Source: Bacteroidota bacterium (GTDB lineage: Bacteria; Bacteroidota; Bacteroidia; Palsa-948). Taken from it: DNA of 61,895 nt. Both the position numbers and the translations under genes were made by a program. The notes under the pieces are model-generated. The model was given only the letters and a program-made list of their open reading frames with translations. It searched no databases and was not told where the DNA came from. This document shows positions 1 to 61,895 of this stretch, in pieces. Position 1 is the first letter of the stretch; every line of letters begins with the position of its first letter. Location: assembly GCA_016195025.1 (NCBI GenBank), contig JACQAL010000017.1, positions 1 through 61,895 on the forward strand, read 5' to 3'.

Positions 1-74
1 AATGCACCATCAAGGTTTGCCAGAATTTCTACTGATAAATAAATTATTCCTATGATTTTTAAAATATTTTTCAT
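1..74 (-). CDS. Partial N-terminus of a short hydrophobic protein
   Basis: Only the first 24 codons are inside the window; the reading frame leaves through the left edge. The visible start MKNILKIIGIIYLSVEILAN is hydrophobic and could be a signal peptide or membrane anchor. The ATG at 74 sits at the end of a 72-bp block that is repeated in front of the next gene at 662, so the start is chosen by that parallel. Function unknown. The region is clearly AT-rich compared with the rest of the window. Confidence 0.45.
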   Translation of the reverse strand, partial: MKNILKIIGIIYLSVEILANLDGA

Positions 75-140
75 TACTTTTGAGTTTAGTTTCATCAAAA
101 GTATGGTTTTTGCCTAAATACCAATTAATTGTTATATCCG
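69..140 (-). promoter_or_regulatory. Duplicated promoter/leader block, copy A
   Basis: This block aligns without gaps with 657-728, with about 80 percent identity by eye. Read on the minus strand it contains TACTTTTG, an exact match to the Bacteroidota minus-7 box TAnnTTTG, with a TTGG about 17 bp upstream, and it ends at the ATG of the gene below. An 8-bp inverted repeat (76-83 and 95-102) surrounds the presumed transcription start. Confidence 0.5.
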
Positions 141-158
141 ATATTTCTACTATGTTCA

Positions 159-662
159 TTATTCTTCTCTTTTATATTCTTTTTCTTCTGAAAAATATTT
201 GTTGTATTCTAAAACTTTTTCTTCAATTAATTTGGTTAATTGTTTGCCCGTTATATTTGTCAATTCGTCTGGAGTTCCTAATTTCCAAATTTTGGCTTCT
301 GTTATTACCTTTATAAATACTGACAAAAATTTTCTACGAAAAATCTGTTCTTCATTAGATTCAAAATCTCTAAACTTTTTTAATGCGATTATTTTATTTT
401 TCAATTCTATATTTTCAGAATTTATCTTGTATAGAATATTAGTATTAACTAAACCAATCTTATCAGAAATCTTCCAATAAAAATAAAATATTGCAAGTAA
501 GATTGTAATTACACAAGAAATAATAAGCCATGTATAATCAATATTATTCATAGGATTTTGGGAATTGGAATTGTGGAAAAAGAATTGATAAAATCCAATA
601 CAATCTACTATAAATGCCAATGAAGAAGGAATTATTCTTTGTGGAGATTTTAATGTTTTCAT
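159..662 (-). CDS. Small membrane protein with coiled-coil tail, unknown function
   Basis: The 167-residue protein starts MKTLKSPQRIIPSSLAFIVD. It has two hydrophobic segments, at roughly residues 10-30 and 42-62, followed by a charged helical tail rich in Lys and Glu. I do not recognise the family. A longer frame begins with TTG at 686, but the ATG at 662 matches the start position of the neighbouring gene behind the duplicated promoter block, so I prefer it. The AT-rich composition suggests recent acquisition; this is inference. Confidence 0.55.
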   Translation of the reverse strand: MKTLKSPQRIIPSSLAFIVDCIGFYQFFFHNSNSQNPMNNIDYTWLIISCVITILLAIFYFYWKISDKIGLVNTNILYKINSENIELKNKIIALKKFRDFESNEEQIFRRKFLSVFIKVITEAKIWKLGTPDELTNITGKQLTKLIEEKVLEYNKYFSEEKEYKREE

Positions 663-728
663 TACTTTTGATATTAGTTTTGTCAAAAGTATGATTTTTG
701 CCTAAATACCAATAGGTTGTCATATCCG
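657..728 (-). promoter_or_regulatory. Duplicated promoter/leader block, copy B
   Basis: Second copy of the 72-bp block at 69-140. It keeps the TACTTTTG minus-7 box and the 8-bp inverted repeat (664-671 and 683-690) just upstream of the ATG at 662. Both arms of the inverted repeat are identical in the two copies, while the 11-bp loop between them differs. Confidence 0.5.
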
Positions 729-758
729 TTTCTTTTTTCGATTTCATCGGTATTTGTT

Positions 759-1274
759 TTATTGGGTTACTATTAAATATTTTTCATAGATGGAAAGGTA
801 TTCAACGAAAAGCCGTTTTGCTTCATCTGATGTAGGAGAAACAAAGGGGGAACCGACAAACGCAAGCGTACTCGAACCCCAATACTCGTAAAACGTATGC
901 GAGAAAACGAGACCCGCTTCTGTCATTTCTCCAACAGGAAACCATCGCCTTTGCGATTTGTTTTTATAATCCGGTATAAAATTTTTCTCTTTATTATTCA
1001 GCGCAATTATTTTCCGAATCATGCACGAAGCATTTTCGTGTTCATCTTCGGCATCCACAAGTTTTTCATGCGGGAGATAAGCATATCCCGCTTCTTTTCT
1101 CTTTGAATAATCATACGTGATGGTGAGATTATTTTTCTTACAGAAATTTTGGAATAGTTCTATCCAATCGGAATTATTTTTGAAGGCGTCTTCGCCAAAA
1201 ATTCTTTTGAGTAAAGATTTTCCATTAGTGTCTGCCGATGGATATTCGGTTTTTGCTTTTTCGAGTATTTCCAT
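759..1274 (-). CDS. Prophage-like hypothetical protein
   Basis: The 171-residue soluble protein begins MEILEKAKTEYPSADTNGKS. Its C-terminal half has the pattern of a glycine- and serine-rich stretch followed by SDEAKRLFVEYLSIYEKYL. This resembles a family of short proteins common in Bacteroidota prophages and conjugative elements, where the end reads roughly as an alanine-rich helix then F-x-x-x-Y-K-x-Y. The resemblance is from memory and not searched. It is the last gene of a three-gene minus-strand run (1857 to 759) with only 7 bp before it. Function unknown. Confidence 0.5.
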   Translation of the reverse strand: MEILEKAKTEYPSADTNGKSLLKRIFGEDAFKNNSDWIELFQNFCKKNNLTITYDYSKRKEAGYAYLPHEKLVDAEDEHENASCMIRKIIALNNKEKNFIPDYKNKSQRRWFPVGEMTEAGLVFSHTFYEYWGSSTLAFVGSPFVSPTSDEAKRLFVEYLSIYEKYLIVTQ

Positions 1275-1281
1275 TTTTTTA

Positions 1282-1719
1282 TTAGTTGGTTTTTATTTTC
1301 AATTCAAAATATTTACTGCTTTGTATTTCAGATAGCAGCCATTTATGCCGGAAATAGTTTTCTATTATTTCGGTGGCTGGAATTTCGGTAAGCATTCCTT
1401 CGGACTGCAAAAGTTCAATTCCTTTCATGCTCAGGTTGCCCAATGGGCGCATTTCGCTGGTATCTTCCGGAGAAATAAAATAAATGGGATGAAAGTTTTT
1501 TATGCCGGAATAAATTTTCAGGATGAAGCGTTTCTTGCCCTCTCCCTCATTCCCTCCCCCGATGGGGGAGGGAAGGGCGGGGATGGAATTTTCGGCATTG
1601 TCAATATTATTGCTTCCGCAAAACGGGCAGCTGATGGTTCCGATGGGCTGATCGCCATCTTCCGGAAAATTTTTCCCGCAATTGCAGCAATGGAATTTGC
1701 GAAGGGTTTCGGGGAACAT
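1282..1719 (-). CDS. Zinc-ribbon protein carrying an in-frame palindrome insertion
   Basis: The 145-residue protein opens with a zinc ribbon: CNCG at residues 12-15 and CPFCG at about 31-35 are the four presumed metal ligands. The rest has no recognisable fold. Between them and the remainder lies a low-complexity stretch (ALPSPIGGGNEGEGK) encoded by the palindrome at 1550-1574 and its flanks, which looks like a short mobile repeat captured in frame. The ATG directly follows the TGA of the upstream gene, so the two are probably translationally coupled. Confidence 0.6.
   Translation of the reverse strand: MFPETLRKFHCCNCGKNFPEDGDQPIGTISCPFCGSNNIDNAENSIPALPSPIGGGNEGEGKKRFILKIYSGIKNFHPIYFISPEDTSEMRPLGNLSMKGIELLQSEGMLTEIPATEIIENYFRHKWLLSEIQSSKYFELKIKTN
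1550..1574. repeat. GC-rich hairpin element inside a coding region
   Basis: Perfect inverted repeat with arms TTCCCTCCCCC and GGGGGAGGGAA around a 3-base loop. It has the same C-run/G-run style as the elements at 57503-57952 and 58171-58239 and is read through in frame. Confidence 0.75.
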
Positions 1720-1857
1720 TCAGCTTATGTATTTTAATTTTATTTCAGGAAACCAGGCGCGTGCTTCATCTTCCGGAAGCGGAGAACCATTCTGAAGAAT
1801 ATCTATGCGCACCGGCACTTGCTTCCATATTTCCCCGAGTAAAAGTTTTTTATCCAT
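1720..1857 (-). CDS. 45-residue hypothetical protein
   Basis: A 45-residue protein starting MDKKLLLGEIWKQVPVRIDI. A longer frame has an upstream Met, but the ATG at 1857 gives the more natural start. Its TGA abuts the ATG of the zinc-ribbon gene (TGAATG), which supports both being real and co-translated. No family recognised. Confidence 0.45.
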   Translation of the reverse strand: MDKKLLLGEIWKQVPVRIDILQNGSPLPEDEARAWFPEIKLKYIS

Positions 1858-2172
1858 GTTTATTTTTTTTATGGGCAAAGGGGGAGAGTGAACAAACTGC
1901 AATTGTCTTGCTCTTTTTCTCTCCCCTGGCTTTTAAGCCGCTTCGCTCCCTTTTCTTAGTTTTTTGTTTCGTGTTCTTCTAATAAAGAATGCCCGTTCAT
2001 GTTTTCTTTCTTTTCAAGATTTGCACCATAATTATTATTATATTAAATTCTTATTTCCTAATAATAACCACGATTTTTATATAAACCATGTGATTTTAGA
2101 TTTAAAAGTTAATGTGAATTCTATATACTACAACAATACGAATTTATGCCCTACTACTCTATATTATATATT
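1858..2172. other. AT-rich intergenic stretch
   Basis: About 315 bp without a supported gene. It is very AT-rich from 2000 onward. Next to the small gene it holds a C-run/G-run stretch (GGGCAAAGGGGGAGAG near 1872 and CTCTCCCCTGG near 1920). I see no clear promoter box. Confidence 0.5.
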
Positions 2173-2562
2173 TTAGGGAATAATAAGAATATGGCGGACA
2201 TTAATCTCATCTCCTTGTTTTGTATCTACCATCAGAATATGATAACCGAATTCTGTTTCAAATACGTCTGAAACTACTTTCTCTTTTATTGAAAAAGCCA
2301 CTGCTTCAAATTCGGAGACAAACGTTCCACGCTGAATGTTTTTGTATAATCCTCCGTTTGCCGCAGAACCGGGGTCCATTGAAAATTTAATGGCAGCAGA
2401 AGCAAAATCTATTTTTCCTGAAACAATCGCTTCCCGAATGGAATCAATTTTTTGCCTGGCTATATCTTTTTCTGCGGTATCAAATTTATTGTGTGATTGC
2501 CCTAAAATTAAATGAGATGAAATGAATAAAAGAAGAATTGAAAAAATAATTTTGAATTTCAT
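2173..2562 (-). CDS. Short secreted parvulin-type peptidyl-prolyl isomerase, apparently permuted
   Basis: The 129-residue protein has a signal peptide (residues 1-21, ending at LILGQ), so it should work in the periplasm or at the outer membrane, catalysing proline isomerisation during protein folding. The parvulin core is clear: FASAAIKFSMDPGSAANGG, then a central EFEAVAF and FGYHILM near the end. The usual first strand (VRHILI) is missing from the N-terminal side and instead forms the last residues, INVRHILIIP. It is therefore either circularly permuted or cut at the start of a second parvulin repeat. Confidence 0.8.
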   Translation of the reverse strand: MKFKIIFSILLLFISSHLILGQSHNKFDTAEKDIARQKIDSIREAIVSGKIDFASAAIKFSMDPGSAANGGLYKNIQRGTFVSEFEAVAFSIKEKVVSDVFETEFGYHILMVDTKQGDEINVRHILIIP

Positions 2563-2638
2563 TTTAAATTAATTTCATGCAAGTTGCTTTGTTGATATTT
2601 ATGAAGAATTTTTTTTCGCATCATTCGCATACATTCAT

Positions 2639-2680
2639 GCCTGCCTGCCGGTTTACCTGCCGTATGTATGGCAGGCAGGT
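2639..2680. repeat. CCTGCC/GGCAGG palindromic repeat
   Basis: Inverted repeat of TGCCTGCC words with GGCAGGCAGG about 20 bases further on. It belongs to the same family as the perfect 20-bp palindrome in ftsY (53475-53494). It lies between two genes and could act as a terminator. Confidence 0.6.
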
Positions 2681-2704
2681 TTTGGAATTATTTTATCAAA
2701 CGAA

Positions 2705-3976
2705 TTACTTCCCTCCCCCTTTCAACTCCGCATCTAACTTTTTATATTTCTCTGTTTCTCCCTGTCCTGTGCGTGCATAGAGTTGCCGGAGGGTTCGCAT
2801 GGTGTCTTTATCGGTTGCATCCAACTCGTGCGCTTTTTCCAGCAGCGGAATTGCCTTTTGAAAAATTGAATCGGCTCTTGCTTCTTCGGCTTTTACTTTC
2901 TTTGGGTCTTTGGTGTTTTCCGCTTCATTGATAATGGCTGCGCCCATGTTGTTGTAGAAAACTCCCAAACTATAGAGCCCTGCAAAATAACCGGGCTTCA
3001 ACTCTATTGCTTTGTTAAATTCTTCTTCTGCTTTTTTCGCCAGTCCGGCTGAGTTGGCAGTCCGCGGCAAATCGTTTCCTGCCGCATCTTTCGGAAATGC
3101 CACTTTATTGTAGGTCTGCCCCAGCACCAGATGCAGTTCGTGGTTGTCGGGATTTTTTTCCAATGCGCGGTGAATGCTTGCAATGGCATCTTCTGATTTT
3201 CCGCTTTTCAAATAAAGATTTATTTTTTCAATCAGCAGCAAATAACTTTCGGGCATTGCATCGCTGGCTTTCAGAATGATTTTTCTTAGAGAAGCAGTAT
3301 CCTCTGCATCCTTGTATAGTTGAATGATGGTTAAATAACTGGTTTCGGGTTTATAGTTGATTGCAATTAACTTTTCATAATACTTTTCTGCTTTTTTATA
3401 CTCTTTCTCGTGCGAAGCGGCAACCGCCAGGTTATTGATGGACGCTGTATCGGTAACGTTCATTTTTAATTTCATTTCAACCGACTTTTCATAATACGGA
3501 ACTGCATCGGCATAATTTTTATTTCTCAAACTTGAATAGGCGCGGTCGCTGTAATCGTTTGCAATCACTTTTATTTTCAGATTGGCATCATCGGAATAAA
3601 TTTTTTTCTCATCCAACTCTGTTTCCTTCTGAAACGATTGGAGCGCTTCGTCCAGTTCATTCATTGAAACGGCTTGATAAGCGCCCAGCAGTTTTTTGTT
3701 TATGTCGCCATCGGCACTTTTGTTCATTTCGTTTTTCAGGTTCAAATCAAAAAGCGAAAGATATATTTCTCCCCTGTAAAACCAGGTTTTCTCCTTGCCT
3801 GCCGTGGTTTCATCTTTTGCGGCAAGGTCAATTTTTTCTTTCGCCTGCAGCAGCGAGTTTTTATCGTTGAACTTTTTATAATCTTCGTAAAGCGCAGTGG
3901 CGCTGTTCAGGTTTTTGTTTTGGGAATAAGAAATTCCGCCTGCGGCAATAAATAAAATGAGAATGTATTTTTTCAT
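2705..3976 (-). CDS. Secreted tetratricopeptide repeat protein
   Basis: The 423-residue protein starts at MKKYILILFIAAGG with a signal peptide cut near residue 20 (SYSQ). The upstream extension of the frame runs into an inverted-repeat element and is rejected. The body is helical with recognisable TPR units, for example YADAVPYYEKSVEM, YKKAEKYYEKLIAINY and AIASIHRALEKNPDNHEL. It probably scaffolds protein interactions in the periplasm. It is a paralogue of the protein at 7242-8402 on the other side of the M16 peptidase. Exact role unknown. Confidence 0.8.
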   Translation of the reverse strand: MKKYILILFIAAGGISYSQNKNLNSATALYEDYKKFNDKNSLLQAKEKIDLAAKDETTAGKEKTWFYRGEIYLSLFDLNLKNEMNKSADGDINKKLLGAYQAVSMNELDEALQSFQKETELDEKKIYSDDANLKIKVIANDYSDRAYSSLRNKNYADAVPYYEKSVEMKLKMNVTDTASINNLAVAASHEKEYKKAEKYYEKLIAINYKPETSYLTIIQLYKDAEDTASLRKIILKASDAMPESYLLLIEKINLYLKSGKSEDAIASIHRALEKNPDNHELHLVLGQTYNKVAFPKDAAGNDLPRTANSAGLAKKAEEEFNKAIELKPGYFAGLYSLGVFYNNMGAAIINEAENTKDPKKVKAEEARADSIFQKAIPLLEKAHELDATDKDTMRTLRQLYARTGQGETEKYKKLDAELKGGGK

Positions 3977-3998
3977 AACGGTTCCAAAAGTATGAAAA

Positions 3999-4206
3999 AC
4001 TCTCCCCCATCCTCTCTCTTTAAAAAAGAGGTAGTGTCTCATTTTGAAATTTGTTTAGTGAACCTTTGTGTCTTAGTGCCTTCGTGGCTATGCTTTTCTT
4101 TATTTTTGCCACTAAGACACGAAGTCACTAAGAAAACCACACGAAGAAATACAAACTGAGACACTATCAAAAAAGAGAGGGGTGACCGGGGGTCGGGGTG
4201 AGTTCC
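3999..4206. repeat. AACTC/GAGTT hairpin split by an inserted element
   Basis: The outer arms (ACTCTCCCCCATCCTCTCT on the left, AGAGAGGGG then GGGGTGAGTT on the right) match the hairpin family at 58613-58674. The element at 4031-4168 interrupts it. Confidence 0.6.
4031..4168. mobile_element. 138-bp MITE-like element with 9-bp target duplication
   Basis: Terminal inverted repeats TAGTGTCTCA and TGAGACACTA bound a non-coding interior that is itself an imperfect palindrome of CTTAGTG and CACTAAG words. It is flanked on both sides by AAAAAAGAG (4022-4030 and 4169-4177), which reads as a 9-bp target-site duplication. No transposase is encoded, so it would need one in trans. Confidence 0.75.
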
Positions 4207-4233
4207 TGATACTACCCGCAATAAAAAGATTTA

Positions 4234-4241
4234 TATATTCG
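4234..4241 (+). promoter_or_regulatory. Putative minus-7 box for the M16 peptidase
   Basis: TATATTCG matches TAnnTTYG, the Bacteroidota minus-7 element, about 21 bp before the ATG at 4263. Confidence 0.4.
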
Positions 4242-4262
4242 CCCCACAAAAAAATTACTACC

Positions 4263-7112
4263 ATGAAAAAAATATTTCTTCTCTCAGTTACATTCAGCGC
4301 ATTTATTATTTCTGCAGTTGCCCAGCCGCAGTTAATTGAAAAAACAGATGTGCCGGCAGGTAAGGTTGGAATTGCCTATAAAAAATATAAACTCACAAAC
4401 GGATTGACTGTTCTTCTTCACGAAGACCACTCCGACCCTATTGTGAACGTTGCCGTAACTTATAAAGTGGGTTCTTACAGGGAGGACTTGGGAAAATCCG
4501 GCTTCGCGCATTTCTTCGAGCACATGATGTTTCAGGGCTCCAAGCACATTGCCGATGAAGAACATTTTAAAATTATTCAGACCGCAGGCGGAAACATGAA
4601 TGGTTTTACCGAGCACGACAAGACCACTTATTTTGAAACGCTTCCTTCCAATTATCTTGAAACCGCACTTTGGCTGGAAGCAGACAGAATGGGTTTTCTT
4701 CTCGACTCTCTTTACGAACGCAAATTTGAAAACCAGCGTGACGCAGTGAAGAATGAAAAATCGCAGAACGTAGAGAACCAACCTTACGCGCTCGGCTTTG
4801 AAGAAGAAATAAATGAATTGCTTTATCCTGCAGGGCATCCTTATAGTTGGCCCGTGATTGGATATACCGATGATTTGAACCGCGCTTCCATGAATGATGT
4901 GAGGAATTTTTTCCTTCGCTGGTACGGACCTAACAATGCCATTCTTGCCGTGAGCGGTGACTTTGATGAAGCGCAGGCATTGAAATGGATTGATAAATAT
5001 TACGGAACATTGAAGCAATGCCCCGAAGTGAAAAAGGTGCGCGCTCCGCAGGTGGTGTTGCCGCAGGATAAATATGGCGCTTACCGCGACCGCGTGTTTC
5101 TTCCCTTGAACCTGAGAGTATATCCCACCGTTCCGCAATATCACCGCGATGAAGCGGCTTTGGATTTGCTTGCCGATATGTTTGGTTCAGGCAAAAACTC
5201 ACTGCTCTATAAAAACTTTGTGAAGAATGAAAAAGCAGCCACAGCATTTGCGCAACATAGCAATCAGGAACTGAGCGGTGAATTTCAAATTGGCGTGATT
5301 GCCTATCCTCCCGATGATTTCAACTACGAGAATTTGTTCGGAGAGATTGACAAAAATGTGAAAGCCACGCTCGATGAATTTGAAAAAACAGGAATCACCG
5401 ATGATGCGCTTCAACGCGCCAAAGCAAAAAAGATTACTTCCATTTATGACGGGCTTGACGGTGTGTTTCAAAAATCGCTCATGATGTCGGAATGGGAGCG
5501 CCTGCTCGGAAAAAATTCTTCCATTCAGGATGAAATTGACCGCTACAACAAAGTGACGAAAGAAGATATTACGCGCGTGTTCAGCAAATACATTAAAAGT
5601 GCGGGCGCGGCAATTCTGAACACCTACCCTATCATCAGTGCAAAAGATTCTGCCAAGAGTTCTAACCCCTATGCCGGGCAAACTTTTACAGCAAATCCTG
5701 AATACAACGGTCTTTCGTATCAGCCCACTCCCGATGGATTTGACAGAGGAGTTCGTCCGGTTCCGGGCGCTCCCAAAATAGTGAAGGTTCCGGATTATTT
5801 CCAGTTTGCGCTCAGCAACGGAATTAAAGTGATTGGAACTTCTTTCAGCGAAACACCCATTGTTCAACTGCGCATTGAAATGGATGGCGGAGAACTGGTG
5901 AATGCCGATTCTAAAAAAACAGGAATTGCATCACTTACCGCAAACATGATGAACGAAAGCACAAAAAATTATACATCCGAACAAGTGGAAGCGGAACTTG
6001 ATAAACTGGGAAGCGATATTTCTTTTTCGGCAAACAAACTCAGCACCGTGATTACGGTTTCTTCGCTCAAAGAAAATTTAGACGCTACCATGAAAATTCT
6101 GGAAGAGAAATTATTCCGCCCTGCTTTCAAAGAAGATGACTTCAAGCGGCTGAAAAAAGAAATGAGCAATAACATTCAGCAGGAAGCAAAACAGCCGGAA
6201 CAAACGGCAACTAAACTTTTCGATTATGTGCTCTATGGCGAAACTCCGCTGGGCCTTTCTGCTTCGGTGAAATCGGTAGATAAAATTTCATTGCAGGATG
6301 TGAAGGACTACTATGAAAAAAACTACACCCCTACCCTTGCAAAAATTACTGTTGTAGGAGATGTGAACAATGAAGTTGCCAAACAAAAATTGGATATTCT
6401 TTCCAAGTGGCCTTCAAAAAATGTTACTGTTCCCGCTCCTCCCGCCCCTGTTACTCAAACTGCTGACCAGTTTTATATTTATGACATGGCGGGCGCTCCG
6501 TCAACGGTGGTTTACATGGGATATGCTTCCAACAAGTATGAGCCCTACGGAGATTTCTTTAAGAACCGCATTGTTAATTTTGCGTTCGGAGGAAATTTCA
6601 ACAGCCGCATTAACTTAAACCTTCGCGAAGAAAAAGGATATACGTATGGCATTCGTTCTGCGTTTAGCGGAAACGCGTACACCGGAAAGTTTCTGATTTC
6701 TTCTTCGGTGAAACGGAAATCCACCGCGCTTTCGCTGGCAGAAATCATGAAGGAGATGAAGAATTACAATACCAACGGAATAACCGACAAGGAACTGGAG
6801 TACACAAAAAATTCCATGCTCAACCAGGAAGCCATCAAGTATGAATCGTCCATGCAGAAATTGTTTTTCCTTTCGGATATTGTGAAATATAATTTGGAAA
6901 AAGATTACACGCAGAAGCAGAATGACATTCTGAAAGGCATTACGAAAGAGGAAGCGAACGCGCAAATCAAAAAATACATGAAAACATCTCCGCTGAACAT
7001 GCTGGTGGTGGGAGATAAAATGGCGATTGACGCGCAGTTGAAAAAATATGCTGCCGAGCCGCAATACGCTCCCAATCTTTCAAACATCAAACTCAAAAAA
7101 ATATCGGACTGA
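4263..7112 (+). CDS. Periplasmic M16 family (pitrilysin-like) zinc metallopeptidase
   Basis: The 949-residue protein has a signal peptide (MKKIFLLSVTFSAFIISAVAQ), so it acts outside the cytoplasm. It has two M16 halves. The N-terminal half carries the inverted zinc motif HFFEH (about residue 83) with a downstream acidic cluster (FEEEINELLYPAGHPY) that holds the third ligand. The C-terminal half (from about residue 515) lacks HxxEH and is expected to be the inactive clamp half with the R/Y substrate motif region near NLREEKGYTYGIRS. The enzyme should degrade peptides inside a closed chamber. The start at 4263 is fixed by the signal peptide. Confidence 0.93.
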   Translation: MKKIFLLSVTFSAFIISAVAQPQLIEKTDVPAGKVGIAYKKYKLTNGLTVLLHEDHSDPIVNVAVTYKVGSYREDLGKSGFAHFFEHMMFQGSKHIADEEHFKIIQTAGGNMNGFTEHDKTTYFETLPSNYLETALWLEADRMGFLLDSLYERKFENQRDAVKNEKSQNVENQPYALGFEEEINELLYPAGHPYSWPVIGYTDDLNRASMNDVRNFFLRWYGPNNAILAVSGDFDEAQALKWIDKYYGTLKQCPEVKKVRAPQVVLPQDKYGAYRDRVFLPLNLRVYPTVPQYHRDEAALDLLADMFGSGKNSLLYKNFVKNEKAATAFAQHSNQELSGEFQIGVIAYPPDDFNYENLFGEIDKNVKATLDEFEKTGITDDALQRAKAKKITSIYDGLDGVFQKSLMMSEWERLLGKNSSIQDEIDRYNKVTKEDITRVFSKYIKSAGAAILNTYPIISAKDSAKSSNPYAGQTFTANPEYNGLSYQPTPDGFDRGVRPVPGAPKIVKVPDYFQFALSNGIKVIGTSFSETPIVQLRIEMDGGELVNADSKKTGIASLTANMMNESTKNYTSEQVEAELDKLGSDISFSANKLSTVITVSSLKENLDATMKILEEKLFRPAFKEDDFKRLKKEMSNNIQQEAKQPEQTATKLFDYVLYGETPLGLSASVKSVDKISLQDVKDYYEKNYTPTLAKITVVGDVNNEVAKQKLDILSKWPSKNVTVPAPPAPVTQTADQFYIYDMAGAPSTVVYMGYASNKYEPYGDFFKNRIVNFAFGGNFNSRINLNLREEKGYTYGIRSAFSGNAYTGKFLISSSVKRKSTALSLAEIMKEMKNYNTNGITDKELEYTKNSMLNQEAIKYESSMQKLFFLSDIVKYNLEKDYTQKQNDILKGITKEEANAQIKKYMKTSPLNMLVVGDKMAIDAQLKKYAAEPQYAPNLSNIKLKKISD

Positions 7113-7119
7113 TAATTGT

Positions 7120-7200
7120 TAACCTGCCAAAGTACGAATGGTTACCAATGTACTAATGGAATGCAAAAACTGATGGCTGCTAGTAGTACATTAGTACAGA
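7120..7200. repeat. TAGTAC word hairpin
   Basis: Reiterated AGTAC, TACTAATG words on the left and AGTAGTACATTAGTAC on the right form an imperfect inverted repeat between two co-directional genes. The wording matches the element at 18816-18918. Confidence 0.5.
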
Positions 7201-7241
7201 TTTGTAAATTAATAGATGATTGGATAAATAAAACGAATAGT

Positions 7242-8402
7242 ATGATTAAAAAAATAATTCTTCTTCTTCTCTTTCAATTTGCTTTTGTCACTCTGAGTTT
7301 AGTCGAAGGGCAAAATGTTGAAGTGCAAAATGCATACATGTATCTGGGTGAAAAAAATTACGCCAAAGCAAAAACTTCTGCCGATGCTTCTGTTGCAAAT
7401 GAAAAAACCAAAGAGATGGCGAAAGCATGGCTTTACCGCGGGCAGGCTTACAAGGCAATTTTTTCCGATACCAGCCGGAAAGTAAATGCGCTCGATGCCG
7501 ATGCGGCAGAAAAAGCAGTGGAAAGTTTTGTGCGCTGTTATCAACTCGACAAAGAAAAATTTTACAAGGATGATTTGAAAGGCGGACTGGCGGTGAGCGC
7601 GGGCGAGTTGTGGAACAAAACGGAAAAAATTTATTTGCCCTATAAAGAATATGAAAAAGCAATTGCCGCAGATGAATTATTGAAAACCGCCCTGCCGTAT
7701 GATGCCGATGAATTGTTAAAGCGCAGAAACGTTACTGCCGAAAACATAATGTGGTCGCAATACCGCGCCTATTATTCTTCCGGCAACAATGCAAAAGCGA
7801 AAGAGACGGGGAATAAACTTATGTCAATGAACTATAAAGTTCCTGCCATTTATTCAAGCATGGCGAAATTAAATCTTTCGGAAAAAGATACGGCTGCCGC
7901 TCTCTCTTCGCTCGATAAAGGGCTTGCGCTGTTTGAAGACAATATGGATTTGATTGAAATGCAGATTGACATTCTGATGAAGCAAAAGAAAACCGATGTG
8001 CTGAAACAGAAACTTGAAAGCGCAGTGGAAATAAATCCGAACAGCGATATGCTTCATGCCGCTCTTGCAAACCTCTATGATAAATTAAATGAACCCGACA
8101 AATCTGAAAAAGAATATCTGGAAGCAATTGACATCAATCCGAAAAATGAATATGCCTTGTTTAACTTAGGCGCAAAATATTTTAACCAGGGAAATGAGTG
8201 GAATAAAAAACTCAATGACCTTCCGCCCAGCGAAAAAGCAAAAGCGAAGGACTATGAAACAAAGAGCAACGATACTTTCCGCAAAGCGGCAACCTACTTT
8301 GAAAAATATTACCAGTTAAAACCCGATGCAGCCGTCAAGCAGCGCCTGCGCAAAGTTTATATATTGCTTGGCGAAAATGAAAAAGCGGATAAGTACAAAT
8401 AA
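7242..8402 (+). CDS. Secreted tetratricopeptide repeat protein, paralogue of 2705-3976
   Basis: The 386-residue protein starts MIKKIILLLLFQFAFVTLSL. The signal peptide is followed by TPR helices such as YMYLGEKNYAKAKTSADASV and LANLYDKLNEPDKSEKEYL. It probably acts as a periplasmic scaffold, possibly with the M16 peptidase just upstream. The signal-peptide residues VTLSLVEG are encoded by a CACTCTGAGTTTAGTCGAAG sequence that belongs to a family of intergenic repeats. The gene converges on the next one with no spacer: its TAA abuts the other stop. Confidence 0.8.
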   Translation: MIKKIILLLLFQFAFVTLSLVEGQNVEVQNAYMYLGEKNYAKAKTSADASVANEKTKEMAKAWLYRGQAYKAIFSDTSRKVNALDADAAEKAVESFVRCYQLDKEKFYKDDLKGGLAVSAGELWNKTEKIYLPYKEYEKAIAADELLKTALPYDADELLKRRNVTAENIMWSQYRAYYSSGNNAKAKETGNKLMSMNYKVPAIYSSMAKLNLSEKDTAAALSSLDKGLALFEDNMDLIEMQIDILMKQKKTDVLKQKLESAVEINPNSDMLHAALANLYDKLNEPDKSEKEYLEAIDINPKNEYALFNLGAKYFNQGNEWNKKLNDLPPSEKAKAKDYETKSNDTFRKAATYFEKYYQLKPDAAVKQRLRKVYILLGENEKADKYK

Positions 8403-10400
8403 TTATTCCTTGATGATTTTATAAGAAATAATTTTTTCGGATGAAGAAATTTTAAGCAGGTACACTCCCCTATCCAGATTTCCTAACGGAAGATATTCTT
8501 CACTTTTCGGCTCTGCAATTTTTTTGCTGTACACTTCTCTTGAAAGCAAATCGTAAACAGCAACCTCAATTTCTTTTTTGAAAGAAGAACTGATTGTTAT
8601 TCCATCGGTAAAAAGAGTGGGACGAATAGAAAAAGAATTTTGTTCCGCTTCATTTGTTCCCAGCACAAGAATGGAAACATCCTTGCAGAAAATTGACTGG
8701 CAACTATCGCAGGAATATACTGTAAGGCAAACCGAATAGGTTCCGTTTGCGGAATATGTATGAATGGGATTTTGCGCGGAAGAATTATTTCCATCTCCAA
8801 AATTCCAAGTATAGTAACAAGCGGCAAGGGAGTTGTTTGTAAAGTAAGCCGTGTCGCCATTGGTAGTATCGGCAAAGGAAGAAACCGGAAGAACATTCAC
8901 GGTTACTTTTTTCTTTATGGTATCCGTGCAGGTTCCGTTGGAAGCAACGAGCGTAACGGTATAATTACCGGCAGCAGCATACACATGCGAAGGAGAAAAA
9001 GCGGAGGAAGAATTTGCATCGCCAAAATTCCAGTTCCACTGATTTGAATTAACGGAAAGATTTATAAACTGAATGGAATCATTCAGACAAACGGAAGTAT
9101 CAGAAATAAAATTCGCAGCGGGCTTTATGCAAATTCTCAGCGACCAAATATCCATTGCGCCATGATTGCCGCTTATGTCTCCATCATTTGAATTTGTATA
9201 GCCGGAAATCACATAGCCGTTGTACGCGGGAGAAAGCGCATACGCATCATCCAATCCCGAACCTCCGAAAGAATTTTCCCATTGAAGATTTCCAATTGAA
9301 TCTGTTTTCAGAATCCAGTAATCAAAACTTCCGTGATTGCCGGTAACATCTCCATCGGTGGAATTGGAATATCCGGCAAGAACAAATCCGTTATCGGGCG
9401 AAGTAAGAATTCTTGTTCCGTAATCACCGCTGCTTCCGCCAAAAGTTTTTTGCCATTTCAGATTTCCGGCTGAATCAAGTTTAATCAGCCACTCATCCAT
9501 TCCGCCATGATTGTTGGTAACATCTCCGTCATTGGAATTTGTATAGCCGATTACCGCATAGCCGCTGTCGCTGGTTTGCGTAAGATAAAACGCCACATCA
9601 TCGTTGCTTCCGCCAAAAGTTTTGCTCCACTTGATATTTCCAACTGAATCAATTTTCACAATCCACTCGTCATCCAATCCTTTGGTAGTTCCTACATCTC
9701 CATCGTTTGAATCGCTATGACCGGCAATTACAAACCCGCCATCGTTGGTTGGAACAATGGTGTGCGAATCTTCATCACTGCTTCCGCCCAAGCATTTTTG
9801 CCATTTGAGATTTCCTACCGAATCAATTTTGAAAACCCAGAAATCGCCCGAGCCGTGATTTCCGCTCACGTCTCCATCGTTTGAAAAAGTATTTGCGGTA
9901 ACCATGTAACTTCCGTCTTTCATAGGAAGAATTCCCGATTCAATGTTGCCGTCATCGTTGCTGCCTCCATACACTTTTTTCCATTTCACATTTCCTGCGG
10001 AATCAAGTTTCACAATCAGCACATCGGTCATGCCGTGATTGCCGGAAATAAGTGTATCGTTTGAATCAGTGAAACCGGAAAGAATAAATCCTTTATCTAA
10101 AGTTTGCGAAACATTCCACGCCAAATCAAATCCGTTTCCTCCTATGGATTTCTGCCATTGAATAGTTCCGAGGGAATCAAACTTCACCGCCCACATATCA
10201 AAACTTCCGTAATTAGTTGTTACATCTCCATCGGTGGAATTGGAATAACCCACAGTCACATATCCTCCATCGCTGGTTTTTTGCTGGAAGCGCGCGAAAT
10301 CAAAACTGCTCCCACCAAAAGTTTTTTCCCATTGAATAACCGGCTGGGAAAAAACAGTAAGCGGCAAACAGTATGCGGTGAGAAGTAAAAGAGTTTTCAT
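8403..10400 (-). CDS. Type IX-sorted surface protein with beta-propeller-like repeats and PKD domains
   Basis: 665 residues. A signal peptide (MKTLLLLTAYCLPLTVFSQ) is followed by about eight repeats of roughly 50 residues (pattern WxKxxGGSxxD, then DGGY, GYSNSxDGDVTxNHG, DxWxxKxDSxGN) to about residue 420. Two PKD domains follow (motifs WNFGDANSSS and WNFGDGNNSS). The last 75 residues are a type IX sorting domain ending GVYLLKISSSEKIISYKIIK. Its ATG overlaps the stop of the lipoprotein gene upstream (ATGA). The signal-peptide codons for YCLPLTV resemble an intergenic AAACAGT repeat. Confidence 0.9.
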   Translation of the reverse strand: MKTLLLLTAYCLPLTVFSQPVIQWEKTFGGSSFDFARFQQKTSDGGYVTVGYSNSTDGDVTTNYGSFDMWAVKFDSLGTIQWQKSIGGNGFDLAWNVSQTLDKGFILSGFTDSNDTLISGNHGMTDVLIVKLDSAGNVKWKKVYGGSNDDGNIESGILPMKDGSYMVTANTFSNDGDVSGNHGSGDFWVFKIDSVGNLKWQKCLGGSSDEDSHTIVPTNDGGFVIAGHSDSNDGDVGTTKGLDDEWIVKIDSVGNIKWSKTFGGSNDDVAFYLTQTSDSGYAVIGYTNSNDGDVTNNHGGMDEWLIKLDSAGNLKWQKTFGGSSGDYGTRILTSPDNGFVLAGYSNSTDGDVTGNHGSFDYWILKTDSIGNLQWENSFGGSGLDDAYALSPAYNGYVISGYTNSNDGDISGNHGAMDIWSLRICIKPAANFISDTSVCLNDSIQFINLSVNSNQWNWNFGDANSSSAFSPSHVYAAAGNYTVTLVASNGTCTDTIKKKVTVNVLPVSSFADTTNGDTAYFTNNSLAACYYTWNFGDGNNSSAQNPIHTYSANGTYSVCLTVYSCDSCQSIFCKDVSILVLGTNEAEQNSFSIRPTLFTDGITISSSFKKEIEVAVYDLLSREVYSKKIAEPKSEEYLPLGNLDRGVYLLKISSSEKIISYKIIKE

Positions 10401-11023
10401 TCGGAAGCGTAATATTTCATAAAGTTCATAAATTTTTTCATAAAGATTCTTGTTCTCAAATGATATTTTTCTCCTTTAATCCAGAAATCAATATGCTTTG
10501 TTTTTGGTTTGTTGAAAAGCGGATTGTAACTTGCGCGGTAACTGATGTAAAAATCTTTTGATGCGTTGAAGTCCTGGTAAATTGCCACAAATGGTTTTGG
10601 TTTTTCGGCTTTTATTTTCTGGCGCAGGTCTTTGTAATTTGACAAAAGCGCTTTGCACTGGTTCAAATCAAGATTTACATAGGTAATGTTTGTTTCCAGT
10701 GAAGAAGATAAGGTAAGTATTTTAAAAAGTTTTTTTCCGTTCAAATGATATTTTTCCGCGCCAATTACCATTCCGGTTTTTCCTTTATGCTTGTATCCTG
10801 TGAGTTCCAGATAAGCAAATCCTTTGAATGAGCCGCTTTGATTGTGCAAATGTTTTTGAAAAATAGAATATGTTTCGAGCCGACTGAATTCATTTCCGTT
10901 ATGCTCTTCAACATTTGTTTTAATGTATTGCTCGGTAAGATAGCGCGTGTGGCGGCAACCAAAGAAGGGTGCGCAAACGAAAAACAGAAAAATAATTTTC
11001 CTTATGTAATTTCTTATTTTCAT
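10397..11023 (-). CDS. Lipoprotein of unknown function
   Basis: The 208-residue protein has a lipoprotein signal, MKIRNYIRKIIFLFFVCAPF followed by FGC, with the acylated Cys at residue 23. The mature part is mixed alpha/beta with no domain I recognise. It sits directly upstream of the sorted surface protein and overlaps its start by 4 bp, so the two are probably co-expressed. Confidence 0.65.
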   Translation of the reverse strand: MKIRNYIRKIIFLFFVCAPFFGCRHTRYLTEQYIKTNVEEHNGNEFSRLETYSIFQKHLHNQSGSFKGFAYLELTGYKHKGKTGMVIGAEKYHLNGKKLFKILTLSSSLETNITYVNLDLNQCKALLSNYKDLRQKIKAEKPKPFVAIYQDFNASKDFYISYRASYNPLFNKPKTKHIDFWIKGEKYHLRTRIFMKKFMNFMKYYASE

Positions 11024-11033
11024 TTGTCAGACC

Positions 11034-11088
11034 AGAGGTTAGATGCTTGATGTTTTAACTTCTAACCTCTAACTTCAAACTTCTAACT
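11034..11088. repeat. GTTAGA word hairpin at the gyrA 3' end
   Basis: AGAGGTTAGA on the left pairs with TCTAACCTCT, then two more TCTAAC words follow. The right arm reaches into the last codons and stop of gyrA. Confidence 0.5.
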
Positions 11089-13617
11089 TTCTTCCGTTGG
11101 AGTTTCAGGGTTTGCCGGTGGATTTTCTATTGATGGAGTTTCTTCTTTTTCATCTCCGCCATCCTGTTCCTCAATATCCACTTTTGCCACGGCTGCAATT
11201 TCATCGCCTTCGTTCAAATCAATGAGGCGGACGCCTTGTGTGGCTCTTCCCATTTCTCGCAATGTTTTTACAGACATGCGGATGGTAATTCCCTCAGCGG
11301 TGATTATCATCAGGTCGTCTTTGTCCGTTACATCTTTTATTGAAATAAGATTTCCCGTCTTGTCTGTAATTTTTACCGTACGCACTCCTTTTCCTCCGCG
11401 GTTTGTAATTCTATATTCCTCTACTCCCGTGCGCTTGCCGTAACCTTTTTCTGTCACAACAAGAACGGTTTGCACTTCGGGATTGCTGATACAAATCATT
11501 CCGATTGCTTCATCGCCTTTCTTTTCTTCATCGAGTCGTATTCCGCGAACTCCGCCTGCTGTGCGTCCCATCGGGCGGACTTTTGATTCAGGGAAGCGGC
11601 ATGCCTTTCCTGATTTCAATGCAATCATGATTTCAGATTTTCCATCGGTGAGTTTTGCTTCGAGCAATTCATCTTTTGCTTCTTCATCAATGCTGATGGC
11701 GTGAATTCCATTTGCGCGAGGACGCGAATACGCTTCGAGCGTTGTCTTTTTAATTGTTCCCTGTCTGGTGCACATCACCACGAAATGATTTTTCAGATAC
11801 TCTTCATCGGTAAGATTTTTCACATTAACGAATGCTTTCACTTTATCATCGGGCGGAATCTGAATCACGTTTTGAATCGCGCGCCCTTTGGTTGCTTTTC
11901 CTCCTTCGGGAATTTCATAGCAGCGAAGCCAGAAACATCTTCCCTTCTGCGTGAAGAACAAAAGATAATTGTGAGTGCTCGCTACGAACATGTGCTCGAG
12001 AAAATCTTCTTCTCTTGTGGCACTTCCTTTTGCGCCCACTCCTCCCCTTCTCTGCCTGCGGTATGCAGTGAGGTCTGTTCGCTTAATATATCCGAGATGA
12101 GAAATTGTAACCACCACTTGTTCATCGGGAATGAGCGCTTCCATGTTCAGTTCGTCAGCGGCATAAACAACTTCTGTTCTGCGCTCGTCACCGTATTTTT
12201 CTTTTACTTCATTCAGTTCGTTCTTGATGATTTCATAGCGGAGAACTTCATCTCCTAATACATCTTTTAAGAACGCAATCATCTTCATCAGGTCTTCGTA
12301 TTCCGCACGGATTTTATCGCGCTCAAGTCCGGTGAGAACACGCAGACGCAATTCAAGAATTGCTTTCGCCTGTTCTTCGGAAAGTTTGAAACTTTCCATC
12401 AAACCCTCTTTCGCAATCTCAGGAGTTTTAGCAGCGCGGATTATTCTTATGACTTCGTCTAAATTGTCAATCGCGATTAAATATCCTTCCAATATATGCG
12501 CGCGCTTTTCGGCTTCGGCTAATTCAAATTTTGTTCTGCGCACCACCACTTCGTGGCGGAAGTCAACAAAACTTGCGATGAGTTGTTTGAGATTGAGAAG
12601 TTGCGGTCTGCCGTTAATCAGCGCAACATTGTTCACGCTGAAACTTGATTGAAGTTCGGTGCGCTTGAAAAGATTATTAACCACCACTTTCGCGATGGCT
12701 TCTTTTTTCAGTTCATATACAATGCGCATTCCGTCTCTGTCTGATTCATCGCGGATTTCAGAAATGCCTTCCATCACTTTATCCTGGATAAGATTCGCGG
12801 TGTCTTCAATCAGTTTCGCTTTGTTAATCAGGTAAGGAATTTCAGAAACAATTATTCTTTCTCTTCCTTTATGTTCTTCCACTTCATACTTGGCGCGCAT
12901 CACAATTCTTCCTCTTCCGGTTTCAAATGCTTCTTTCACGCCTTCGTATCCGTAAATAATTCCACCTGTAGGAAAGTCGGGCGCTTTCACCATTTTCATC
13001 ATGTCTTCCACCGTAATGTCGCGGTTGTCTATATAAGCGATGGTTGCATTTACAATTTCTGTGAGGTTATGCGGAGGCATGTTGGTTGCCATTCCCACTG
13101 CAATTCCCGAAGCGCCATTCACTAATAAGTTTGGAATTCTCGTAGGAAGAACAGTCGGCTCGGTGAGCGAGTCATCAAAATTCGGGCGGAAGTCAACGGT
13201 ATCTTTTTCAATATCGGCAAGCATTTCTTCTGCAATCTTGCGCATGCGCGCTTCGGTATAACGCATTGCCGCAGGAGGATCGCCATCCACGCTTCCGTAA
13301 TTTCCCTGTCCGTCAACGAGCGGATAACGCAATGACCAGGGCTGAGCCATGCGAACCATCGTATCGTAAACAGAGGAATCCCCGTGCGGATGATATTTGC
13401 CGAGAACTTCCCCGACAATGCGCGCACTCTTTTTATAGGGACGATTTGAAAAAACTCCGAGGTCTTGCATTCCATACAAAACTCTGCGGTGCACGGGTTT
13501 TAATCCATCGCGCACATCGGGCAATGCGCGCGAAACAATCACAGACATTGAATAATCAATGTAAGCGACTTTCATTTCGTCTTCAATATTTACGGGAATG
13601 ATTTTATCTTCTGCCAT
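11083..13617 (-). CDS. gyrA: DNA gyrase subunit A
   Basis: The 844-residue protein is the breakage-reunion subunit of DNA gyrase, which introduces negative supercoils using ATP. The N-terminal core has the [10 protein letters not shown] quinolone-pocket motif and the catalytic tyrosine in AMRYTEAR. The residues matching E. coli Ser83 and Asp87 are unchanged. The C-terminal beta-pinwheel carries a GyrA-box-like QRRGGVG (Val replaces the usual Lys/Arg) and a later NRGGKG, ending in an acidic tail. Length is typical. Confidence 0.98.
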
Positions 13618-13775
13618 AGGGGTTTATCTATGAAAAGTTGTTGTTTTTAACTGCCCGAAAATACTCCTTTTGAACAGTGGATGAAGGTAGTAAAACAACT
13701 ATAATTATGAACACTTCTTCGTTAAAAAATGTGAATAGAAAAAGAGATTCGGAAGGAAGTTTTCAGATGCAATAA

Positions 13776-13997
13776 TCAGGGAGAAACATCAACACATCCG
13801 CAGGAAGCGGCATTCTTGGCAGTGTCGCAAAACTCATGCTGAAACTGCTGCTTGTAAGAATCATTTCCTTTTCCGCAGTGATGCGCCACGCGCTCATCGC
13901 CTGCATTGCTTTTATATTTGCATTCAATGCACTTTTCGCATGCTTGAAAAGCGAATAACACCGCTGCAAACAGCGCGAATAAAGCTTTCTGCTTCAT
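13776..13997 (-). CDS. Small cysteine-rich lipoprotein
   Basis: The 73-residue protein starts MKQKALFALFAAVLFAFQAC, a lipoprotein signal with Cys20, then has CEKCIECKYKS and four more cysteines (CGKG, FCDT, SCGCVD). Short lipoproteins starting CEKC are common in Bacteroidota, but their role is not known to me. The Cys pairs could bind metal or form disulfides. Confidence 0.6.
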   Translation of the reverse strand: MKQKALFALFAAVLFAFQACEKCIECKYKSNAGDERVAHHCGKGNDSYKQQFQHEFCDTAKNAASCGCVDVSP

Positions 13998-14080
13998 ACT
14001 CCTTCACTTAGCCGGTGCAAATATATTGGTTTCGGAATAGCAACCGCAAAGAATTCAAAGCAAAAATATTACTTTTGGTT

Positions 14081-14434
14081 ATGCAACTCTTTTCCTTTTA
14101 CATAATGATAACAGGATATGTAATTGCAGGCATACTGCATTTTGTTTTTCCCAAAGCATATAAACGAATAATGCCTCCGTGGATTCCATTTCACTACATG
14201 ATGATTTATTTCAGCGGTGTTTGCGAAATTGTTTTTGCTTTACTGTTGATTCCGGAAATGACAAGAACTATTGGCGCATGGTTTCTCATTGCAATGCTGG
14301 TTGCTATTTTTCCGGCAAACATTCAAATGATGACTGACTTCCGAAAAAGAAAAAGCAACTATTTCTGGCTTACACTACTCCGGCTTCCTCTTCAGCCGGT
14401 TTTGATTTGGTGGGCGTGGAGTTATGTAAAATAA
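14081..14434 (+). CDS. DoxX-like membrane protein
   Basis: The 117-residue protein has four hydrophobic helices. Motifs AGILHFVFPKAYKRIMPPWI, SGVCEIVFALLLIP and LRLPLQPVLIWWAW are typical of the small DoxX/MauE-like family of the inner membrane. The exact substrate or partner is unknown. I place the start at MQLFSFYIM; the upstream part of the open frame overlaps an intergenic region and looks non-coding. It converges on lpdA with only 2 bp between the stops. Confidence 0.75.
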   Translation: MQLFSFYIMITGYVIAGILHFVFPKAYKRIMPPWIPFHYMMIYFSGVCEIVFALLLIPEMTRTIGAWFLIAMLVAIFPANIQMMTDFRKRKSNYFWLTLLRLPLQPVLIWWAWSYVK

Positions 14435-14436
14435 TT

Positions 14437-15831
14437 TTACAAATGAATCACCTCCCCGTATGCCTGCGCTGCGGCTTCCATGATGGCTTCGCTCATGGTC
14501 GGATGCGGATGAACCGATTTAATCATTTCATGCCCGGTGGTTTCAAGTTTTCTTGCGACAACAATTTCGGCAATCATTTCGGTTACATTGAAACCAATCA
14601 TGTGTGCACCGAGAACCTCTCCGTACTTGGCATCAAAAATTAATTTCACAAAACCGTCCTTCGCTCCTGCTGCGCTGGCTTTACCCGAGGCGGAATAAGG
14701 AAACTTTCCAATCTTAATTTCAAAACCTTTTTCCTTCGCTTGCTTTTCGGTAAAACCCACCGAGGCAATTTCAGGAGAAGTATAAGTGCAGCCGGGAATA
14801 TTATTATAGTTGAGCGGCTCGGGATTATGCCCCGCAATTTTTTCTACGCAGATAATTCCTTCAGCAGATGCAACGTGCGCAAGGGCTTGTCCGCCTACGC
14901 AATCGCCAATTGCATAGTAGCAGGGAATGTTTGTCTGGTAATATGGATTGGTTAAAATTTTACCTTTGTCAGTTGCAATTCCAACTTCTTCCAGCCCTAT
15001 GTTTTCAAGGTTGGCGGCAATTCCTACTGCGGAAAGAACCACATCACAGTCGCGGAGAATTTCAGTTGCATCTTTGGAAGATTTAATTTTCACTTTGCAG
15101 CCCTCACCTTTTGTATCAACCGAAAGAACTTCTGCAGAAGTTAAAACTTCCATTCCCATTTTTTTGAAAGAGCGCTCCAATTGTTTTGAAACTTCTTCAT
15201 CTTCTACAGGAACTACATTTGGTAAAAATTCTACGAGCGTAACTTTTGTTCCCATTGCAGAATAAAAATAGGCGAACTCGCTTCCAATCGCACCTGAACC
15301 AACTACCACCATTGACTTCGGCATTTTTGGAAGAATCATTGCTTCGCGGTAACCGATAATTTTTTTGCCGTCCTGCGGAAGATTGGGAAGCGCACGCGAA
15401 CGAGCGCCAACGGCAATTAAAATATTTTTTGATTCAACGGTATTTATCTTTCCGCTTTCATCCTTAACCTCAACCTTCTTTCCCGCCTTAACCTTTCCAG
15501 TTCCTTTTATCACATCAATTTTATTTTTCTTCATCAGGAACTGAACTCCTTTGCTCATTCCATCCGCCACATCTCTGGAACGTTTCACTACCGCGGAAAA
15601 ATCCGCTTCGCCTCCGTTCACTTTGATTCCGTAATCGGCAGCGTGTTTCAGATATTCAAACACCTGCGCGGATTTCAAAAGCGCTTTTGTGGGAATGCAT
15701 CCCCAGTTCAAACAGATTCCGCCCAACTCAGAGCGTTCAACGATTGCTGTTTTCATTCCGAGCTGTGATGCGCGAATGGCGGCAACATATCCTCCGGGGC
15801 CGGAACCGATGATAATTAAATCGTAAGACAT
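14437..15831 (-). CDS. lpdA: Dihydrolipoyl dehydrogenase (E3 of 2-oxoacid dehydrogenase complexes)
   Basis: The 464-residue flavoprotein reoxidises dihydrolipoamide with NAD. FAD-binding IIGSGPGGYVAA is at the N-terminus and the redox-active disulfide is in GGICLNWGCIPTK. The NAD-binding fold has VVVGSGAIGSEFAYFYSAMG, and the C-terminal His-Glu pair is in HPHPTMSEAIMEA. All key residues are present and the length is normal. No other complex subunits are in the window. Confidence 0.97.
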   Translation of the reverse strand: MSYDLIIIGSGPGGYVAAIRASQLGMKTAIVERSELGGICLNWGCIPTKALLKSAQVFEYLKHAADYGIKVNGGEADFSAVVKRSRDVADGMSKGVQFLMKKNKIDVIKGTGKVKAGKKVEVKDESGKINTVESKNILIAVGARSRALPNLPQDGKKIIGYREAMILPKMPKSMVVVGSGAIGSEFAYFYSAMGTKVTLVEFLPNVVPVEDEEVSKQLERSFKKMGMEVLTSAEVLSVDTKGEGCKVKIKSSKDATEILRDCDVVLSAVGIAANLENIGLEEVGIATDKGKILTNPYYQTNIPCYYAIGDCVGGQALAHVASAEGIICVEKIAGHNPEPLNYNNIPGCTYTSPEIASVGFTEKQAKEKGFEIKIGKFPYSASGKASAAGAKDGFVKLIFDAKYGEVLGAHMIGFNVTEMIAEIVVARKLETTGHEMIKSVHPHPTMSEAIMEAAAQAYGEVIHL

Positions 15832-15875
15832 TTTTAGAAATTATGAATTATAGATTATGAATTATAAATTCTTTG

Positions 15876-15883
15876 CGAAAGTA
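15876..15883 (-). promoter_or_regulatory. Putative minus-7 box for lpdA
   Basis: On the minus strand this reads TACTTTCG, a TAnnTTYG match about 45 bp upstream of the lpdA ATG. No convincing minus-33 box was seen. Confidence 0.35.
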
Positions 15884-15956
15884 GAAAAAAATCAGTTGGC
15901 AGTTTGCAGTAAACAGTCGGCAAAGATTTATAAATTCGCAATCCATTCTTTTCAGT

Positions 15957-17696
15957 TTGAAATATATATTTTCATATTCCGAGCCGCAAAAACATTTAAT
16001 AGATATTGAATTTATCGCTGATAAAATTTCTGCCGATGAAACGTTGATTCAACTTCCTGCATGGCGTCCGGGAAGATATGAGCTCGGAAACTTCGCCAAG
16101 AATGTAAAAACATTTTCCGCGTTTGATGAAAAAGGAAATCAACTTTCATTTCACAAAATCACAAAAGATTGCTGGAAGATTCAGACAAAAGGAGTAAAAG
16201 AACTTCACATAAAATATTCTTACTACGCGGTTGATTTGAATGCGGGCTCAACTTATCTGGATGAAAAGCAGCTTTACGTTAATCCTGTGAACTGCTGCGT
16301 GTATATTCCTGAAAGAATTAATGACGCTTGCGAAGTAGAAATTCACACACCAAAAAATTATTTGCTCGCCACTTCTTTAAAGAGAAAAGACAAAACCGTT
16401 TCTCCCTTTAGGGTCGGGGCAACATCTTACCATGAGTTGGCCGATTCTCCTTTAATTGTGAGCGCCACCATTCAGCATAATATCTTTGTGCTCGATGGCG
16501 TGGAATTTAATTTATGGTTCAACGGAGAGTGCAAACCCAACTGGCCGAAAATCATCAATGACTTTTTTATTTTCATCAACGAACAGTTTGTTACAATGAA
16601 AGGAACGATTCCTTCGGATGAATACCATTTCCTTTTTCAGATTCTTCCCTATAAATTTCATCACGGTGTTGAACATCTTTCTTCCACCGTGATTACGCTC
16701 GGACCTTCGTATGAAATCATGCGCGGAGATGCTTTCCTGGAATTTCTCAGCGTGAGCTCGCACGAACTTTTTCATTCGTGGAACATAAAAGCAATTCGCC
16801 CGGCAGAAATGTTTCCGTATGATTACACAAAAGAAAATTATTCGCGCTTAGGTTTTGTGGCGGAAGGCGTAACAACTTACTATGGAGATTTCTTTTTGTT
16901 CCGCTCGGGAATTTATTCTGAGTTTGAAGTAAACCGCGTTCTCTCAAAGCACTTGCAAAATCATTTCGACAACTTTGGAAGATATAATCTCAGCGTTGCG
17001 GATTCTTCTTTTGATTCCTGGCTAGATGGATATTCAGAAATTGTTCCTCATAGAAAAACTTCTATTTATTCTGAAGGATGTTTAATTGCGTTGATGACCG
17101 ATTTACTCATTCGAAAATATTCCGACAACGAAAAATCGTTGGATGACGTGATGCGTCATTTATATAATGAGTTTGCAAAGAAAGGAAAAGGATATACAGA
17201 AATAGATTATAAAAATGTTTGCGAAAAGTTCGCAGGTCATCCGCTCGAAGAATTTTTCAGCACTTATGTTTATAAACCCGCTTCGTATGAAAATGCTTTA
17301 AGGGAATGTATTGATTACATCGGTCTGCAACTTATGACGGCTTCTTCAAAAAAGTTTCATGAAAAGCATTATGGTTTTAAGATAAGCGAGAACCTTCCCG
17401 TTACAAAAGTAATTGCTATTTCTCCCAATTCCGTTGCGGAGAAAGCGGGCATTCAGTTAAACGATGAAATTATTTCCATCAATGGCTATGCGGTAAAAAA
17501 TAATTTTGGGGAATGGGCGCGCTACTTTGGTGCCGGTGAAATAAAATTAATTGTGAGTAATGCCGGAAAAGTGAGAATGATTTCGTTCGCGCCTTCATCT
17601 GAGGAATATTATAAAGTTCATTATGTTCAAAAGACACTGACCCCCACCGAAAACCAAATGAAAAACTTTACTTCATGGTCGAAAAGAAAATTTTAA
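15957..17696 (+). CDS. M61 family metallopeptidase with PDZ domain
   Basis: The 579-residue cytosolic peptidase is of the glycyl-aminopeptidase type. Zinc ligands are in SSHELFHSWN (HExxH form HELFH, about residue 265) and the downstream Glu in GFVAEGVTTYYGD. A PDZ domain (about residues 465-540, with ISPNSVAEKAGIQLNDEI) follows. The start codon is TTG: the encoded N-terminus (KYIFSYSEPQKHLIDIEF, then LPAWRPGRYELGNFAKN) matches the family start and no in-frame ATG exists before it. It is divergent from lpdA. Confidence 0.92.
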   Translation: MKYIFSYSEPQKHLIDIEFIADKISADETLIQLPAWRPGRYELGNFAKNVKTFSAFDEKGNQLSFHKITKDCWKIQTKGVKELHIKYSYYAVDLNAGSTYLDEKQLYVNPVNCCVYIPERINDACEVEIHTPKNYLLATSLKRKDKTVSPFRVGATSYHELADSPLIVSATIQHNIFVLDGVEFNLWFNGECKPNWPKIINDFFIFINEQFVTMKGTIPSDEYHFLFQILPYKFHHGVEHLSSTVITLGPSYEIMRGDAFLEFLSVSSHELFHSWNIKAIRPAEMFPYDYTKENYSRLGFVAEGVTTYYGDFFLFRSGIYSEFEVNRVLSKHLQNHFDNFGRYNLSVADSSFDSWLDGYSEIVPHRKTSIYSEGCLIALMTDLLIRKYSDNEKSLDDVMRHLYNEFAKKGKGYTEIDYKNVCEKFAGHPLEEFFSTYVYKPASYENALRECIDYIGLQLMTASSKKFHEKHYGFKISENLPVTKVIAISPNSVAEKAGIQLNDEIISINGYAVKNNFGEWARYFGAGEIKLIVSNAGKVRMISFAPSSEEYYKVHYVQKTLTPTENQMKNFTSWSKRKF

Positions 17697-17815
17697 AAAA
17701 TGAATACTAACATTTATTCTTTTATTGTTAATAAGTTTATTAGTGCTGATTCCCAAAAAAATTCGTGCTTTGTATAATTAAATTTCCAAAAACAAAAACC
17801 AAAACCTAAATTAAA

Positions 17816-18319
17816 ATGGAACAAACAACTACAGAAGGACCAAAGCGTCCGGGATTTTTAAAGGTACTGTGTATCCTTTCATTCATTGGCACCGGCTTGG
17901 GCTTAATCAGCGGATTATGGAGCTGGTGGGCATTGAATGCTGCTTCTAAGTTAATGGAAGGAATGGGCGGAGCCATGGGCGATGCCATGAAAGATGCTGG
18001 CGCGAGCGGTACTGATGCGGCTGCCGCTATGGGAAGTGCAAGCGATGCTATGAACATGATGGGACTTGACCCGCACAAGCAAGCTACAAGCGCTTTAATT
18101 GTTGCATTACTTAACATTGTAATTTTTGCAGGCGCTTTTATGATGTGGAAACTGAAAAAAACCGGATTCTACATTTACACGCTTGGACAGGTTGCTTCCG
18201 TTGCTGTTCCTTTTATTGTTGTAGGTGGAATGATGGCTGGCGCAATGGGAATAGCAACAGCAATTTTTGCTATTGCATTCATTATCATGTACGGTGTTAA
18301 CCTCAAGCACCTGAGTTAA
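17816..18319 (+). CDS. Four-helix membrane protein of unknown function
   Basis: The 167-residue protein begins MEQTTTEGPKRPGFLKVLCI. Hydrophobic helices lie near residues 18-38, 96-116, 121-141 and 143-162. Between the first two is a Gly/Ala/Met-rich stretch (SKLMEGMGGAMGDAMKDAGA). Similar proteins occur in Bacteroidota, without known function. It is followed by a clear hairpin terminator, so it is probably transcribed alone. Confidence 0.7.
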   Translation: MEQTTTEGPKRPGFLKVLCILSFIGTGLGLISGLWSWWALNAASKLMEGMGGAMGDAMKDAGASGTDAAAAMGSASDAMNMMGLDPHKQATSALIVALLNIVIFAGAFMMWKLKKTGFYIYTLGQVASVAVPFIVVGGMMAGAMGIATAIFAIAFIIMYGVNLKHLS

Positions 18320-18346
18320 TTTTCCCGGTAGGATTAATTTAAATGA

Positions 18347-18378
18347 GACCCTCTCCGCTTTTCGGAGGGGGTTTTTTT
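18347..18378 (+). terminator. Rho-independent terminator
   Basis: Stem ACCCTCTCCG / CGGAGGGGGT with a short CTTTT loop, followed by a run of T. It ends the membrane-protein transcript at 18319. Confidence 0.85.
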
Positions 18379-18427
18379 GTTTATGATTTTCTTGCCTGCC
18401 AATTATAATACTTTGTAATTTCGGGAA

Positions 18428-18814
18428 ATGATTTCTCAAATAACAAAAGGCGTTAAGATTACTGTCCGAACAAAATTTCAGGATGCATTTTCCCGTCCTG
18501 AAACAAGGCACTTTCTTTTCACATATAAAATCATGATTGAAAACCGAAGTGAGTACACTGTTCAACTTCTAAGACGCAAGTGGAACATTTTTGATTCGAA
18601 CGGTGAGCACCGAGTGGTAGAAGGTGATGGCGTTGTCGGTCAGCAACCAGTTCTGACACCAAATGAAATTTACGAATATGAATCCGCTTGCAACTTAGTA
18701 ACTGACATGGGAAAAATGAAAGGCGTGTATGAGATGATGAGAATTATTGACAAAGAAAAATTTTTAGTAGAGATTCCTGAATTTAAATTAATCGCTCCAC
18801 AACGACTAAACTGA
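18428..18814 (+). CDS. apaG: ApaG family protein
   Basis: The 128-residue protein is a single FN3-like beta-sandwich. The family signature is visible: ITVRTKFQDAFSRPETRHFL, FTYKIMIENRS, VQLLRRKWNIFDSNG, VEGDGVVGQQPVLTPNEIYE and YESACNL. In enterobacteria ApaG is linked to cobalt/magnesium resistance; the biochemical role is not settled. TAATTTCG, a possible minus-7 box, lies at 18416-18423, only a few bases before the ATG. Confidence 0.93.
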   Translation: MISQITKGVKITVRTKFQDAFSRPETRHFLFTYKIMIENRSEYTVQLLRRKWNIFDSNGEHRVVEGDGVVGQQPVLTPNEIYEYESACNLVTDMGKMKGVYEMMRIIDKEKFLVEIPEFKLIAPQRLN

Positions 18815-18815
18815 A

Positions 18816-18918
18816 TCTACTAATTTACGAATGAGTACTAATGTACCAATGAAAACCAAAATTCAAATTGCACGCTGGCTGTTATTAGTAGATTAGTACC
18901 GATTAGTAAATTAGTAGA
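18816..18918. repeat. 103-bp TTAGTA word hairpin with 13-bp terminal repeats
   Basis: Perfect 13-bp inverted ends (18816-18828 TCTACTAATTTAC and 18906-18918). The interior is made of further ACTAATG/TTAGTA words. It lies between apaG and pruA, starting 1 bp after the apaG stop. Confidence 0.65.
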
Positions 18919-18941
18919 TAAAAAATAAAACTTAAAACCCA

Positions 18942-20639
18942 ATGAACGGCACATTCAAAATCCCAGTCGCAGTAAACGAACCCATCAAACAATTCGCTCC
19001 CGGAAGCATTGACAGAGAACTTCTGAAAAAAACGCTCGCAGAAATGCGTTCGCAGAAAGTTGACATTCCCATGTATATTGGCAATAAAGAAGTTCGCACC
19101 GGAAAAAAAGTTACGCTCATCTGCCCGCACGACTATAAACATATTTTAGGATATTATCACAAGGGAGATAAAACTCACGTGAAGCAAGCGATTGCCGCTG
19201 CGATGAAGGCGAAAAAGAAATGGATGGAAATGCCGTGGGAACACCGCGCTGCTATTTTCCTTAAAGCCGCTGAGCTGCTTGCGGGTCCTTACCGATATAA
19301 AATTGTTGCCGCTACCATGCTCGGACAATCTAAAAATGTTTTCCAGGCGGAGATTGACGCAGCATGCGAGTCAATAGATTTTTTGCGCTTCAATGTAAAA
19401 TACATGACAGAAATTTACCAGCAGCAAGTGGATTCAACTTCTGCTATGTGGAATCGTTTAGAGTGGCGCCCGCTCGAAGGTTTCATCTGGGCGCTCACTC
19501 CGTTTAACTTCACTGCGATTGGATTGAACTTAACTTCTTCCTGCGCCATGATGGGAAATACGGTTGTGTGGAAACAATCCAACACGGCAATTTACTCTGC
19601 AAATGTGATTATGGAAGTTTTCCGCAAAGCAGGATTGCCTGCAGGAGTAATCAACTGGATTCATTGCGGAGGCGCAGAAACTGCCAATGTGGTTTTAAAT
19701 TCTCCCGACTTCGGAGGAATTCATTTCACCGGCTCCACAGAAGTTTTCAGAAGCATCTGGAAAAAAATCGGAGAGAACATTCATATTTATAAATCGTATC
19801 CGAGAATTGTTGGCGAAACAGGAGGAAAAGATTTTATCATCGGGCACTGTTCCGCTGACCCAAAAGTTTTGGCAACGGCAATCATGCGAGGCGCGTTTGA
19901 ATTCCAAGGACAAAAATGTTCCGCCTGCTCGCGCGCTTATATTCCTTCCAACTTGTGGAGAGAAGTGAAAAAGATTTTTGTAGAAGAAATGTCTACTATG
20001 AAAATGGGGCCGACTGAAGATTTAGGAAACTTCATTAACGCGGTGATTGATGAAGCATCGTTCGATAAAATTGTCGGCTACATTGACCGCGCGAAAAAAG
20101 ACAGAAAGGAAACACAAATAATTGTCGGTGGAAATTATGACAAGAGCAAGGGATATTTTATTCAACCCACAATTATACAGGCAAAAAATCCAACTTACCG
20201 AACCATGTGCGAAGAAATTTTTGGTCCGGTGCTCACGGTTCATGTATATGATGAAAATAAATTTGAAAAGACACTTGACCTTGTAAATACTACTTCTCCT
20301 TACGCGCTCACAGGTTCTATCATTGCGCAGGACAGATATGCAATTTCGCTCGCAGAAAAAAAATTAGTTCACGCTGCAGGAAATTTTTACATCAATGATA
20401 AATGCACGGGCGCAGTGGTTGGCCAGCAGCCGTTTGGAGGTTCACGTGCATCCGGCACATGCGATAAAGCAGGGCACATGATTAACCTTCTGCGCTGGGT
20501 TGCCCCGAGAACTATAAAAGAACTTTTTGTTCCTCCTACTGATTATCGTTATCCATTTCTGGAACCTGATAAAAAACAGAACGGGCATGCCACTGAACCG
20601 AATATTTCTGTGAAGAAAAAAGAATTGGAGAAAAATTAA
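18942..20639 (+). CDS. pruA: L-glutamate gamma-semialdehyde dehydrogenase (P5C dehydrogenase)
   Basis: The 565-residue enzyme oxidises glutamate semialdehyde to glutamate with NAD in proline catabolism. The catalytic Cys is in GQKCSACSR, the general-base Glu in GETGGKD, and FTGSTEVF lies in the cofactor fold. It is of the stand-alone class without a proline dehydrogenase domain, slightly longer than the usual 540 or so because of a Lys-rich tail. Its stop codon overlaps a leftover of the tpiA 3' end on the other strand. Confidence 0.95.
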   Translation: MNGTFKIPVAVNEPIKQFAPGSIDRELLKKTLAEMRSQKVDIPMYIGNKEVRTGKKVTLICPHDYKHILGYYHKGDKTHVKQAIAAAMKAKKKWMEMPWEHRAAIFLKAAELLAGPYRYKIVAATMLGQSKNVFQAEIDAACESIDFLRFNVKYMTEIYQQQVDSTSAMWNRLEWRPLEGFIWALTPFNFTAIGLNLTSSCAMMGNTVVWKQSNTAIYSANVIMEVFRKAGLPAGVINWIHCGGAETANVVLNSPDFGGIHFTGSTEVFRSIWKKIGENIHIYKSYPRIVGETGGKDFIIGHCSADPKVLATAIMRGAFEFQGQKCSACSRAYIPSNLWREVKKIFVEEMSTMKMGPTEDLGNFINAVIDEASFDKIVGYIDRAKKDRKETQIIVGGNYDKSKGYFIQPTIIQAKNPTYRTMCEEIFGPVLTVHVYDENKFEKTLDLVNTTSPYALTGSIIAQDRYAISLAEKKLVHAAGNFYINDKCTGAVVGQQPFGGSRASGTCDKAGHMINLLRWVAPRTIKELFVPPTDYRYPFLEPDKKQNGHATEPNISVKKKELEKN

Positions 20640-20683
20640 ATCGCTGCCCTAATCACTTCCACAAAATCTTTTGCATTCAGAGA
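20636..20683 (-). pseudogene. Displaced 3' end of tpiA (last 15 codons plus stop)
   Basis: On the minus strand this encodes SLNAKDFVEVIRAAI then stop. It closely matches the last residues of the intact tpiA at 21288 (SLIAKDFVEVIKATVQ). The central 19-bp stretch CTTCCACAAAATCTTT plus neighbours is nearly identical at the DNA level. It looks like the original gene end, left behind when the DUF4160/DUF2442 pair entered and supplied a new end. Confidence 0.75.
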
Positions 20684-20690
20684 AGATCTT

Positions 20691-21002
20691 TTATTTCTTG
20701 CCATACTTTGGCATTGACTCGGCAGCAATGGTGGTTTCAAAATGATAGCGGTACCGCTGTTCTTTTCCTAAAAACTGTTCTATGTGAAACACTTCATCAC
20801 AGTTATCAAAAATTAATATTTGTCCATCGCCAATATGATACTTCTTTCTTTCTTTTTCACGAAGGTGTTTGAGTGATGGAAAATATTTGAGAGGAACAAT
20901 AATTATCCGTCCATCCTTAAGAAAAAGACGAATACTTCCTTTATCAGGAAAATCTATTTTATCAATTACCGGAGAAGTATTAATAATGCCTTCAGGTTTC
21001 AT
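20691..21002 (-). CDS. DUF2442 protein
   Basis: 103 residues. The core IRLFLKDGRIIIVPLKYFPS followed by LKHLREKERKKYHIGDGQIL and a final HIEQFLG fits the DUF2442 family, small proteins usually encoded beside DUF4160. Such pairs are often listed as possible toxin-antitoxin modules without firm proof. Here the ATG overlaps the stop of the DUF4160 gene (ATGA), and the pair sits between the intact tpiA and a duplicated tpiA end. Confidence 0.75.
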   Translation of the reverse strand: MKPEGIINTSPVIDKIDFPDKGSIRLFLKDGRIIIVPLKYFPSLKHLREKERKKYHIGDGQILIFDNCDEVFHIEQFLGKEQRYRYHFETTIAAESMPKYGKK

Positions 21003-21280
21003 TTTAGTTTCAAAGAAAGAGGTTTTGATTTCTTTCCTTCAGCAAAGTTAAGAATTTTACTTTTTATTTCGTCTTTATTTTTCTCTATCAGTTTCACAGC
21101 CAAATTTATTTCTGATTTGGATAAATCGCCCGCATCAAAAACCTTAATAGGTTCGAGCCATATTTTAGCTACCCGGCTATTTTTCCCTTTTGTTTTGATA
21201 ATGTGCAAGTGCAATCGTTCTTTTAAATCATACGACACGATAAAAAAAGAAAGATATTTATAAAGAGCTATTTTAGGCAT
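20999..21280 (-). CDS. DUF4160 protein
   Basis: 93 residues starting MPKIALYKYLSFFIVSYDLK. The N-terminal MPxI and the RLHLHI segment correspond to the conserved MPxI and PPHFHV of DUF4160. The C-terminal helix is Lys-rich (KKSKPLSLKLK). It is paired with DUF2442 and probably forms one module with it. A longer frame exists into tpiA, but the ATG at 21280 gives the family start. It begins only 7 bp after the tpiA stop. Confidence 0.75.
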   Translation of the reverse strand: MPKIALYKYLSFFIVSYDLKERLHLHIIKTKGKNSRVAKIWLEPIKVFDAGDLSKSEINLAVKLIEKNKDEIKSKILNFAEGKKSKPLSLKLK

Positions 21281-21287
21281 ATTGATA

Positions 21288-22073
21288 TTATTGAACTGTC
21301 GCTTTAATAACTTCCACAAAATCTTTCGCAATAAGCGAAGCGCCTCCGATTAATCCTCCGTCAACATCGGGCTGCGAAAAAATTGATTTTGCATTTTGCG
21401 GATTGCAACTGCCGCCATAGAGAATGGAAATGTTTTCAGAAATTTCTTTTCCAAATTTTCCCGAAATCACCGAACGGATATAGTTATGCATTTCCTGCGC
21501 TTGTTCAGGAGTGGCGTTCTTCCCTGTGCCGATTGCCCAAACAGGTTCGTATGCAATCACAATATTTTTTATGTGTTCATTGCTGAGGTGAAAAAGACAT
21601 TCTTCAATTTGATGCGTGATGGTTTGAAATTCTTTTCCTGATTCTCGTTCCGATAATGTTTCACCAATACAGCAAATCACGGATAAATTATTTTCAAGAG
21701 CAGAGTCTATTTTCTTTGCAACAATTTGATTTGTCTCTCCAAAAATATTTCTTCGTTCCGAGTGCCCGATGATCACATAATCCACATTGATGGACTTCAA
21801 CATCGCTGCGGAAACTTCTCCCGTAAATGCTCCGTTATTTTCCGCAGAACAATTCTGCGCGGCAATTTTTCCTTCCCATGCCTGCACTAATCCTCCAGCA
21901 TCAGAAAGCAGAATGAACGGTGGCGCAATTACAATCTCAGGAAGTTTTTTACCGGAATCTTCCAATAGAATTTCTTCCTGTTCAATCAACTCAAATAATT
22001 CCACAATGAAATCTCTTCCCTCATCGTGGGTTTTATTCATCTTCCAGTTGCCGGCAACTATTTTTTTTCTCAT
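21288..22073 (-). CDS. tpiA: Triose-phosphate isomerase
   Basis: The 261-residue glycolytic TIM barrel interconverts dihydroxyacetone phosphate and glyceraldehyde 3-phosphate. Active-site residues are visible: Lys in GNWKMNK, His in IIGHSERR, Glu in AYEPVWAIGTG, and the phosphate-binding ILYGGSC and GGLIGGAS. Its last 16 codons are duplicated downstream at 20636-20683, on the far side of the DUF4160/DUF2442 pair, so the present 3' end may have been delivered by that cassette. Confidence 0.97.
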   Translation of the reverse strand: MRKKIVAGNWKMNKTHDEGRDFIVELFELIEQEEILLEDSGKKLPEIVIAPPFILLSDAGGLVQAWEGKIAAQNCSAENNGAFTGEVSAAMLKSINVDYVIIGHSERRNIFGETNQIVAKKIDSALENNLSVICCIGETLSERESGKEFQTITHQIEECLFHLSNEHIKNIVIAYEPVWAIGTGKNATPEQAQEMHNYIRSVISGKFGKEISENISILYGGSCNPQNAKSIFSQPDVDGGLIGGASLIAKDFVEVIKATVQ

Positions 22074-22130
22074 CTATTTTATTCTGGTAACGAAGTAACG
22101 AATTTTGTTACGAATATTACAAATTAATTT

Positions 22131-23444
22131 CTATTGAATACGGACGCGTGGATCCAAAATTCCATAGACAATATCAACCACAATATTTATCACCACGTAA
22201 ATAAATCCAATCACCAAAACTCCGCCCATGATGATGGGCAAATCTTGTTTGTCGAGCGCGTTTACAATTTCGGAACCGATGCCGCGCCAGCCGAAAACAT
22301 ATTCTACAAACACAGCGCCCGCCATGAGTCCGGCAAACCATCCGGAGATTGCCGTCACAACCGGGTTTAAAGAATTTTTCAGCGCGTGTTTGAAAATAAT
22401 TGTGTAATAACTCAGCCCTTTCGCTTTTGCCGTGCGGATATAATCTTGCCCCATCACATCGAGCAACGAACTTCGCGTGAGCTGCACAATAATTGCGAGC
22501 GGGCGAATTCCTAGCGTGAGCGCAGGAAGAATTATATTTTTCAGAGAGAGATGTTCGTTTCCGTAATCATCAATGATGAATAAACTTCCTTCGTTGTTCA
22601 ATCCGGTTCCGGGAAAAATAATATAGTTATGAATAAACGGAATCACATCCCACGCAAGATTTATGAGATAGCCCGAAAACCAAATCACAAAACCAATGAA
22701 TCCCCAGCGGAGAAATTGCAGAATAATAATGTCGCCTTTTTTGCCTTCGTTTTTTTTCTTTTTCAATCGCATGATTCCAACCACCGAGCCAATTATCCCT
22801 CCCATAAGAAAAAATAAAAGTACGATTGTGGGAAAAGGAAATTGTTTTGACCAGAGATAACCGAATGTCATCGCTACAATCAAGCCGATATAAAAAGATG
22901 GTCCGGACATTCCGAGCACCGCAAAAAAAAGCGAACCGGTGTCGAGCCAAGTTCCTTTTTTCACAGCGGAAAGAATGCCAAGCAAAATTCCAATGATGGA
23001 TGCAAACAGCATGGCTGCAAATGCGAGCACTGCAGTTTCGGGAAGCGTATCTGCAAGAATATCGGAAACCGGTCTGCGCGAAATATACGAGCGCCTGAGA
23101 TATGGCATTTTCAAAACAAATTCTTTCGAGGAAGAAACCTGAAAAAGTTTTATCACCGAAGAATATTTTTTCGGATTCAGGTAAAAAGAACTTTCGGTGT
23201 TTTTTGTTTCGTGAACAGAAAAAGGCGAAATATCATTCAGGTAAAGAAGATATTGCACGAGAACCGGCTTGTCTCTTCCGATATCTTTATTGATGGCCTC
23301 AATTTGTTCCTTCGTTGCATTTTGCCCGAGCATCATGCGCGCGGGGTCACCGGGAAGAATATTGAAAAGAAAAAAAACAATTGTAATCACTCCCCACATT
23401 ACGAGGAAACCGTAGAAGAGCCGCTTGAAAATAAATCTTCCCAC
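22131..23444 (-). CDS. DppB-type ABC transporter permease
   Basis: The 437-residue inner-membrane protein is the first permease of a dipeptide/oligopeptide/nickel importer class. The N-terminus RFIFKRLFYGFLVMWGVITI with LPGDPARMMLGQNAT is typical, and the EAA-type loop is in SLLDVMGQDYIRTAKAKGLS. It is about 100 residues longer than usual because of a periplasmic segment (about 75-130) and an extra hydrophobic region with KKKKNEGKKG near residue 230. No partner permease, ATPase or binding protein is in the window. Confidence 0.9.
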   Translation of the reverse strand: MGRFIFKRLFYGFLVMWGVITIVFFLFNILPGDPARMMLGQNATKEQIEAINKDIGRDKPVLVQYLLYLNDISPFSVHETKNTESSFYLNPKKYSSVIKLFQVSSSKEFVLKMPYLRRSYISRRPVSDILADTLPETAVLAFAAMLFASIIGILLGILSAVKKGTWLDTGSLFFAVLGMSGPSFYIGLIVAMTFGYLWSKQFPFPTIVLLFFLMGGIIGSVVGIMRLKKKKNEGKKGDIIILQFLRWGFIGFVIWFSGYLINLAWDVIPFIHNYIIFPGTGLNNEGSLFIIDDYGNEHLSLKNIILPALTLGIRPLAIIVQLTRSSLLDVMGQDYIRTAKAKGLSYYTIIFKHALKNSLNPVVTAISGWFAGLMAGAVFVEYVFGWRGIGSEIVNALDKQDLPIIMGGVLVIGFIYVVINIVVDIVYGILDPRVRIQ

Positions 23445-23504
23445 AAGGCGAATTTAAGATTATAGATTATGGATTGTAGATTGCAAAATAAAAATCATTA
23501 ACAT

Positions 23505-24623
23505 TTATTTCTTAAAAAACTTTTCCTGAACAGAACTATATGATGGAAACGAATGATAATGCCAGATATCAATCACCGTTCCTTTTTTCAGAAGCATCAG
23601 CCCGGGATTTGAACGAATCATTGTTTTGAGTTGCGTTCCATCCGTCAGATAAAAATCAATATCCGCTCTGGTTTCTTTTTTGAAAGATTCAATCTGGTCG
23701 GCTGAAGCAGTAAGGCAAATGATGGGAACTTTATCTGAGTGACAAAGTTTCACGAAGTCATTCACTTTTCCAAAAATATTTTTGTTTGTTTTATCCAAAT
23801 CGTAACATACAAGAAAAAAATAATATCCATTGTAATTCAGAATTTGCTCCGTGTAATCGCTGCCATCAAGAGAAGTAATACTAAAATCGTGAATAGCGGG
23901 TTTATCTCCTTCGCGAATCACTTTATCTTTCCTGTCAATGTATTTATAAGTGGAGTCAATCGTTTTAATTTGTTCGGGCGTGAGTTCAATTTGCTTGCCA
24001 TTTTTTTCATAGATGAAAACCATCTGAATGCTGTCGGTTTTTGCATTGGGCGGAAGTTTCATTCCATCCTGAATATTTTTTCCAATCGCATACGGACGAA
24101 AATCTTTTATGGGAAGATAATTGTAGGTGTAAAGCGGAAACGAAAGTGAAGTAATAATTCCAATCGCGAGAAAAATTTTTTCAATCGCTCCGGAAAAAAC
24201 CGGACGGATATAAGAGTTTTTGAGCAGCATAACAATCGTCATCACCAGCATAATAATATTGTTTCGAAATTCCTGCCACGGAGTCATTTTGATTGCGTCA
24301 CCGAAACATCCGCATTCTTTCACTGCATCGTAATAGCCGGAATAAAAATTTAATCCCGCAAAAAATAAAATCATCAGTAGCAAAAGCCAGAGCGTAAGTT
24401 TAATTCGTGAGCCGAGCAGAAGCATGTAGCCAAGCAAAACTTCGAGCGCACACATGAAAATAGAAATGGAAAGTGAAAGCGGTTTGAGCCATTCCATTCC
24501 GAAAACTTCCCAATATTCATCCAACTTGTATGCAAAGCCGAGCGGGTCATTGGCTTTGATGAGTCCGGAAAAAATAAAAAGCAGTCCAACTAAAATTCGA
24601 AAAATGACTATGAGTATTTTCAT
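23505..24623 (-). CDS. DoxX-family membrane protein with thioredoxin-like C-terminal domain
   Basis: 372 residues. The first 150 contain four membrane helices with FSGLIKANDPLGFAYKLDEY, a Bacteroidota DoxX subfamily signature, and ECGCFGD. After a fifth helix (about 150-170) the soluble part from about 240 to 372 looks like a thioredoxin/AhpC-like fold (HDFSITSLDGSDYTEQIL, YYFFLVCYDL), but no CxxC is present there. Its ATG overlaps the stop of the DUF1599 gene. This pair next to tpiA is an arrangement I know from other Bacteroidota. Confidence 0.82.
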   Translation of the reverse strand: MKILIVIFRILVGLLFIFSGLIKANDPLGFAYKLDEYWEVFGMEWLKPLSLSISIFMCALEVLLGYMLLLGSRIKLTLWLLLLMILFFAGLNFYSGYYDAVKECGCFGDAIKMTPWQEFRNNIIMLVMTIVMLLKNSYIRPVFSGAIEKIFLAIGIITSLSFPLYTYNYLPIKDFRPYAIGKNIQDGMKLPPNAKTDSIQMVFIYEKNGKQIELTPEQIKTIDSTYKYIDRKDKVIREGDKPAIHDFSITSLDGSDYTEQILNYNGYYFFLVCYDLDKTNKNIFGKVNDFVKLCHSDKVPIICLTASADQIESFKKETRADIDFYLTDGTQLKTMIRSNPGLMLLKKGTVIDIWHYHSFPSYSSVQEKFFKK

Positions 24624-25174
24624 ACAGCGTGATGTTCTTTTTCTTCCAACTTTATCAACGCAAACACAGCATAATTAATCACGTCTAAATAATTCGCATC
24701 AATGCCTTCTGAGATTAAAGTTTTTCCTTTGTGGTCTTCTATCTGGCGAACGCGCAACAGTTTCATCAGGATTAAATCTGCAAACGAACTTATCCGCATC
24801 TCTCGCCATGCTTCACCGTAATCGTGATTTTTATTTTCCATTAATGCTTTTGCTTGGATAGAAAACTTATCAAACATCTTGCCCGCTTCTTCCACCGGAA
24901 TTTCATGGCGGGAATCATTCTCAAGTTCGAGTTGAATCAAACCGATAATGGAATAATTCACAATGCCGATATAATCCGAACCAATATCTTCTTTTATTTT
25001 TTGAGTTCCCTTATCGTCAATCGTGCGGATGCGCTGCGTCTTGATAAAAATCTGATCAACGATGCTCGGTGTACGCATCACGCGCCATGCCGAGCCGTAA
25101 TCCATCATCTTTTTAATAAAAATATCTTTGCACTGCTTAATGACTGAATCAAACTGCGAAGAAGTTTTGCTCAT
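24620..25174 (-). CDS. DUF1599 protein
   Basis: 184 residues, start MSKTSSQFDSVIKQCKDIFI. The protein is a clear internal duplication: KKMMDYGSAWRVMRTPSIVD and ENKNHDYGEAWREMRISSFA each precede an IxxIxRIRTIDD/LLRVRQIEDHKG segment. This is the hallmark of DUF1599, whose helical fold is nucleotide-related but whose role is unknown. It is divergent from folP and has a good minus-7 box upstream. Confidence 0.88.
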   Translation of the reverse strand: MSKTSSQFDSVIKQCKDIFIKKMMDYGSAWRVMRTPSIVDQIFIKTQRIRTIDDKGTQKIKEDIGSDYIGIVNYSIIGLIQLELENDSRHEIPVEEAGKMFDKFSIQAKALMENKNHDYGEAWREMRISSFADLILMKLLRVRQIEDHKGKTLISEGIDANYLDVINYAVFALIKLEEKEHHAV

Positions 25175-25188
25175 AGGGAAATGTTGCA

Positions 25189-25196
25189 CAAATTTA
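25189..25196 (-). promoter_or_regulatory. Putative minus-7 box for the DUF1599 operon
   Basis: The minus strand reads TAAATTTG, an exact TAnnTTTG match, 15 bp upstream of the ATG at 25174. Confidence 0.5.
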
Positions 25197-25218
25197 ATCT
25201 TTTATCAGGATTACTGAA

Positions 25219-26067
25219 GTGAAAATTGTTTTCAAAAATAAGACGCTTAACCTTTCTGCTCCCACTGTGATGGGAATATTAAATGTTACTCCTGATTCTT
25301 TTTTTGACGGAGGAAAATTTACAAACGAAAAAAATATTTTACTCCGTACCGAAGAAATAATTTCAGAAGGCGGAGATATTATTGACATTGGCGGAGTTTC
25401 CACCCGCCCGAATGCTCCCGATGTTTCCGAGGAAGAAGAATTGAAACGATTGATTCCAGCGATTAAACTCGTGCGAAAAAAATTTCCTTCTGCAATTATT
25501 TCTGCCGATACATTCAGAAGTAAAGTTGCCGAAGAAGCCATAAATGCCGGTGCGGATATGATTAATGATATTTCCGGTGGCTCCGTCATTGTGAGCGGAG
25601 CGAAGCAATCTCACAGCATGTTCGAAACAATTGCCAAACTAAAAGTCCCTTACGTGCTCATGCACATACAAGGAACACCGCAGATGATGCAAAAAAATCC
25701 GCACTATAAAAATGTAGTGAAAGAAGTGAAGAAATATTTCTCGGAAAAAATTTCTCGACTGCAAAAAATTGGGGTAACGCAAATTATTATCGACCCAGGA
25801 TTTGGTTTCGGAAAAAATTTAGAACATAATTATACGTTGTTGAAAAATCTTTCAGAGTTTAAAAGTTTTGGCTTACCAATTCTCGTTGGCATTTCAAGAA
25901 AAGGAATGATACAAAAAGTGCTTGGCATAAATCCGGAAGAGGCATTGAACGGAACCACAGCTGCAAACACCATAGCATTAATGAACGGAGCAAATATTTT
26001 GCGAGTGCATGATGTGAAGGAAGCGAAAGAGGCGGTGAAGATTTTTAACTTTACACAAAAATCATAA
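25219..26067 (+). CDS. folP: Dihydropteroate synthase
   Basis: The 282-residue TIM-barrel enzyme condenses p-aminobenzoate with the pterin pyrophosphate in folate synthesis. Motifs: VMGILNVTPDSFFDGG, DIGGVSTRP, MINDISGG, IIDPGFGFGK, LVGISRKG and a final LRVHDV. The start is GTG; the encoded residues KIVFKNKTLNLSAPTVMGIL align with the family start. It overlaps nothing but directly abuts cdaA, the usual Bacteroidota partner. Confidence 0.96.
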   Translation: MKIVFKNKTLNLSAPTVMGILNVTPDSFFDGGKFTNEKNILLRTEEIISEGGDIIDIGGVSTRPNAPDVSEEEELKRLIPAIKLVRKKFPSAIISADTFRSKVAEEAINAGADMINDISGGSVIVSGAKQSHSMFETIAKLKVPYVLMHIQGTPQMMQKNPHYKNVVKEVKKYFSEKISRLQKIGVTQIIIDPGFGFGKNLEHNYTLLKNLSEFKSFGLPILVGISRKGMIQKVLGINPEEALNGTTAANTIALMNGANILRVHDVKEAKEAVKIFNFTQKS

Positions 26068-26838
26068 ATGGATTTTCTCTCTTTCACCTGGATTGATTTG
26101 CTCGACATATTTCTTGTCGCCATTCTGCTTTACCAGTTGTACCGTTTGGTGCAAGGAACAGTGGCAATGAATATTTTCATAGGTATTCTTGCGGTTTATT
26201 TCGTTTGGAAAATTGTGGAAGCGCTGAAAATGCAAATGCTCAGCGAAATCATCGGCAAGTTCATTGATGTGGGAATTATCGCACTGCTGATTGTGTTTCA
26301 GCCGGAGTTAAGAAGATTTCTTCTGCTCATCGGCACTCCGGAAATTCTGGAGAGGTTTGCTTTCTGGAATAAATTTTTCAAAACAAAAAAGAAAATATTT
26401 TCTTCCGATTTGCAATCTATTATAAAAGCATGCAAAGAAATGAGCGAAACAAAAACCGGAGCGCTGATTATTCTTGCCACCAATTCTGATTTGGGATTTT
26501 ATATTAAGACAGGCGAGCAGATGGACGCAAAAGTTTCCGCAAAAACTTTGGAAAGTATTTTCTACAAAAATTCTCCGCTTCACGATGGTGCGGTAATAAT
26601 TTCCAACGGAAAAATCCGCGCGGCACGCTGCGTGCTTCCTATTACCGAGCGCGATGATTTTCCAAGCCATCTCGGCATGCGCCACCGCGCGGCAGCAGGT
26701 ATCACCGAAGCAAGCGATGCGCTCGCAATTATTGTTTCGGAACAAACGGGAGAAATTTCTCTCGCCAAAGAAGGATGGATTGAAAATGCGCTCAGCCCGG
26801 AAAAGTTGAAACAAAGAATTGAAATGGAAATGTCGTAA
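26068..26838 (+). CDS. cdaA: Diadenylate cyclase, CdaA type
   Basis: The 256-residue membrane enzyme makes cyclic di-AMP from two ATP. Three N-terminal helices (about 8-80) precede the DisA_N domain, with the catalytic motifs LHDGAVII and GMRHRAAAGITEASDALAII and then VSEQTGEISLA. All active-site residues are present. It starts immediately after the folP stop and is surely co-transcribed with it. The signal controls cell-wall and osmotic functions in other bacteria. Confidence 0.95.
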   Translation: MDFLSFTWIDLLDIFLVAILLYQLYRLVQGTVAMNIFIGILAVYFVWKIVEALKMQMLSEIIGKFIDVGIIALLIVFQPELRRFLLLIGTPEILERFAFWNKFFKTKKKIFSSDLQSIIKACKEMSETKTGALIILATNSDLGFYIKTGEQMDAKVSAKTLESIFYKNSPLHDGAVIISNGKIRAARCVLPITERDDFPSHLGMRHRAAAGITEASDALAIIVSEQTGEISLAKEGWIENALSPEKLKQRIEMEMS

Positions 26839-26845
26839 TCGGTTT

Positions 26846-26909
26846 ATAGTTTTTAGTTTACGGTCTACAATTAAAAGCCAACCACTGTAAACTGTAGACT
26901 GGAAACTAT
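26846..26909. repeat. GTAAAC/GTTTAC word hairpin
   Basis: ATAGTTT ... AGTTTACGGTCTAC on the left mirrors GTAAACTGTAGACT ... AAACTAT on the right. It lies between the convergent cdaA and a lipoprotein gene, where it may terminate both. Confidence 0.6.
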
Positions 26910-27442
26910 TTTTTCTCTTTCTTCTCGAAACTTTTAATAATATCTGCATCTGATTTCCCGAACATGCTCATGAGCGCTTTGGCATCATCTGCAAAAGCAT
27001 GATTCGGATATTTTGAAATAAGTTCCATATAAAAAATTTTCGCAGAGATGGTATCATTAAAAAATTCCTGGTAATAATATCCCTGCAGGAAAATGCAATC
27101 GGGAATACGTTTATAGTTCGGATAGTTCTTACAAATATCCGCAAGCGTTGCAATGGCTTTTATGTTATCATTCAAAGCACGCTGCAAATCAGCTGCGCGA
27201 AATAAATATTCAGGACTCAGCGAATCATTGGAAAACTTTTTTACAAAATCCTCATAGGAAGAAATTTCTTTTGATGCAAGTTCTTTATCAAGAGTCATGT
27301 TTTGCCCATCGAACATTTTTTTGTTGATGGAATCAATTTGCGCAATCATGCTTTGCTTTTCGTCCATCTCTTTTGAATTATTCGAGCAGGAAGAAAGACA
27401 GTAAACGGCAAACAATAAACAATAAACAAATTTTTTTTTCAT
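26906..27442 (-). CDS. TPR-like lipoprotein
   Basis: 178 residues. The signal MKKKFVYCLLFAVYCLSSC puts the acylated Cys at residue 19. The mature part has paired helices (YLFRAADLQRALNDNIKAIA, AKIFYMELISKYPNHAFADD) like tetratricopeptide or YfiO-type repeats. The signal-peptide segment YCLLFAVYCL is encoded by a stretch of reiterated AAACAATAAAC words of the intergenic repeat type. Upstream neighbours are def and ruvX on the same strand. Confidence 0.7.
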   Translation of the reverse strand: MKKKFVYCLLFAVYCLSSCSNNSKEMDEKQSMIAQIDSINKKMFDGQNMTLDKELASKEISSYEDFVKKFSNDSLSPEYLFRAADLQRALNDNIKAIATLADICKNYPNYKRIPDCIFLQGYYYQEFFNDTISAKIFYMELISKYPNHAFADDAKALMSMFGKSDADIIKSFEKKEKK

Positions 27443-27452
27443 AGAATTATTT

Positions 27453-28013
27453 TTAAAGCGGAAATTTCATTTTATATTCTATCTCCACTTTTCCTTTCGC
27501 AATATCATTCAATCGGCTTTTAAGAAGTGTTCTTCTCAGCGGGTTTATTCTGTCAATAAAAAGTTTTCCTTCAATATGGTCGTATTCGTGTTCAATAATG
27601 CGCGCGGAAATTCCGGTAAAGGTTTCTTCATGTTCAACAAAATTTGCATCAACGTATTTAATTGTTATTGTCGGCTTGCGCTGCACATCTTCACGTATTT
27701 TAGGAATGCTCAAACAACCTTCGTTGTATTTCCACTCCTCCCCTTTTTCCTCTATGATTTTCGGATTGATAAAAATTTTTTTGAAATCTTTTAATTCAGG
27801 ATGTTCATTGTCTTCGTTAAAGGGGCTTCCATCCACAATAAAAAGGCGGATTGATTTTCCAACCTGCGGAGCGGCAAGCCCGACTCCTTTTGCATTATTC
27901 ATGGTGTCGAACATATCGGCAATAAGTTTCTGCAGATCAGGATAATTTTTATCTATGTCGGTGCCAGGTTTTCTGAGAATGGGATCACCATAAGCAAGAA
28001 TGGGTAAAATCAT
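27453..28013 (-). CDS. def: Peptide deformylase
   Basis: The 186-residue metalloenzyme removes the N-formyl group from new proteins. The three motifs are GVGLAAPQVG, EGCLSIP (metal Cys) and HEYDHIEG (two metal His and catalytic Glu). It lies 3 bp after ruvX, so the two share an operon, as in many Bacteroidota. Confidence 0.97.
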   Translation of the reverse strand: MILPILAYGDPILRKPGTDIDKNYPDLQKLIADMFDTMNNAKGVGLAAPQVGKSIRLFIVDGSPFNEDNEHPELKDFKKIFINPKIIEEKGEEWKYNEGCLSIPKIREDVQRKPTITIKYVDANFVEHEETFTGISARIIEHEYDHIEGKLFIDRINPLRRTLLKSRLNDIAKGKVEIEYKMKFPL

Positions 28014-28016
28014 ATT

Positions 28017-28430
28017 TTAAGATGAAAGTTCCAAAAAATTCTGAAGAATAATAGTTGCACTTACTTTATCCACCAGCGATTTATTCCTTCTGTTCATTTT
28101 TTTTATTCCTGCTTCGCGAATTGTGCGTTGAGCGAGTTTTGAAGTAAAGCGTTCGTCCAAGCGTTCAATTTTTAGGTCAGGAAAATTTTTTTTCAAATCT
28201 ACAATAAAAGATTGAATGCTTTTTTCTATTTCCTGTTCTGTATTATCCAAATTAACCGGCTTGCCAATTACGATTGTTTCCACTTCTTCCTTCTTAAAAT
28301 AATTCTGAAGAAATAGAATTACTTCTTTCGTTGAAATTGTATCAAGAGAAGTTGCAATCATTTTCAGATTATCCGTCACCGCAATTCCGCAGCGCTTCAT
28401 TCCAAAATCTATTGCAAGAATTCTTGGCAT
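28017..28430 (-). CDS. ruvX: Putative pre-16S rRNA nuclease (YqgF/RuvX)
   Basis: The 137-residue RNase H-like enzyme is thought to process the 5' end of 16S rRNA. The start MPRILAIDFGMKRCGIAVTD has the first catalytic Asp, IVIGKP follows the second strand, and LDERFTSKLAQ and VDKVSATIIL supply the remaining acidic residues. A longer start at 28439 exists but the ATG at 28430 fits the family. Confidence 0.94.
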   Translation of the reverse strand: MPRILAIDFGMKRCGIAVTDNLKMIATSLDTISTKEVILFLQNYFKKEEVETIVIGKPVNLDNTEQEIEKSIQSFIVDLKKNFPDLKIERLDERFTSKLAQRTIREAGIKKMNRRNKSLVDKVSATIILQNFLELSS

Positions 28431-28451
28431 CGCTGACAAAGTTAATCGGTT

Positions 28452-28459
28452 TATATTTG
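28452..28459 (+). promoter_or_regulatory. Putative minus-7 box for dapD
   Basis: TATATTTG is an exact TAnnTTTG match, 15 bp before the dapD ATG, giving a very short leader. Confidence 0.5.
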
Positions 28460-28474
28460 CAAAAATATTTTTCG

Positions 28475-29281
28475 ATGAAAGAAATTATTGAATCCGCATG
28501 GAATAATCGCGAACTTCTGAAGCAAGAAAAAATTCAGAATGCTATTCGTGAAGTAATTGAACAATTGGATAAAGGAAAAATCCGCGTAGCTGAACCAACT
28601 TCTTCGGGGTGGCAGGTAAATGAATGGATTAAAAAAGCTGTCATACTTTATTTTCCAATTCAGAAAATGGAAACATTTAATGCTGGTCCGCTGGAGTTTC
28701 ACGATAAAATGAAATTAAAATCCAACTATAAAAAATTAGGAGTGAGAGTTGTGCCGCATGCGGTTGCGCGTTACGGTGCATATCTTGCTCCGGGAGTAAT
28801 CCTAATGCCTTCGTATGTAAATATTGGCGCGTATGTGGACAGCGGAACGATGGTGGATACCTGGGCAACCGTTGGCTCCTGCGCACAGATCGGAAAAAAT
28901 GTTCACCTCAGTGGTGGCGTTGGAATTGGCGGAGTGCTCGAACCGGTTCAGGCAGCGCCTGTAATTATTGAAGATGGAGCATTCATCGGCTCACGCTGCA
29001 TTGTTGTGGAAGGAGTTCGCGTGGAAAAAGAAGCAGTGCTTGGCGCGAATGTGGTTCTGACCATGAGCACAAAAATTATTGATGTATCAGGAAGTTCTCC
29101 GAAAGAATATAAAGGAGTAGTTCCTCCGCGCTCAGTGGTAATCTCAGGAACGTACACAAAAAAATTTCCTGCGGGAGATTACAATGTGCAGTGCGCGCTC
29201 ATCATCGGACAGAGAAAAGCAAGCACAGATTTAAAAACTTCTTTAAATAATGCGCTGAGGGATTTTGATGTGGCAGTGTGA
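28475..29281 (+). CDS. dapD: Tetrahydrodipicolinate N-succinyltransferase
   Basis: The 268-residue left-handed beta-helix enzyme succinylates tetrahydrodipicolinate in lysine and meso-diaminopimelate synthesis. Hexapeptide repeats run through GVILMPSYVNIGAYVDSGTM, VDTWATVGSCAQIGKNVHLS and GVGIGGVLEPVQAAPVIIED. The ATG at 28475 is the family start; the open frame extends upstream over ruvX but that part is a shadow. It converges without spacer on the next gene. Confidence 0.96.
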   Translation: MKEIIESAWNNRELLKQEKIQNAIREVIEQLDKGKIRVAEPTSSGWQVNEWIKKAVILYFPIQKMETFNAGPLEFHDKMKLKSNYKKLGVRVVPHAVARYGAYLAPGVILMPSYVNIGAYVDSGTMVDTWATVGSCAQIGKNVHLSGGVGIGGVLEPVQAAPVIIEDGAFIGSRCIVVEGVRVEKEAVLGANVVLTMSTKIIDVSGSSPKEYKGVVPPRSVVISGTYTKKFPAGDYNVQCALIIGQRKASTDLKTSLNNALRDFDVAV

Positions 29282-32200
29282 TTACTGAATCACAATTTTC
29301 TTTTCGTAAATAGTATCGTTAGAAGATGCAACAACAATATAAACACCAGAAGCAAGTTTTCCGTCAGGGTCAATGGCTACTACTTCCTTATCGTTTGAAA
29401 GAATAACTACCTTGGAATAAAATTCTTTTCCAAGCACATCACGAACAACAATAAGAATTTCATCGCCAGCATTGGCTCTTACGCTTACATTGAACGGGCC
29501 GCTGGAAGGATTAGGATATACTGCAATGCCATTGCTTGCGGAAAAATTAACGGCAATCATTATACTATATTTATACTTTCCGTCTTTATCAACCTGTTTT
29601 AACCTGTAATAGGAAACACCGCTATAAGGGTCATAATCGGTAGAAGAATAATTTCGGGTAGTGGTGCTGTTGCCAGCCGCCTTAATTTTTTCCACATCTT
29701 CAAAAGCATTTCCATCTTTCGAGCGCTGCACCATAAAATAATCGCTGTTTGTTTCAGAAGAAGTTTTCCAGGTAACGTCCACCACATTTCCATTCGGCTT
29801 TGCATCGAATGAGAGCAGTTCAATGGGAAGAGGATTTGTTCCTCCGGTAGCATTTGCCAAAGTAAATTTATTTCCGTTGTATGTGTTAAAAGTTCCGGAT
29901 AAAATATCTCCAGCATAATCCGTTCCGTTGCATAACCCCGGAGGCCCGCCTACGACTCCTGCCCTGTCAATCCATGCAGTTGCTCCATCCCATTGCGCGA
30001 TGCGAAGATTAGGTGGGTCTTGCACAAAATCAGTGTTCTGAGTGCATTGATAATACATTCTTACTTGCTGATTCGGGTCCAAAGCCGTGGCTGGCGATTG
30101 CGTAACGGTGTGGTATCTCACATCAGAAACCCATGTGAGTGTGCCGGGCAATGTATAACCAAAAGTTCTTGCCGAACTGTTAAACATTTCAGCAGTGTAG
30201 GTGGTTACATTATTATTTGATTGGTCAATGAATACTTGTATTGGCCGGTAATCATTATTTTTTCCAACTGGAAAAGTTTTAGTAGTTCCAATGCTTGAGT
30301 TAACAGTATACGCCATGGGACCTTTTACAAAACTGCTGTCTTGTGGAGTTGAACCCAGTGTAACAGTAGAGCCAGCATCCATCGTAAGTAAATTAGTTGA
30401 AGTAGTGAGAATATGCCCATCGGTGAGATTTAAATTCTTTGAAACTGTAACAGGAGAAGATAATTGAATTGCCTGCGCAGGAGTTGAATTGTTTGTTATA
30501 AGATTATAAAATGTTTCTCCTCCCGCAAGAACAGTGGAAACAGTTTGCTGGGCAGAACCTAATAACGATACTGTTCCGCTGCGTTCTACAAAGGGATTTG
30601 CATTGGTGCTTGTTGCTGTCCAGTTTCCATACAGGGAAATCGGATAGTTTGATCCGCTTGCATCAAGTTGTGCTGTTCCTGAAATAAGTAAATCTTTTTG
30701 AACGGTAATACCACCCAGATATAAAGTTTTAAGCCCCGAACCTGAAAAGGTAACATTATAATAGGCAGAAGGGGCAGGACCATTTACTCCTACGCTTCTT
30801 ACATTTTGGTTACCAGCCCGATTATAATTAACTGTTCCGCTTGTGAGGTTGTAGGTGCCCGATAAGTTGAGTCCAGGATTCCCACCGCTTCCAATAAAAA
30901 ATATACCCGTACCATTCATTGTCAAACTGGCTGTTCCTGTTATTGTTCCTCCATTATCTGATAAGTTAGCAGCCCCTGTTATTGTTACGGTACCGTTATT
31001 AACTGTGAGCGTACCGGAAGAAGTTTTTGTTGCTGCATTGGATGCAATAAGATTATAATAGGTCGAAGAATTTTTAATTGTTTGGGCAACACTTCCATTA
31101 TAATTAACAGTATTGGGCGATGCCGAAGCATCAAGCGTGCCCGTTGCTAGTAATGCACGCGCAATATTTAATGTGGAGTTGGCAGCATTCGTCCAGGTAG
31201 AACCGGCTGCATTTCCGGTCAGATTGCCAGATAAGGTAACAGTTCCATTATTAGTAACAGTGGTTACTGCATCTGCAATTGAAAAGGCAGAAGATGTGGA
31301 ACTTCCAAATGTTAAGATGGAGCCGGAAAGAATACTTTTATCTCCTGTAACGCTGATGGTTCCGCTTCCGGTTACGCTTCCTGCACCGCTAATGTTTTTT
31401 GAAACTCCATTCAGCGTGATGGTTCTTGTTCCGCCTGCAATGGTTCCATCAAGTAGTACGCTTCCGCTCACCGAAAAATTTTGACCGAGAGTCAATGTGG
31501 ATCCCACCGGCATAGTTAATTCCTGCCCTACCGTCATGGTTGCCGCAGGAGTGGTTGTTGACGAACTTCCACCTGTAAAAGTCAAATTCTTCGTAACCGC
31601 CCATGTTCCGCCTGTGGGTGCAAAATATCCTGTGCCCTGAACCTGCAAATCGTAATTCACAGTAAGGTTTGATGTGCCTACCAAGTTAGAACCATTTTCT
31701 ATAATGAGATAATCTGGAGATGCAGCAACATTAAGTATAACCGGATTTCCTGTTGTAACAACTACTAATGCTCCAGGTGTAGGCATACAATCGCAACTCG
31801 GACCACCGTAAGTAAACGACCATGTTGCATTGCCTGGAGTAGCATCGCTCCAGTTGCCCGAAGGTTTTATTGAGTAATAGGGCTGACGAAGCGGAGTTCC
31901 TGTAACAGGGTCGCTGTTAATGGTTCCAATCACCCAGTCGTTTTGCAAATCAGCGCCCGCCAGTGAAGTTCTTTTTCCAATAGGAGCGGAAACAGTTCCA
32001 CCGGCAGCGGCATGCGTTCCTTTTGCTCCAACAACTGCTCCGGTATAGGTCATCAGGCGCATATCGGAGGTAGTTCCTATACTGGATAATGCGGTAAAAT
32101 AAACATCTATACTATAGGTGCCTCCGGGATTTGCCGAATAAGAAAGGGTGGATTTCATATTGTGTACACGCATCACCAAAGGCGGTTCGTTGAAAGAAAC

Positions 32201-34441
32201 ATCGGTGGAAGAAATGGCATCCGTATGCGTAGCCGATATATATGCGTTAGCCGTTGGAGTGCCGCTGTAAATTTTAACAGGCCTGTAATCGGTGGAAGTT
32301 CCAACAGGAAATAAACCATAGTTGGTGCTGGTAACTGCTGTTCCTGAAACCCACGACCTGCGGAATGTGCCTCCATACGCAATACCATTAGTATAAGACA
32401 GTGTTGAAGAAGCAGCCGCATTGCCAAGCGTAAGAGTTTTTCCGTTCAAATTGTAATTGCCCGCAGTCATGGTGAGCGTATTGGTAACCGTTACGTCATT
32501 AGCAAGTGTGACCGGACCTGTGCAATTTGATGTAACGCTGTAAAATATTTCTCCTCCTGCTTTGGTAATTGTTTGCGCGGCAGTTCCGTTAAATGTAACT
32601 GTGTTTGTTCCGGGAGTAAATGTTCCTCCGAGATTAGTCCAGTTATCGGTTACAGAAATATTTCCTGCAAGTGTTACTGTTGACGCTGCATTGATTTGAA
32701 CATTGCCGAACGTGATGGCGGCTGAAGGAGTAACCGTTCCGCTGCCGGTAAATACGGCAGTGCTTCCATCGGCAAGAACCACTGCTGCATTCGCATTTCT
32801 GAATCCGTTATTAAAATTAATTGTTGAACCGAATGAGTTGCTGAATACAGCATTGGGAACTCCTCCGCTCGTTTGATTTAAATCGAAAGATGGCGCAGCG
32901 GCTCCGTTAAAGTTTACTGTTCCGCTTCCGGTAATGTTAAACGTTCCTGATTGCTGCGGCATGCTCAGCGAATTGGCAAAGGTCATGCTTCCGCTTCCGA
33001 GAGAAATTACTTCGGTGGCTTCCACTGCATTTGCCATCCAGGTTACATTTCCGCTGAGCGTGAAAGTGCCGCTTGATACATTTAATTTGCCTATGCGGTT
33101 AGTAGTATTATTGTTCCCCGCAAAAACAAGATTGCCGTTCACCGTAAGCGTTCCTCCCGCCACATCCAGTAAATCAGTAAATCCCCCTGTGGGCTGATTA
33201 ATGGTAACATCATTGGTTACCGTCATGGTGGGATTGGAAGGACCAAAGGTTAATGTTCGTACGCTGTTATCCGCATCCATCACCAGGTAAGAGCAGGTGC
33301 AATTCTGGTTAAGCGTTACGTTAATATTGTTTACCTTGTCTCCAATATTCAGTGTGGGAAAAGTGGTGGCAGAAGTTCCTCCAATAGAAATTCCGAAGCC
33401 CTCAAACGTAACTTCATTTCCTCCTCCGGAAAAAGTTGCGCCATTGTTTGTCCAGTTGCCGGCTATTTTCATGTTTTCATTCAGCGTGAAAGTGGAACCG
33501 GAGTTCAGCGTAACATCTCCCAGCACATAAAAACATTTCAGCGCATTGCCTCCTGCGCAAGTGGTCCATGCGTTGGCGGTGAATGCTGCACTTGAATTAA
33601 GCGTGAAGTTGCCCTGAACTTCTGTTTGCCCCGCAGCGGAAGCAAGCGTGGTAGTTACGCTGCTTGCAATGTTCACGATTCCAAAGAAAATATTTTTATT
33701 GGGAGTAATTGTTTTTCCTGTGACCGTAAAGTTTTCAATTGACGCAGCATTAAAGGTCATGTTCTTGGAGTTCTGCGTGTAGTTGCCGGCAAAATTTACG
33801 GTGGAGCCCGCCACGGTAACAAAACTGGTCTGGTCAAGCGCGTAAGTAAAATCATTATTGAAATTTATGATTCCCGCCCCGCTGAAAATAATATTCTGCC
33901 CGCCACCGGTAAGGTTTACAACGGGAACAAATGTGATGGTGCCGGTGGAAATAGTAATATTATCCTGTCCTCCTGTTCCCCAATAAGAAAAAGTTCCGTT
34001 TACATTAATGGTTCCTCCGCCTGCATCAAGAATATATGTTTGTCCTGAGTTGCCAACGTTTATTTGCAAATCACCGGTCATGGTGAGCGAAGCGGCTGCA
34101 TTCACGGTGAGCGTTGCAAACTTTTTATCGTTGCCGCCACCGCTTCCGATGGTTACATCGGTGATGGAAAAAACTCCATCCACCGTCATGGTATTATTCA
34201 CGTTCTTGCCTTCAATAATTACGTTATCCGTTGCTGCGGGAACGCATCCGCACGATGCGCCCGTAGAGGAAACGGCTGACCATGCAGTGGGGTCGCTCCA
34301 TAACCCGGAACCGGTTTCTATAGCGTAATAGGTGGCGGAAAAACCTTTTTCACTCAGCAGGAGAAAACAAAAAAAGAAAACGAGGCGCAGGAATACACCC
34401 GTGCCTGAAAGAAAACTTCTGTTTGTTTTTTTTCTTTTCAT
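29282..34441 (-). CDS. Giant type IX-sorted surface protein with repetitive beta-structure
   Basis: 1719 residues. The signal peptide (about 1-35, ending EKGFSA) is followed by YYAIETGSGLWSDPTAWSAV, a motif seen twice (again near residue 855: YYSIKPSGNWSDATPGNATW), each introducing a long run of T/S/G/N-rich strands such as TLTVNAAASLTMTGDLQINV. This suggests beta-helix or adhesin-like repeats. The last about 90 residues contain IAVYPNPSSGPFNVSVRANA and end in a sorting domain (SGVYIVVASSNDTIYEKKIV). It is probably a cell-surface or secreted adhesin. The very low charge and repeated composition give many false open frames on the other strand. Confidence 0.88.
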   Translation of the reverse strand: MKRKKTNRSFLSGTGVFLRLVFFFCFLLLSEKGFSATYYAIETGSGLWSDPTAWSAVSSTGASCGCVPAATDNVIIEGKNVNNTMTVDGVFSITDVTIGSGGGNDKKFATLTVNAAASLTMTGDLQINVGNSGQTYILDAGGGTINVNGTFSYWGTGGQDNITISTGTITFVPVVNLTGGGQNIIFSGAGIINFNNDFTYALDQTSFVTVAGSTVNFAGNYTQNSKNMTFNAASIENFTVTGKTITPNKNIFFGIVNIASSVTTTLASAAGQTEVQGNFTLNSSAAFTANAWTTCAGGNALKCFYVLGDVTLNSGSTFTLNENMKIAGNWTNNGATFSGGGNEVTFEGFGISIGGTSATTFPTLNIGDKVNNINVTLNQNCTCSYLVMDADNSVRTLTFGPSNPTMTVTNDVTINQPTGGFTDLLDVAGGTLTVNGNLVFAGNNNTTNRIGKLNVSSGTFTLSGNVTWMANAVEATEVISLGSGSMTFANSLSMPQQSGTFNITGSGTVNFNGAAAPSFDLNQTSGGVPNAVFSNSFGSTINFNNGFRNANAAVVLADGSTAVFTGSGTVTPSAAITFGNVQINAASTVTLAGNISVTDNWTNLGGTFTPGTNTVTFNGTAAQTITKAGGEIFYSVTSNCTGPVTLANDVTVTNTLTMTAGNYNLNGKTLTLGNAAASSTLSYTNGIAYGGTFRRSWVSGTAVTSTNYGLFPVGTSTDYRPVKIYSGTPTANAYISATHTDAISSTDVSFNEPPLVMRVHNMKSTLSYSANPGGTYSIDVYFTALSSIGTTSDMRLMTYTGAVVGAKGTHAAAGGTVSAPIGKRTSLAGADLQNDWVIGTINSDPVTGTPLRQPYYSIKPSGNWSDATPGNATWSFTYGGPSCDCMPTPGALVVVTTGNPVILNVAASPDYLIIENGSNLVGTSNLTVNYDLQVQGTGYFAPTGGTWAVTKNLTFTGGSSSTTTPAATMTVGQELTMPVGSTLTLGQNFSVSGSVLLDGTIAGGTRTITLNGVSKNISGAGSVTGSGTISVTGDKSILSGSILTFGSSTSSAFSIADAVTTVTNNGTVTLSGNLTGNAAGSTWTNAANSTLNIARALLATGTLDASASPNTVNYNGSVAQTIKNSSTYYNLIASNAATKTSSGTLTVNNGTVTITGAANLSDNGGTITGTASLTMNGTGIFFIGSGGNPGLNLSGTYNLTSGTVNYNRAGNQNVRSVGVNGPAPSAYYNVTFSGSGLKTLYLGGITVQKDLLISGTAQLDASGSNYPISLYGNWTATSTNANPFVERSGTVSLLGSAQQTVSTVLAGGETFYNLITNNSTPAQAIQLSSPVTVSKNLNLTDGHILTTSTNLLTMDAGSTVTLGSTPQDSSFVKGPMAYTVNSSIGTTKTFPVGKNNDYRPIQVFIDQSNNNVTTYTAEMFNSSARTFGYTLPGTLTWVSDVRYHTVTQSPATALDPNQQVRMYYQCTQNTDFVQDPPNLRIAQWDGATAWIDRAGVVGGPPGLCNGTDYAGDILSGTFNTYNGNKFTLANATGGTNPLPIELLSFDAKPNGNVVDVTWKTSSETNSDYFMVQRSKDGNAFEDVEKIKAAGNSTTTRNYSSTDYDPYSGVSYYRLKQVDKDGKYKYSIMIAVNFSASNGIAVYPNPSSGPFNVSVRANAGDEILIVVRDVLGKEFYSKVVILSNDKEVVAIDPDGKLASGVYIVVASSNDTIYEKKIVIQ

Positions 34442-34666
34442 AAGCAAAAAAGTAAGAGCGGCTTTTGTAGTTTTTACTTCGTTAGGGTTGATTTTGTTTC
34501 ACTTATTAATACAATAATACGAACAATGTTTTGTTAATTCCTACCTTATTATGTAGTTTTCGACCAAACTACTGTTTTCTCCGATGAAAGAGATAGTTAT
34601 GTAGATGAATTTGCGAACACTTTTTTGTTTGTAACTGTTTGAATGCTTTTCCTGCTTCCTGTTCTT

Positions 34667-35584
34667 TTATAGTTTTAACCTGAATATTCTCCATCGTTTG
34701 CGTTCTTCTTTTGGTTTGGGCGTGTACTGAAAAGTTTTTTTCATTCCCACCATTACTTCAATAAATGAATTGGTATGGCTGATAGTATTATTTACATTGG
34801 CGGGAAAGTAGAGTTCGCTGTTGCTGCCATTGCTGTACTGCGCATTTTTATTTTTTATATCTGCAAATCCTTTTTGCCCCATTACCATGAGTTGCAATTG
34901 CCAGTCGGAGTTTAATTTTTTCTGCATGCCCACTCCCAGCAATGCGCCATAGTCAAAAGGGTTGTAAGGTTTGCTTTGCAAGTTGTAATAAGCCGATGCG
35001 GGCGGAATGCCTGTTGCCGTATAGGTAACAACCGTGGAAGTGCCTTTTGTTACTGCGGAAGATTGCTCATCCTTGCTGGTAACGGTGTTTGTTTCTTTGT
35101 ACCACGTGAGGTATGCTGCATAAAATCCGAGAGTGTAGATAAGTTGGTTCTCTTCTTTTTTCCCTTTGATGAATTCAACGCGCAGCGGAACTTTGAGATA
35201 TTGCAGGCGGAGGTTTCGCTGCCAGGCAATCTCCTGCTGCTGCATTTTTTTATAGTTCTCTCCGCAGAAAGAATAAAACAGCCCTGTGCTGATTCCTATT
35301 TTATCGGCAAGGTAAAAACCCGATTCGTACATATCATCGTACACTACTTTTTTCCCCGCCTTTCCTTTGAACTTAAAGCCGGTGGTGATGCCTGCATCGA
35401 GGGCGGGCGTGATGCCTCGCTTGAAGGGTGGCGCATTGTAAGCCGCAAGGTTTCTCCACTGCCCGCTGATGAAGGAGTTGCCGGGCTGAATTACAAATTG
35501 CATGTTGAGGTTTTTTTGCGCAAAAGAAGTTACTGTCAGAAGAAGAAGGGTGAGAACTGCGGCAAGTGTTTTTATTTTATTCAT
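34667..35584 (-). CDS. Outer-membrane beta-barrel protein (PorT-like)
   Basis: 305 residues. The signal peptide MNKIKTLAAVLTLLLLTVTS precedes FAQKNLNMQF. The mature part shows alternating strands typical of the PorT-type outer-membrane barrels: KIGISTGLFYSF, LRLQYLKVPLRVEFI, YTLGFYAAYLTWYKE and DYGALLGVGMQKKL. It ends with a strand (FIEVMVGMKKTFQYT) and a basic tail. Its role could be transport, secretion or scaffold; not decidable here. It is the last gene of the minus-strand accessory run. Confidence 0.78.
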   Translation of the reverse strand: MNKIKTLAAVLTLLLLTVTSFAQKNLNMQFVIQPGNSFISGQWRNLAAYNAPPFKRGITPALDAGITTGFKFKGKAGKKVVYDDMYESGFYLADKIGISTGLFYSFCGENYKKMQQQEIAWQRNLRLQYLKVPLRVEFIKGKKEENQLIYTLGFYAAYLTWYKETNTVTSKDEQSSAVTKGTSTVVTYTATGIPPASAYYNLQSKPYNPFDYGALLGVGMQKKLNSDWQLQLMVMGQKGFADIKNKNAQYSNGSNSELYFPANVNNTISHTNSFIEVMVGMKKTFQYTPKPKEERKRWRIFRLKL

Positions 35585-35602
35585 ACATTTTACAAGAGTT
35601 AT

Positions 35603-35710
35603 TCATATAAAAATATAATATAAAATAAAAAGTGCCAAGCCCAGCGCAATGTATGCCACTATGAGCGCGTGGGTGGAGCGGCTGCTGTGGGTGCTTTCTT
35701 TGGTGTACAT
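35603..35710 (-). CDS. 35-residue single-helix membrane peptide
   Basis: A short ORF with ATG at 35710 and TGA at 35603-35605. The product is a Ser/His-rich head (MYTKESTHSSRSTH) followed by one membrane helix (ALIVAYIALGLALFILYYIF). It lies 18 bp before the beta-barrel gene on the same strand. The clear split into polar head and hydrophobic helix supports it being real, but the size leaves doubt. Confidence 0.45.
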   Translation of the reverse strand: MYTKESTHSSRSTHALIVAYIALGLALFILYYIFI

Positions 35711-35742
35711 ATATAGTATGATTTAGAATGTTTATGTTGATA

Positions 35743-35823
35743 AAATAATGCAAATGCCGCGAACAAATGCGAACACCGCGAATTTTTGTTCGCAGTGTTC
35801 GCATACATTCGCATTTTTCGCAT
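35743..35823. repeat. GCGAACA word hairpin
   Basis: AATGCGAACACCGCGAA on the left is mirrored by TTCGCAGTGTTCGCATACATTCGC on the right. The arms are degenerate tandem copies of one word and its complement. Confidence 0.65.
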
Positions 35824-35827
35824 GATG

Positions 35828-36031
35828 TTATCCATATAAATGACCATTATTGAAGGTAGCAACTTGCGTTAATAAATTGACAGTTTCATATACCGCATCA
35901 TTTTCTCTTATCCCTTGCATGAGTTCTTCGCGGTTCATTTTCAGTTGGCGTTGTGCTGCATGGGGATGGGAAACCCTCATTTCCCCGAGACCGGCTGTCG
36001 TGCTCTTTTCATTCAGCCGCTGTTTCACCAT
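35828..36031 (-). CDS. Doubtful 67-residue ORF
   Basis: The frame encodes a soluble, mostly helical peptide; an internal start gives MNREELMQGIRENDAVYETV. It follows the 266-residue protein on the same strand. No family is recognised, and the upstream half overlaps palindromic DNA, so it may not be a gene. Confidence 0.22.
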   Translation of the reverse strand: MVKQRLNEKSTTAGLGEMRVSHPHAAQRQLKMNREELMQGIRENDAVYETVNLLTQVATFNNGHLYG

Positions 36032-36064
36032 CCCGGATGCAGCGTTTTTTTATTTCAATCTTCC

Positions 36065-36082
36065 TCCCGATAGTTATCGGGA
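36065..36082. repeat. TCCCGATA/TATCGGGA palindrome
   Basis: Perfect 8-bp arms with a 2-base loop, just after the stop of the 266-residue protein. Such CCCGATA palindromes recur in Bacteroidota genomes as short repeats and could act as a terminator. Confidence 0.6.
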
Positions 36083-36089
36083 CTTCCAA

Positions 36090-36890
36090 TTATATCACAA
36101 TCGTTATCAAACTGCCCGGGGCGCTCACGCGTCCGGGGTTTTTGCTGTCGTTCCATTGTAAAAAGGCATAGAGCGTTTTGCCGATGTTGGCGCTTTTGAG
36201 GTCAAGAATAAATTTTGCTCCTGAAAATGTTTTCTGTTTGTCGCATTCATCGGGTCCGGCAGGCGGGTTCATTTGCGTCAGCGCATCGGTTATTTGTTTG
36301 TTTGTTTTTGCCGTGGGATTTTCCTGCGTTTCTTCTGCCAGCGTATCGGCTCTTGCCTGCAGCCCTCTTTTATCTACTATGGAATAGGAAATGATTACGC
36401 CATCGGCTCCTTCGGCAGTGCTGGCTTTGGTGGGGTCTTTAAAGGTGTTGCAGGTGAATTCGTGCTTGCCTCCGCCCATGTTTTTCTCGCGGTAAAAAAT
36501 ATCTGCCTTAATGCCGTCTTTGTGTTTGGTTTTGGTAAGGTCGGGCACGGTAATGCGAAGGAGTTTGCGCTGCGCATCGGTGACCGATTTATTTTTTTTC
36601 AGCCATTGGGCAATGAACTGGCGGATGGCTTTTACATAATCCCTGCGGGCATCCTGCTTGGTTTTGGTGTCGCCTTCGTTGCGGGTGGCTTTTTGCCCGC
36701 TTCCGCCTGCGGTATAGGCGGTGTTCCAGTTTGCTTGCAGGGTTTGGAGGTTGCTTACATCGCCCGGGGTAATGCCCCATGCCACGTAGTTGGCGTTTAC
36801 AAGGTTCATGAAGCCCTTTTGACCTGAATCAAACTGGGCATCGGTGCCTTTGAGCCATTCTTCCTGTTGTGGTTTTTTGTTTTTTGACAT
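36090..36890 (-). CDS. Unknown-family protein, copy 1 (266 residues)
   Basis: The protein has no signal peptide. Residues 1-110 form charged helices (NWNTAYTAG, KQDARRDYVKAIRQFIAQWL with conserved Trp). A segment of beta-strands then ends in IGKTLYAFLQWNDSKNPGRV and APGSLITIVI. The layout is shared with 48158-48919 and the partial gene at 61563: a helical N-terminal half, then a beta half ending in an LGK-x-x-W/A-Y motif, an aromatic strand, and a G-x-x-S tail. The function is unknown. The beta half looks like a fibronectin-type fold used in binding, which is inference. An ORF of 7-residue tandem repeats lies just upstream. Confidence 0.72.
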   Translation of the reverse strand: MSKNKKPQQEEWLKGTDAQFDSGQKGFMNLVNANYVAWGITPGDVSNLQTLQANWNTAYTAGGSGQKATRNEGDTKTKQDARRDYVKAIRQFIAQWLKKNKSVTDAQRKLLRITVPDLTKTKHKDGIKADIFYREKNMGGGKHEFTCNTFKDPTKASTAEGADGVIISYSIVDKRGLQARADTLAEETQENPTAKTNKQITDALTQMNPPAGPDECDKQKTFSGAKFILDLKSANIGKTLYAFLQWNDSKNPGRVSAPGSLITIVI

Positions 36891-36909
36891 GGTGTTTATG
36901 TTTTAAAGG

Positions 36910-37203
36910 TTAATATATATACCAAAGCAAATCGGCTTTGCGAACGGAGGGACAAGTGACAGAGGACAGGGGACGGGTGAATTTCCCTTGCCACTTGCCC
37001 CATGTCCCTTGTCCCATTTTCGGAAACCTGACTACCTTCGGTATAGTATGATTTTTGCACTTTTGGGCATTTGGGATGTTTGCCAAGACCTTTGGCATGT
37101 TCGCCAAGACCTTTGGCATGTTTGCCAAGACCTCTGGCATGTTCGCCAAGACATCTGGCATGTTCGCCAAAACCTTCGGCATGTTCGCCAAGACCTCTGG
37201 CAT
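36910..37203 (-). CDS. Heptad tandem-repeat ORF, MPxVLAN frame
   Basis: Six 21-bp units encode MPEVLAN, MPKVLAN, MPDVLAN and so on. Comparing units, this frame has only synonymous changes at Pro, Val and Ala codons and a conservative E/K/D swap, so it fits purifying selection. It also continues degenerately upstream as NIPNASAN and NPLPN, up to the TGA of the previous gene. The competing frame (HARGLGE units) has the ATG at 37264 that overlaps that TGA, but all its unit differences change amino acids. Which is translated is unresolved. Confidence 0.4.
   Translation of the reverse strand: MPEVLANMPKVLANMPDVLANMPEVLANMPKVLANMPKVLANIPNAQKCKNHTIPKVVRFPKMGQGTWGKWQGKFTRPLSSVTCPSVRKADLLWYIY
36949..37015. 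repeat. GGGACAAG word hairpin
   Basis: GGGACAAG with GACAGAGGACAGGGGAC on the left is mirrored by CCACTTGCCCCATGTC and CTTGTCCC on the right. It sits between the repeat ORF and copy 1 of the unknown family. Confidence 0.65.
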
Positions 37204-37204
37204 G
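37079..37204. repeat. 21-bp tandem repeat, six units
   Basis: Six units of 21 bp (for example TTCGCCAAGACCTCTGGCAT plus G) with a few point differences. No spacers, so it is not a CRISPR array. All three minus-strand frames are open across it. Confidence 0.9.
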
Positions 37205-37260
37205 TTCGGCAGAGGGTTGCGCGAATTGGCTGAAGCGTTTGGTATGTTGGTGAAGTTGCT

Positions 37261-37458
37261 TCATGGGGTTGCGTCTTCGTGTATTGTTTCGTGTTGCTGC
37301 TTTAACAATTCATTGCGCTTTTCATGCAGGCATTTCAGCCACTCGCGCAGGGTTTCGCTGCCGTCTGTGCTGCCGTAATTCTTGCTTTGCTTCTGCAGTT
37401 TTTCTTGCACGTGGTTGATGGATTGTTCAATGGCTTCAAGAACCGGATTGTTGCTCAT
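37261..37458 (-). CDS. 65-residue helical protein
   Basis: Starts MSNNPVLEAIEQSINHVQEK and is almost entirely helical with heptad spacing, suggesting a coiled coil. Its ATG overlaps the stop of the gene upstream, and its TGA overlaps an ATG downstream, so it is part of a translationally coupled series (37658, 37458, 37264). In the same frame, after its stop, the MPxVLAN repeats begin. Confidence 0.55.
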   Translation of the reverse strand: MSNNPVLEAIEQSINHVQEKLQKQSKNYGSTDGSETLREWLKCLHEKRNELLKQQHETIHEDATP

Positions 37459-37658
37459 GGTGTTGGTTTTTGTGATTTTTCTTTTTCATCGTTTTCTCTT
37501 TCTATCCCGTGTTTGATAATATCGCTGAACTGCTGAAAGGTTAATTTATATTTGCGCATGATTGTTTTGCGGCTTATGTTGAGAATGAATAAGTCGTAAA
37601 CTTCTTTTTCCTCTTCTTTGGTAAAGTAGTTCACCGGTTGTTTTTTTTTCTTACGCAT
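37455..37658 (-). CDS. Small HTH-like protein A
   Basis: 67 residues from the ATG at 37658. A basic start (MRKKKKQPV) precedes EEKEVYDLFILNISRKTIMR and YKLTFQQFSDIIKHGI, a two-helix pattern like a minimal helix-turn-helix. It shares this layout with the 51-residue protein at 37669-37824, so they are tandem paralogues. It might bind DNA; no family name is recognised. Confidence 0.5.
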   Translation of the reverse strand: MRKKKKQPVNYFTKEEEKEVYDLFILNISRKTIMRKYKLTFQQFSDIIKHGIERENDEKEKSQKPTP

Positions 37659-37668
37659 GTTCACTGGT

Positions 37669-37824
37669 TTACTTGTTTTTGTTCTCTTTGTTTATTTGCC
37701 TGCGAATGATGTCGGCAAGTTCATCTGCGGTTAATTGATGTTTCTGCGCGAGTGTTTTCCAGTGTGTGCCGCTGATGAACTCGTCATAAATTTGTTTTTG
37801 TTCAGATGCGCTGATTGTTTTCAT
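37669..37824 (-). CDS. Small HTH-like protein B
   Basis: A 51-residue ORF starting MKTISASEQKQIYDEFISGT, then HWKTLAQKHQLTADELADII and a basic tail. It aligns with its downstream neighbour: QIYDEFISGTHWKTLAQKHQL against EVYDLFILNISRKTIMRKYKL, each followed by a DII helix. It is probably a small regulator, co-transcribed with neighbours 10-15 bp away. Confidence 0.5.
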   Translation of the reverse strand: MKTISASEQKQIYDEFISGTHWKTLAQKHQLTADELADIIRRQINKENKNK

Positions 37825-37839
37825 TTTTTGTTTTCTTTG

Positions 37840-38085
37840 TCATACCTCTTTATTCATTTTTTCAAATTCGTGAAACATTTTTTCGGTGCTTTCAAACATG
37901 ATTTCCATTCGGGTGAACAAATTTTTAAGGGCTAAAAACATGGTTTCGTCTTTTTGGAAGCCGGCATGGGGCTCGTGAATTTTGCGCTCGAGTTCGTAAA
38001 ATATGTTTTCTATTTTATGAAACTTTGTTTCCATTTCATAGAATTTGTCTTTGAGTTCTTCGCGCGTGTTTTTATCTTCTGCCAT
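37840..38085 (-). CDS. Coiled-coil protein of degenerate seven-residue repeats
   Basis: 81 residues starting MAEDKNTREELKDKFYEMET. The body repeats a pattern of F/M-x-x-x-E-x-K every seven residues (KFHKIENIFYELERKIHE, RMEIMFESTEKMFHEFEKM), an obvious coiled coil. An alternative ATG two codons upstream (38091) is equally possible. It belongs to the accessory operon; function unknown. Confidence 0.6.
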   Translation of the reverse strand: MAEDKNTREELKDKFYEMETKFHKIENIFYELERKIHEPHAGFQKDETMFLALKNLFTRMEIMFESTEKMFHEFEKMNKEV

Positions 38086-38104
38086 ATACATTATATAATG
38101 CGTG

Positions 38105-38743
38105 TTAAAATTTGCCGTAGGAACTGTTGAGGTATTTGAGCGTGCCGTTAAAAGAAAATATTTTATAGTGTTGTCCGGCTGCCCAGTGCAGGGCGCCTTG
38201 TATTTTTTCACCGGTGATTGACCCCTGCCAGAGCAATGTTTCTCCGTTTCGTTTTTTACTCATGGCGGCAAAAATGATTGTTGTTTCTACTCCTGAAGAA
38301 TCTACCATGCGCGAATAGCAGCCGGGCAAAAAGCCGGTGATGAGCGCTTCCTTCTTTTTTTCAGAATCGGGCTGTGAATATAATTTTCCGTTCTTGAAAA
38401 AGAGCAGGTAAGGAAGCTGCTGCCCGGGGGCTTCTTTTCCTTTTTGAAAGAGTTCAACGCTGAAGATTTTTCCCGAAAGCGCAGGGTCTTCTTTCACCGA
38501 AACGGAAGAACAGGATAAAAGCAAAAGCAGGGCGAGTGCAATAGGGTTGAAAAAGAAAAATGCTGCTTTGCCGGAAGCGGTGGAAATGTTTTCTAAAAAT
38601 TTCTGATAGGCGCGCAGAGATAACTTATGATGTGCCGCTCTGCCGTACTGTTCTTCTTTTTCGGCTTTGGTTATTGCCTGCTGCAGCCGTTCTGCCTCTT
38701 TGTGCAGGTAGCGCACCAGCGTTGTGTTTTCGTTTGCTTCCAT
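38105..38743 (-). CDS. Protein with an internal lipoprotein-like signal
   Basis: 212 residues. The first 57 are soluble and helical (MEANENTTLVRYLHKEAERL, then KAEKEEQYGRAAHHKLSLRA). They are followed by FFFFNPIALALLLLLSCSSV, which looks exactly like a lipoprotein signal with its Cys, but placed internally. There is no Met between the two parts. The C-terminal 130 residues form a beta-rich domain. Either a helical leader has become fused to a lipoprotein, or the hydrophobic part acts as a membrane anchor. First gene of the accessory operon. Confidence 0.55.
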   Translation of the reverse strand: MEANENTTLVRYLHKEAERLQQAITKAEKEEQYGRAAHHKLSLRAYQKFLENISTASGKAAFFFFNPIALALLLLLSCSSVSVKEDPALSGKIFSVELFQKGKEAPGQQLPYLLFFKNGKLYSQPDSEKKKEALITGFLPGCYSRMVDSSGVETTIIFAAMSKKRNGETLLWQGSITGEKIQGALHWAAGQHYKIFSFNGTLKYLNSSYGKF

Positions 38744-38976
38744 ACTCCCTGAAGAATTACGCTCCGGTTTACAGCAAAAAATTTTACATTCAACAACAAC
38801 ATGATGGGGTTCGTAACAATTACTTTCCCTGTAGAACGCCCGTTTTGAAAAAAGGTTGCATTGGTTTTGGGAATTTAGACGGGTGAAGAAAAAATATAGA
38901 TGAGTGAACGGAAAATATCGCTTAACTCTATAAAGGGAGTAGAGATTGAATTGCGGGCGCCTTCGTTAACTATTTC

Positions 38977-38984
38977 TATCTTTG
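38977..38984 (+). promoter_or_regulatory. Putative minus-7 box for guaA
   Basis: TATCTTTG is an exact TAnnTTTG match, 17 bp before the chosen ATG at 39002. It supports that start over the longer frame. Confidence 0.5.
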
Positions 38985-39001
38985 CCCAAGCATCGCACCC
39001 T

Positions 39002-40540
39002 ATGCAGCAAACCATTCTCATTCTTGATTTCGGTTCTCAATACACGCAGTTGATTGCGCGCAAGGTGCGCGAGTTGAATGTGTATTGCGAAATTCATCCA
39101 TTCAACTTTGTTGAAAATCACAATTTCCAAATAACAAATTACAAAGGAATAATTTTATCCGGCAGCCCTTTCTCGGTTCGCCAGAAAAATTCTCCCCAAC
39201 CCGATTTGAATTTGCTCAGAGGAAAGATTCCCGTGCTCGGAGTTTGTTATGGCGCGCAATTGCTCGCCCATCAGTGTGGCGGAGAAGTTCAGCCATCGAA
39301 GCACCGTGAATACGGAAGAGCAAATCTTTCGTTCGTGAATAATGATTCGCTTCTGTTCAAAAATATTTCCCTCCACTCGCAGGTATGGATGAGCCATGCC
39401 GATACCATTATCAGCGCGCCTGAGAATTTTGAAATAGTTGCAAATACAAATGACGTGAAGTATGCGGGCTTTCACATTCAAGGAGAAAAAACGTACGGCA
39501 TACAATTTCATCCCGAAGTGTATCACACCACGGAAGGATTAACGCTGCTGAAAAACTTTGTAGTTGATATTTGTAAATGTTCGCAATCATGGACTCCTTC
39601 TTCTTTCATTGAAACCACCGTTGAAGAATTACAACTGAAACTCGGAGAGGATAAAGTGGTGATGGCGCTTTCAGGCGGAGTGGATTCCACGGTGGCGGCA
39701 ATGCTGCTGCACAAAGCCATCGGCAAACATCTCTTCTGCATTTTTGTGGATAACGGACTTCTGCGCAAAGATGAATTCAAAAACGTGCTGCACTCTTACA
39801 AGGACATGGGCTTAAACATAAAAGGAGTGGAAGCGAAGAAACTTTTTTACAAAGCGCTCAAAGGGAAAAAAGACCCGGAAGCAAAACGCAAAGCAATCGG
39901 AAAAACTTTCATTGAAGTGTTCGACAAAGAAGCGCATAAAATAAAAAATGTAAACTGGCTCGGGCAAGGCACCATTTATCCCGATGTGATTGAAAGCATT
40001 TCTGTAAAAGGTCCTTCGGCAACCATTAAATCGCATCACAACGTTGGCGGGCTTCCCAAGAAAATGAAAATGAAGGTTGTTGAACCGCTGAACACACTAT
40101 TCAAGGATGAAGTAAGAAGAGTTGGAAAGGAACTTGGCATTGAAGGATTTATACTTGGCAGGCATCCCTTCCCCGGTCCCGGCCTCGGAATCAGAATATT
40201 GGGAGAAGTAACGGAAGAAAAAGTACGCATCTTGCAAGAGGTTGACCACATTTTTATTGACGGATTAAAAACAGCAGGGCTTTATAATAATGTTTGGCAG
40301 GCGGGTACAATTCTTACTCCTATCAAAAGCGTTGGGGTGATGGGCGATGAACGCACGTATGAAAATGTGGTTGCGCTGCGCGCGGTAACTTCCACCGATG
40401 GAATGACTGCCGATTGGTGCCATCTTCCCTATGAGTTTCTTGCAAAAGTTTCGAGCGAAATAATTAATAAAGTAAAAGGCGTGAACCGCGTGGTGTACGA
40501 TATAAGTTCAAAACCGCCCGCAACAATTGAATGGGAGTAA
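39002..40540 (+). CDS. guaA: GMP synthase (glutamine-hydrolysing)
   Basis: The 512-residue enzyme converts XMP to GMP. The N-terminal class I amidotransferase has the nucleophile in [15 protein letters not shown] and the His/Glu in HPEVYHT. The ATP pyrophosphatase domain has [15 protein letters not shown], and the C-terminal dimerisation part ends PATIEWE. The frame is open 34 codons further upstream, but [20 protein letters not shown] is the family start. The LysM gene begins directly after its stop. Confidence 0.97.
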
Positions 40541-42079
40541 ATGGAAATTATAAATTATAAATTAAAAATTATAAATTGTTTTTTGCTTTTGGCTGTCATG
40601 CTGAGTGGAGTCGAAGCATCTTTTTCACAGCAATTCCAGCCAACTCCAATAAAAAAATCAGAGAAGATAGAAACCATTGACGGAAAAAAATTTTACATCC
40701 ATCACGTAGAAAAAAGTCAAACCCTCTACTCTATTGCCAAAACATATGGAACAACCGTTGACATTGTTCTCTCAAACAATCCCGATGCCATTGACGGATT
40801 GAAAGCCGGAGATAAATTAAAAATTCCTTTCCTTGCTGAAGCGAAGAAGGAAATAACGGCAATAAAAGATATAAAGGAAAACATTATTCACCCTGTTTCC
40901 ACTGCTTCCACTATTCCCACTATTCCCCTTCAGAACAAAGACACCGTTGTGAAACCCATCGCAGACATTCACGTGGCGGTTTTTCTTCCGCTTTCCCTTT
41001 CCGCTATGGAAAACAGGAACGCGGAAAATTTTCCCGAAGAAACAAAAATGGGAATTGAGTTCTACGAAGGAATAAAAATGGCATACGATTCACTGAAGAA
41101 GCAGGGCTTCAAAGGTCATCTGCATATTTACGATGCAGGCGTTGACTCAGCGGGAATGGCGAAACTTCTTTCCAAACCTGAACTGAAGACAATGAATTTG
41201 TTCATCGGTCCGCTTTCGTCAAAAAAGTTTGAAGCCGTGCTGAAGATTGCCAGAGAAAATAAAATCAACATCGTCTCCCCCACTCTGCAGGGAAATACTA
41301 TTCTCCTCGGAAATCCGAATGTGAGCAAAACAACTCCCTCGTATGCCACGCAGGCGGAAGCGCTGGCAAAATACGCGGCAGAAAAATTTGCCGGGCAAAA
41401 TATTATTCTGTTCAACAGCGCAAGCGCGAAGGACAAGCCGTATATAAACATGTTCCGAAAAACGATTAACCCGCTGCTGAAAAAAGCAAATGCCGACACG
41501 GTGAAAGAAGTTACGTTCACCACGCTCAAGGATTTTCTCATTCATGCCGAAACGCAGCCCAATCCGAACAAGGAAATAAAAACATTCAAGGTGCTGAGCG
41601 CAAAGCCGAACATTGTGGTGATTCCTTCTACCAATCCGTCCATTGTAACGGAAGCGGTGAATAAATTATTTCTCTATACGCAGCAGAATGGGGACAGCAT
41701 AATCGTGCTTGGCATGAGCAACTTTCAGGAAATAGAAAGTTTGGATTTTGGCTATCTGAATGCACTGCACGTCATCATTTCTTCCTATGAATTGGTTGAT
41801 TACAATAATCCGCAAACGAAAAAGATTATTCTCAACTACCGAAGCGATTATAAAACCGAGCCCACGCGCTATGTGTTTTCAGGATTTGATGCGGGGTATT
41901 TTTATTTAAGCGGCTTGCAGAAATACGGAACCGCTCTTCAATCAAAACTTCCTGAACTGAAACAAAAAGGAATTCAAACCGAATTTAACTTCGTTCAATC
42001 GGATATTGCAAGCGGTTACGAAAATAAAGGAGTGGGAATTATGAAGTTTGAGAATTATTCCTACACGCGGGTAAAATAA
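40541..42079 (+). CDS. Secreted LysM protein with periplasmic-binding-protein fold
   Basis: 512 residues. The N-terminal signal is unusual: MEIINYKLKIINCFLLLAVM then LSGVEASFSQ. A LysM domain follows (about 55-97, SQTLYSIAKTYGTTVDIVLS), then a type I periplasmic-binding-like region (from about 145, VAVFLPLSLSAMENRNAENF). It probably binds peptidoglycan, and the rest may bind a ligand or be a structural relic. Position right after guaA is common in Bacteroidota. The signal-peptide codons contain both an ATAAATT word repeat and a GTCATGCTGAGTGGAGTCGA repeat. Confidence 0.85.
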   Translation: MEIINYKLKIINCFLLLAVMLSGVEASFSQQFQPTPIKKSEKIETIDGKKFYIHHVEKSQTLYSIAKTYGTTVDIVLSNNPDAIDGLKAGDKLKIPFLAEAKKEITAIKDIKENIIHPVSTASTIPTIPLQNKDTVVKPIADIHVAVFLPLSLSAMENRNAENFPEETKMGIEFYEGIKMAYDSLKKQGFKGHLHIYDAGVDSAGMAKLLSKPELKTMNLFIGPLSSKKFEAVLKIARENKINIVSPTLQGNTILLGNPNVSKTTPSYATQAEALAKYAAEKFAGQNIILFNSASAKDKPYINMFRKTINPLLKKANADTVKEVTFTTLKDFLIHAETQPNPNKEIKTFKVLSAKPNIVVIPSTNPSIVTEAVNKLFLYTQQNGDSIIVLGMSNFQEIESLDFGYLNALHVIISSYELVDYNNPQTKKIILNYRSDYKTEPTRYVFSGFDAGYFYLSGLQKYGTALQSKLPELKQKGIQTEFNFVQSDIASGYENKGVGIMKFENYSYTRVK

Positions 42080-42118
42080 GCGGGTATAAATACAACCTTT
42101 TTCTTTCAGAAGTTATCT

Positions 42119-42126
42119 TATATTTG
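42119..42126 (+). promoter_or_regulatory. Putative minus-7 box for the kelch/SprB protein
   Basis: TATATTTG is an exact TAnnTTTG match, 67 bp before the ATG at 42194. Confidence 0.45.
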
Positions 42127-42193
42127 TTGCAATGCGGATAACAAATATTCTGCGACTATTCGAATAAAAAACAGTTAGAATAAATTTTATTTT

Positions 42194-44770
42194 ATGAAAA
42201 AACTTCTCCTCACCTTCTGCCTTCTGCTTTCTGTATTCCTCTGTGCGCAGGGAACATGGTATCAGAAAGCGAACCTTGGCATAACTACAGACGCAAGAAG
42301 CCAGGCGGCAGGGTTTGAATTAAACGGCTACGGTTATATAGGAACAGGATATAACGGCACCCAGAAAAATGATTTCTGGAAATATGACCCTGTTGCCAAC
42401 ACGTGGACACAAATAGTAAATTTCCCCGGCACGGCACGCTCCGGAGCAACCGGATTTTCAGTGAACGGCTATGGATATATGGGTTTGGGCTTTGACGGGG
42501 CGGGTCCTTATGTAAATGATTTTTATAAATACGACCCGGCAGGCAACTCATGGACTCCTGTTGCAAACTTTCCCGGCACAGCGCGCGAATTAGCAGCCGC
42601 CTTTGTCATTGGAAGTTATGCTTACGTGGGAACCGGCACCGATGGAACTAATACCTACACTGATTTTTATCAATACGACCCTGTTGGCGATGCATGGACA
42701 ACAAAAACCAGTTTCACAGGAACAGCGCGCTGCGGAGCCACCGGTTTTGCCGTGAGCGGAATGGGATATTTTGCGCTGGGAAAAAATGCTACTTCTTCCA
42801 CTTATTACAATACCATGTATCAATACAACCCAACCGGAAACAGTTGGACTGCAAAGACAAGTTACACAGGAGCCGCACGTGCGGGCGCATCGGCTTTTGT
42901 CATTAATAGTTTTGGTTATGTTGGCACAGGCGAATCGGCAAACAATGCAACATTATACAATAACTTCTACAAGTATGACCCTGCCGGCAATTCGTGGAGC
43001 GCCATTGCAAACTTCATTGGCTTTCCGGCAAGTTATACGAACGGTTTCGCTATAGGAAATTACGGTTACTGCGGAATGGGTTATGCTTCCGGCAGCCAGG
43101 TAAACACCTGGTACATGTATGACTTATGCAGTTTAAGCGCCACCATCACTCCCACTTCGCCCTCGTGCAACGGAGGAAGCAACGGCTCTGCTTTTGTTAC
43201 AACCTCCAACGGCACTTCGCCTTTTACTTATTCGTGGAACACGGGAGGAACTACTTCCGCCATTTCAACTATTGCTGCGGGAAATTATACAGTAACTGTG
43301 AATGATGCAGGCGGCTGCAGCAAAACCGCCACCGTTACCGTTACGCAGCCCACTGCTCTTGTGGGAACAGTTACCACCATTACCAACGCTTCGTGCAATT
43401 CAATGTGCAATGGAAAAATTAATGTATCGGCATCGGGCGCCACTCCGCCTTATACCTACGTTTGGACACCGAGCGTGAGTTCCACCACCACTGCCACGGG
43501 GCTTTGCGCGGGAACGTACACCATAAAAATTTCCGACTCGAAAGGATGCTCCAACACCAACACCGCCACCGTTACGCAGCCAACCGCGCTCACCGCTTCG
43601 CTCACTTCTGCCAACGCATCGAATGTGTGCACCTGCGATGGCTCGGCAAGCATTTCTCCTTCGGGCGGAACGCCTGCGTATACGTATGCATGGTCTCCCG
43701 GAGGAAAAACAACTTCGGCAGTTACCGGCTTATGCGGAGGCACTACTTATTCCATTACCGTTACCGACAGCAAAGGATGTTCCCTGACCAATACGGTTTC
43801 CATTCTTCCCGCGCCAATGAATGTCAGCACAACCTGCATTTCTGTTTCGTGCAACGGGCTTTGCGATGGAAGCACTGCAGTGACTATTACGGGAGGAAAT
43901 TCTCCGTACACGTATTCGTGGAGCAATGGCGCAACCACTTCCTCTGTTTCCGGTTTATGCGCGGCAACGTATTCGCTTACAATAACCGATGCCGATGGCT
44001 GCACCAAGCAAACCACCTGCACCATTAATTCGCCCGCAACACTGCAGGTGTTTTCAACCAACACCTCTGCGGTTACCACCGCCTGCTCGTGCAACGGAAG
44101 CATGAGCGCCAATGTGATTGGCGGAACCACTCCTTATACCTATTTATGGAGCAACGGATGCACAAAGAGCGCCTGCACGGGATTGTGCTCGGCAGGGCAA
44201 TACTCGGTGCAGGTAACCGATGCCAGCGGATGCACCGCCATTAAGTCGCCCATAACTGTGAACGGCTCCGCGCAATTCAAGATTGACAGCATGACTTCGT
44301 ATCCCGCCACGTGCAGCAGTTGCCCCAACGGAAGCGCCACCGTGTATGTTACCACCGGAATGCCTACCTACACGTATGCATGGTCGCCCGGGGGAGCAAC
44401 CACTCAAACTGCCACGGGGCTTGTTCCCGGCACGTATACCATTTGCGTTACCGATGCCAACAACTGCAAAAAGTGTGATACCATTACCGTGCAGAATGCA
44501 ACAGGAATAAACGCAATGAGTGAAAACAATTTACTGCGCGTGTATCCTGTTCCTGCAAAATCGCAACTGTTCATTGAACTTGCTTTGCCCTCTCCTTCTT
44601 CCGGAGAAATAAGAATGTATGATATGTTCGGAAAAGAAGTGTACCGCTCGGTTTCTTCTTCCGTTGCTCATTCTTCCATTGATGTTTCTTCTCTGGGCGA
44701 AGGATTGTATGAACTCAGAATTACAACCGGTGAAATGACAGTGACTAAAAAAATAATTTTGAGCAGATAG
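42194..44770 (+). CDS. Type IX-sorted kelch and SprB-repeat surface protein
   Basis: 858 residues. Signal peptide 1-19. About six kelch-like blades follow to residue 310 (pattern GYGYIGTGYNGTQKNDFWKY, DPxxNxWT). Six or so SprB repeats then run to about 765 (each with CNG, a PYTYxWSxG core and TVTDAxGC). The last 80 residues are a sorting domain (LRVYPVPAKSQLFIELALPS, ending YELRITTGEMTVTKKIIL). SprB repeats are found in gliding adhesins. The kelch part resembles that of 50254-52677, which has a different C-terminus. Confidence 0.92.
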   Translation: MKKLLLTFCLLLSVFLCAQGTWYQKANLGITTDARSQAAGFELNGYGYIGTGYNGTQKNDFWKYDPVANTWTQIVNFPGTARSGATGFSVNGYGYMGLGFDGAGPYVNDFYKYDPAGNSWTPVANFPGTARELAAAFVIGSYAYVGTGTDGTNTYTDFYQYDPVGDAWTTKTSFTGTARCGATGFAVSGMGYFALGKNATSSTYYNTMYQYNPTGNSWTAKTSYTGAARAGASAFVINSFGYVGTGESANNATLYNNFYKYDPAGNSWSAIANFIGFPASYTNGFAIGNYGYCGMGYASGSQVNTWYMYDLCSLSATITPTSPSCNGGSNGSAFVTTSNGTSPFTYSWNTGGTTSAISTIAAGNYTVTVNDAGGCSKTATVTVTQPTALVGTVTTITNASCNSMCNGKINVSASGATPPYTYVWTPSVSSTTTATGLCAGTYTIKISDSKGCSNTNTATVTQPTALTASLTSANASNVCTCDGSASISPSGGTPAYTYAWSPGGKTTSAVTGLCGGTTYSITVTDSKGCSLTNTVSILPAPMNVSTTCISVSCNGLCDGSTAVTITGGNSPYTYSWSNGATTSSVSGLCAATYSLTITDADGCTKQTTCTINSPATLQVFSTNTSAVTTACSCNGSMSANVIGGTTPYTYLWSNGCTKSACTGLCSAGQYSVQVTDASGCTAIKSPITVNGSAQFKIDSMTSYPATCSSCPNGSATVYVTTGMPTYTYAWSPGGATTQTATGLVPGTYTICVTDANNCKKCDTITVQNATGINAMSENNLLRVYPVPAKSQLFIELALPSPSSGEIRMYDMFGKEVYRSVSSSVAHSSIDVSSLGEGLYELRITTGEMTVTKKIILSR

Positions 44771-44776
44771 ACCTTT

Positions 44777-45358
44777 GTGAACGGCTTCGATTACTATAAC
44801 TGGCTCATTCTTCCGCTGATTATTTTCTTTTCGCGCATCTGCGATGTAACGCTGGGCACGCTGCGGCATGTGCTGATGGCGCGCGGCAACACGCGCCTGG
44901 TTCCGGTGCTGGGTTTTTTTGAAGTGCTCATCTGGATTGTGGTGGTGAGCCAGGTGATGAAGCAACTGAACAACGTTGCCTGCTATATTGCCTGGGCGGG
45001 CGGGTTTGCAACGGGCTCTTACGTGGGGCTGCTCATAGAGGAAAAACTCGCCTTCGGAATGCAACTCATCCGCATGATTACTAACCGCGACTGCACCGCA
45101 TTGCTCAACGCTATGCAGAAAGCAAACCACGGCACCACACTGCTGAATGCACAGGGAGCAAAAGGACCCGTGCAAATCATTTTAATTGTGGTGAAGCGCA
45201 AAAATCTGGAAGAAGTTACCGCGCTCATTGAAAAGCACGAGCCGGATATTTTTTATTCCATTGAAGACATTCGCGGAGTGAGCAAGGGCGTGTTCACCAA
45301 GACAAACGCAGAAATGTCAGTGCTGCGCAAAATGTTTCCTACGAGAAAAGCCAAGTAA
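44777..45358 (+). CDS. UPF0316 membrane protein (DUF5698/DUF2179)
   Basis: 193 residues from a GTG start 6 bp after the previous stop. Three N-terminal membrane helices (PLIIFFSRICDVTLGTLRHV, LVPVLGFFEVLIWIVVVSQV, YIAWAGGFATGSYVGLLIEE) form the DUF5698 part. The soluble tail is a DUF2179 domain (IILIVVKRKNLEEVTALIEK, then PDIFYSIEDIRGVSKGVF), a small fold often used as a ligand sensor. No experimental function is known to me. Confidence 0.88.
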   Translation: MNGFDYYNWLILPLIIFFSRICDVTLGTLRHVLMARGNTRLVPVLGFFEVLIWIVVVSQVMKQLNNVACYIAWAGGFATGSYVGLLIEEKLAFGMQLIRMITNRDCTALLNAMQKANHGTTLLNAQGAKGPVQIILIVVKRKNLEEVTALIEKHEPDIFYSIEDIRGVSKGVFTKTNAEMSVLRKMFPTRKAK

Positions 45359-45364
45359 ACAACA

Positions 45365-45474
45365 GTGAAAGTGAGCAGGTGTGAAAGCGGGAAAGTGAGC
45401 AGGTGAGCGAAACAGCCCCCTTTCTCACTTTCTCCTTGTCTCACTTTCACACTTTCTCCTTGTTTCACTTTCAT
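45365..45474. repeat. GTGAAAG/CTTTCAC word hairpin
   Basis: GTGAAAGTGAGCAGGTGTGA and repeats on the left are mirrored by TCTCACTTTC, CTTGTCTCACTTTCACACTT and so on. It follows the UPF0316 gene and could terminate it. Confidence 0.65.
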
Positions 45475-45488
45475 TTTATTTGCTTTAG

Positions 45489-45603
45489 GACTTACGCAAA
45501 ACGGTGTCATTCCGAGCGAAGCGAGGAATCTCCTTTGTGCTAAACATAGGAGATTTCTCCCTCTGGTCGAAATGACAATACTCACTAAACTTCTGCGTAA
45601 GTC
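45489..45603. mobile_element. GACTTACGCA element carrying a GTCATT palindrome
   Basis: Terminal repeats GACTTACGCA / TGCGTAAGTC bound about 95 bp that includes GTGTCATTCCGAGCGAAGCG and GGTCGAAATGACA, a nested palindrome. Almost the same interior is found at 50084-50242. No coding capacity. Confidence 0.7.
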
Positions 45604-45631
45604 AATTGCTTATTCCTTTTATCTTCGCGGC

Positions 45632-46096
45632 ATGAAGCAAATCTTTTTCGTCATTGGTTGTTTCGTTATTGTTGCCTTCACTTTTTATATTTACTTTTCA
45701 AAACACAAAGCCATGCAAAGCACAAAAATTATTTTTACAGAAAAAGCGCCCAAGCCCATTGGTCCGTATTCGCAGGCGGTGATGCGCGGCAATGCGCTGT
45801 TTGTTTCGGGGCAGGTGGGAATTAATCCCGCCACAGGCGCGGTGGATTCTTCTTCCATTGAGAACGAAACAAAACAGGTGATGGAAAACATTAAAGCAAT
45901 TGTTGAGGCGGCCGGAATGAAAATGAATGATGTGGTGAAAGTTACCATTTACCTTACCGACATGAACAACTTTGCGAAGATGAATGCCGTGTACGGCACT
46001 TATTTTCCCGAGAACCCGCCCGCGCGCGAAACCGTGCAGGTGAGCGCGCTGCCTAAAAAAGTGAATGTGGAAATATCGGTGATGGCGGTGAAGTGA
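45632..46096 (+). CDS. RidA family deaminase with N-terminal membrane segment
   Basis: 154 residues from ATG 45632. The first 27 (MKQIFFVIGCFVIVAFTFYI and YFSKHKA) form a membrane anchor or signal, after which the canonical RidA domain starts: TEKAPKPIGPYSQAV, VSGQVGINPATG, VVKVTIYLTDM, and NPPARETVQVSALPKKVNVE with the catalytic Arg. RidA hydrolyses reactive imines in the cytosol. If the upstream ATG is used, the protein would be exported or anchored. An internal ATG at 45713 would give a normal cytosolic RidA of 127 residues. Confidence 0.88.
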   Translation: MKQIFFVIGCFVIVAFTFYIYFSKHKAMQSTKIIFTEKAPKPIGPYSQAVMRGNALFVSGQVGINPATGAVDSSSIENETKQVMENIKAIVEAAGMKMNDVVKVTIYLTDMNNFAKMNAVYGTYFPENPPARETVQVSALPKKVNVEISVMAVK

Positions 46097-46108
46097 AAGC
46101 AGCAACCG

Positions 46109-46522
46109 CTAATTGGGAATGCCTTTATTATCTTTCCTCATTTTATTCAACGGAAGGTCGTTGGCAACAGCATTAAAAGCATCTTCAATTTTATATCCTT
46201 TCGTATATGCCATAAACATTATCTTCACTTCAAAATAGTTCCAAAGCCGGTTAATTTTATAATCAAAGTCCTTTATTTTTTTCCGCACCGCATTCACTTG
46301 TTTAATTTCATCTGCGGTGGCTTTGCCTTGCAGCGTTTTTACATGAAGAGAGAGAAAACCTGTTTTGTTACGATCCCGCGCTTCTCCTTCTTCTTTAAAT
46401 AATTTTTGCAGGAAATCAATTTCTTCTTTTGGAAAAGCGTGTATCTCGCTCAAGAGTTGTTCAGAAAATTCTGTCAGGGATTCGATTACTTCCTTATCGC
46501 TAAGGTTTTTTTCTTTTTTCAT
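46109..46522 (-). CDS. Helical hypothetical protein
   Basis: 137 residues starting MKKEKNLSDKEVIESLTEFS. It is all helical and strongly charged, with KKIKDFDYKINRLWNYFEVK and a tail DLPLNKMRKDNKGIPN. The upstream frame is not used because it lacks codon bias and the ATG at 46522 is a natural start. No family recognised. Confidence 0.5.
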   Translation of the reverse strand: MKKEKNLSDKEVIESLTEFSEQLLSEIHAFPKEEIDFLQKLFKEEGEARDRNKTGFLSLHVKTLQGKATADEIKQVNAVRKKIKDFDYKINRLWNYFEVKIMFMAYTKGYKIEDAFNAVANDLPLNKMRKDNKGIPN

Positions 46523-46615
46523 TGGAGTTAAGATTGTTGAACTATAATGGGCAAACCATCGCTGCATTGCCGTTTTTCTCTTAGTGTGTTGAGTTGTGAT
46601 TTAAAGTGTTAATTG

Positions 46616-46736
46616 TAGGACTTACGCAGTTTCGCCACTAAAACACTAAAGCACCAAATCCCACTAAACTTTGGTGTGTATTTTTTTGTGCTTTTGTGCT
46701 TTTGTGGCATTGCTTTTTGTTTTTGCGTAAGTCCTA
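46616..46736. mobile_element. TAGGACTTACGCA element with AATTG target duplication
   Basis: 121 bp with perfect 13-bp terminal repeats (TAGGACTTACGCA and its complement). Both flanks read AATTG, a likely 5-bp target duplication. The interior consists of CACTAAA and TTTTGTGC words. An almost exact copy in reverse orientation lies at 47703-47820. Confidence 0.8.
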
Positions 46737-46761
46737 AATTGGTCATTGGTAACTTTCCTGA

Positions 46762-47001
46762 TTACTTCTTCTCGGGCTTTTGCTGATATACTATTTTCCC
46801 CTTTTTGGTTTTGGTGCGGGTTTTATTGTCAGAATAGTATCTTACCCTCTCTCTCACTCCGTGCGCATAATACCAATGCTTTATTTTTATATTGCCTGAT
46901 CGGTAATATTCTCTTTCAACTTTTATGGGTATGCGGAGGAAACAAGAGGGAGAAACTGTCACGATGAAAGCAACTGCCGAACCGAGTAAAAGTTTTTTCA
47001 T
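46762..47001 (-). CDS. Small lipoprotein
   Basis: 79 residues. MKKLLLGSAVAFIVTVSPSC is a lipoprotein signal with Cys20. The mature part is basic with many Tyr (YYRSGNIKIKHWYYAHGVRE) and ends KKGKIVYQQKPEKK. Not recognised. It lies between two inverted copies of the TAGGACTTACGCA element and behind a GTCATTTCGA palindrome that separates it from a conserved upstream motif at 47159-47187. Confidence 0.55.
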   Translation of the reverse strand: MKKLLLGSAVAFIVTVSPSCFLRIPIKVEREYYRSGNIKIKHWYYAHGVRERVRYYSDNKTRTKTKKGKIVYQQKPEKK

Positions 47002-47038
47002 ACTAGACATTATTCAGATTAGATGTTTATATAGGTTT

Positions 47039-47113
47039 GTCATTTCGAACCCTGCTTTGAGGGTGAGAAATCTCCCCCTGAATGAGGAGATTTCTCCCTT
47101 CGGTCGAAATGAC
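47039..47113. repeat. GTCATTTCGA palindrome
   Basis: GTCATTTCGA and TCGAAATGAC close a 75-bp imperfect hairpin with AGAAATCTCCCC / GGAGATTTCTCC inside. It is the same family as the cores of the elements at 45489 and 50084. Confidence 0.75.
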
Positions 47114-47158
47114 AACATACACATAGTTTCTTATTTTGAATAATGTCCACTATTAATC

Positions 47159-47187
47159 TGCAAAGTTGCTGCCCAGCGTTGCATTGT
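47159..47187 (-). promoter_or_regulatory. Conserved 29-bp upstream motif, copy 1
   Basis: It differs at only five or so positions from 61124-61152. On the minus strand it reads ACAATGCAACG ... GCAGCAACTTTGCA. The other copy is 22 bp upstream of a surface-protein start, so this is probably a promoter or operator. A palindrome (47039-47113) now separates it from the nearest gene. Confidence 0.5.
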
Positions 47188-47204
47188 TTTCCACAAAATT
47201 ACTT

Positions 47205-47576
47205 TTATTTTTTATTTCCCTGAGCGCATAACGCGCGCAGTAGTTCTGCCGCCAGGCAAATTGCATTTTCGCCAAGCGCCTGAAAATCTTTTTCGGTGAT
47301 GAATCCGCTTAGCAGGCAAACCGCTATCACTTCTTTCATGTTGTGCAAATCCATTTTATCATAGAGCGCGGCAGTGGTGTTGGTTATCCATTTTTTATTC
47401 TTGCTGTGCAGTTCATAGAGAAGCGTGTTTCGTTTTTCGCCCGGCCTGAGCGGAGCAAGCCACTGCCCGTTCTCATCCAGTTCATCGGCAATCTCGCCAT
47501 CGCTTTTTCCACAGGCGGAGTGCAGAATTATTTTTTTCTCGTCCGCATTCGGCAAATATATTTTCAGCGCTTTCAT
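47205..47576 (-). CDS. Hypothetical protein with possible LuxR-like HTH
   Basis: 123 residues starting MKALKIYLPNADEKKIILHS. CGKSDGEIADEL resembles the first helices of a LuxR-type HTH. TTAALYDKMDLHNMKEVIAV followed by CLLSGFI resembles its recognition and closing helices, with about 30 extra residues between them. The match is suggestive only. It lies between two inverted copies of a small TIR element. Confidence 0.45.
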   Translation of the reverse strand: MKALKIYLPNADEKKIILHSACGKSDGEIADELDENGQWLAPLRPGEKRNTLLYELHSKNKKWITNTTAALYDKMDLHNMKEVIAVCLLSGFITEKDFQALGENAICLAAELLRALCAQGNKK

Positions 47577-47702
47577 GAACAGCAGGTATTGATTGCACCG
47601 GCAATATAACTAAGAAAGTATTTTTACTTTTTAGTATTAATACTAACCCCTTTTGCTTGACAAGGATGCGAAGGCAGATATATTTGCTCTCTTTATTGAC
47701 AA

Positions 47703-47820
47703 TAGGACTTACGCAAAAACAAAAAGCAATGCCACAAAAGCACAAAAGCACAAAAAAATACACACCAAAGTTTAGTGGGATTTGGTGCTTTAGTGTTTTA
47801 GTGGCGAAACTGCGTAAGTC
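47703..47820. mobile_element. Reverse copy of the TAGGACTTACGCA element
   Basis: TAGGACTTACGCA at 47703-47715 and TGCGTAAGTC at 47811-47820. The interior is the reverse complement of that at 46616-46736, almost base for base. The pair therefore brackets two small genes like the ends of a composite transposon. Confidence 0.8.
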
Positions 47821-47830
47821 ATACACAAGT

Positions 47831-48139
47831 ATGTTCAGCAGCAAAACAAGTACTCAGCATAAGGGGAAACTTATTTTTCCCTCACGCACAGCAAATGAAA
47901 CGAAGGGGAAACTTATTTTTCCCTCCGTTACAGCAAATGAAACGAAGGGAAACGCAGCGCAAGCGAAGGGGAAATTTATTCTTCCCTCCGTTACAGCAAA
48001 TGAAGTGAAGGGGAAACTGAATTTTCCCTCACGCACACTAAATGAACCAAAGGGGAAAAGAGTTTTTCCCTCTGTTGCGCCACACCAAACTTCAATTTCA
48101 GAAATAATTTCATCCTTCACCCTACACCAACAACCTTAA
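47831..48139 (+). CDS. Heptad tandem-repeat protein preceding unknown-family copy 2
   Basis: 102 residues from ATG 47831. Five 14-residue units (KGKLIFPSRTANET with variants KGKFILPSVTANEV, KGKLNFPSRTLNEP, KGKRVFPSVAPHQT) and one 7-residue unit (KGNAAQA) follow each other, so the basic unit is 7 residues. FPS is kept in every full unit. The gene ends 18 bp before copy 2 of the unknown family, so the two are likely one operon. The ATG is just after an inverted-repeat element. Function unknown. Confidence 0.5.
   Translation: MFSSKTSTQHKGKLIFPSRTANETKGKLIFPSVTANETKGNAAQAKGKFILPSVTANEVKGKLNFPSRTLNEPKGKRVFPSVAPHQTSISEIISSFTLHQQP
47861..48091. repeat. 42-bp tandem repeat, five units plus one half unit
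   Basis: Units start at 47861, 47903, 47945 (21 bp only), 47966, 48008 and 48050, each with AAGGGGAAA and TTTTCCCTC. All lengths are multiples of 21, so the reading frame is kept. No spacers, so not a CRISPR. Confidence 0.9.
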
Positions 48140-48157
48140 CCCTTAAACTTTACTACT

Positions 48158-48919
48158 ATGCCCGCAGGAACCCGCATCCCTACCCGACCGGAACAGTTTG
48201 CTCCTTACATGGACAACACCGATGACCTTCAACTGGCAGCCAACCCCGCCCCTCCGCCCGCGCAGAACTTTCAGAAGTTTGGCTGGACGGCAGCCGAAAG
48301 CGCGCAGTGGACCGCCTTCCGCAAGCAGAGCGATAAACTTTTTCAGCAGGTGAGCGACAAGAAAAAATCAACGAGCGATTTAAAAGACCAGATGAAAATT
48401 CTCATCAAGAATGTGAAAGCATACGACCACGATAAACTGAGCGGGCATCACCTGCTCGATAAAGTTGCGCTCAATGGCACCACCAGCGATTGCGAAACCT
48501 TTCGGGTGAAGCGCGGCACCGCGCTGGCAAAAAGCGTTACCAAAACCAGCGGAGATACGGGCACACTCATTCCCGTGCTCAGCGTGCGCAAAAACAATGT
48601 GGGCGAACATTTGCTGCGCGCCACCAACAACGACAAGGAAAAAAGCAAAGCCATTCCCAAAGGAATGAAATTTTTGAAAGTGTACCGCTTCATCGGCACC
48701 AAGCCGCCCTCCAGCATTGACGATTATATTTTTGTGGCGAATGCCAAACGCGGAAAAGCGCTCAGCCATTTTTCCGACCTCGGTCTTGACCCCAATGTGA
48801 AAATGTGGGCGTGGTATATTGCGCGTTACGAAAGTTCAACCGGCAAATTGGGAGACCCTTCTCCGTCCATTAAAGTGGATGTGAACCTGCAGGATGAAAC
48901 GAGCGCGCCTGCGGCTTGA
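48158..48919 (+). CDS. Unknown-family protein, copy 2 (253 residues)
   Basis: No signal peptide. The N-terminal 90 residues form helices with conserved Trp (FGWTAAESAQWTAFRKQSDK, then KKKSTSDLKDQMKILIKNVK). Next comes CETFRVKRGT and a beta-rich part: VGEHLLRATNNDKEK, MKFLKVYRFIGTKPPSS, FVANAKRGKALSHFSDLGL, and VKMWAWYIARYESSTGKLGD. The last motif (AWYIAR ... GxLG) is also in the partial gene at 61563, where it reads AWYIARVKNSRGELG. I know such proteins from Bacteroidota genomes only as hypotheticals. Confidence 0.75.
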   Translation: MPAGTRIPTRPEQFAPYMDNTDDLQLAANPAPPPAQNFQKFGWTAAESAQWTAFRKQSDKLFQQVSDKKKSTSDLKDQMKILIKNVKAYDHDKLSGHHLLDKVALNGTTSDCETFRVKRGTALAKSVTKTSGDTGTLIPVLSVRKNNVGEHLLRATNNDKEKSKAIPKGMKFLKVYRFIGTKPPSSIDDYIFVANAKRGKALSHFSDLGLDPNVKMWAWYIARYESSTGKLGDPSPSIKVDVNLQDETSAPAA

Positions 48920-48924
48920 CTTGA

Positions 48925-49015
48925 CTGGTAACGAATGAACGAATCTTATTACAAATTTTACGAATGCTGCTGTTATTCGTTACATTCGTAAAGTGATTCG
49001 TTAATTCGTTACCAG
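48925..49015. repeat. AACGAAT word hairpin with 12-bp terminal repeats
   Basis: CTGGTAACGAAT and ATTCGTTACCAG close a 91-bp hairpin made of ACGAATGAACGAATC and ATTCGTTACATTCG words. It lies between two convergent genes. Confidence 0.7.
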
Positions 49016-49056
49016 CGCGTTGCCAGCCAGAAATATAATGAACAGCGCCCTGCTGC

Positions 49057-50064
49057 CTACCACTCTATGCCGTATCTTCTCATCACTTCTGTTAATTCGG
49101 CTAAGGATTTTTTGCCGATGTTTCTGAACTTTAGCATATCCTCTTTTTTATATTTCCGCAAATCATAGAGTGTTTCAATGTCGGCTGCTTTAAGGCAATT
49201 CAGTATGCGAACAGATATATCCATGTCAATGATTTTTGGCGATGCTGCCCTCGCTGCTGCTTCGGCTTCTATCTTGCCAGCGCTTTCTATCAGCAGGGCA
49301 ATCTGCTCTTGGGTGAAAAAACCCGTTTGTTTCAGGTGCTCAATCTGGGCTTCGCTCAGGAAAACATTTTGTTTCAGGCGGGCAATATCCTCTTCGGTGA
49401 AAAGGAAAAATTTGTTTATCTTAAGTTGTTTCTCAATAAAGTTTTGCAACTCTGCGTTCAGTATTTCAAGTTCTTTATTTCTTTTATACACCGTTTCGTA
49501 ATGGCTCATGGCGCTGATAATTTTTCTGCGGATGTACTCAGTGCAAGCGCGCACTCTTTCTCGTGTAATACCCATTTCGCTGGCAATTTCCTCGAGCGTG
49601 AGGTACTCGAAATAATGCATTCTGTACATTTCAAATTTCCTCTGGTCGAATTGCCGTTCTTTCGCTATGTTGGAAAAAATATTTTTTAAAAACTCAGCAA
49701 ACTTTTCATAGTTCTGTCTATTATAATGAACAAGCCGCAGGGTATTTTCTTTTTCAAGTTCCGCTTTCAGAAATAATGTTTTGCTTCCCTTCGATGCATG
49801 CAATTCATAACTCGGAATGAGCCGCTTTTTTGCAAGTTCCAAAATTTTTCCTTTTGAAATGTGAAAAAGTTTGGCTGCTTCTTCTGCATCACACGCGCCT
49901 CCGTTTCTGAATTTTTCAAGAAGTTCTTTTACGCCTTCGTCTGTTACCTCCACGTTATCAGCGTCAACCACTTTAATTTTGTTCACAAGCCCTTTTTTAA
50001 TGGTCTTGAAATCAGTGCTCTTTAAGCCGAACAATTGATTTAATTCTTGAAGGGTGGTTTTCAT
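49057..50064 (-). CDS. HTH / sigma region 4 / RNA polymerase alpha-CTD fusion protein
   Basis: 335 residues with three DNA- or polymerase-related parts in order. Residues about 56-100 are an excisionase/MerR-like HTH (DAEEAAKLFHISKGKILELA). Residues about 150-195 match sigma-70 region 4 (FEYLTLEEIASEMGITRERV, then RACTEYIRRKI). A coiled-coil linker (195-270) includes three imperfect FFLFTEEDIARLKQN-like repeats. The last 58 residues match the alpha C-terminal domain (SVRILNCLKAADIETLYDLR, then FRNIGKKSLAELTEVM). It is likely a transcription regulator that contacts promoter DNA. No sigma region 2, so it is not a complete sigma factor. Confidence 0.85.
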   Translation of the reverse strand: MKTTLQELNQLFGLKSTDFKTIKKGLVNKIKVVDADNVEVTDEGVKELLEKFRNGGACDAEEAAKLFHISKGKILELAKKRLIPSYELHASKGSKTLFLKAELEKENTLRLVHYNRQNYEKFAEFLKNIFSNIAKERQFDQRKFEMYRMHYFEYLTLEEIASEMGITRERVRACTEYIRRKIISAMSHYETVYKRNKELEILNAELQNFIEKQLKINKFFLFTEEDIARLKQNVFLSEAQIEHLKQTGFFTQEQIALLIESAGKIEAEAAARAASPKIIDMDISVRILNCLKAADIETLYDLRKYKKEDMLKFRNIGKKSLAELTEVMRRYGIEW

Positions 50065-50083
50065 TTATATCCTATTATCATTG

Positions 50084-50242
50084 AACTTACGCAAAACGGT
50101 GTCATTCCGAGCGAAGCGAGGAATCTCCTTTGTGCCAAACATACGAGATTTCTCCCTATGGTCGAAATGACACTACTCACTAAACTTCTGTCCGATGGAA
50201 TACGGACTCCGTACAGCCGAAGGCAGTCGGAGCGTAAGTCCT
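50084..50242. mobile_element. CTTACGC element with nested hairpin
   Basis: Ends GAACTTACGC and GCGTAAGTCC. The first 110 bp match the element at 45489-45603, then an extra about 40 bp (starting TCCGATGGAATACGGACTCC and ending GGCAGTCGGA) is inserted just before the right end. It is a palindrome within a palindrome element. Confidence 0.65.
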
Positions 50243-50253
50243 GTATCATTGGT

Positions 50254-52677
50254 TTACCTGATTTTAAATTCCGTTCTTCTGTTTTTTGCCAACTCTTCTT
50301 CCGTGCAGTCCACGCCATCTTTGCAGCGGTTCACCGGTTTGGTTTCGCCCATGCCCGTGGCGCTGAGCCGCGCTTTGTCAACGCCCTTTGTGCAGATATA
50401 TTTCACGGCAGTTTGCGCGCGCTTTTCGCTCAGCGTTAAATTATGTTCGCTGGTGCCGCGGCAATCGGTGTGCGAAATAATTTCAATGCGCAGCAGGGAA
50501 TTCTTTTTCATCAACTCCGCCACCTTGTTGAGCACCGGCACGGCCGAAGGCAGCACATTCCATTTGTTGGTTTCGTAATAAATATTTTCGCTTATCACCA
50601 GCACGCTGTCTTTTTTCTTCTGCGAATTCATCTGCGCCACCATCAGCCACGGGTCGTTGAAATAAATGGAGGCGAGATTGTTTTCTTCCACCGGCAAAAT
50701 TTCATAGCGGAAAAGTTTTCCGGCAGATGATTTCAGAATGCCGAGAATAGTTTTATCGCTGCTGGCAAGAAAAACATTTTTGCCAACAACAGAAGCATCG
50801 CCTTTCTGCAGCAGCGTTAAATAAAGATGGGTGGCAGGAATTCCTTCGAGCGTAAAATTTCCATCCGCATCGGTTGAATCAACGGTTTCCACTTCGCACC
50901 TCTCGTTGAGCAGCGCAATTTTTACGTTGCGCAAAGGCGCTGGTTCGGATTTTAAATCCGAACCCACAGAAGAAAATAATTTGCCGTGCAAATCAGCAAT
51001 AAGTTCGTTGTCATCCACCGTAAGCGTTGCAAGCGTTTGCGCATCGGAGGCAAGAATGGCAAAGCGAAACATTTTCATTTCTCCTTTGTACAGCACCACC
51101 CCGTTTTTGCTGGTGAAATAAACCATCTGCGCCAGCAGTTGCGGGTCGGTTTCATCCAGCGCCACCGAAAAATTCTGGTCGCTGGGCAAATTGGCAAACA
51201 CAAATGAACCGAAAGGATTGGTAACGGCTTTGCGGATTATTTCTCCCTTTTCATTCAGCAGGTTCACGCGCGCATTTTCAAACGGAGCCATGTCAGCGCC
51301 AATGTAAAAGTTTCCCGCCATGGAAAAGTTCTTCAGCGAGGGGTCTATTTCGGAAAATGAAGTGAGTTGCGCAAGGTCAGAAGGCAGATGCGCGAAACTG
51401 AAATTCCTTCCCGCGCCTTTGCGAACGCTGCGCACAATGCGCCCTGCGCTGTCGGCAAGAAATAATTTTTTCTGGTTAATCAGCAGCGAGTCGTTGTCTT
51501 CAATGCGGAGTGTGTAGGATTCATCGGGCGATAGTTTTTCAAAGCGGAACATTCCGGCAGAATCGGTGGAAGATGTTTGCAGCAGCGAATCGCTCCCGTT
51601 CAGCAGCAGAATTTTCACCTTCGCGGGACCTTCTTTCGAGCAGGTGCTGTATAAAATTTTTCCGGTGCATGCATTTCTTTTCTTGGCAATGAATGACGCC
51701 TTGGCGGGCGGCTGAAATTCCCAGAAGTCGCGCAGCGAAATTTCTTTTCGCCTTCTCCCTATGAATCCCGTGCCAATGTATCCCTTCTCGCCCACCGAAA
51801 ATCCCACAGCTCCCCATCTTCCCAAGTCAGTAAACGCGCTCATGGCTGCCCACGAATCAGTGGCGGGGTCGTACTGCCATGCATCGTTTTTATATTCTTC
51901 TCCGTCATCGCCTGCGCATACATATCCTTTATCGCCCGCGGAAAAAGCCACCGCTCCGTAGCGCGCAGTGCCCGTGAGGTTGGCTTTCTGCGTCCATGAA
52001 TTATTCTCCGGTGAGTATTCCCATAAATCTTTCAGTATGTTCGGGTCTTTCCAACCCATGCCCACATATCCTTTTTTCCCTATGGAAAAAGCAACGGCTC
52101 CGCTTCTTGCTTTGCCGGCAAAGTCAGCTTTCTGCGTCCACGCATCAGCGGCAGGGTCATACTCCCACAGGTCTTTGAAGGAGTTGGGCTCTTTGAATCC
52201 GGTTGTTACATATCCTTTTTCTCCTATGGAAAACGCCACTGCGGAGAATCGCTCAACACCGCCAAAGTCCTTTTTCTGCGTCCAGTAATTTTCCTGCGCA
52301 TCGTATTCCCACGTATCTTTTTTAGCGCGCCTCGCATCGTAGCCGGTGGTGATGTATGCTTTCGTGCCGATGGAAAACACCACTGCGGACTGCCGCGCAT
52401 TGCCCGGAAAACTTGCTTTCTGCGCCCATGAATTTGCCTGCGGGTCGAACTCCCACAAATCATTCTTCAGAAGATTCGCAGTGTCCATTCCTCCGGTAAT
52501 GTATCCTTTATTGCCTGCCGAAAAGCCAATAGCGCCTAAGCGCGCAGAGCCGCGGAAGTCCGCTTTGCGCAGCCACGTTCCGTTTTGTGAAAAAAGAATT
52601 GTTGCTGAACTGCAGAAAAGGCAAACAAGCAATAGGATGGTTGGATGGCTGGATGATTGGATGGTTGTTCCATTCAT
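50254..52677 (-). CDS. Kelch-repeat protein with OmpA peptidoglycan-binding domain
   Basis: 807 residues from ATG 52677, which places the signal peptide (PTILLLVCLFCSSATILFSQ) at a normal distance; earlier Mets at 52731 and 52701 are possible. Six kelch-like blades cover about 30-330 (KADFRGSARLGAIGFSAGNK, NDLWEFDPQANSWAQKASFP). Carboxypeptidase-like Ig folds follow (about 350-670). An OmpA domain ends the protein (ISHTDCRGTSEHNLTLSEKR, LSATGMGETKPVN, KNRRTEFKI). It should anchor to peptidoglycan from the outer membrane. Its first codons lie in a GGATGG word repeat. Confidence 0.9.
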   Translation of the reverse strand: MNGTTIQSSSHPTILLLVCLFCSSATILFSQNGTWLRKADFRGSARLGAIGFSAGNKGYITGGMDTANLLKNDLWEFDPQANSWAQKASFPGNARQSAVVFSIGTKAYITTGYDARRAKKDTWEYDAQENYWTQKKDFGGVERFSAVAFSIGEKGYVTTGFKEPNSFKDLWEYDPAADAWTQKADFAGKARSGAVAFSIGKKGYVGMGWKDPNILKDLWEYSPENNSWTQKANLTGTARYGAVAFSAGDKGYVCAGDDGEEYKNDAWQYDPATDSWAAMSAFTDLGRWGAVGFSVGEKGYIGTGFIGRRRKEISLRDFWEFQPPAKASFIAKKRNACTGKILYSTCSKEGPAKVKILLLNGSDSLLQTSSTDSAGMFRFEKLSPDESYTLRIEDNDSLLINQKKLFLADSAGRIVRSVRKGAGRNFSFAHLPSDLAQLTSFSEIDPSLKNFSMAGNFYIGADMAPFENARVNLLNEKGEIIRKAVTNPFGSFVFANLPSDQNFSVALDETDPQLLAQMVYFTSKNGVVLYKGEMKMFRFAILASDAQTLATLTVDDNELIADLHGKLFSSVGSDLKSEPAPLRNVKIALLNERCEVETVDSTDADGNFTLEGIPATHLYLTLLQKGDASVVGKNVFLASSDKTILGILKSSAGKLFRYEILPVEENNLASIYFNDPWLMVAQMNSQKKKDSVLVISENIYYETNKWNVLPSAVPVLNKVAELMKKNSLLRIEIISHTDCRGTSEHNLTLSEKRAQTAVKYICTKGVDKARLSATGMGETKPVNRCKDGVDCTEEELAKNRRTEFKIR

Positions 52678-52703
52678 CCATTCTTCCACTCTTCCATCCA
52701 TCC
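52634..52703. repeat. GGATGG/CCATCC word hairpin
   Basis: GGATGGTTGGATGGCTGGAT repeats on the left are mirrored by CCATTCATCCATTC and TCTTCCATCCATCC on the right. It overlaps the start codons of the kelch-OmpA gene. Confidence 0.65.
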
Positions 52704-52758
52704 TGTTTTTGAAAGTTCTCTTATTCCGCATGGCGCAGAAAAATAATGTTGCGCTAAA

Positions 52759-53718
52759 TTAATTATTCTGAGTGAACAACGAATCGGCAAACGCTTCTTT
52801 GTCGAACAACTGCAAATCATCAATGCCCTCGCCCACTCCGATAAACTTCACGGGTATTTTGAAGCGGTCAGAAATTCCTATCACCACTCCGCCTTTTGCA
52901 GTGCCGTCAAGTTTGGTGAGCGCAAGCCCTGTAACGTTTGTTACTTCGGTGAATTGTTTGCACTGCTCCATTGCATTTTGCCCGGTGCTTGCATCGAGCA
53001 CCAGCAACACTTCGTGCGGTGCATCGGGAATTACTTTTTGAATCACGCGCTTTATTTTTGAAAGTTCGTTCATTAAATTTGTTTTGTTGTGCAGGCGCCC
53101 CGCAGTATCAATTAAAACAATATCTGTATTTTTCGACACAGCGGAATTCACCGTATCAAATGCAACCGATGCAGGGTCTGCATTCGCTCCCTGAGAAATG
53201 ATTTGCACCTCTGCGCGCTTCGCCCAGATTCCCAACTGCTCCACTGCTGCCGCACGGAAAGTATCTGCCGCGCCCAGCAAAACATTCTTTCCTGCCTTCC
53301 TGAAGTTATGCGCGAGTTTGCCGATGGTAGTGGTCTTCCCTACTCCGTTCACGCCTACCACTAAAATCACATGCGGCTTTTCCGAAAGAGAAACGAAATC
53401 TTTAACCGGATTATCAATCAGCAGCGAAGAAATTTCTTCTTTCAGAATTTCATGCAGGCGACCTGTAACCAATCCCTGCCTGCCGGCAGGCAGGTTTTTT
53501 TCTTTCTCAATTCTTTTCTGAATGTTCGAAATAATTTTCAGCGTTGTTTCGGTTCCTACATCGGCAGTGATTAATGTTTCCTCCAACTGAGCGAGCACTT
53601 CCTCATCAACCACAGTTTTGCCTGTAATAATTTTTCCCAGGCGGGAAAGAAATCCTTCGCGCGTGCGCAGCAAGCCGCTGTCCAGTTTTTTCTTTGCGAA
53701 GAGGTCGAAGATTCCCAT
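52759..53718 (-). CDS. ftsY: Signal recognition particle receptor FtsY
   Basis: The 319-residue GTPase docks the signal recognition particle at the membrane. The N domain (1-90) is followed by the G domain with GVNGVGKTTTIGKLA, DTAGRLHNKTNLMNE, and TKLDGTAKGG. The N domain contains an in-frame LPAGRQG insertion (about residue 80), encoded by the 20-bp palindrome at 53475-53494. It lacks the acidic A domain of enterobacterial FtsY, as is normal in this phylum. Confidence 0.96.
   Translation of the reverse strand: MGIFDLFAKKKLDSGLLRTREGFLSRLGKIITGKTVVDEEVLAQLEETLITADVGTETTLKIISNIQKRIEKEKNLPAGRQGLVTGRLHEILKEEISSLLIDNPVKDFVSLSEKPHVILVVGVNGVGKTTTIGKLAHNFRKAGKNVLLGAADTFRAAAVEQLGIWAKRAEVQIISQGANADPASVAFDTVNSAVSKNTDIVLIDTAGRLHNKTNLMNELSKIKRVIQKVIPDAPHEVLLVLDASTGQNAMEQCKQFTEVTNVTGLALTKLDGTAKGGVVIGISDRFKIPVKFIGVGEGIDDLQLFDKEAFADSLFTQNN
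53475..53494. repeat. Perfect 20-bp palindrome inside ftsY
   Basis: CCTGCCTGCCGGCAGGCAGG is its own reverse complement. It encodes LPAGRQ, in frame, between helices of the FtsY N domain. Same family as 2639-2680. Confidence 0.9.
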
Positions 53719-53753
53719 AGTGCGGATAACTGATCTTTACGAATCTGCGAATA

Positions 53754-53813
53754 AGGAAATGAAAAAGGGTATAAGGTTTTTCCCTATACCCTATTCCTTA
53801 TTCCTTATACCTT
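53754..53813. repeat. AAGGGTATA word hairpin
   Basis: ATAAGGAAATG and AAAGGGTATAAGG on the left are mirrored by CCCTATACCC, ATTCCTTATTCCTTATACC on the right, between ftsY and the DUF4295 gene. Confidence 0.55.
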
Positions 53814-53814
53814 C

Positions 53815-53970
53815 TTATTTCTGCTTCATGAAATCCTGCACGTGCGAAGAGTGCACCACTTGTTCTCTGAATGAATACGCGCCTGTCTTGGGTGATTTCA
53901 CCATTTTAATTACGCGGGTAAAGTCCTTGCCTTTGCCGGTTTTCAATGTTGCAACTACTTTTTTTGCCAT
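53815..53970 (-). CDS. DUF4295 small basic protein
   Basis: 51 residues: MAKKVVATLKTGKGKDFTRV, then IKMVKSPKTGAYSFREQVVH and a Lys-rich end. This matches DUF4295, a small protein nearly always encoded between rpmG and ftsY in Bacteroidota and probably associated with ribosomes. It has its usual neighbours here. Confidence 0.88.
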   Translation of the reverse strand: MAKKVVATLKTGKGKDFTRVIKMVKSPKTGAYSFREQVVHSSHVQDFMKQK

Positions 53971-53977
53971 TTGTTAG

Positions 53978-54044
53978 AAGTATTATGTATCGAGTAGCAA
54001 GTACAATGAATTTCGTAATACGTTGTACTTTGTACTTAATACTT
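53978..54044. repeat. AAGTATTA/TAATACTT hairpin
   Basis: Perfect 8-bp ends AAGTATTA and TAATACTT. The interior has AAGTACAA and TTGTACTTTGTACTT. It separates rpmG from the DUF4295 gene. Confidence 0.65.
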
Positions 54045-54045
54045 G

Positions 54046-54231
54046 TTATTTAATTTCTTTGTGCACAGTCATTTTCCTGAGAATGGGATTATACTTTTTC
54101 AGTTCCATTCTTTCAGGGTCATTCTTGCGGTTCTTCGTAGTAATGTAACGCGAAGTTCCGGGTTTGCCGGATGCTGCGTGTTCGGTGCATTCAAGAATCA
54201 CTTGTATGCGGTTGCCTTTTTTCTTTGCCAT
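54046..54231 (-). CDS. rpmG: 50S ribosomal protein L33
   Basis: 61 residues starting [20 protein letters not shown]. The family core is [20 protein letters not shown], then [14 protein letters not shown]. Only one Cys is present, so it is the zinc-free type. It lies between the aminopeptidase gene and DUF4295. Confidence 0.97.
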
Positions 54232-54285
54232 AGTGTTTCGTTTTAAGGAGTGCGAAGATAATTAAGTTTCCGTTACCGGCATAAA

Positions 54286-55686
54286 TTACTTCTTCATCAG
54301 GTTGAACAAACTTTCCTGCTTCATCAGCGCTTCAATTTCTTCTGTGGTTTTTGGAACGCAGGAAGAAAGAACATCCGGCTCAGTTTCCGTGATGAGCACA
54401 TCGTCTTCAATTCTGATGCCGATGTTCCACCATTTTTCATCGCAATCAGAGCCGAAGGGAATGTAAATGCCCGGCTCAACGGTGATGACAGAATTCGGTT
54501 TTAGTTTTCCATATATTCCCACATCGTGAACATCCAACCCGAGATAATGCGAAGTGCCGTGAAAAAAATATTTATTTACTTCATTCGGTTGTTTTATTAT
54601 TCCGAGTTCAAGCAATCTTTTCTGAATGATGGCAGTTGCTTCTTTATGCGGTGCGCGGAAGTCCTCTCCCGCCCTGCATTTAGCAATTCCTGCCTGCTGC
54701 GCTTCAAGAACGATGTTGTAAATTGTTTTCTGCTCATCAGAAAATTTTCCGCTCACGGGAAAAGTACGCGTAACATCCGCGCTGTAGCCGTGATATTCCG
54801 CGCCAATATCGCACACCAGCATATCTTTCGCAGAAAGTTTTTTGCGGTTGGTTTCATAGTGAAGAATGCAGGAGTTTTCTCCGCCCCCAACAATTGAAGG
54901 ATAACCGACATCTTCCGCGCCTTTGCTTTTGAAAACATATTCGCCAATTGCTTCGGCATTGTATTCATACATTCCCGGCTCAAGGGCTTTCATTGCTTCT
55001 TTAATTCCATCGCAGGTAATTGAAATTGCCTTGCGCATTAAATCAAGTTCTTCTTTTGTTTTCAGTTCGCGGAGTTTTGCCGTCATTTCTTTGGTGGCGT
55101 ATGAATCGAGCGTTGTCAGCGAAAGAATAGTTGACAGGAAACCCGTGAATAGTTGTGTTTCGTTTTCTTTCAGGCAGTAAACCTTTTTGAATCGGGATAA
55201 ATCAATTTTGAAATCTGCAAATGAAGAAGAAGAAAAAGCATTCTGAATTCCAAGAATTGTTTTTGCTCCGTCAATTCCCATCTTCTTTCCCGTCCATCTT
55301 TCTGTTTTCGGGTCTCTGTCTTCAAGAAATAAAAACTCATTTGCTGCTGCGCTGCCAATCTGCACATCATTTTTGAAAACCAGCAGCAGTGCATTTTCTT
55401 CATTCAGTCCTGTTAAATAATAAAAGTTCGGGTCCTGATGAAATTCGTAATCCACATCGTTCGAGCGGTTCTTGATGGTTGCGGAAAAAAATACCGCCAC
55501 GGAACTATCGTCCATTAATTTTCTGAGCGCATCTCTTCTGCCGGAATGAAATTCTTTGGTGAGTAAATCTATGTCGTAACTATTCTGAGCCCCTGCCCTG
55601 AAGGGAGTAAATAAAATCAGAAGTACTGATGAAAATAAAAAAGCCCTGACATTTTTTGTCAGCGCTTTAGGAAGGATGAGAAACAT
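54286..55686 (-). CDS. pepP: Secreted Xaa-Pro aminopeptidase (M24B)
   Basis: 466 residues. The signal peptide (about 12-34, ending FRAGAQ) suggests export, unlike the cytosolic E. coli PepP. The N-terminal domain ends near residue 205. The pita-bread domain carries the metal ligands: Asp in CDIGAEYHGYSADVTRTFPV (two Asp), His in HGTSHYLGLDVHD, Glu in VEPGIY and Glu in IRIEDDVLIT. It removes N-terminal residues before proline. It is wedged between rpmB and rpmG, which are usually adjacent. Confidence 0.92.
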   Translation of the reverse strand: MFLILPKALTKNVRAFLFSSVLLILFTPFRAGAQNSYDIDLLTKEFHSGRRDALRKLMDDSSVAVFFSATIKNRSNDVDYEFHQDPNFYYLTGLNEENALLLVFKNDVQIGSAAANEFLFLEDRDPKTERWTGKKMGIDGAKTILGIQNAFSSSSFADFKIDLSRFKKVYCLKENETQLFTGFLSTILSLTTLDSYATKEMTAKLRELKTKEELDLMRKAISITCDGIKEAMKALEPGMYEYNAEAIGEYVFKSKGAEDVGYPSIVGGGENSCILHYETNRKKLSAKDMLVCDIGAEYHGYSADVTRTFPVSGKFSDEQKTIYNIVLEAQQAGIAKCRAGEDFRAPHKEATAIIQKRLLELGIIKQPNEVNKYFFHGTSHYLGLDVHDVGIYGKLKPNSVITVEPGIYIPFGSDCDEKWWNIGIRIEDDVLITETEPDVLSSCVPKTTEEIEALMKQESLFNLMKK

Positions 55687-55701
55687 TTCGCTTTTGCTTT
55701 A

Positions 55702-55950
55702 TCACCCTTTAGGGCGGGGCAGCCAGCCGTTTTCGCGCGCTTCTTTCACGCAGGCGTATAAACCTTTCTTATGAATATGTTTCAATCCGGCAGCAGAAAC
55801 CTTCAGCGTAATCCATTTGTTTTCTTCCTGCAAAAAGAAACGCTGCACTCTCAGGTTAGGAATAAAAATGCGCTTGCGCTTGTTGTTGGCGTGCGAAACA
55901 TTGTTTCCCACCAATGCGCGCTTTCCGGTGATTTGGCAAATCTGTGACAT
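55702..55950 (-). CDS. rpmB: 50S ribosomal protein L28
   Basis: 82 residues: [20 protein letters not shown], then [18 protein letters not shown] and a C-terminal RENGWLPRP. Typical length. The first gene of the cluster running to ftsY, with pepP interposed. Confidence 0.97.
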
Positions 55951-55969
55951 GTTTTTTAAATTTGAGGCG

Positions 55970-55977
55970 CGAATATA
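55970..55977 (-). promoter_or_regulatory. Putative minus-7 box for rpmB
   Basis: The minus strand reads TATATTCG, a TAnnTTYG match 20 bp upstream of the rpmB ATG. Confidence 0.4.
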
Positions 55978-56046
55978 ATAAAAAGGTTCAGATAACAGGA
56001 TGGAAATTTCCCTGCGTATAATGATAATTCATACATTCGGGTTTCC

Positions 56047-58605
56047 ATGCTTCGCTTCACTCAACTATTTTTTCTTTCTCTCTGCTTTTTATTTTCCGCT
56101 CCCTGTTCTTTTTCACAGAACATAGATGCGCTTCTTTCCAGAAGTGAAAACGTATTGAAAACAAATTCCGATTCAGCGCTGAACTATGCGTTTCTGGCTG
56201 CCGAAGCAAGCCACCGGCAAAAAGATACGCTTCATATTGCAAAGTCCTACCAGAAAATCGGACTCATTTATGACGACATGGATGATGCCGATAAAGAAGT
56301 TTTTTATTTCCGCAAAGCGTATGAAGCGGCAAAAAACATTTCCGATGCGCATCTGAAAATGGAAATCACGGTGAATGTTGCCGAAGCATTTTTTGATAAA
56401 GGAAATTACGATGAATCATTTCTCTGGTTTAAGAAAGCAAAATCTTTGAGCGGTGAATTAAAAGACAACGGATTGCTTTACCGCATTTATTCCGGCATCG
56501 GGCATATTTTTACGCGAAAAGAATTAAGAAACCTCGACTCGGCAGAAATATATTATACTCTTTCGCGCGCGTTTGCGCTTTTCGCTAAAGATACTTCCAA
56601 CATTGCCGATTATTACCGCAGCATGAATGAGGTCTACGCAGGAAGAAAACAATACGGCAAGAGCGTGGAATATTCAACCAAAGCGCTCGAACTTTTTTCC
56701 GCCATCAAAGATTCGGATGGCATTGCGCAGGTATATACCGACATGGGCGATGTGTTTTATTACACGAAAGAAAATAAAAAGTCAATTGACTATTACACGA
56801 AAGCATACGAAATTCAGAAGAAGAAAAATGCCGTATCGGCAATTTCGGTGGGTGCGGTGAACCTTGCTTATATGTATGCGATGGAAGGGCGAAAGGACTT
56901 GCTCGATTCCTACGGGAAAGAAGCGTATTCGCTCGCGCTGAAAACAAAATCGTGGGAGCGTGTGAAGTATGCCGTGGAATGGCTGGGCGAAGCGTATGAA
57001 AAAACCGGCAACAATGCCAAAGCGCTTTTCTATTTCAAGAAATTAATGTCGGTGAAAGACAGCATCACCAACCGCAGCGCCATTGAAAAAAATTCGCGCG
57101 AAGAATTGCAGGGAGCGTTTGAAGAAAAAATGAAACTCCTGAAACTGGAAGAAGACAAACGCAAAGCCATTGCAGAAGAAAAAGAACATAATCAGAAAAT
57201 TGTTACCACCATTCTCATTATTGGAATTCTTATTGCGCTCACGCTTTTATTTCTTGCTTTCAGAAGTTACATTGCCAAGAAAAAAGCGAACATCATCATC
57301 AGCAGACAAAAAGAAGAAGCCGAAGCGCAAAAACAAAAGATTGAAGAAATAAATAAAGAAATCACCGACAGCATTAACTACGCAAAAATAATTCAGCGCT
57401 CCATTCTTCCCGACCCGGATGAAATCATGAAAGTGTTTCCGGAAAGTTTCGGATTGTATAAACCCAAAAGCGTTGTGAGCGGAGATATCTATTGGTTTCA
57501 CGCTGCCCCCCCTCCCCCCGAAGGGGGGAACACAGAGGGTTTTGGTTACGAAACTGCCGACCCGATGATGTATAAACTGCTAAAAGAATTTGTTACCACA
57601 CATAGAAATGTTCCAACTGAAGCTGAAAATGTTTTTTGGCAGTTGGTGAGAGAGAAAAATACCGGGTATAAATTCAGAAGGCAGCATATCATAGGAGAAT
57701 ACATTGCAGATTTTGTTTGCCTTCAGCAAAAACTTATAGTGGAAATTGACGGGTTGATTCATGCGTTGCCCGAACATAAGAGAAACGATGAACAGCGTAC
57801 GCAATACTTAAACACAATGGGCTTCCATGTTCTTCGATTTACGAATAATGAAGTAATCGGAAATCCTGACGGAGTGATAGATAAACTGATAAAAACAATT
57901 CAAAGCCGTGCTGCTTCGCAAGTTTTCCCCCCTTCGGGGGGAGGGGGGGCAGTATTCATTGCAGCCGTTGATTGCACAGGGCATGGAGTTCCGGGTGCGC
58001 TGATGAGCATGATTGCCATTGAAAAACTAAACGAAGCGGTGGCGAAAAACATTTTCTCTCCTGCTGAAATTCTTTCGCACCTGAACAGGGGAGTAAAATC
58101 ATCGCTCAGGCAAAAAGAGGGCTCTGTTTCAAAAGACGGAATGGACATTGCGCTGGTGCGTTTTGAGAAGCCCCCCCTGCCCCCCAAAGGGGGGAACACA
58201 GGCGCGCAATCTCCCCCCTTCGGGGGGATAAAGGGGGGCTTGGGTGTATTGTATTTCTCAGGCGCCATGCGCCCGTTATGGCTTTTCCGCAACAATGAAC
58301 TCACCGAATACAAACCCACCAAACATTCCATTGGCGGAATTACCCCCGAAGCGCAGCAGTTTATTGAACATGAAATTCAACTTCAGAAAGGCGATACCAT
58401 TTATATTTTCTCCGATGGCTATGCCGACCAGTTTGGAGGCGAGAAAGGAAAAAAACTCATGAGCAAAAACATGAAAGAACTTTTGCTCTCCATTCAGCGC
58501 GCTCCCATGGCGGAACAGGAAAAAATTCTGAATGATAAACTAACGCAATGGCAGGGCGCGTTTGAACAGGTTGACGATGTTTTAGTAATAGGTATCAGGA
58601 TATAA
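56047..58605 (+). CDS. TPR sensor with SpoIIE-type PP2C phosphatase, interrupted by a DUF559 domain
   Basis: 852 residues. A signal peptide (1-24) leads to about seven TPRs (30-345), one membrane helix (about 384-405), a coiled coil (405-440) and a cytosolic PP2C/SpoIIE phosphatase. The phosphatase motifs are KPKSVVSGDIYW (about 472), AAVDCTGHGVPGALMSMI, DGMDIAL and SDGYADQFGG. Such proteins in Bacteroidota relay signals to partner-switching proteins. Residues 486-635 are a foreign insert: a complete DUF559 nuclease domain inside terminal repeats. Residues 709-731 (PPLPPKGG ... PPFGGIKGG) are a second, cargo-free insert. Removing both restores the continuous reading WFHVFIAAVDC and FEKLGVLYF. 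Confidence 0.9.
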   Translation: MLRFTQLFFLSLCFLFSAPCSFSQNIDALLSRSENVLKTNSDSALNYAFLAAEASHRQKDTLHIAKSYQKIGLIYDDMDDADKEVFYFRKAYEAAKNISDAHLKMEITVNVAEAFFDKGNYDESFLWFKKAKSLSGELKDNGLLYRIYSGIGHIFTRKELRNLDSAEIYYTLSRAFALFAKDTSNIADYYRSMNEVYAGRKQYGKSVEYSTKALELFSAIKDSDGIAQVYTDMGDVFYYTKENKKSIDYYTKAYEIQKKKNAVSAISVGAVNLAYMYAMEGRKDLLDSYGKEAYSLALKTKSWERVKYAVEWLGEAYEKTGNNAKALFYFKKLMSVKDSITNRSAIEKNSREELQGAFEEKMKLLKLEEDKRKAIAEEKEHNQKIVTTILIIGILIALTLLFLAFRSYIAKKKANIIISRQKEEAEAQKQKIEEINKEITDSINYAKIIQRSILPDPDEIMKVFPESFGLYKPKSVVSGDIYWFHAAPPPPEGGNTEGFGYETADPMMYKLLKEFVTTHRNVPTEAENVFWQLVREKNTGYKFRRQHIIGEYIADFVCLQQKLIVEIDGLIHALPEHKRNDEQRTQYLNTMGFHVLRFTNNEVIGNPDGVIDKLIKTIQSRAASQVFPPSGGGGAVFIAAVDCTGHGVPGALMSMIAIEKLNEAVAKNIFSPAEILSHLNRGVKSSLRQKEGSVSKDGMDIALVRFEKPPLPPKGGNTGAQSPPFGGIKGGLGVLYFSGAMRPLWLFRNNELTEYKPTKHSIGGITPEAQQFIEHEIQLQKGDTIYIFSDGYADQFGGEKGKKLMSKNMKELLLSIQRAPMAEQEKILNDKLTQWQGAFEQVDDVLVIGIRI
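57503..57952. mobile_element. 450-bp TIR element carrying a DUF559 nuclease domain in frame
   Basis: Perfect 28-bp inverted ends (57503-57530 starting CTGCCCCCCCTCCCCCC, and 57925-57952). Each end also contains a CCCCCC-GAA-GGGGGG hairpin. The cargo is open through the whole element in the host frame and encodes DUF559: EAENVFWQLVRE, GYKFRRQHIIGEYIADFVC, KLIVEIDGLIH and GFHVLRFTNNEV. Asp and Glu-x-Asp fit a PD-(D/E)xK nuclease like Vsr. The length is 150 codons, so it keeps the host frame. No target duplication is clear. Confidence 0.85.
58171..58239. mobile_element. 69-bp cargo-free relative of the DUF559 element
   Basis: Exactly 23 codons, starting CCCCCCCTGCCCCCCAAAGG and ending CCCCCCTTCGGGGGG then ATAAAGGGGGGC. 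It has the same end design as 57503-57952 but only about 15 bp between the hairpins. It is read in frame in the same phosphatase gene. Confidence 0.8.
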
Positions 58606-58612
58606 TACGCAA

Positions 58613-58674
58613 TAACTCACCCTGTCCTTCGGACATCCCTCTCTTTCTGAAAGAGAGGGAATGAGGGTGAGTTA
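58613..58674. repeat. TAACTCACCCT hairpin
   Basis: Perfect 11-bp ends TAACTCACCCT / AGGGTGAGTTA with an inner CCCTCTCTTTC / GAAAGAGAGGG stem. It probably terminates the phosphatase gene. The right end overlaps the sorting-domain remnant below. It is the intact form of the hairpin interrupted at 3999-4206. Confidence 0.8.
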
Positions 58675-58713
58675 TTTCACCACCACCAATTTCTTAAACC
58701 CGCTGTTAGCCAC
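58672..58713 (-). pseudogene. Possible leftover of a sorting-domain C-terminus
   Basis: The minus strand encodes VANSGFKKLVVVK then stop, which is how many type IX sorting domains end. It lies in the same frame 28 bp after the TGA of the intact gene at 58741, so it could be the end of a lost neighbour or an older end of this gene. Too short to be sure. Confidence 0.35.
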
Positions 58714-58740
58714 AGTGCAGTTTGTCGTTGTACAGTCGTG

Positions 58741-61101
58741 TCAGTCCGTGATTACTAATTTTTTTGTCGCGATTACTTTGTTGTCTTGTGTGAGCCGAAC
58801 GAAATACAGTCCGCTTGGCAAATTATCTCGGTAAAAAGTAACTGTCTGCCCGCTGATGTTTTTTATTTGCGCAACTGTCTGCCCGAAACAGTTGTAAATC
58901 GTGAGGGTTGCGTCTGTTAAAAATTTGTCTGTCCGCAAAGTTGTAGAGGAAGAAAAGGGATTGGGGTAAACTTGTATGGAAATATTTTTATTTATTTCTT
59001 CTGCTGATATTGTATTGGAAATTGTATTGATAGTTGAATTAGTTGTAATAGGAGGATTGTAATCAAAATAAATATCCGCTTTGTTTGCGATCACTGTTCC
59101 AACAGGCAGGTTTGGCTTAAGATGAATGCGGAAAGTAATATAACCATTGCTGCCTGCAAAGTTAGAGGAACTGTCGGGCAACCAGATATTATTAAAAGTC
59201 CATTTCAGAATTCCGTTTCCGCTCATGCTGAATGTATGCGCATGGCTTGAAGGGCCATCTTCAACAGATGCAGGATTCAAATACAGCGACAATGTATCTC
59301 TTACAATAACCGTTTGCGCGTACGTAGTTCCTGTATTCTGAAAGTGAATGGCATAAGTCAAAACAGTATCGGTTGGAAGAATAGCGCCATTGGGTCCGCT
59401 TCCTTCAGGAGAAACTTCTTTTTCATTCGGGTCATACGAGCCGGTTATCGTTTTATATCCGCAGGAAGTATTATCCGCGGGGTTTATATCTCCGACAATG
59501 GGAAGAACTTTTGCGCAGTAAGAAATAACGTTTCCAATCAGAGCAGGATTTGCCGGAAGATTAGAACAAGTAACTGTTATGTAAGGATATTGGAACGGAT
59601 AAAGATTAATAAAATTCCAGAAAATAGTATCTCCGGAAACAGAGGAAGGTGTAACCGATGCACTGACAAAATTATCAAGAGGGTCAATCACAAGGTAAAC
59701 TGTTCCATTCATTGCTGTGTTGCCAAGATTCCTATAAAATAAATAATAAATGCGTGGAAAACCAGGGCTCGCAGTTCCTGTATTGCACCAAACTCCCAAA
59801 TCAGTTATGGCAGAGGTGGTATCAGCAAAATCAATATTAGGTGCAGTAGATGCAGCATTTGCCGTAACCGATGAATAACCGCTGCCGGGACATAATTCTC
59901 CCCAGTTGGCAGGAACAGTTTGTGTAACGGTGTATGTTCCGGGCGGAACAATCATGGAATAATCTCCCGATGAATTAGTAATTGAATAGTACGGACCGGG
60001 GACTGCTGTAATTGTTACTCCGAGCCATCCCGCATCTGTTCCGTTAAAAACACAATCTAAATTATTATCATAATATACTTTTCCGGTTATCTGCGAGCAG
60101 GTTGGACCGGGAGGACCTTGTGTTACAATAAAAGAAGTTCCATAAAGAGTGCATGAATTAGCGTCCGTAACTGCAACATAATAATTTCCTGGAGAAAGAT
60201 TAGAAATATCTTGTGTGGTTGCTCCCGTATTCCATAAATAAGTATAAGGAGGCAAGCCATTACTGACAGATATATCAATTGAACCATCTGTACATGAGGT
60301 ATTTGTCACGGTCCCCGTCACCTGTGGCTTAGGAAGAGAAAGATAGTCCCATGATTTAGCAGTACATCCATTCGCGTCTGTGACTATAAGTGTATAGTTT
60401 CCTATGCAAAGTCCTGTTGCTGTTGGTGTATATTGATTAGGAACTGTATTCCACCAATATGCAAAAGGAGATGTTCCTCCGTTTACTGTTGAAGCCATTG
60501 CTCCATCGCATACAGCACAGGTACTGGGATTTGTTTTAGAAAAACTAATCCCTAGTGCAGGATAATAGGTAACCATTGTTGTTGATACGGAAGAACAACC
60601 ATTAGCATCGGTGACTGTAAGCGTATAATTAGATGAACCCGTTGAGCAGGTAATTGGATTTGCAATGGTTGAATCACTCACTGCAAAAGCAGGTGACCAC
60701 AAATAAGTATATCCCGGTGTTCCTCCTAATGCACTCGGAGATCCACCTAAAGTGGCGCATGAACCCCAGCATATAGTTGGATTGCCTGCATCAGCAATAA
60801 GTGGAGCAGGTTCTGTAATTACAACCGTTTCCGTTTGCGTGCAGGGAACAGCATCAGTAACTGTGACTGTATATATTCCCGCGCACAGCCCTGTTGCCGT
60901 TGAAGAAGTTTGAGAAGAAGGATTCCATAAGTAAGTATATCCCGGACTTCCTCCCGTAACATTAACAGTTGCAATGCCATCACAATTACCATTGCAGGTT
61001 GCATTGGTTGTGCTTGGTGTAATTGTCATTCCGCACTGGGAAAATACTTGTTTGGCGAAGAAGAAAGAAAAGACGATAAAGAGAGTAACAAATTTTTTCA
61101 T
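58741..61101 (-). CDS. Type IX-sorted SprB-repeat surface protein
   Basis: 786 residues from ATG 61101. The signal peptide ends at VFSQ. Four to five SprB repeats occupy about 22-335 (CNGNCDGIATVNVTGGSPGY, TYLWNPSSQTSS, TVTDANGC). A Cna-B/SdrD-like domain follows (ITGKVYYDNNLDCVFNGTDA), then a DUF7619-like segment (SYDPNEKEVSPEG, YAIHFQNTGTTYAQTVIVRD). The sorting domain is VYPNPFSSSTTLRTDKF ending in KKLVITD. A secreted adhesin-like protein. A conserved 29-bp motif lies 22 bp upstream. Confidence 0.92.
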   Translation of the reverse strand: MKKFVTLFIVFSFFFAKQVFSQCGMTITPSTTNATCNGNCDGIATVNVTGGSPGYTYLWNPSSQTSSTATGLCAGIYTVTVTDAVPCTQTETVVITEPAPLIADAGNPTICWGSCATLGGSPSALGGTPGYTYLWSPAFAVSDSTIANPITCSTGSSNYTLTVTDANGCSSVSTTMVTYYPALGISFSKTNPSTCAVCDGAMASTVNGGTSPFAYWWNTVPNQYTPTATGLCIGNYTLIVTDANGCTAKSWDYLSLPKPQVTGTVTNTSCTDGSIDISVSNGLPPYTYLWNTGATTQDISNLSPGNYYVAVTDANSCTLYGTSFIVTQGPPGPTCSQITGKVYYDNNLDCVFNGTDAGWLGVTITAVPGPYYSITNSSGDYSMIVPPGTYTVTQTVPANWGELCPGSGYSSVTANAASTAPNIDFADTTSAITDLGVWCNTGTASPGFPRIYYLFYRNLGNTAMNGTVYLVIDPLDNFVSASVTPSSVSGDTIFWNFINLYPFQYPYITVTCSNLPANPALIGNVISYCAKVLPIVGDINPADNTSCGYKTITGSYDPNEKEVSPEGSGPNGAILPTDTVLTYAIHFQNTGTTYAQTVIVRDTLSLYLNPASVEDGPSSHAHTFSMSGNGILKWTFNNIWLPDSSSNFAGSNGYITFRIHLKPNLPVGTVIANKADIYFDYNPPITTNSTINTISNTISAEEINKNISIQVYPNPFSSSTTLRTDKFLTDATLTIYNCFGQTVAQIKNISGQTVTFYRDNLPSGLYFVRLTQDNKVIATKKLVITD

Positions 61102-61123
61102 TGTATTTGTTTTATTGTTAAGA

Positions 61124-61152
61124 TGCAAAATTGCTGTCTAACGTTGCATTGT
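61124..61152 (-). promoter_or_regulatory. Conserved 29-bp upstream motif, copy 2
   Basis: Minus strand ACAATGCAACG ... ACAGCAATTTTGCA, close to 47159-47187. It ends 22 bp before the ATG at 61101, a good promoter position. The CAAC core could be a minus-35-like element of an alternative sigma factor. Confidence 0.5.
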
Positions 61153-61562
61153 CTTTTTGTATTTGGGTGTTTTTGCTAACTCCTTTATATGCGCCTTTTT
61201 TTATATCCAAAAGTACGCATATTCTTCTTGCAGGGGAATATATGCGCCCTTATGTTATACCAAAGCAACTCAGGTTTCCGAAAAGGTTTAATACAGAACA
61301 ATCGAGTGACGAATGAAAAATACAGGGCTGTTTATTCGGTTGTTCGTAAATCGAATGTTCGAATGTTCTTAATTCTGTATTTGTTCAGTATAATGATTAG
61401 TCATTAGGGAACCTCTAAAAACAGGAATGATGGAATGGTGGAAAAATGGGAAATACAATGGAATGGCGGAAAGATGGAAGAATGGAATCCCAACATTCCA
61501 ATATTCCATTATTCCAACATTCCCTTTTTTAAATTCCAATATTCCATTTGGTTTCGCAGCCC
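61153..61562. other. Intergenic stretch
   Basis: About 410 bp. The first 270 are AT-rich without a supported gene; the rest is the hairpin at 61424-61549. Confidence 0.5.
61424..61549. repeat. GGAATG/CATTCC word hairpin
   Basis: GGAATGATGGAATGGTGG and further GGAATGG words on the left are mirrored by CAACATTCCAATATTCCATT and so on. The word is repeated at least five times per arm. Confidence 0.7.
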
Positions 61563-61895
61563 TCACGACACCACCGCCCAGGCGGGCATGGAAAAAGCCC
61601 CCAGTTCGCCACGCGAGTTTTTCACGCGCGCAATGTACCAGGCGCATTTGCCAAGCGAGGTATTGTCTAAAACGCTTCTGAACAAGCCGCGGCTCGCATC
61701 GCCTGAATACTGGTAATCTGCCTGCGCGGGAATGGTTTGCGGGTTTAGGGTGAGCGCTATGTATACCTGAATTTCTTTCACTCCTTTTTCCTTGCCCCTT
61801 TTCTTATGCGCAACGCTGGTTACCAGCAGCACATGCAGCAGATGTTTTATTTCCCGAATGGCAATGCTCACTTCCTTTGAGCCGGGCGCGGCAGT
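61563..61895 (-). CDS. Unknown-family protein, copy 3 (C-terminal part only)
   Basis: The frame enters from the right edge and is open for 110 codons; the N-terminus lies outside the window. It contains GSKEVSIAIREIKHLLHVLL, a beta-rich middle (EIQVYIALTLNPQTIPAQAD) and CAWYIARVKNSRGELGAFSM. The last motif matches AWYIARYESSTGKLGD in 48158-48919. Which tandem repeats, if any, lie upstream cannot be seen. Confidence 0.65.
   Translation of the reverse strand, partial: TAAPGSKEVSIAIREIKHLLHVLLVTSVAHKKRGKEKGVKEIQVYIALTLNPQTIPAQADYQYSGDASRGLFRSVLDNTSLGKCAWYIARVKNSRGELGAFSMPAWAVVS

Follow-up and report, generated by a model that had tools for sequence, protein, structure and literature searches.

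A probable mobile element with inverted hairpin ends and a DUF559 nuclease domain, inserted in frame in a phosphatase gene of a Bacteroidota bacterium

EDxHD homing endonucleases are inserted into conserved genes and are transferred to the same site among relatives, and the example I-Bth0305I (PDB 3r3p) is intron-encoded, consists of multiple domains and has a long target (PMC3943268). In REP/RAYT systems (REPtrons and TIRtrons), the gene for a DNA-processing enzyme, an HUH tyrosine transposase, lies between palindromic ends, and many short non-autonomous copies are present as inverted pairs (PMC3733652); the CGTC REPs are said to be without a dedicated transposase (PMC3733652). Rickettsia palindromic elements, which are about 150 bp long, are in-frame palindromic insertions in unrelated protein-coding genes, and a review of them names no mobiliser (PMC10969869). 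Finally, Vsr, Caulobacter VsrA and Escherichia coli YcjD share a DUF559/Vsr-like fold, and the published accounts that we found treat them as repair-type or unknown nucleases, with no terminal repeats or mobility. An earlier prediction places YcjD among the PD-(D/E)XK nucleases (PMC1189080).

Here we analyse a locus in a stretch of 61,895 nucleotides from a Bacteroidota bacterium (hereafter the window), in which a DUF559 domain lies within a phosphatase gene. Its features are as follows.

56047..58605, forward strand: host gene, a TPR/coiled-coil/SpoIIE-type (PP2C) phosphatase (open frame; Pfam TPR and SpoIIE; orthologues L068 and L069)
57503..57952, forward strand: whole DUF559-bearing hairpin-ended element (exactly 450 bp, in frame; not in the closest orthologues)
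57503..57533, forward strand: left terminal inverted repeat (31-nt arm; hairpin CCCCCC-GAA-GGGGGG in the 57507-57528 region)
57592..57900, forward strand: DUF559 (PF04480) nuclease domain, EDxHD/Vsr-like (Pfam E=7.7e-32, residues 516-618)
57922..57952, forward strand: right terminal inverted repeat (hairpin TCCCCCC-TTC-GGGGGGA at 57926-57942)
58168..58241, forward strand: short element without an ORF, second in the phosphatase gene (ends AAGCCCCCC...GGGGGGCTT, of the same kind; recognized from repeats and single-strand fold)

The host ORF encodes 852 amino acids, inserts included, and is free of stops throughout; its codon phase is 57502+3n, and the frame starting at 57503 contains many stops. 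The two arms of the longer element, which are 31 nt long and spaced 388 nt apart, match at 30 of 31 positions (97% complementary), the first 28 nt perfectly, and each contains a CCCCCC-GAA/TTC-GGGGGG hairpin. When joined via a short artificial spacer and folded as single-strand DNA, the two ends pair over nearly their entire length. The original prediction, made from the sequence of the window alone, had described perfect 28-bp inverted ends with hairpins around a stop-free 450 bp with an apparently intact DUF559 domain, and all of this was borne out by the repeats, an ORF scan, the Pfam match and the conservation of invariant residues. It had described only the DUF559 element, however, and overlooked the second palindromic element, at 58168-58241. 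This short element is in frame, contains two inner inverted hairpins (about 58180-58194 and 58212-58228) and amounts to about 22 extra residues relative to the orthologues L068 and L069; it is an in-frame palindromic insertion in the sense that defines the Rickettsia palindromic elements.

The DUF559 profile match scores 109.8 bits against a curated cut-off of 20.6, and the only other Pfam match between the element ends is a weak one to the related REase_MTES_1575; TPR and SpoIIE domains surround DUF559 in the host ORF. The window copy retains the family-invariant residues E31, D59, E70, D72, H76 and D85 (numbered from 57535). A structure model of the domain (pLDDT 81) has fold matches to 3hrl (NGO0050), 3r3p (the homing endonuclease I-Bth0305I) and 1cw0 (Vsr). 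For I-Bth0305I, the family profile gives E 3.4e-7 and Foldseek E 3e-5. The domain is thus predicted to be a nuclease that belongs with the EDxHD/Vsr-like group. In a structure model of the fused phosphatase, confidence is low within the insert. A search of a defence-system library returned weak matches only.

With the EDxHD homing endonucleases, the element therefore shares a catalytic domain related by profile and fold, but unlike I-Bth0305I it is intron- and intein-free, has a lone domain, is flanked by hairpin repeats and is kept in frame. Rfam gave no intron match, only sub-threshold hits, and the junctions have no intein signals (no Cys/Ser start and no His-Asn end), the element being open in the host frame; this absence of intein and intron signals suggests that the mature protein retains the insert. 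In contrast to REP/RAYT systems, the enzyme is an EDxHD/Vsr-like nuclease, with no HUH tyrosine transposase detected by Pfam between the element ends, and the hairpin arms are divided into pyrimidine and purine strands. The element also differs from a classical insertion sequence, as it has no transposase domain and no recognized target-site duplication. The likeness to Rickettsia palindromic elements is one of description, and in the present case there is an autonomous form with a nuclease gene. A literature search found no link of DUF559 to flanking palindromes; as most subscription literature and preprints lay outside this search, novelty is provisional.

The best two orthologues of the phosphatase are from the same genus (L068 and L069, 61% and 57% identical), and neither insert is present in them. 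Their loops at the position of the DUF559 element are longer than the excised gene would have, by several residues (WFKKKSDIG-MIAAADC and WFHKALPSGSKEGL-VFIAAVDC). Excision of the element does join WFH to VFIAAVDC, as was predicted, but it does not restore an ordinary orthologue-like PP2C sequence, because the insert replaced several codons of a variable loop. By this comparison, what precise excision leaves is a loop that is plausible but shorter than the ancestral one. The same loop, which varies among orthologues, bears unrelated palindrome-type peptides at exactly this position in two phosphatase paralogues of the genus (SPNGEG in L072 and SPKGEGG in L091), and judging from these it is a recurrent landing place. 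No target duplication or precise empty site was recognized when the window gene was compared with L068 and L069, or inserted with empty MetH alleles in one genus, because the loops are too variable and the inserts replace a few codons; the empty sites that had been expected to match precise excision thus exist but are imprecise. We also found no same-strain polymorphism for the element. Phosphatases of this TPR/SpoIIE type are highly abundant in the genus and in the window's own genome, with 66 matches in the latter.

A genome search for the element ends, one of the checks put forward with the original prediction, gave 16 occurrences of the end pattern (up to 2 mismatches) in the 3.5-Mb genome and 0 of a reversed control, which rules out chance. 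The genome has seven DUF559 genes, most of which have hairpins of their own. Short palindrome pairs of the window family lie mostly inside ORFs and in frame, in genes for an AIRS-family (SelD-like) protein, queuine tRNA-ribosyltransferase (Tgt), a histidine kinase, saccharopine dehydrogenase, an OmpA-family protein, Fe-S proteins and others. As in REP/RAYT systems, then, the palindromes flank an enzyme gene and occur elsewhere as inverted pairs.

To extend the comparison to other bacteria, we gathered 134 DUF559 loci, nearly all from Bacteroidota, of which 125 are non-redundant, and counted GC-rich hairpins whose 5′ arm is pyrimidine and which lie no more than 200 nt from DUF559, with zones at 600-800 nt as controls. 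Such hairpins are present at 98 of 123 loci, and on both sides at 57, versus 5/119 and 0/119, respectively, in the control zones; about a fifth of DUF559 loci have no hairpin detected nearby. For free-standing DUF559 genes, their density is 4.7 per kb of non-coding sequence near the gene and 0.84 far from it, whereas other GC-rich hairpins change little (0.99 versus 0.63 per kb non-coding). In Pseudomonadota, hairpins are found near 26 of 29 DUF559 loci and at 1 of 29 in the far zone. By contrast, genes for the related small nuclease Vsr, in the same sample of 395 genomes, have pyrimidine-armed hairpins at 0 of 28 loci.

The hairpins also vary with their nucleases. The two ends within one locus match above a score of 16 in 42% of cases, compared with 2.2% between loci, and they match each other better than they match ends of the genome's other DUF559 loci (20/44 versus 15/100). 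Hairpin similarity follows nuclease similarity (Mantel r 0.40, or 0.35 for free-standing copies; 0 of 500 permutations). Whether other DUF559 genes have such ends had been posed as a check, and cognate hairpins in two phyla, with clean negative controls, answer it positively. As far as these comparisons reach, the pairing of DUF559 with cognate pyrimidine-armed hairpins is recurrent and specific. The recurrence of the same anatomy across many independent genomes rules out both chance and an assembly artefact. The observations that had been named as contrary to the original prediction were a domain at this site, without terminal repeats, in all orthologues from distant relatives, or DUF559 genes lacking such ends elsewhere; neither was seen. 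The closest orthologues (L068 and L069) are insert-free, as the comparison of phosphatase genes with and without the insert had anticipated, and DUF559 loci elsewhere are flanked by hairpins.

In-frame DUF559 inserts are found elsewhere in MetH, IleRS, LeuRS (two sites), MetRS, RecG, IcmF, HsdR and others. The nuclease tree groups these copies by host gene, with 19 label changes versus 53.1 in shuffles; IleRS, RecG, HsdR and IcmF/MCM form one clade each, and the window copy lies beside the MetH and MetRS copies. In an IleRS pair from Psychroflexus, pS is 0.064 for the insert versus 0.617 for the host gene, or about tenfold less, and identity has reached background by about 60-120 nt from the element. 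A RecG pair is similar, with 0.029 for the insert versus 0.287 for the host gene. Equal divergence of insert and host in further pairs (e.g. L048/L049) shows that low insert divergence is not a general constraint. The Psychroflexus IleRS and RecG patterns are as would be expected of recent transfer into an already defined site, although these low-divergence pairs come from other host genes and none exists at the window's own site.

In MetH, inserted and empty alleles are interleaved on the tree of one Flavobacteriaceae-like genus (e.g. L246/L247 and L284/L294). Divergence of insert and host is broadly correlated, with a mild excess in some pairs only. We therefore rejected lateral transfer as a general account of the MetH inserts; because of this correlation, much of their distribution may reflect vertical inheritance with losses or replacements. 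One MetH gene (L105) has an extra short palindrome-type peptide (LSHPSGGIKGGM) in the left flank of its DUF559 insert, so that there are two insertions in the gene, as in the window. Across inserted DUF559 domains, dN/dS is about 0.06-0.26 where estimable, saturated pairs giving no value, and by this measure the domains are under purifying selection. In codons of the terminal repeats, third positions stay GC-rich (Pro 47/77, Gly 62/92), which does not hold for the DUF559 codons between them (7/47 and 17/85). Together, selection and the third-position pattern suggest that both the nuclease and the ends are maintained.

Solo palindromes are also associated with the nuclease. Among 150 Pseudomonadota genomes, counts of the CCCTCTCCC-N(2-8)-GGGAGAGGG hairpin average 35.5 where DUF559 is present versus 1.8 where it is absent, and at least 5 solo palindromes are found in 17 of 30 DUF559-positive versus 6 of 120 DUF559-negative genomes (Fisher p 6e-10, kinship ignored). 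The corresponding numbers for CCCCTCC-N(2-8)-GGAGGGG in 395 Bacteroidota genomes are 37 of 119 versus 21 of 276 (p 1e-8, kinship ignored). In these counts, which were hand-transcribed from result tables, solo palindromes track the presence of DUF559.

The E. coli DUF559 gene ycjD lies between sapF and fabI, and several pyrimidine hairpin repeats come after it, in the following regions.

L301 (E. coli BL21(DE3)), 1977-2698: ycjD hairpin region
L298, 3307-3650: ycjD hairpin region

The repeats beside ycjD appear to resemble the 'box C' repeats, which were reportedly first described close to envM (fabI). One ycjD-associated repeat occurs in 5375 of 5426 E. coli genomes, at a median of 18 places per genome (1-32). 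The sapF-fabI interval was considered as a clean empty site and rejected, since alleles without ycjD have an SMI1/KNR4 gene or an efflux operon in the same spot (PMC12817139).

Taken together, these comparisons indicate that 57503-57952 is very probably a mobile element, in which inverted hairpin ends enclose a DUF559 nuclease. As for how it moves, we lean slightly towards a homing-like mechanism driven by the nuclease. Under such a mechanism, the DUF559 nuclease would nick or cut an element-free allele, or a cruciform or hairpin at the target, and repair would copy the element from a donor, so that the element would home to one and the same position of a given gene. Now and then a jump would seed a new site, as in the window phosphatase, and short ORF-less hairpin pairs would move in trans, with the hairpin ends as the probable recognition or processing signal. 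Insertions would survive in tolerant loops when the frame is kept, and would then form an extra domain of the host protein. Catalysis, the mobilising step, hairpin function, target rules and entry to new sites are all inferred here from sequence comparison. The original prediction that the nuclease mobilises the hairpin-ended element is thus partly supported: it has held in its sequence-testable consequences (orthologues without the insert, hairpin pairing, inserts in other genes, solo palindromes, transfer and fold), and no case of precise insertion or excision was seen. The replacement of a few target codons by the insert counts against simple homing, which would not predict it.

The palindromes could instead be moved by another enzyme, such as a RAYT/IS200-like HUH transposase or host repair, leaving DUF559 as a passenger trapped between a pair of palindromes. 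That REP/RAYT systems spread palindromes is established (PMC3733652), the window's own genome has three Y1_Tnp (RAYT-type) genes, and most of its short palindrome pairs are nuclease-free. However, the RAYT genes of this genome have hairpins of another, mixed-sequence kind at their flanks, which makes movement by them less likely, and a passenger would not predict the co-variation of hairpin and nuclease, palindrome counts that track DUF559, or purifying selection; we consider this explanation unlikely. A domain acquired by ordinary fusion, which would make DUF559 a functional part of the phosphatase (e.g. as a regulated nuclease of signalling or defence), would account for the open frame and the intact domain, and purifying selection on DUF559 inserts elsewhere would also fit. 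Yet the two closest same-genus orthologues are DUF559-free, the same cassette is found in functionally unrelated enzymes, the GC-rich third positions of the terminal repeats differ from those of the enclosed codons, and other palindromes occupy the same loop in paralogues, so that such a fusion seems very improbable.

It is also quite unlikely that DUF559 is a Vsr-like repair or clean-up nuclease attracted to or serving hairpins, or that the hairpins regulate mRNA, with nothing self-mobile and same-site transfer due to homologous recombination. The Vsr-like fold would suit such a role, as would the proposal that the Caulobacter DUF559 protein VsrA is a mismatch-repair nuclease (PMC12907096), but classic Vsr genes are without such hairpins (0/28), an in-frame cassette across many unrelated genes is left unexplained, and the tract transferred in Psychroflexus is nearly confined to the element.

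If nuclease-driven mobility is the correct reading, it can be extended beyond this locus. By a narrow balance of the evidence, we favour the proposal that DUF559 nucleases define a large unrecognized class of transposase-free, splicing-free hairpin-ended mobile elements across bacteria, in which a homing-type nuclease and the palindromes that belong to it spread jointly and in frame through essential genes, and of which many orphan palindromes, including those near E. coli ycjD, are non-autonomous derivatives. This would propose a mobiliser for palindromic repeats that lack one, a question that extends to the Rickettsia palindromic elements, and PF04480, abundant but classed as a domain of unknown function, would gain a role. 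It also shows one way in which globular domains can come to lie within conserved enzymes, such as aminoacyl-tRNA synthetases, methionine synthase and RecG, with no splicing involved. Laboratory strains of E. coli, which has ycjD and some 18 related repeats in each genome, allow the idea to be tested directly.

Other hairpins were observed in passing. Two of the RAYT-type genes in the window's own genome (L276 and L277; C68:4428 and C19:1653) have mixed-sequence hairpins of their own (CCGTTGGCTTCAGCCAACGG and CCCCGACATTTATGTCGGGG), distinct from the DUF559 palindromes. Directly past the phosphatase gene, at 58619-58672 of the window, lies a palindrome of a different family (CTCACCCTG...CCCTCTCTTTCTGAAAGAGAGGG...GAGGGTGAG), and one more pyrimidine-armed hairpin, TTCCCTCCCCCGATGGGGGAGGGAA, is present at 1550-1574.
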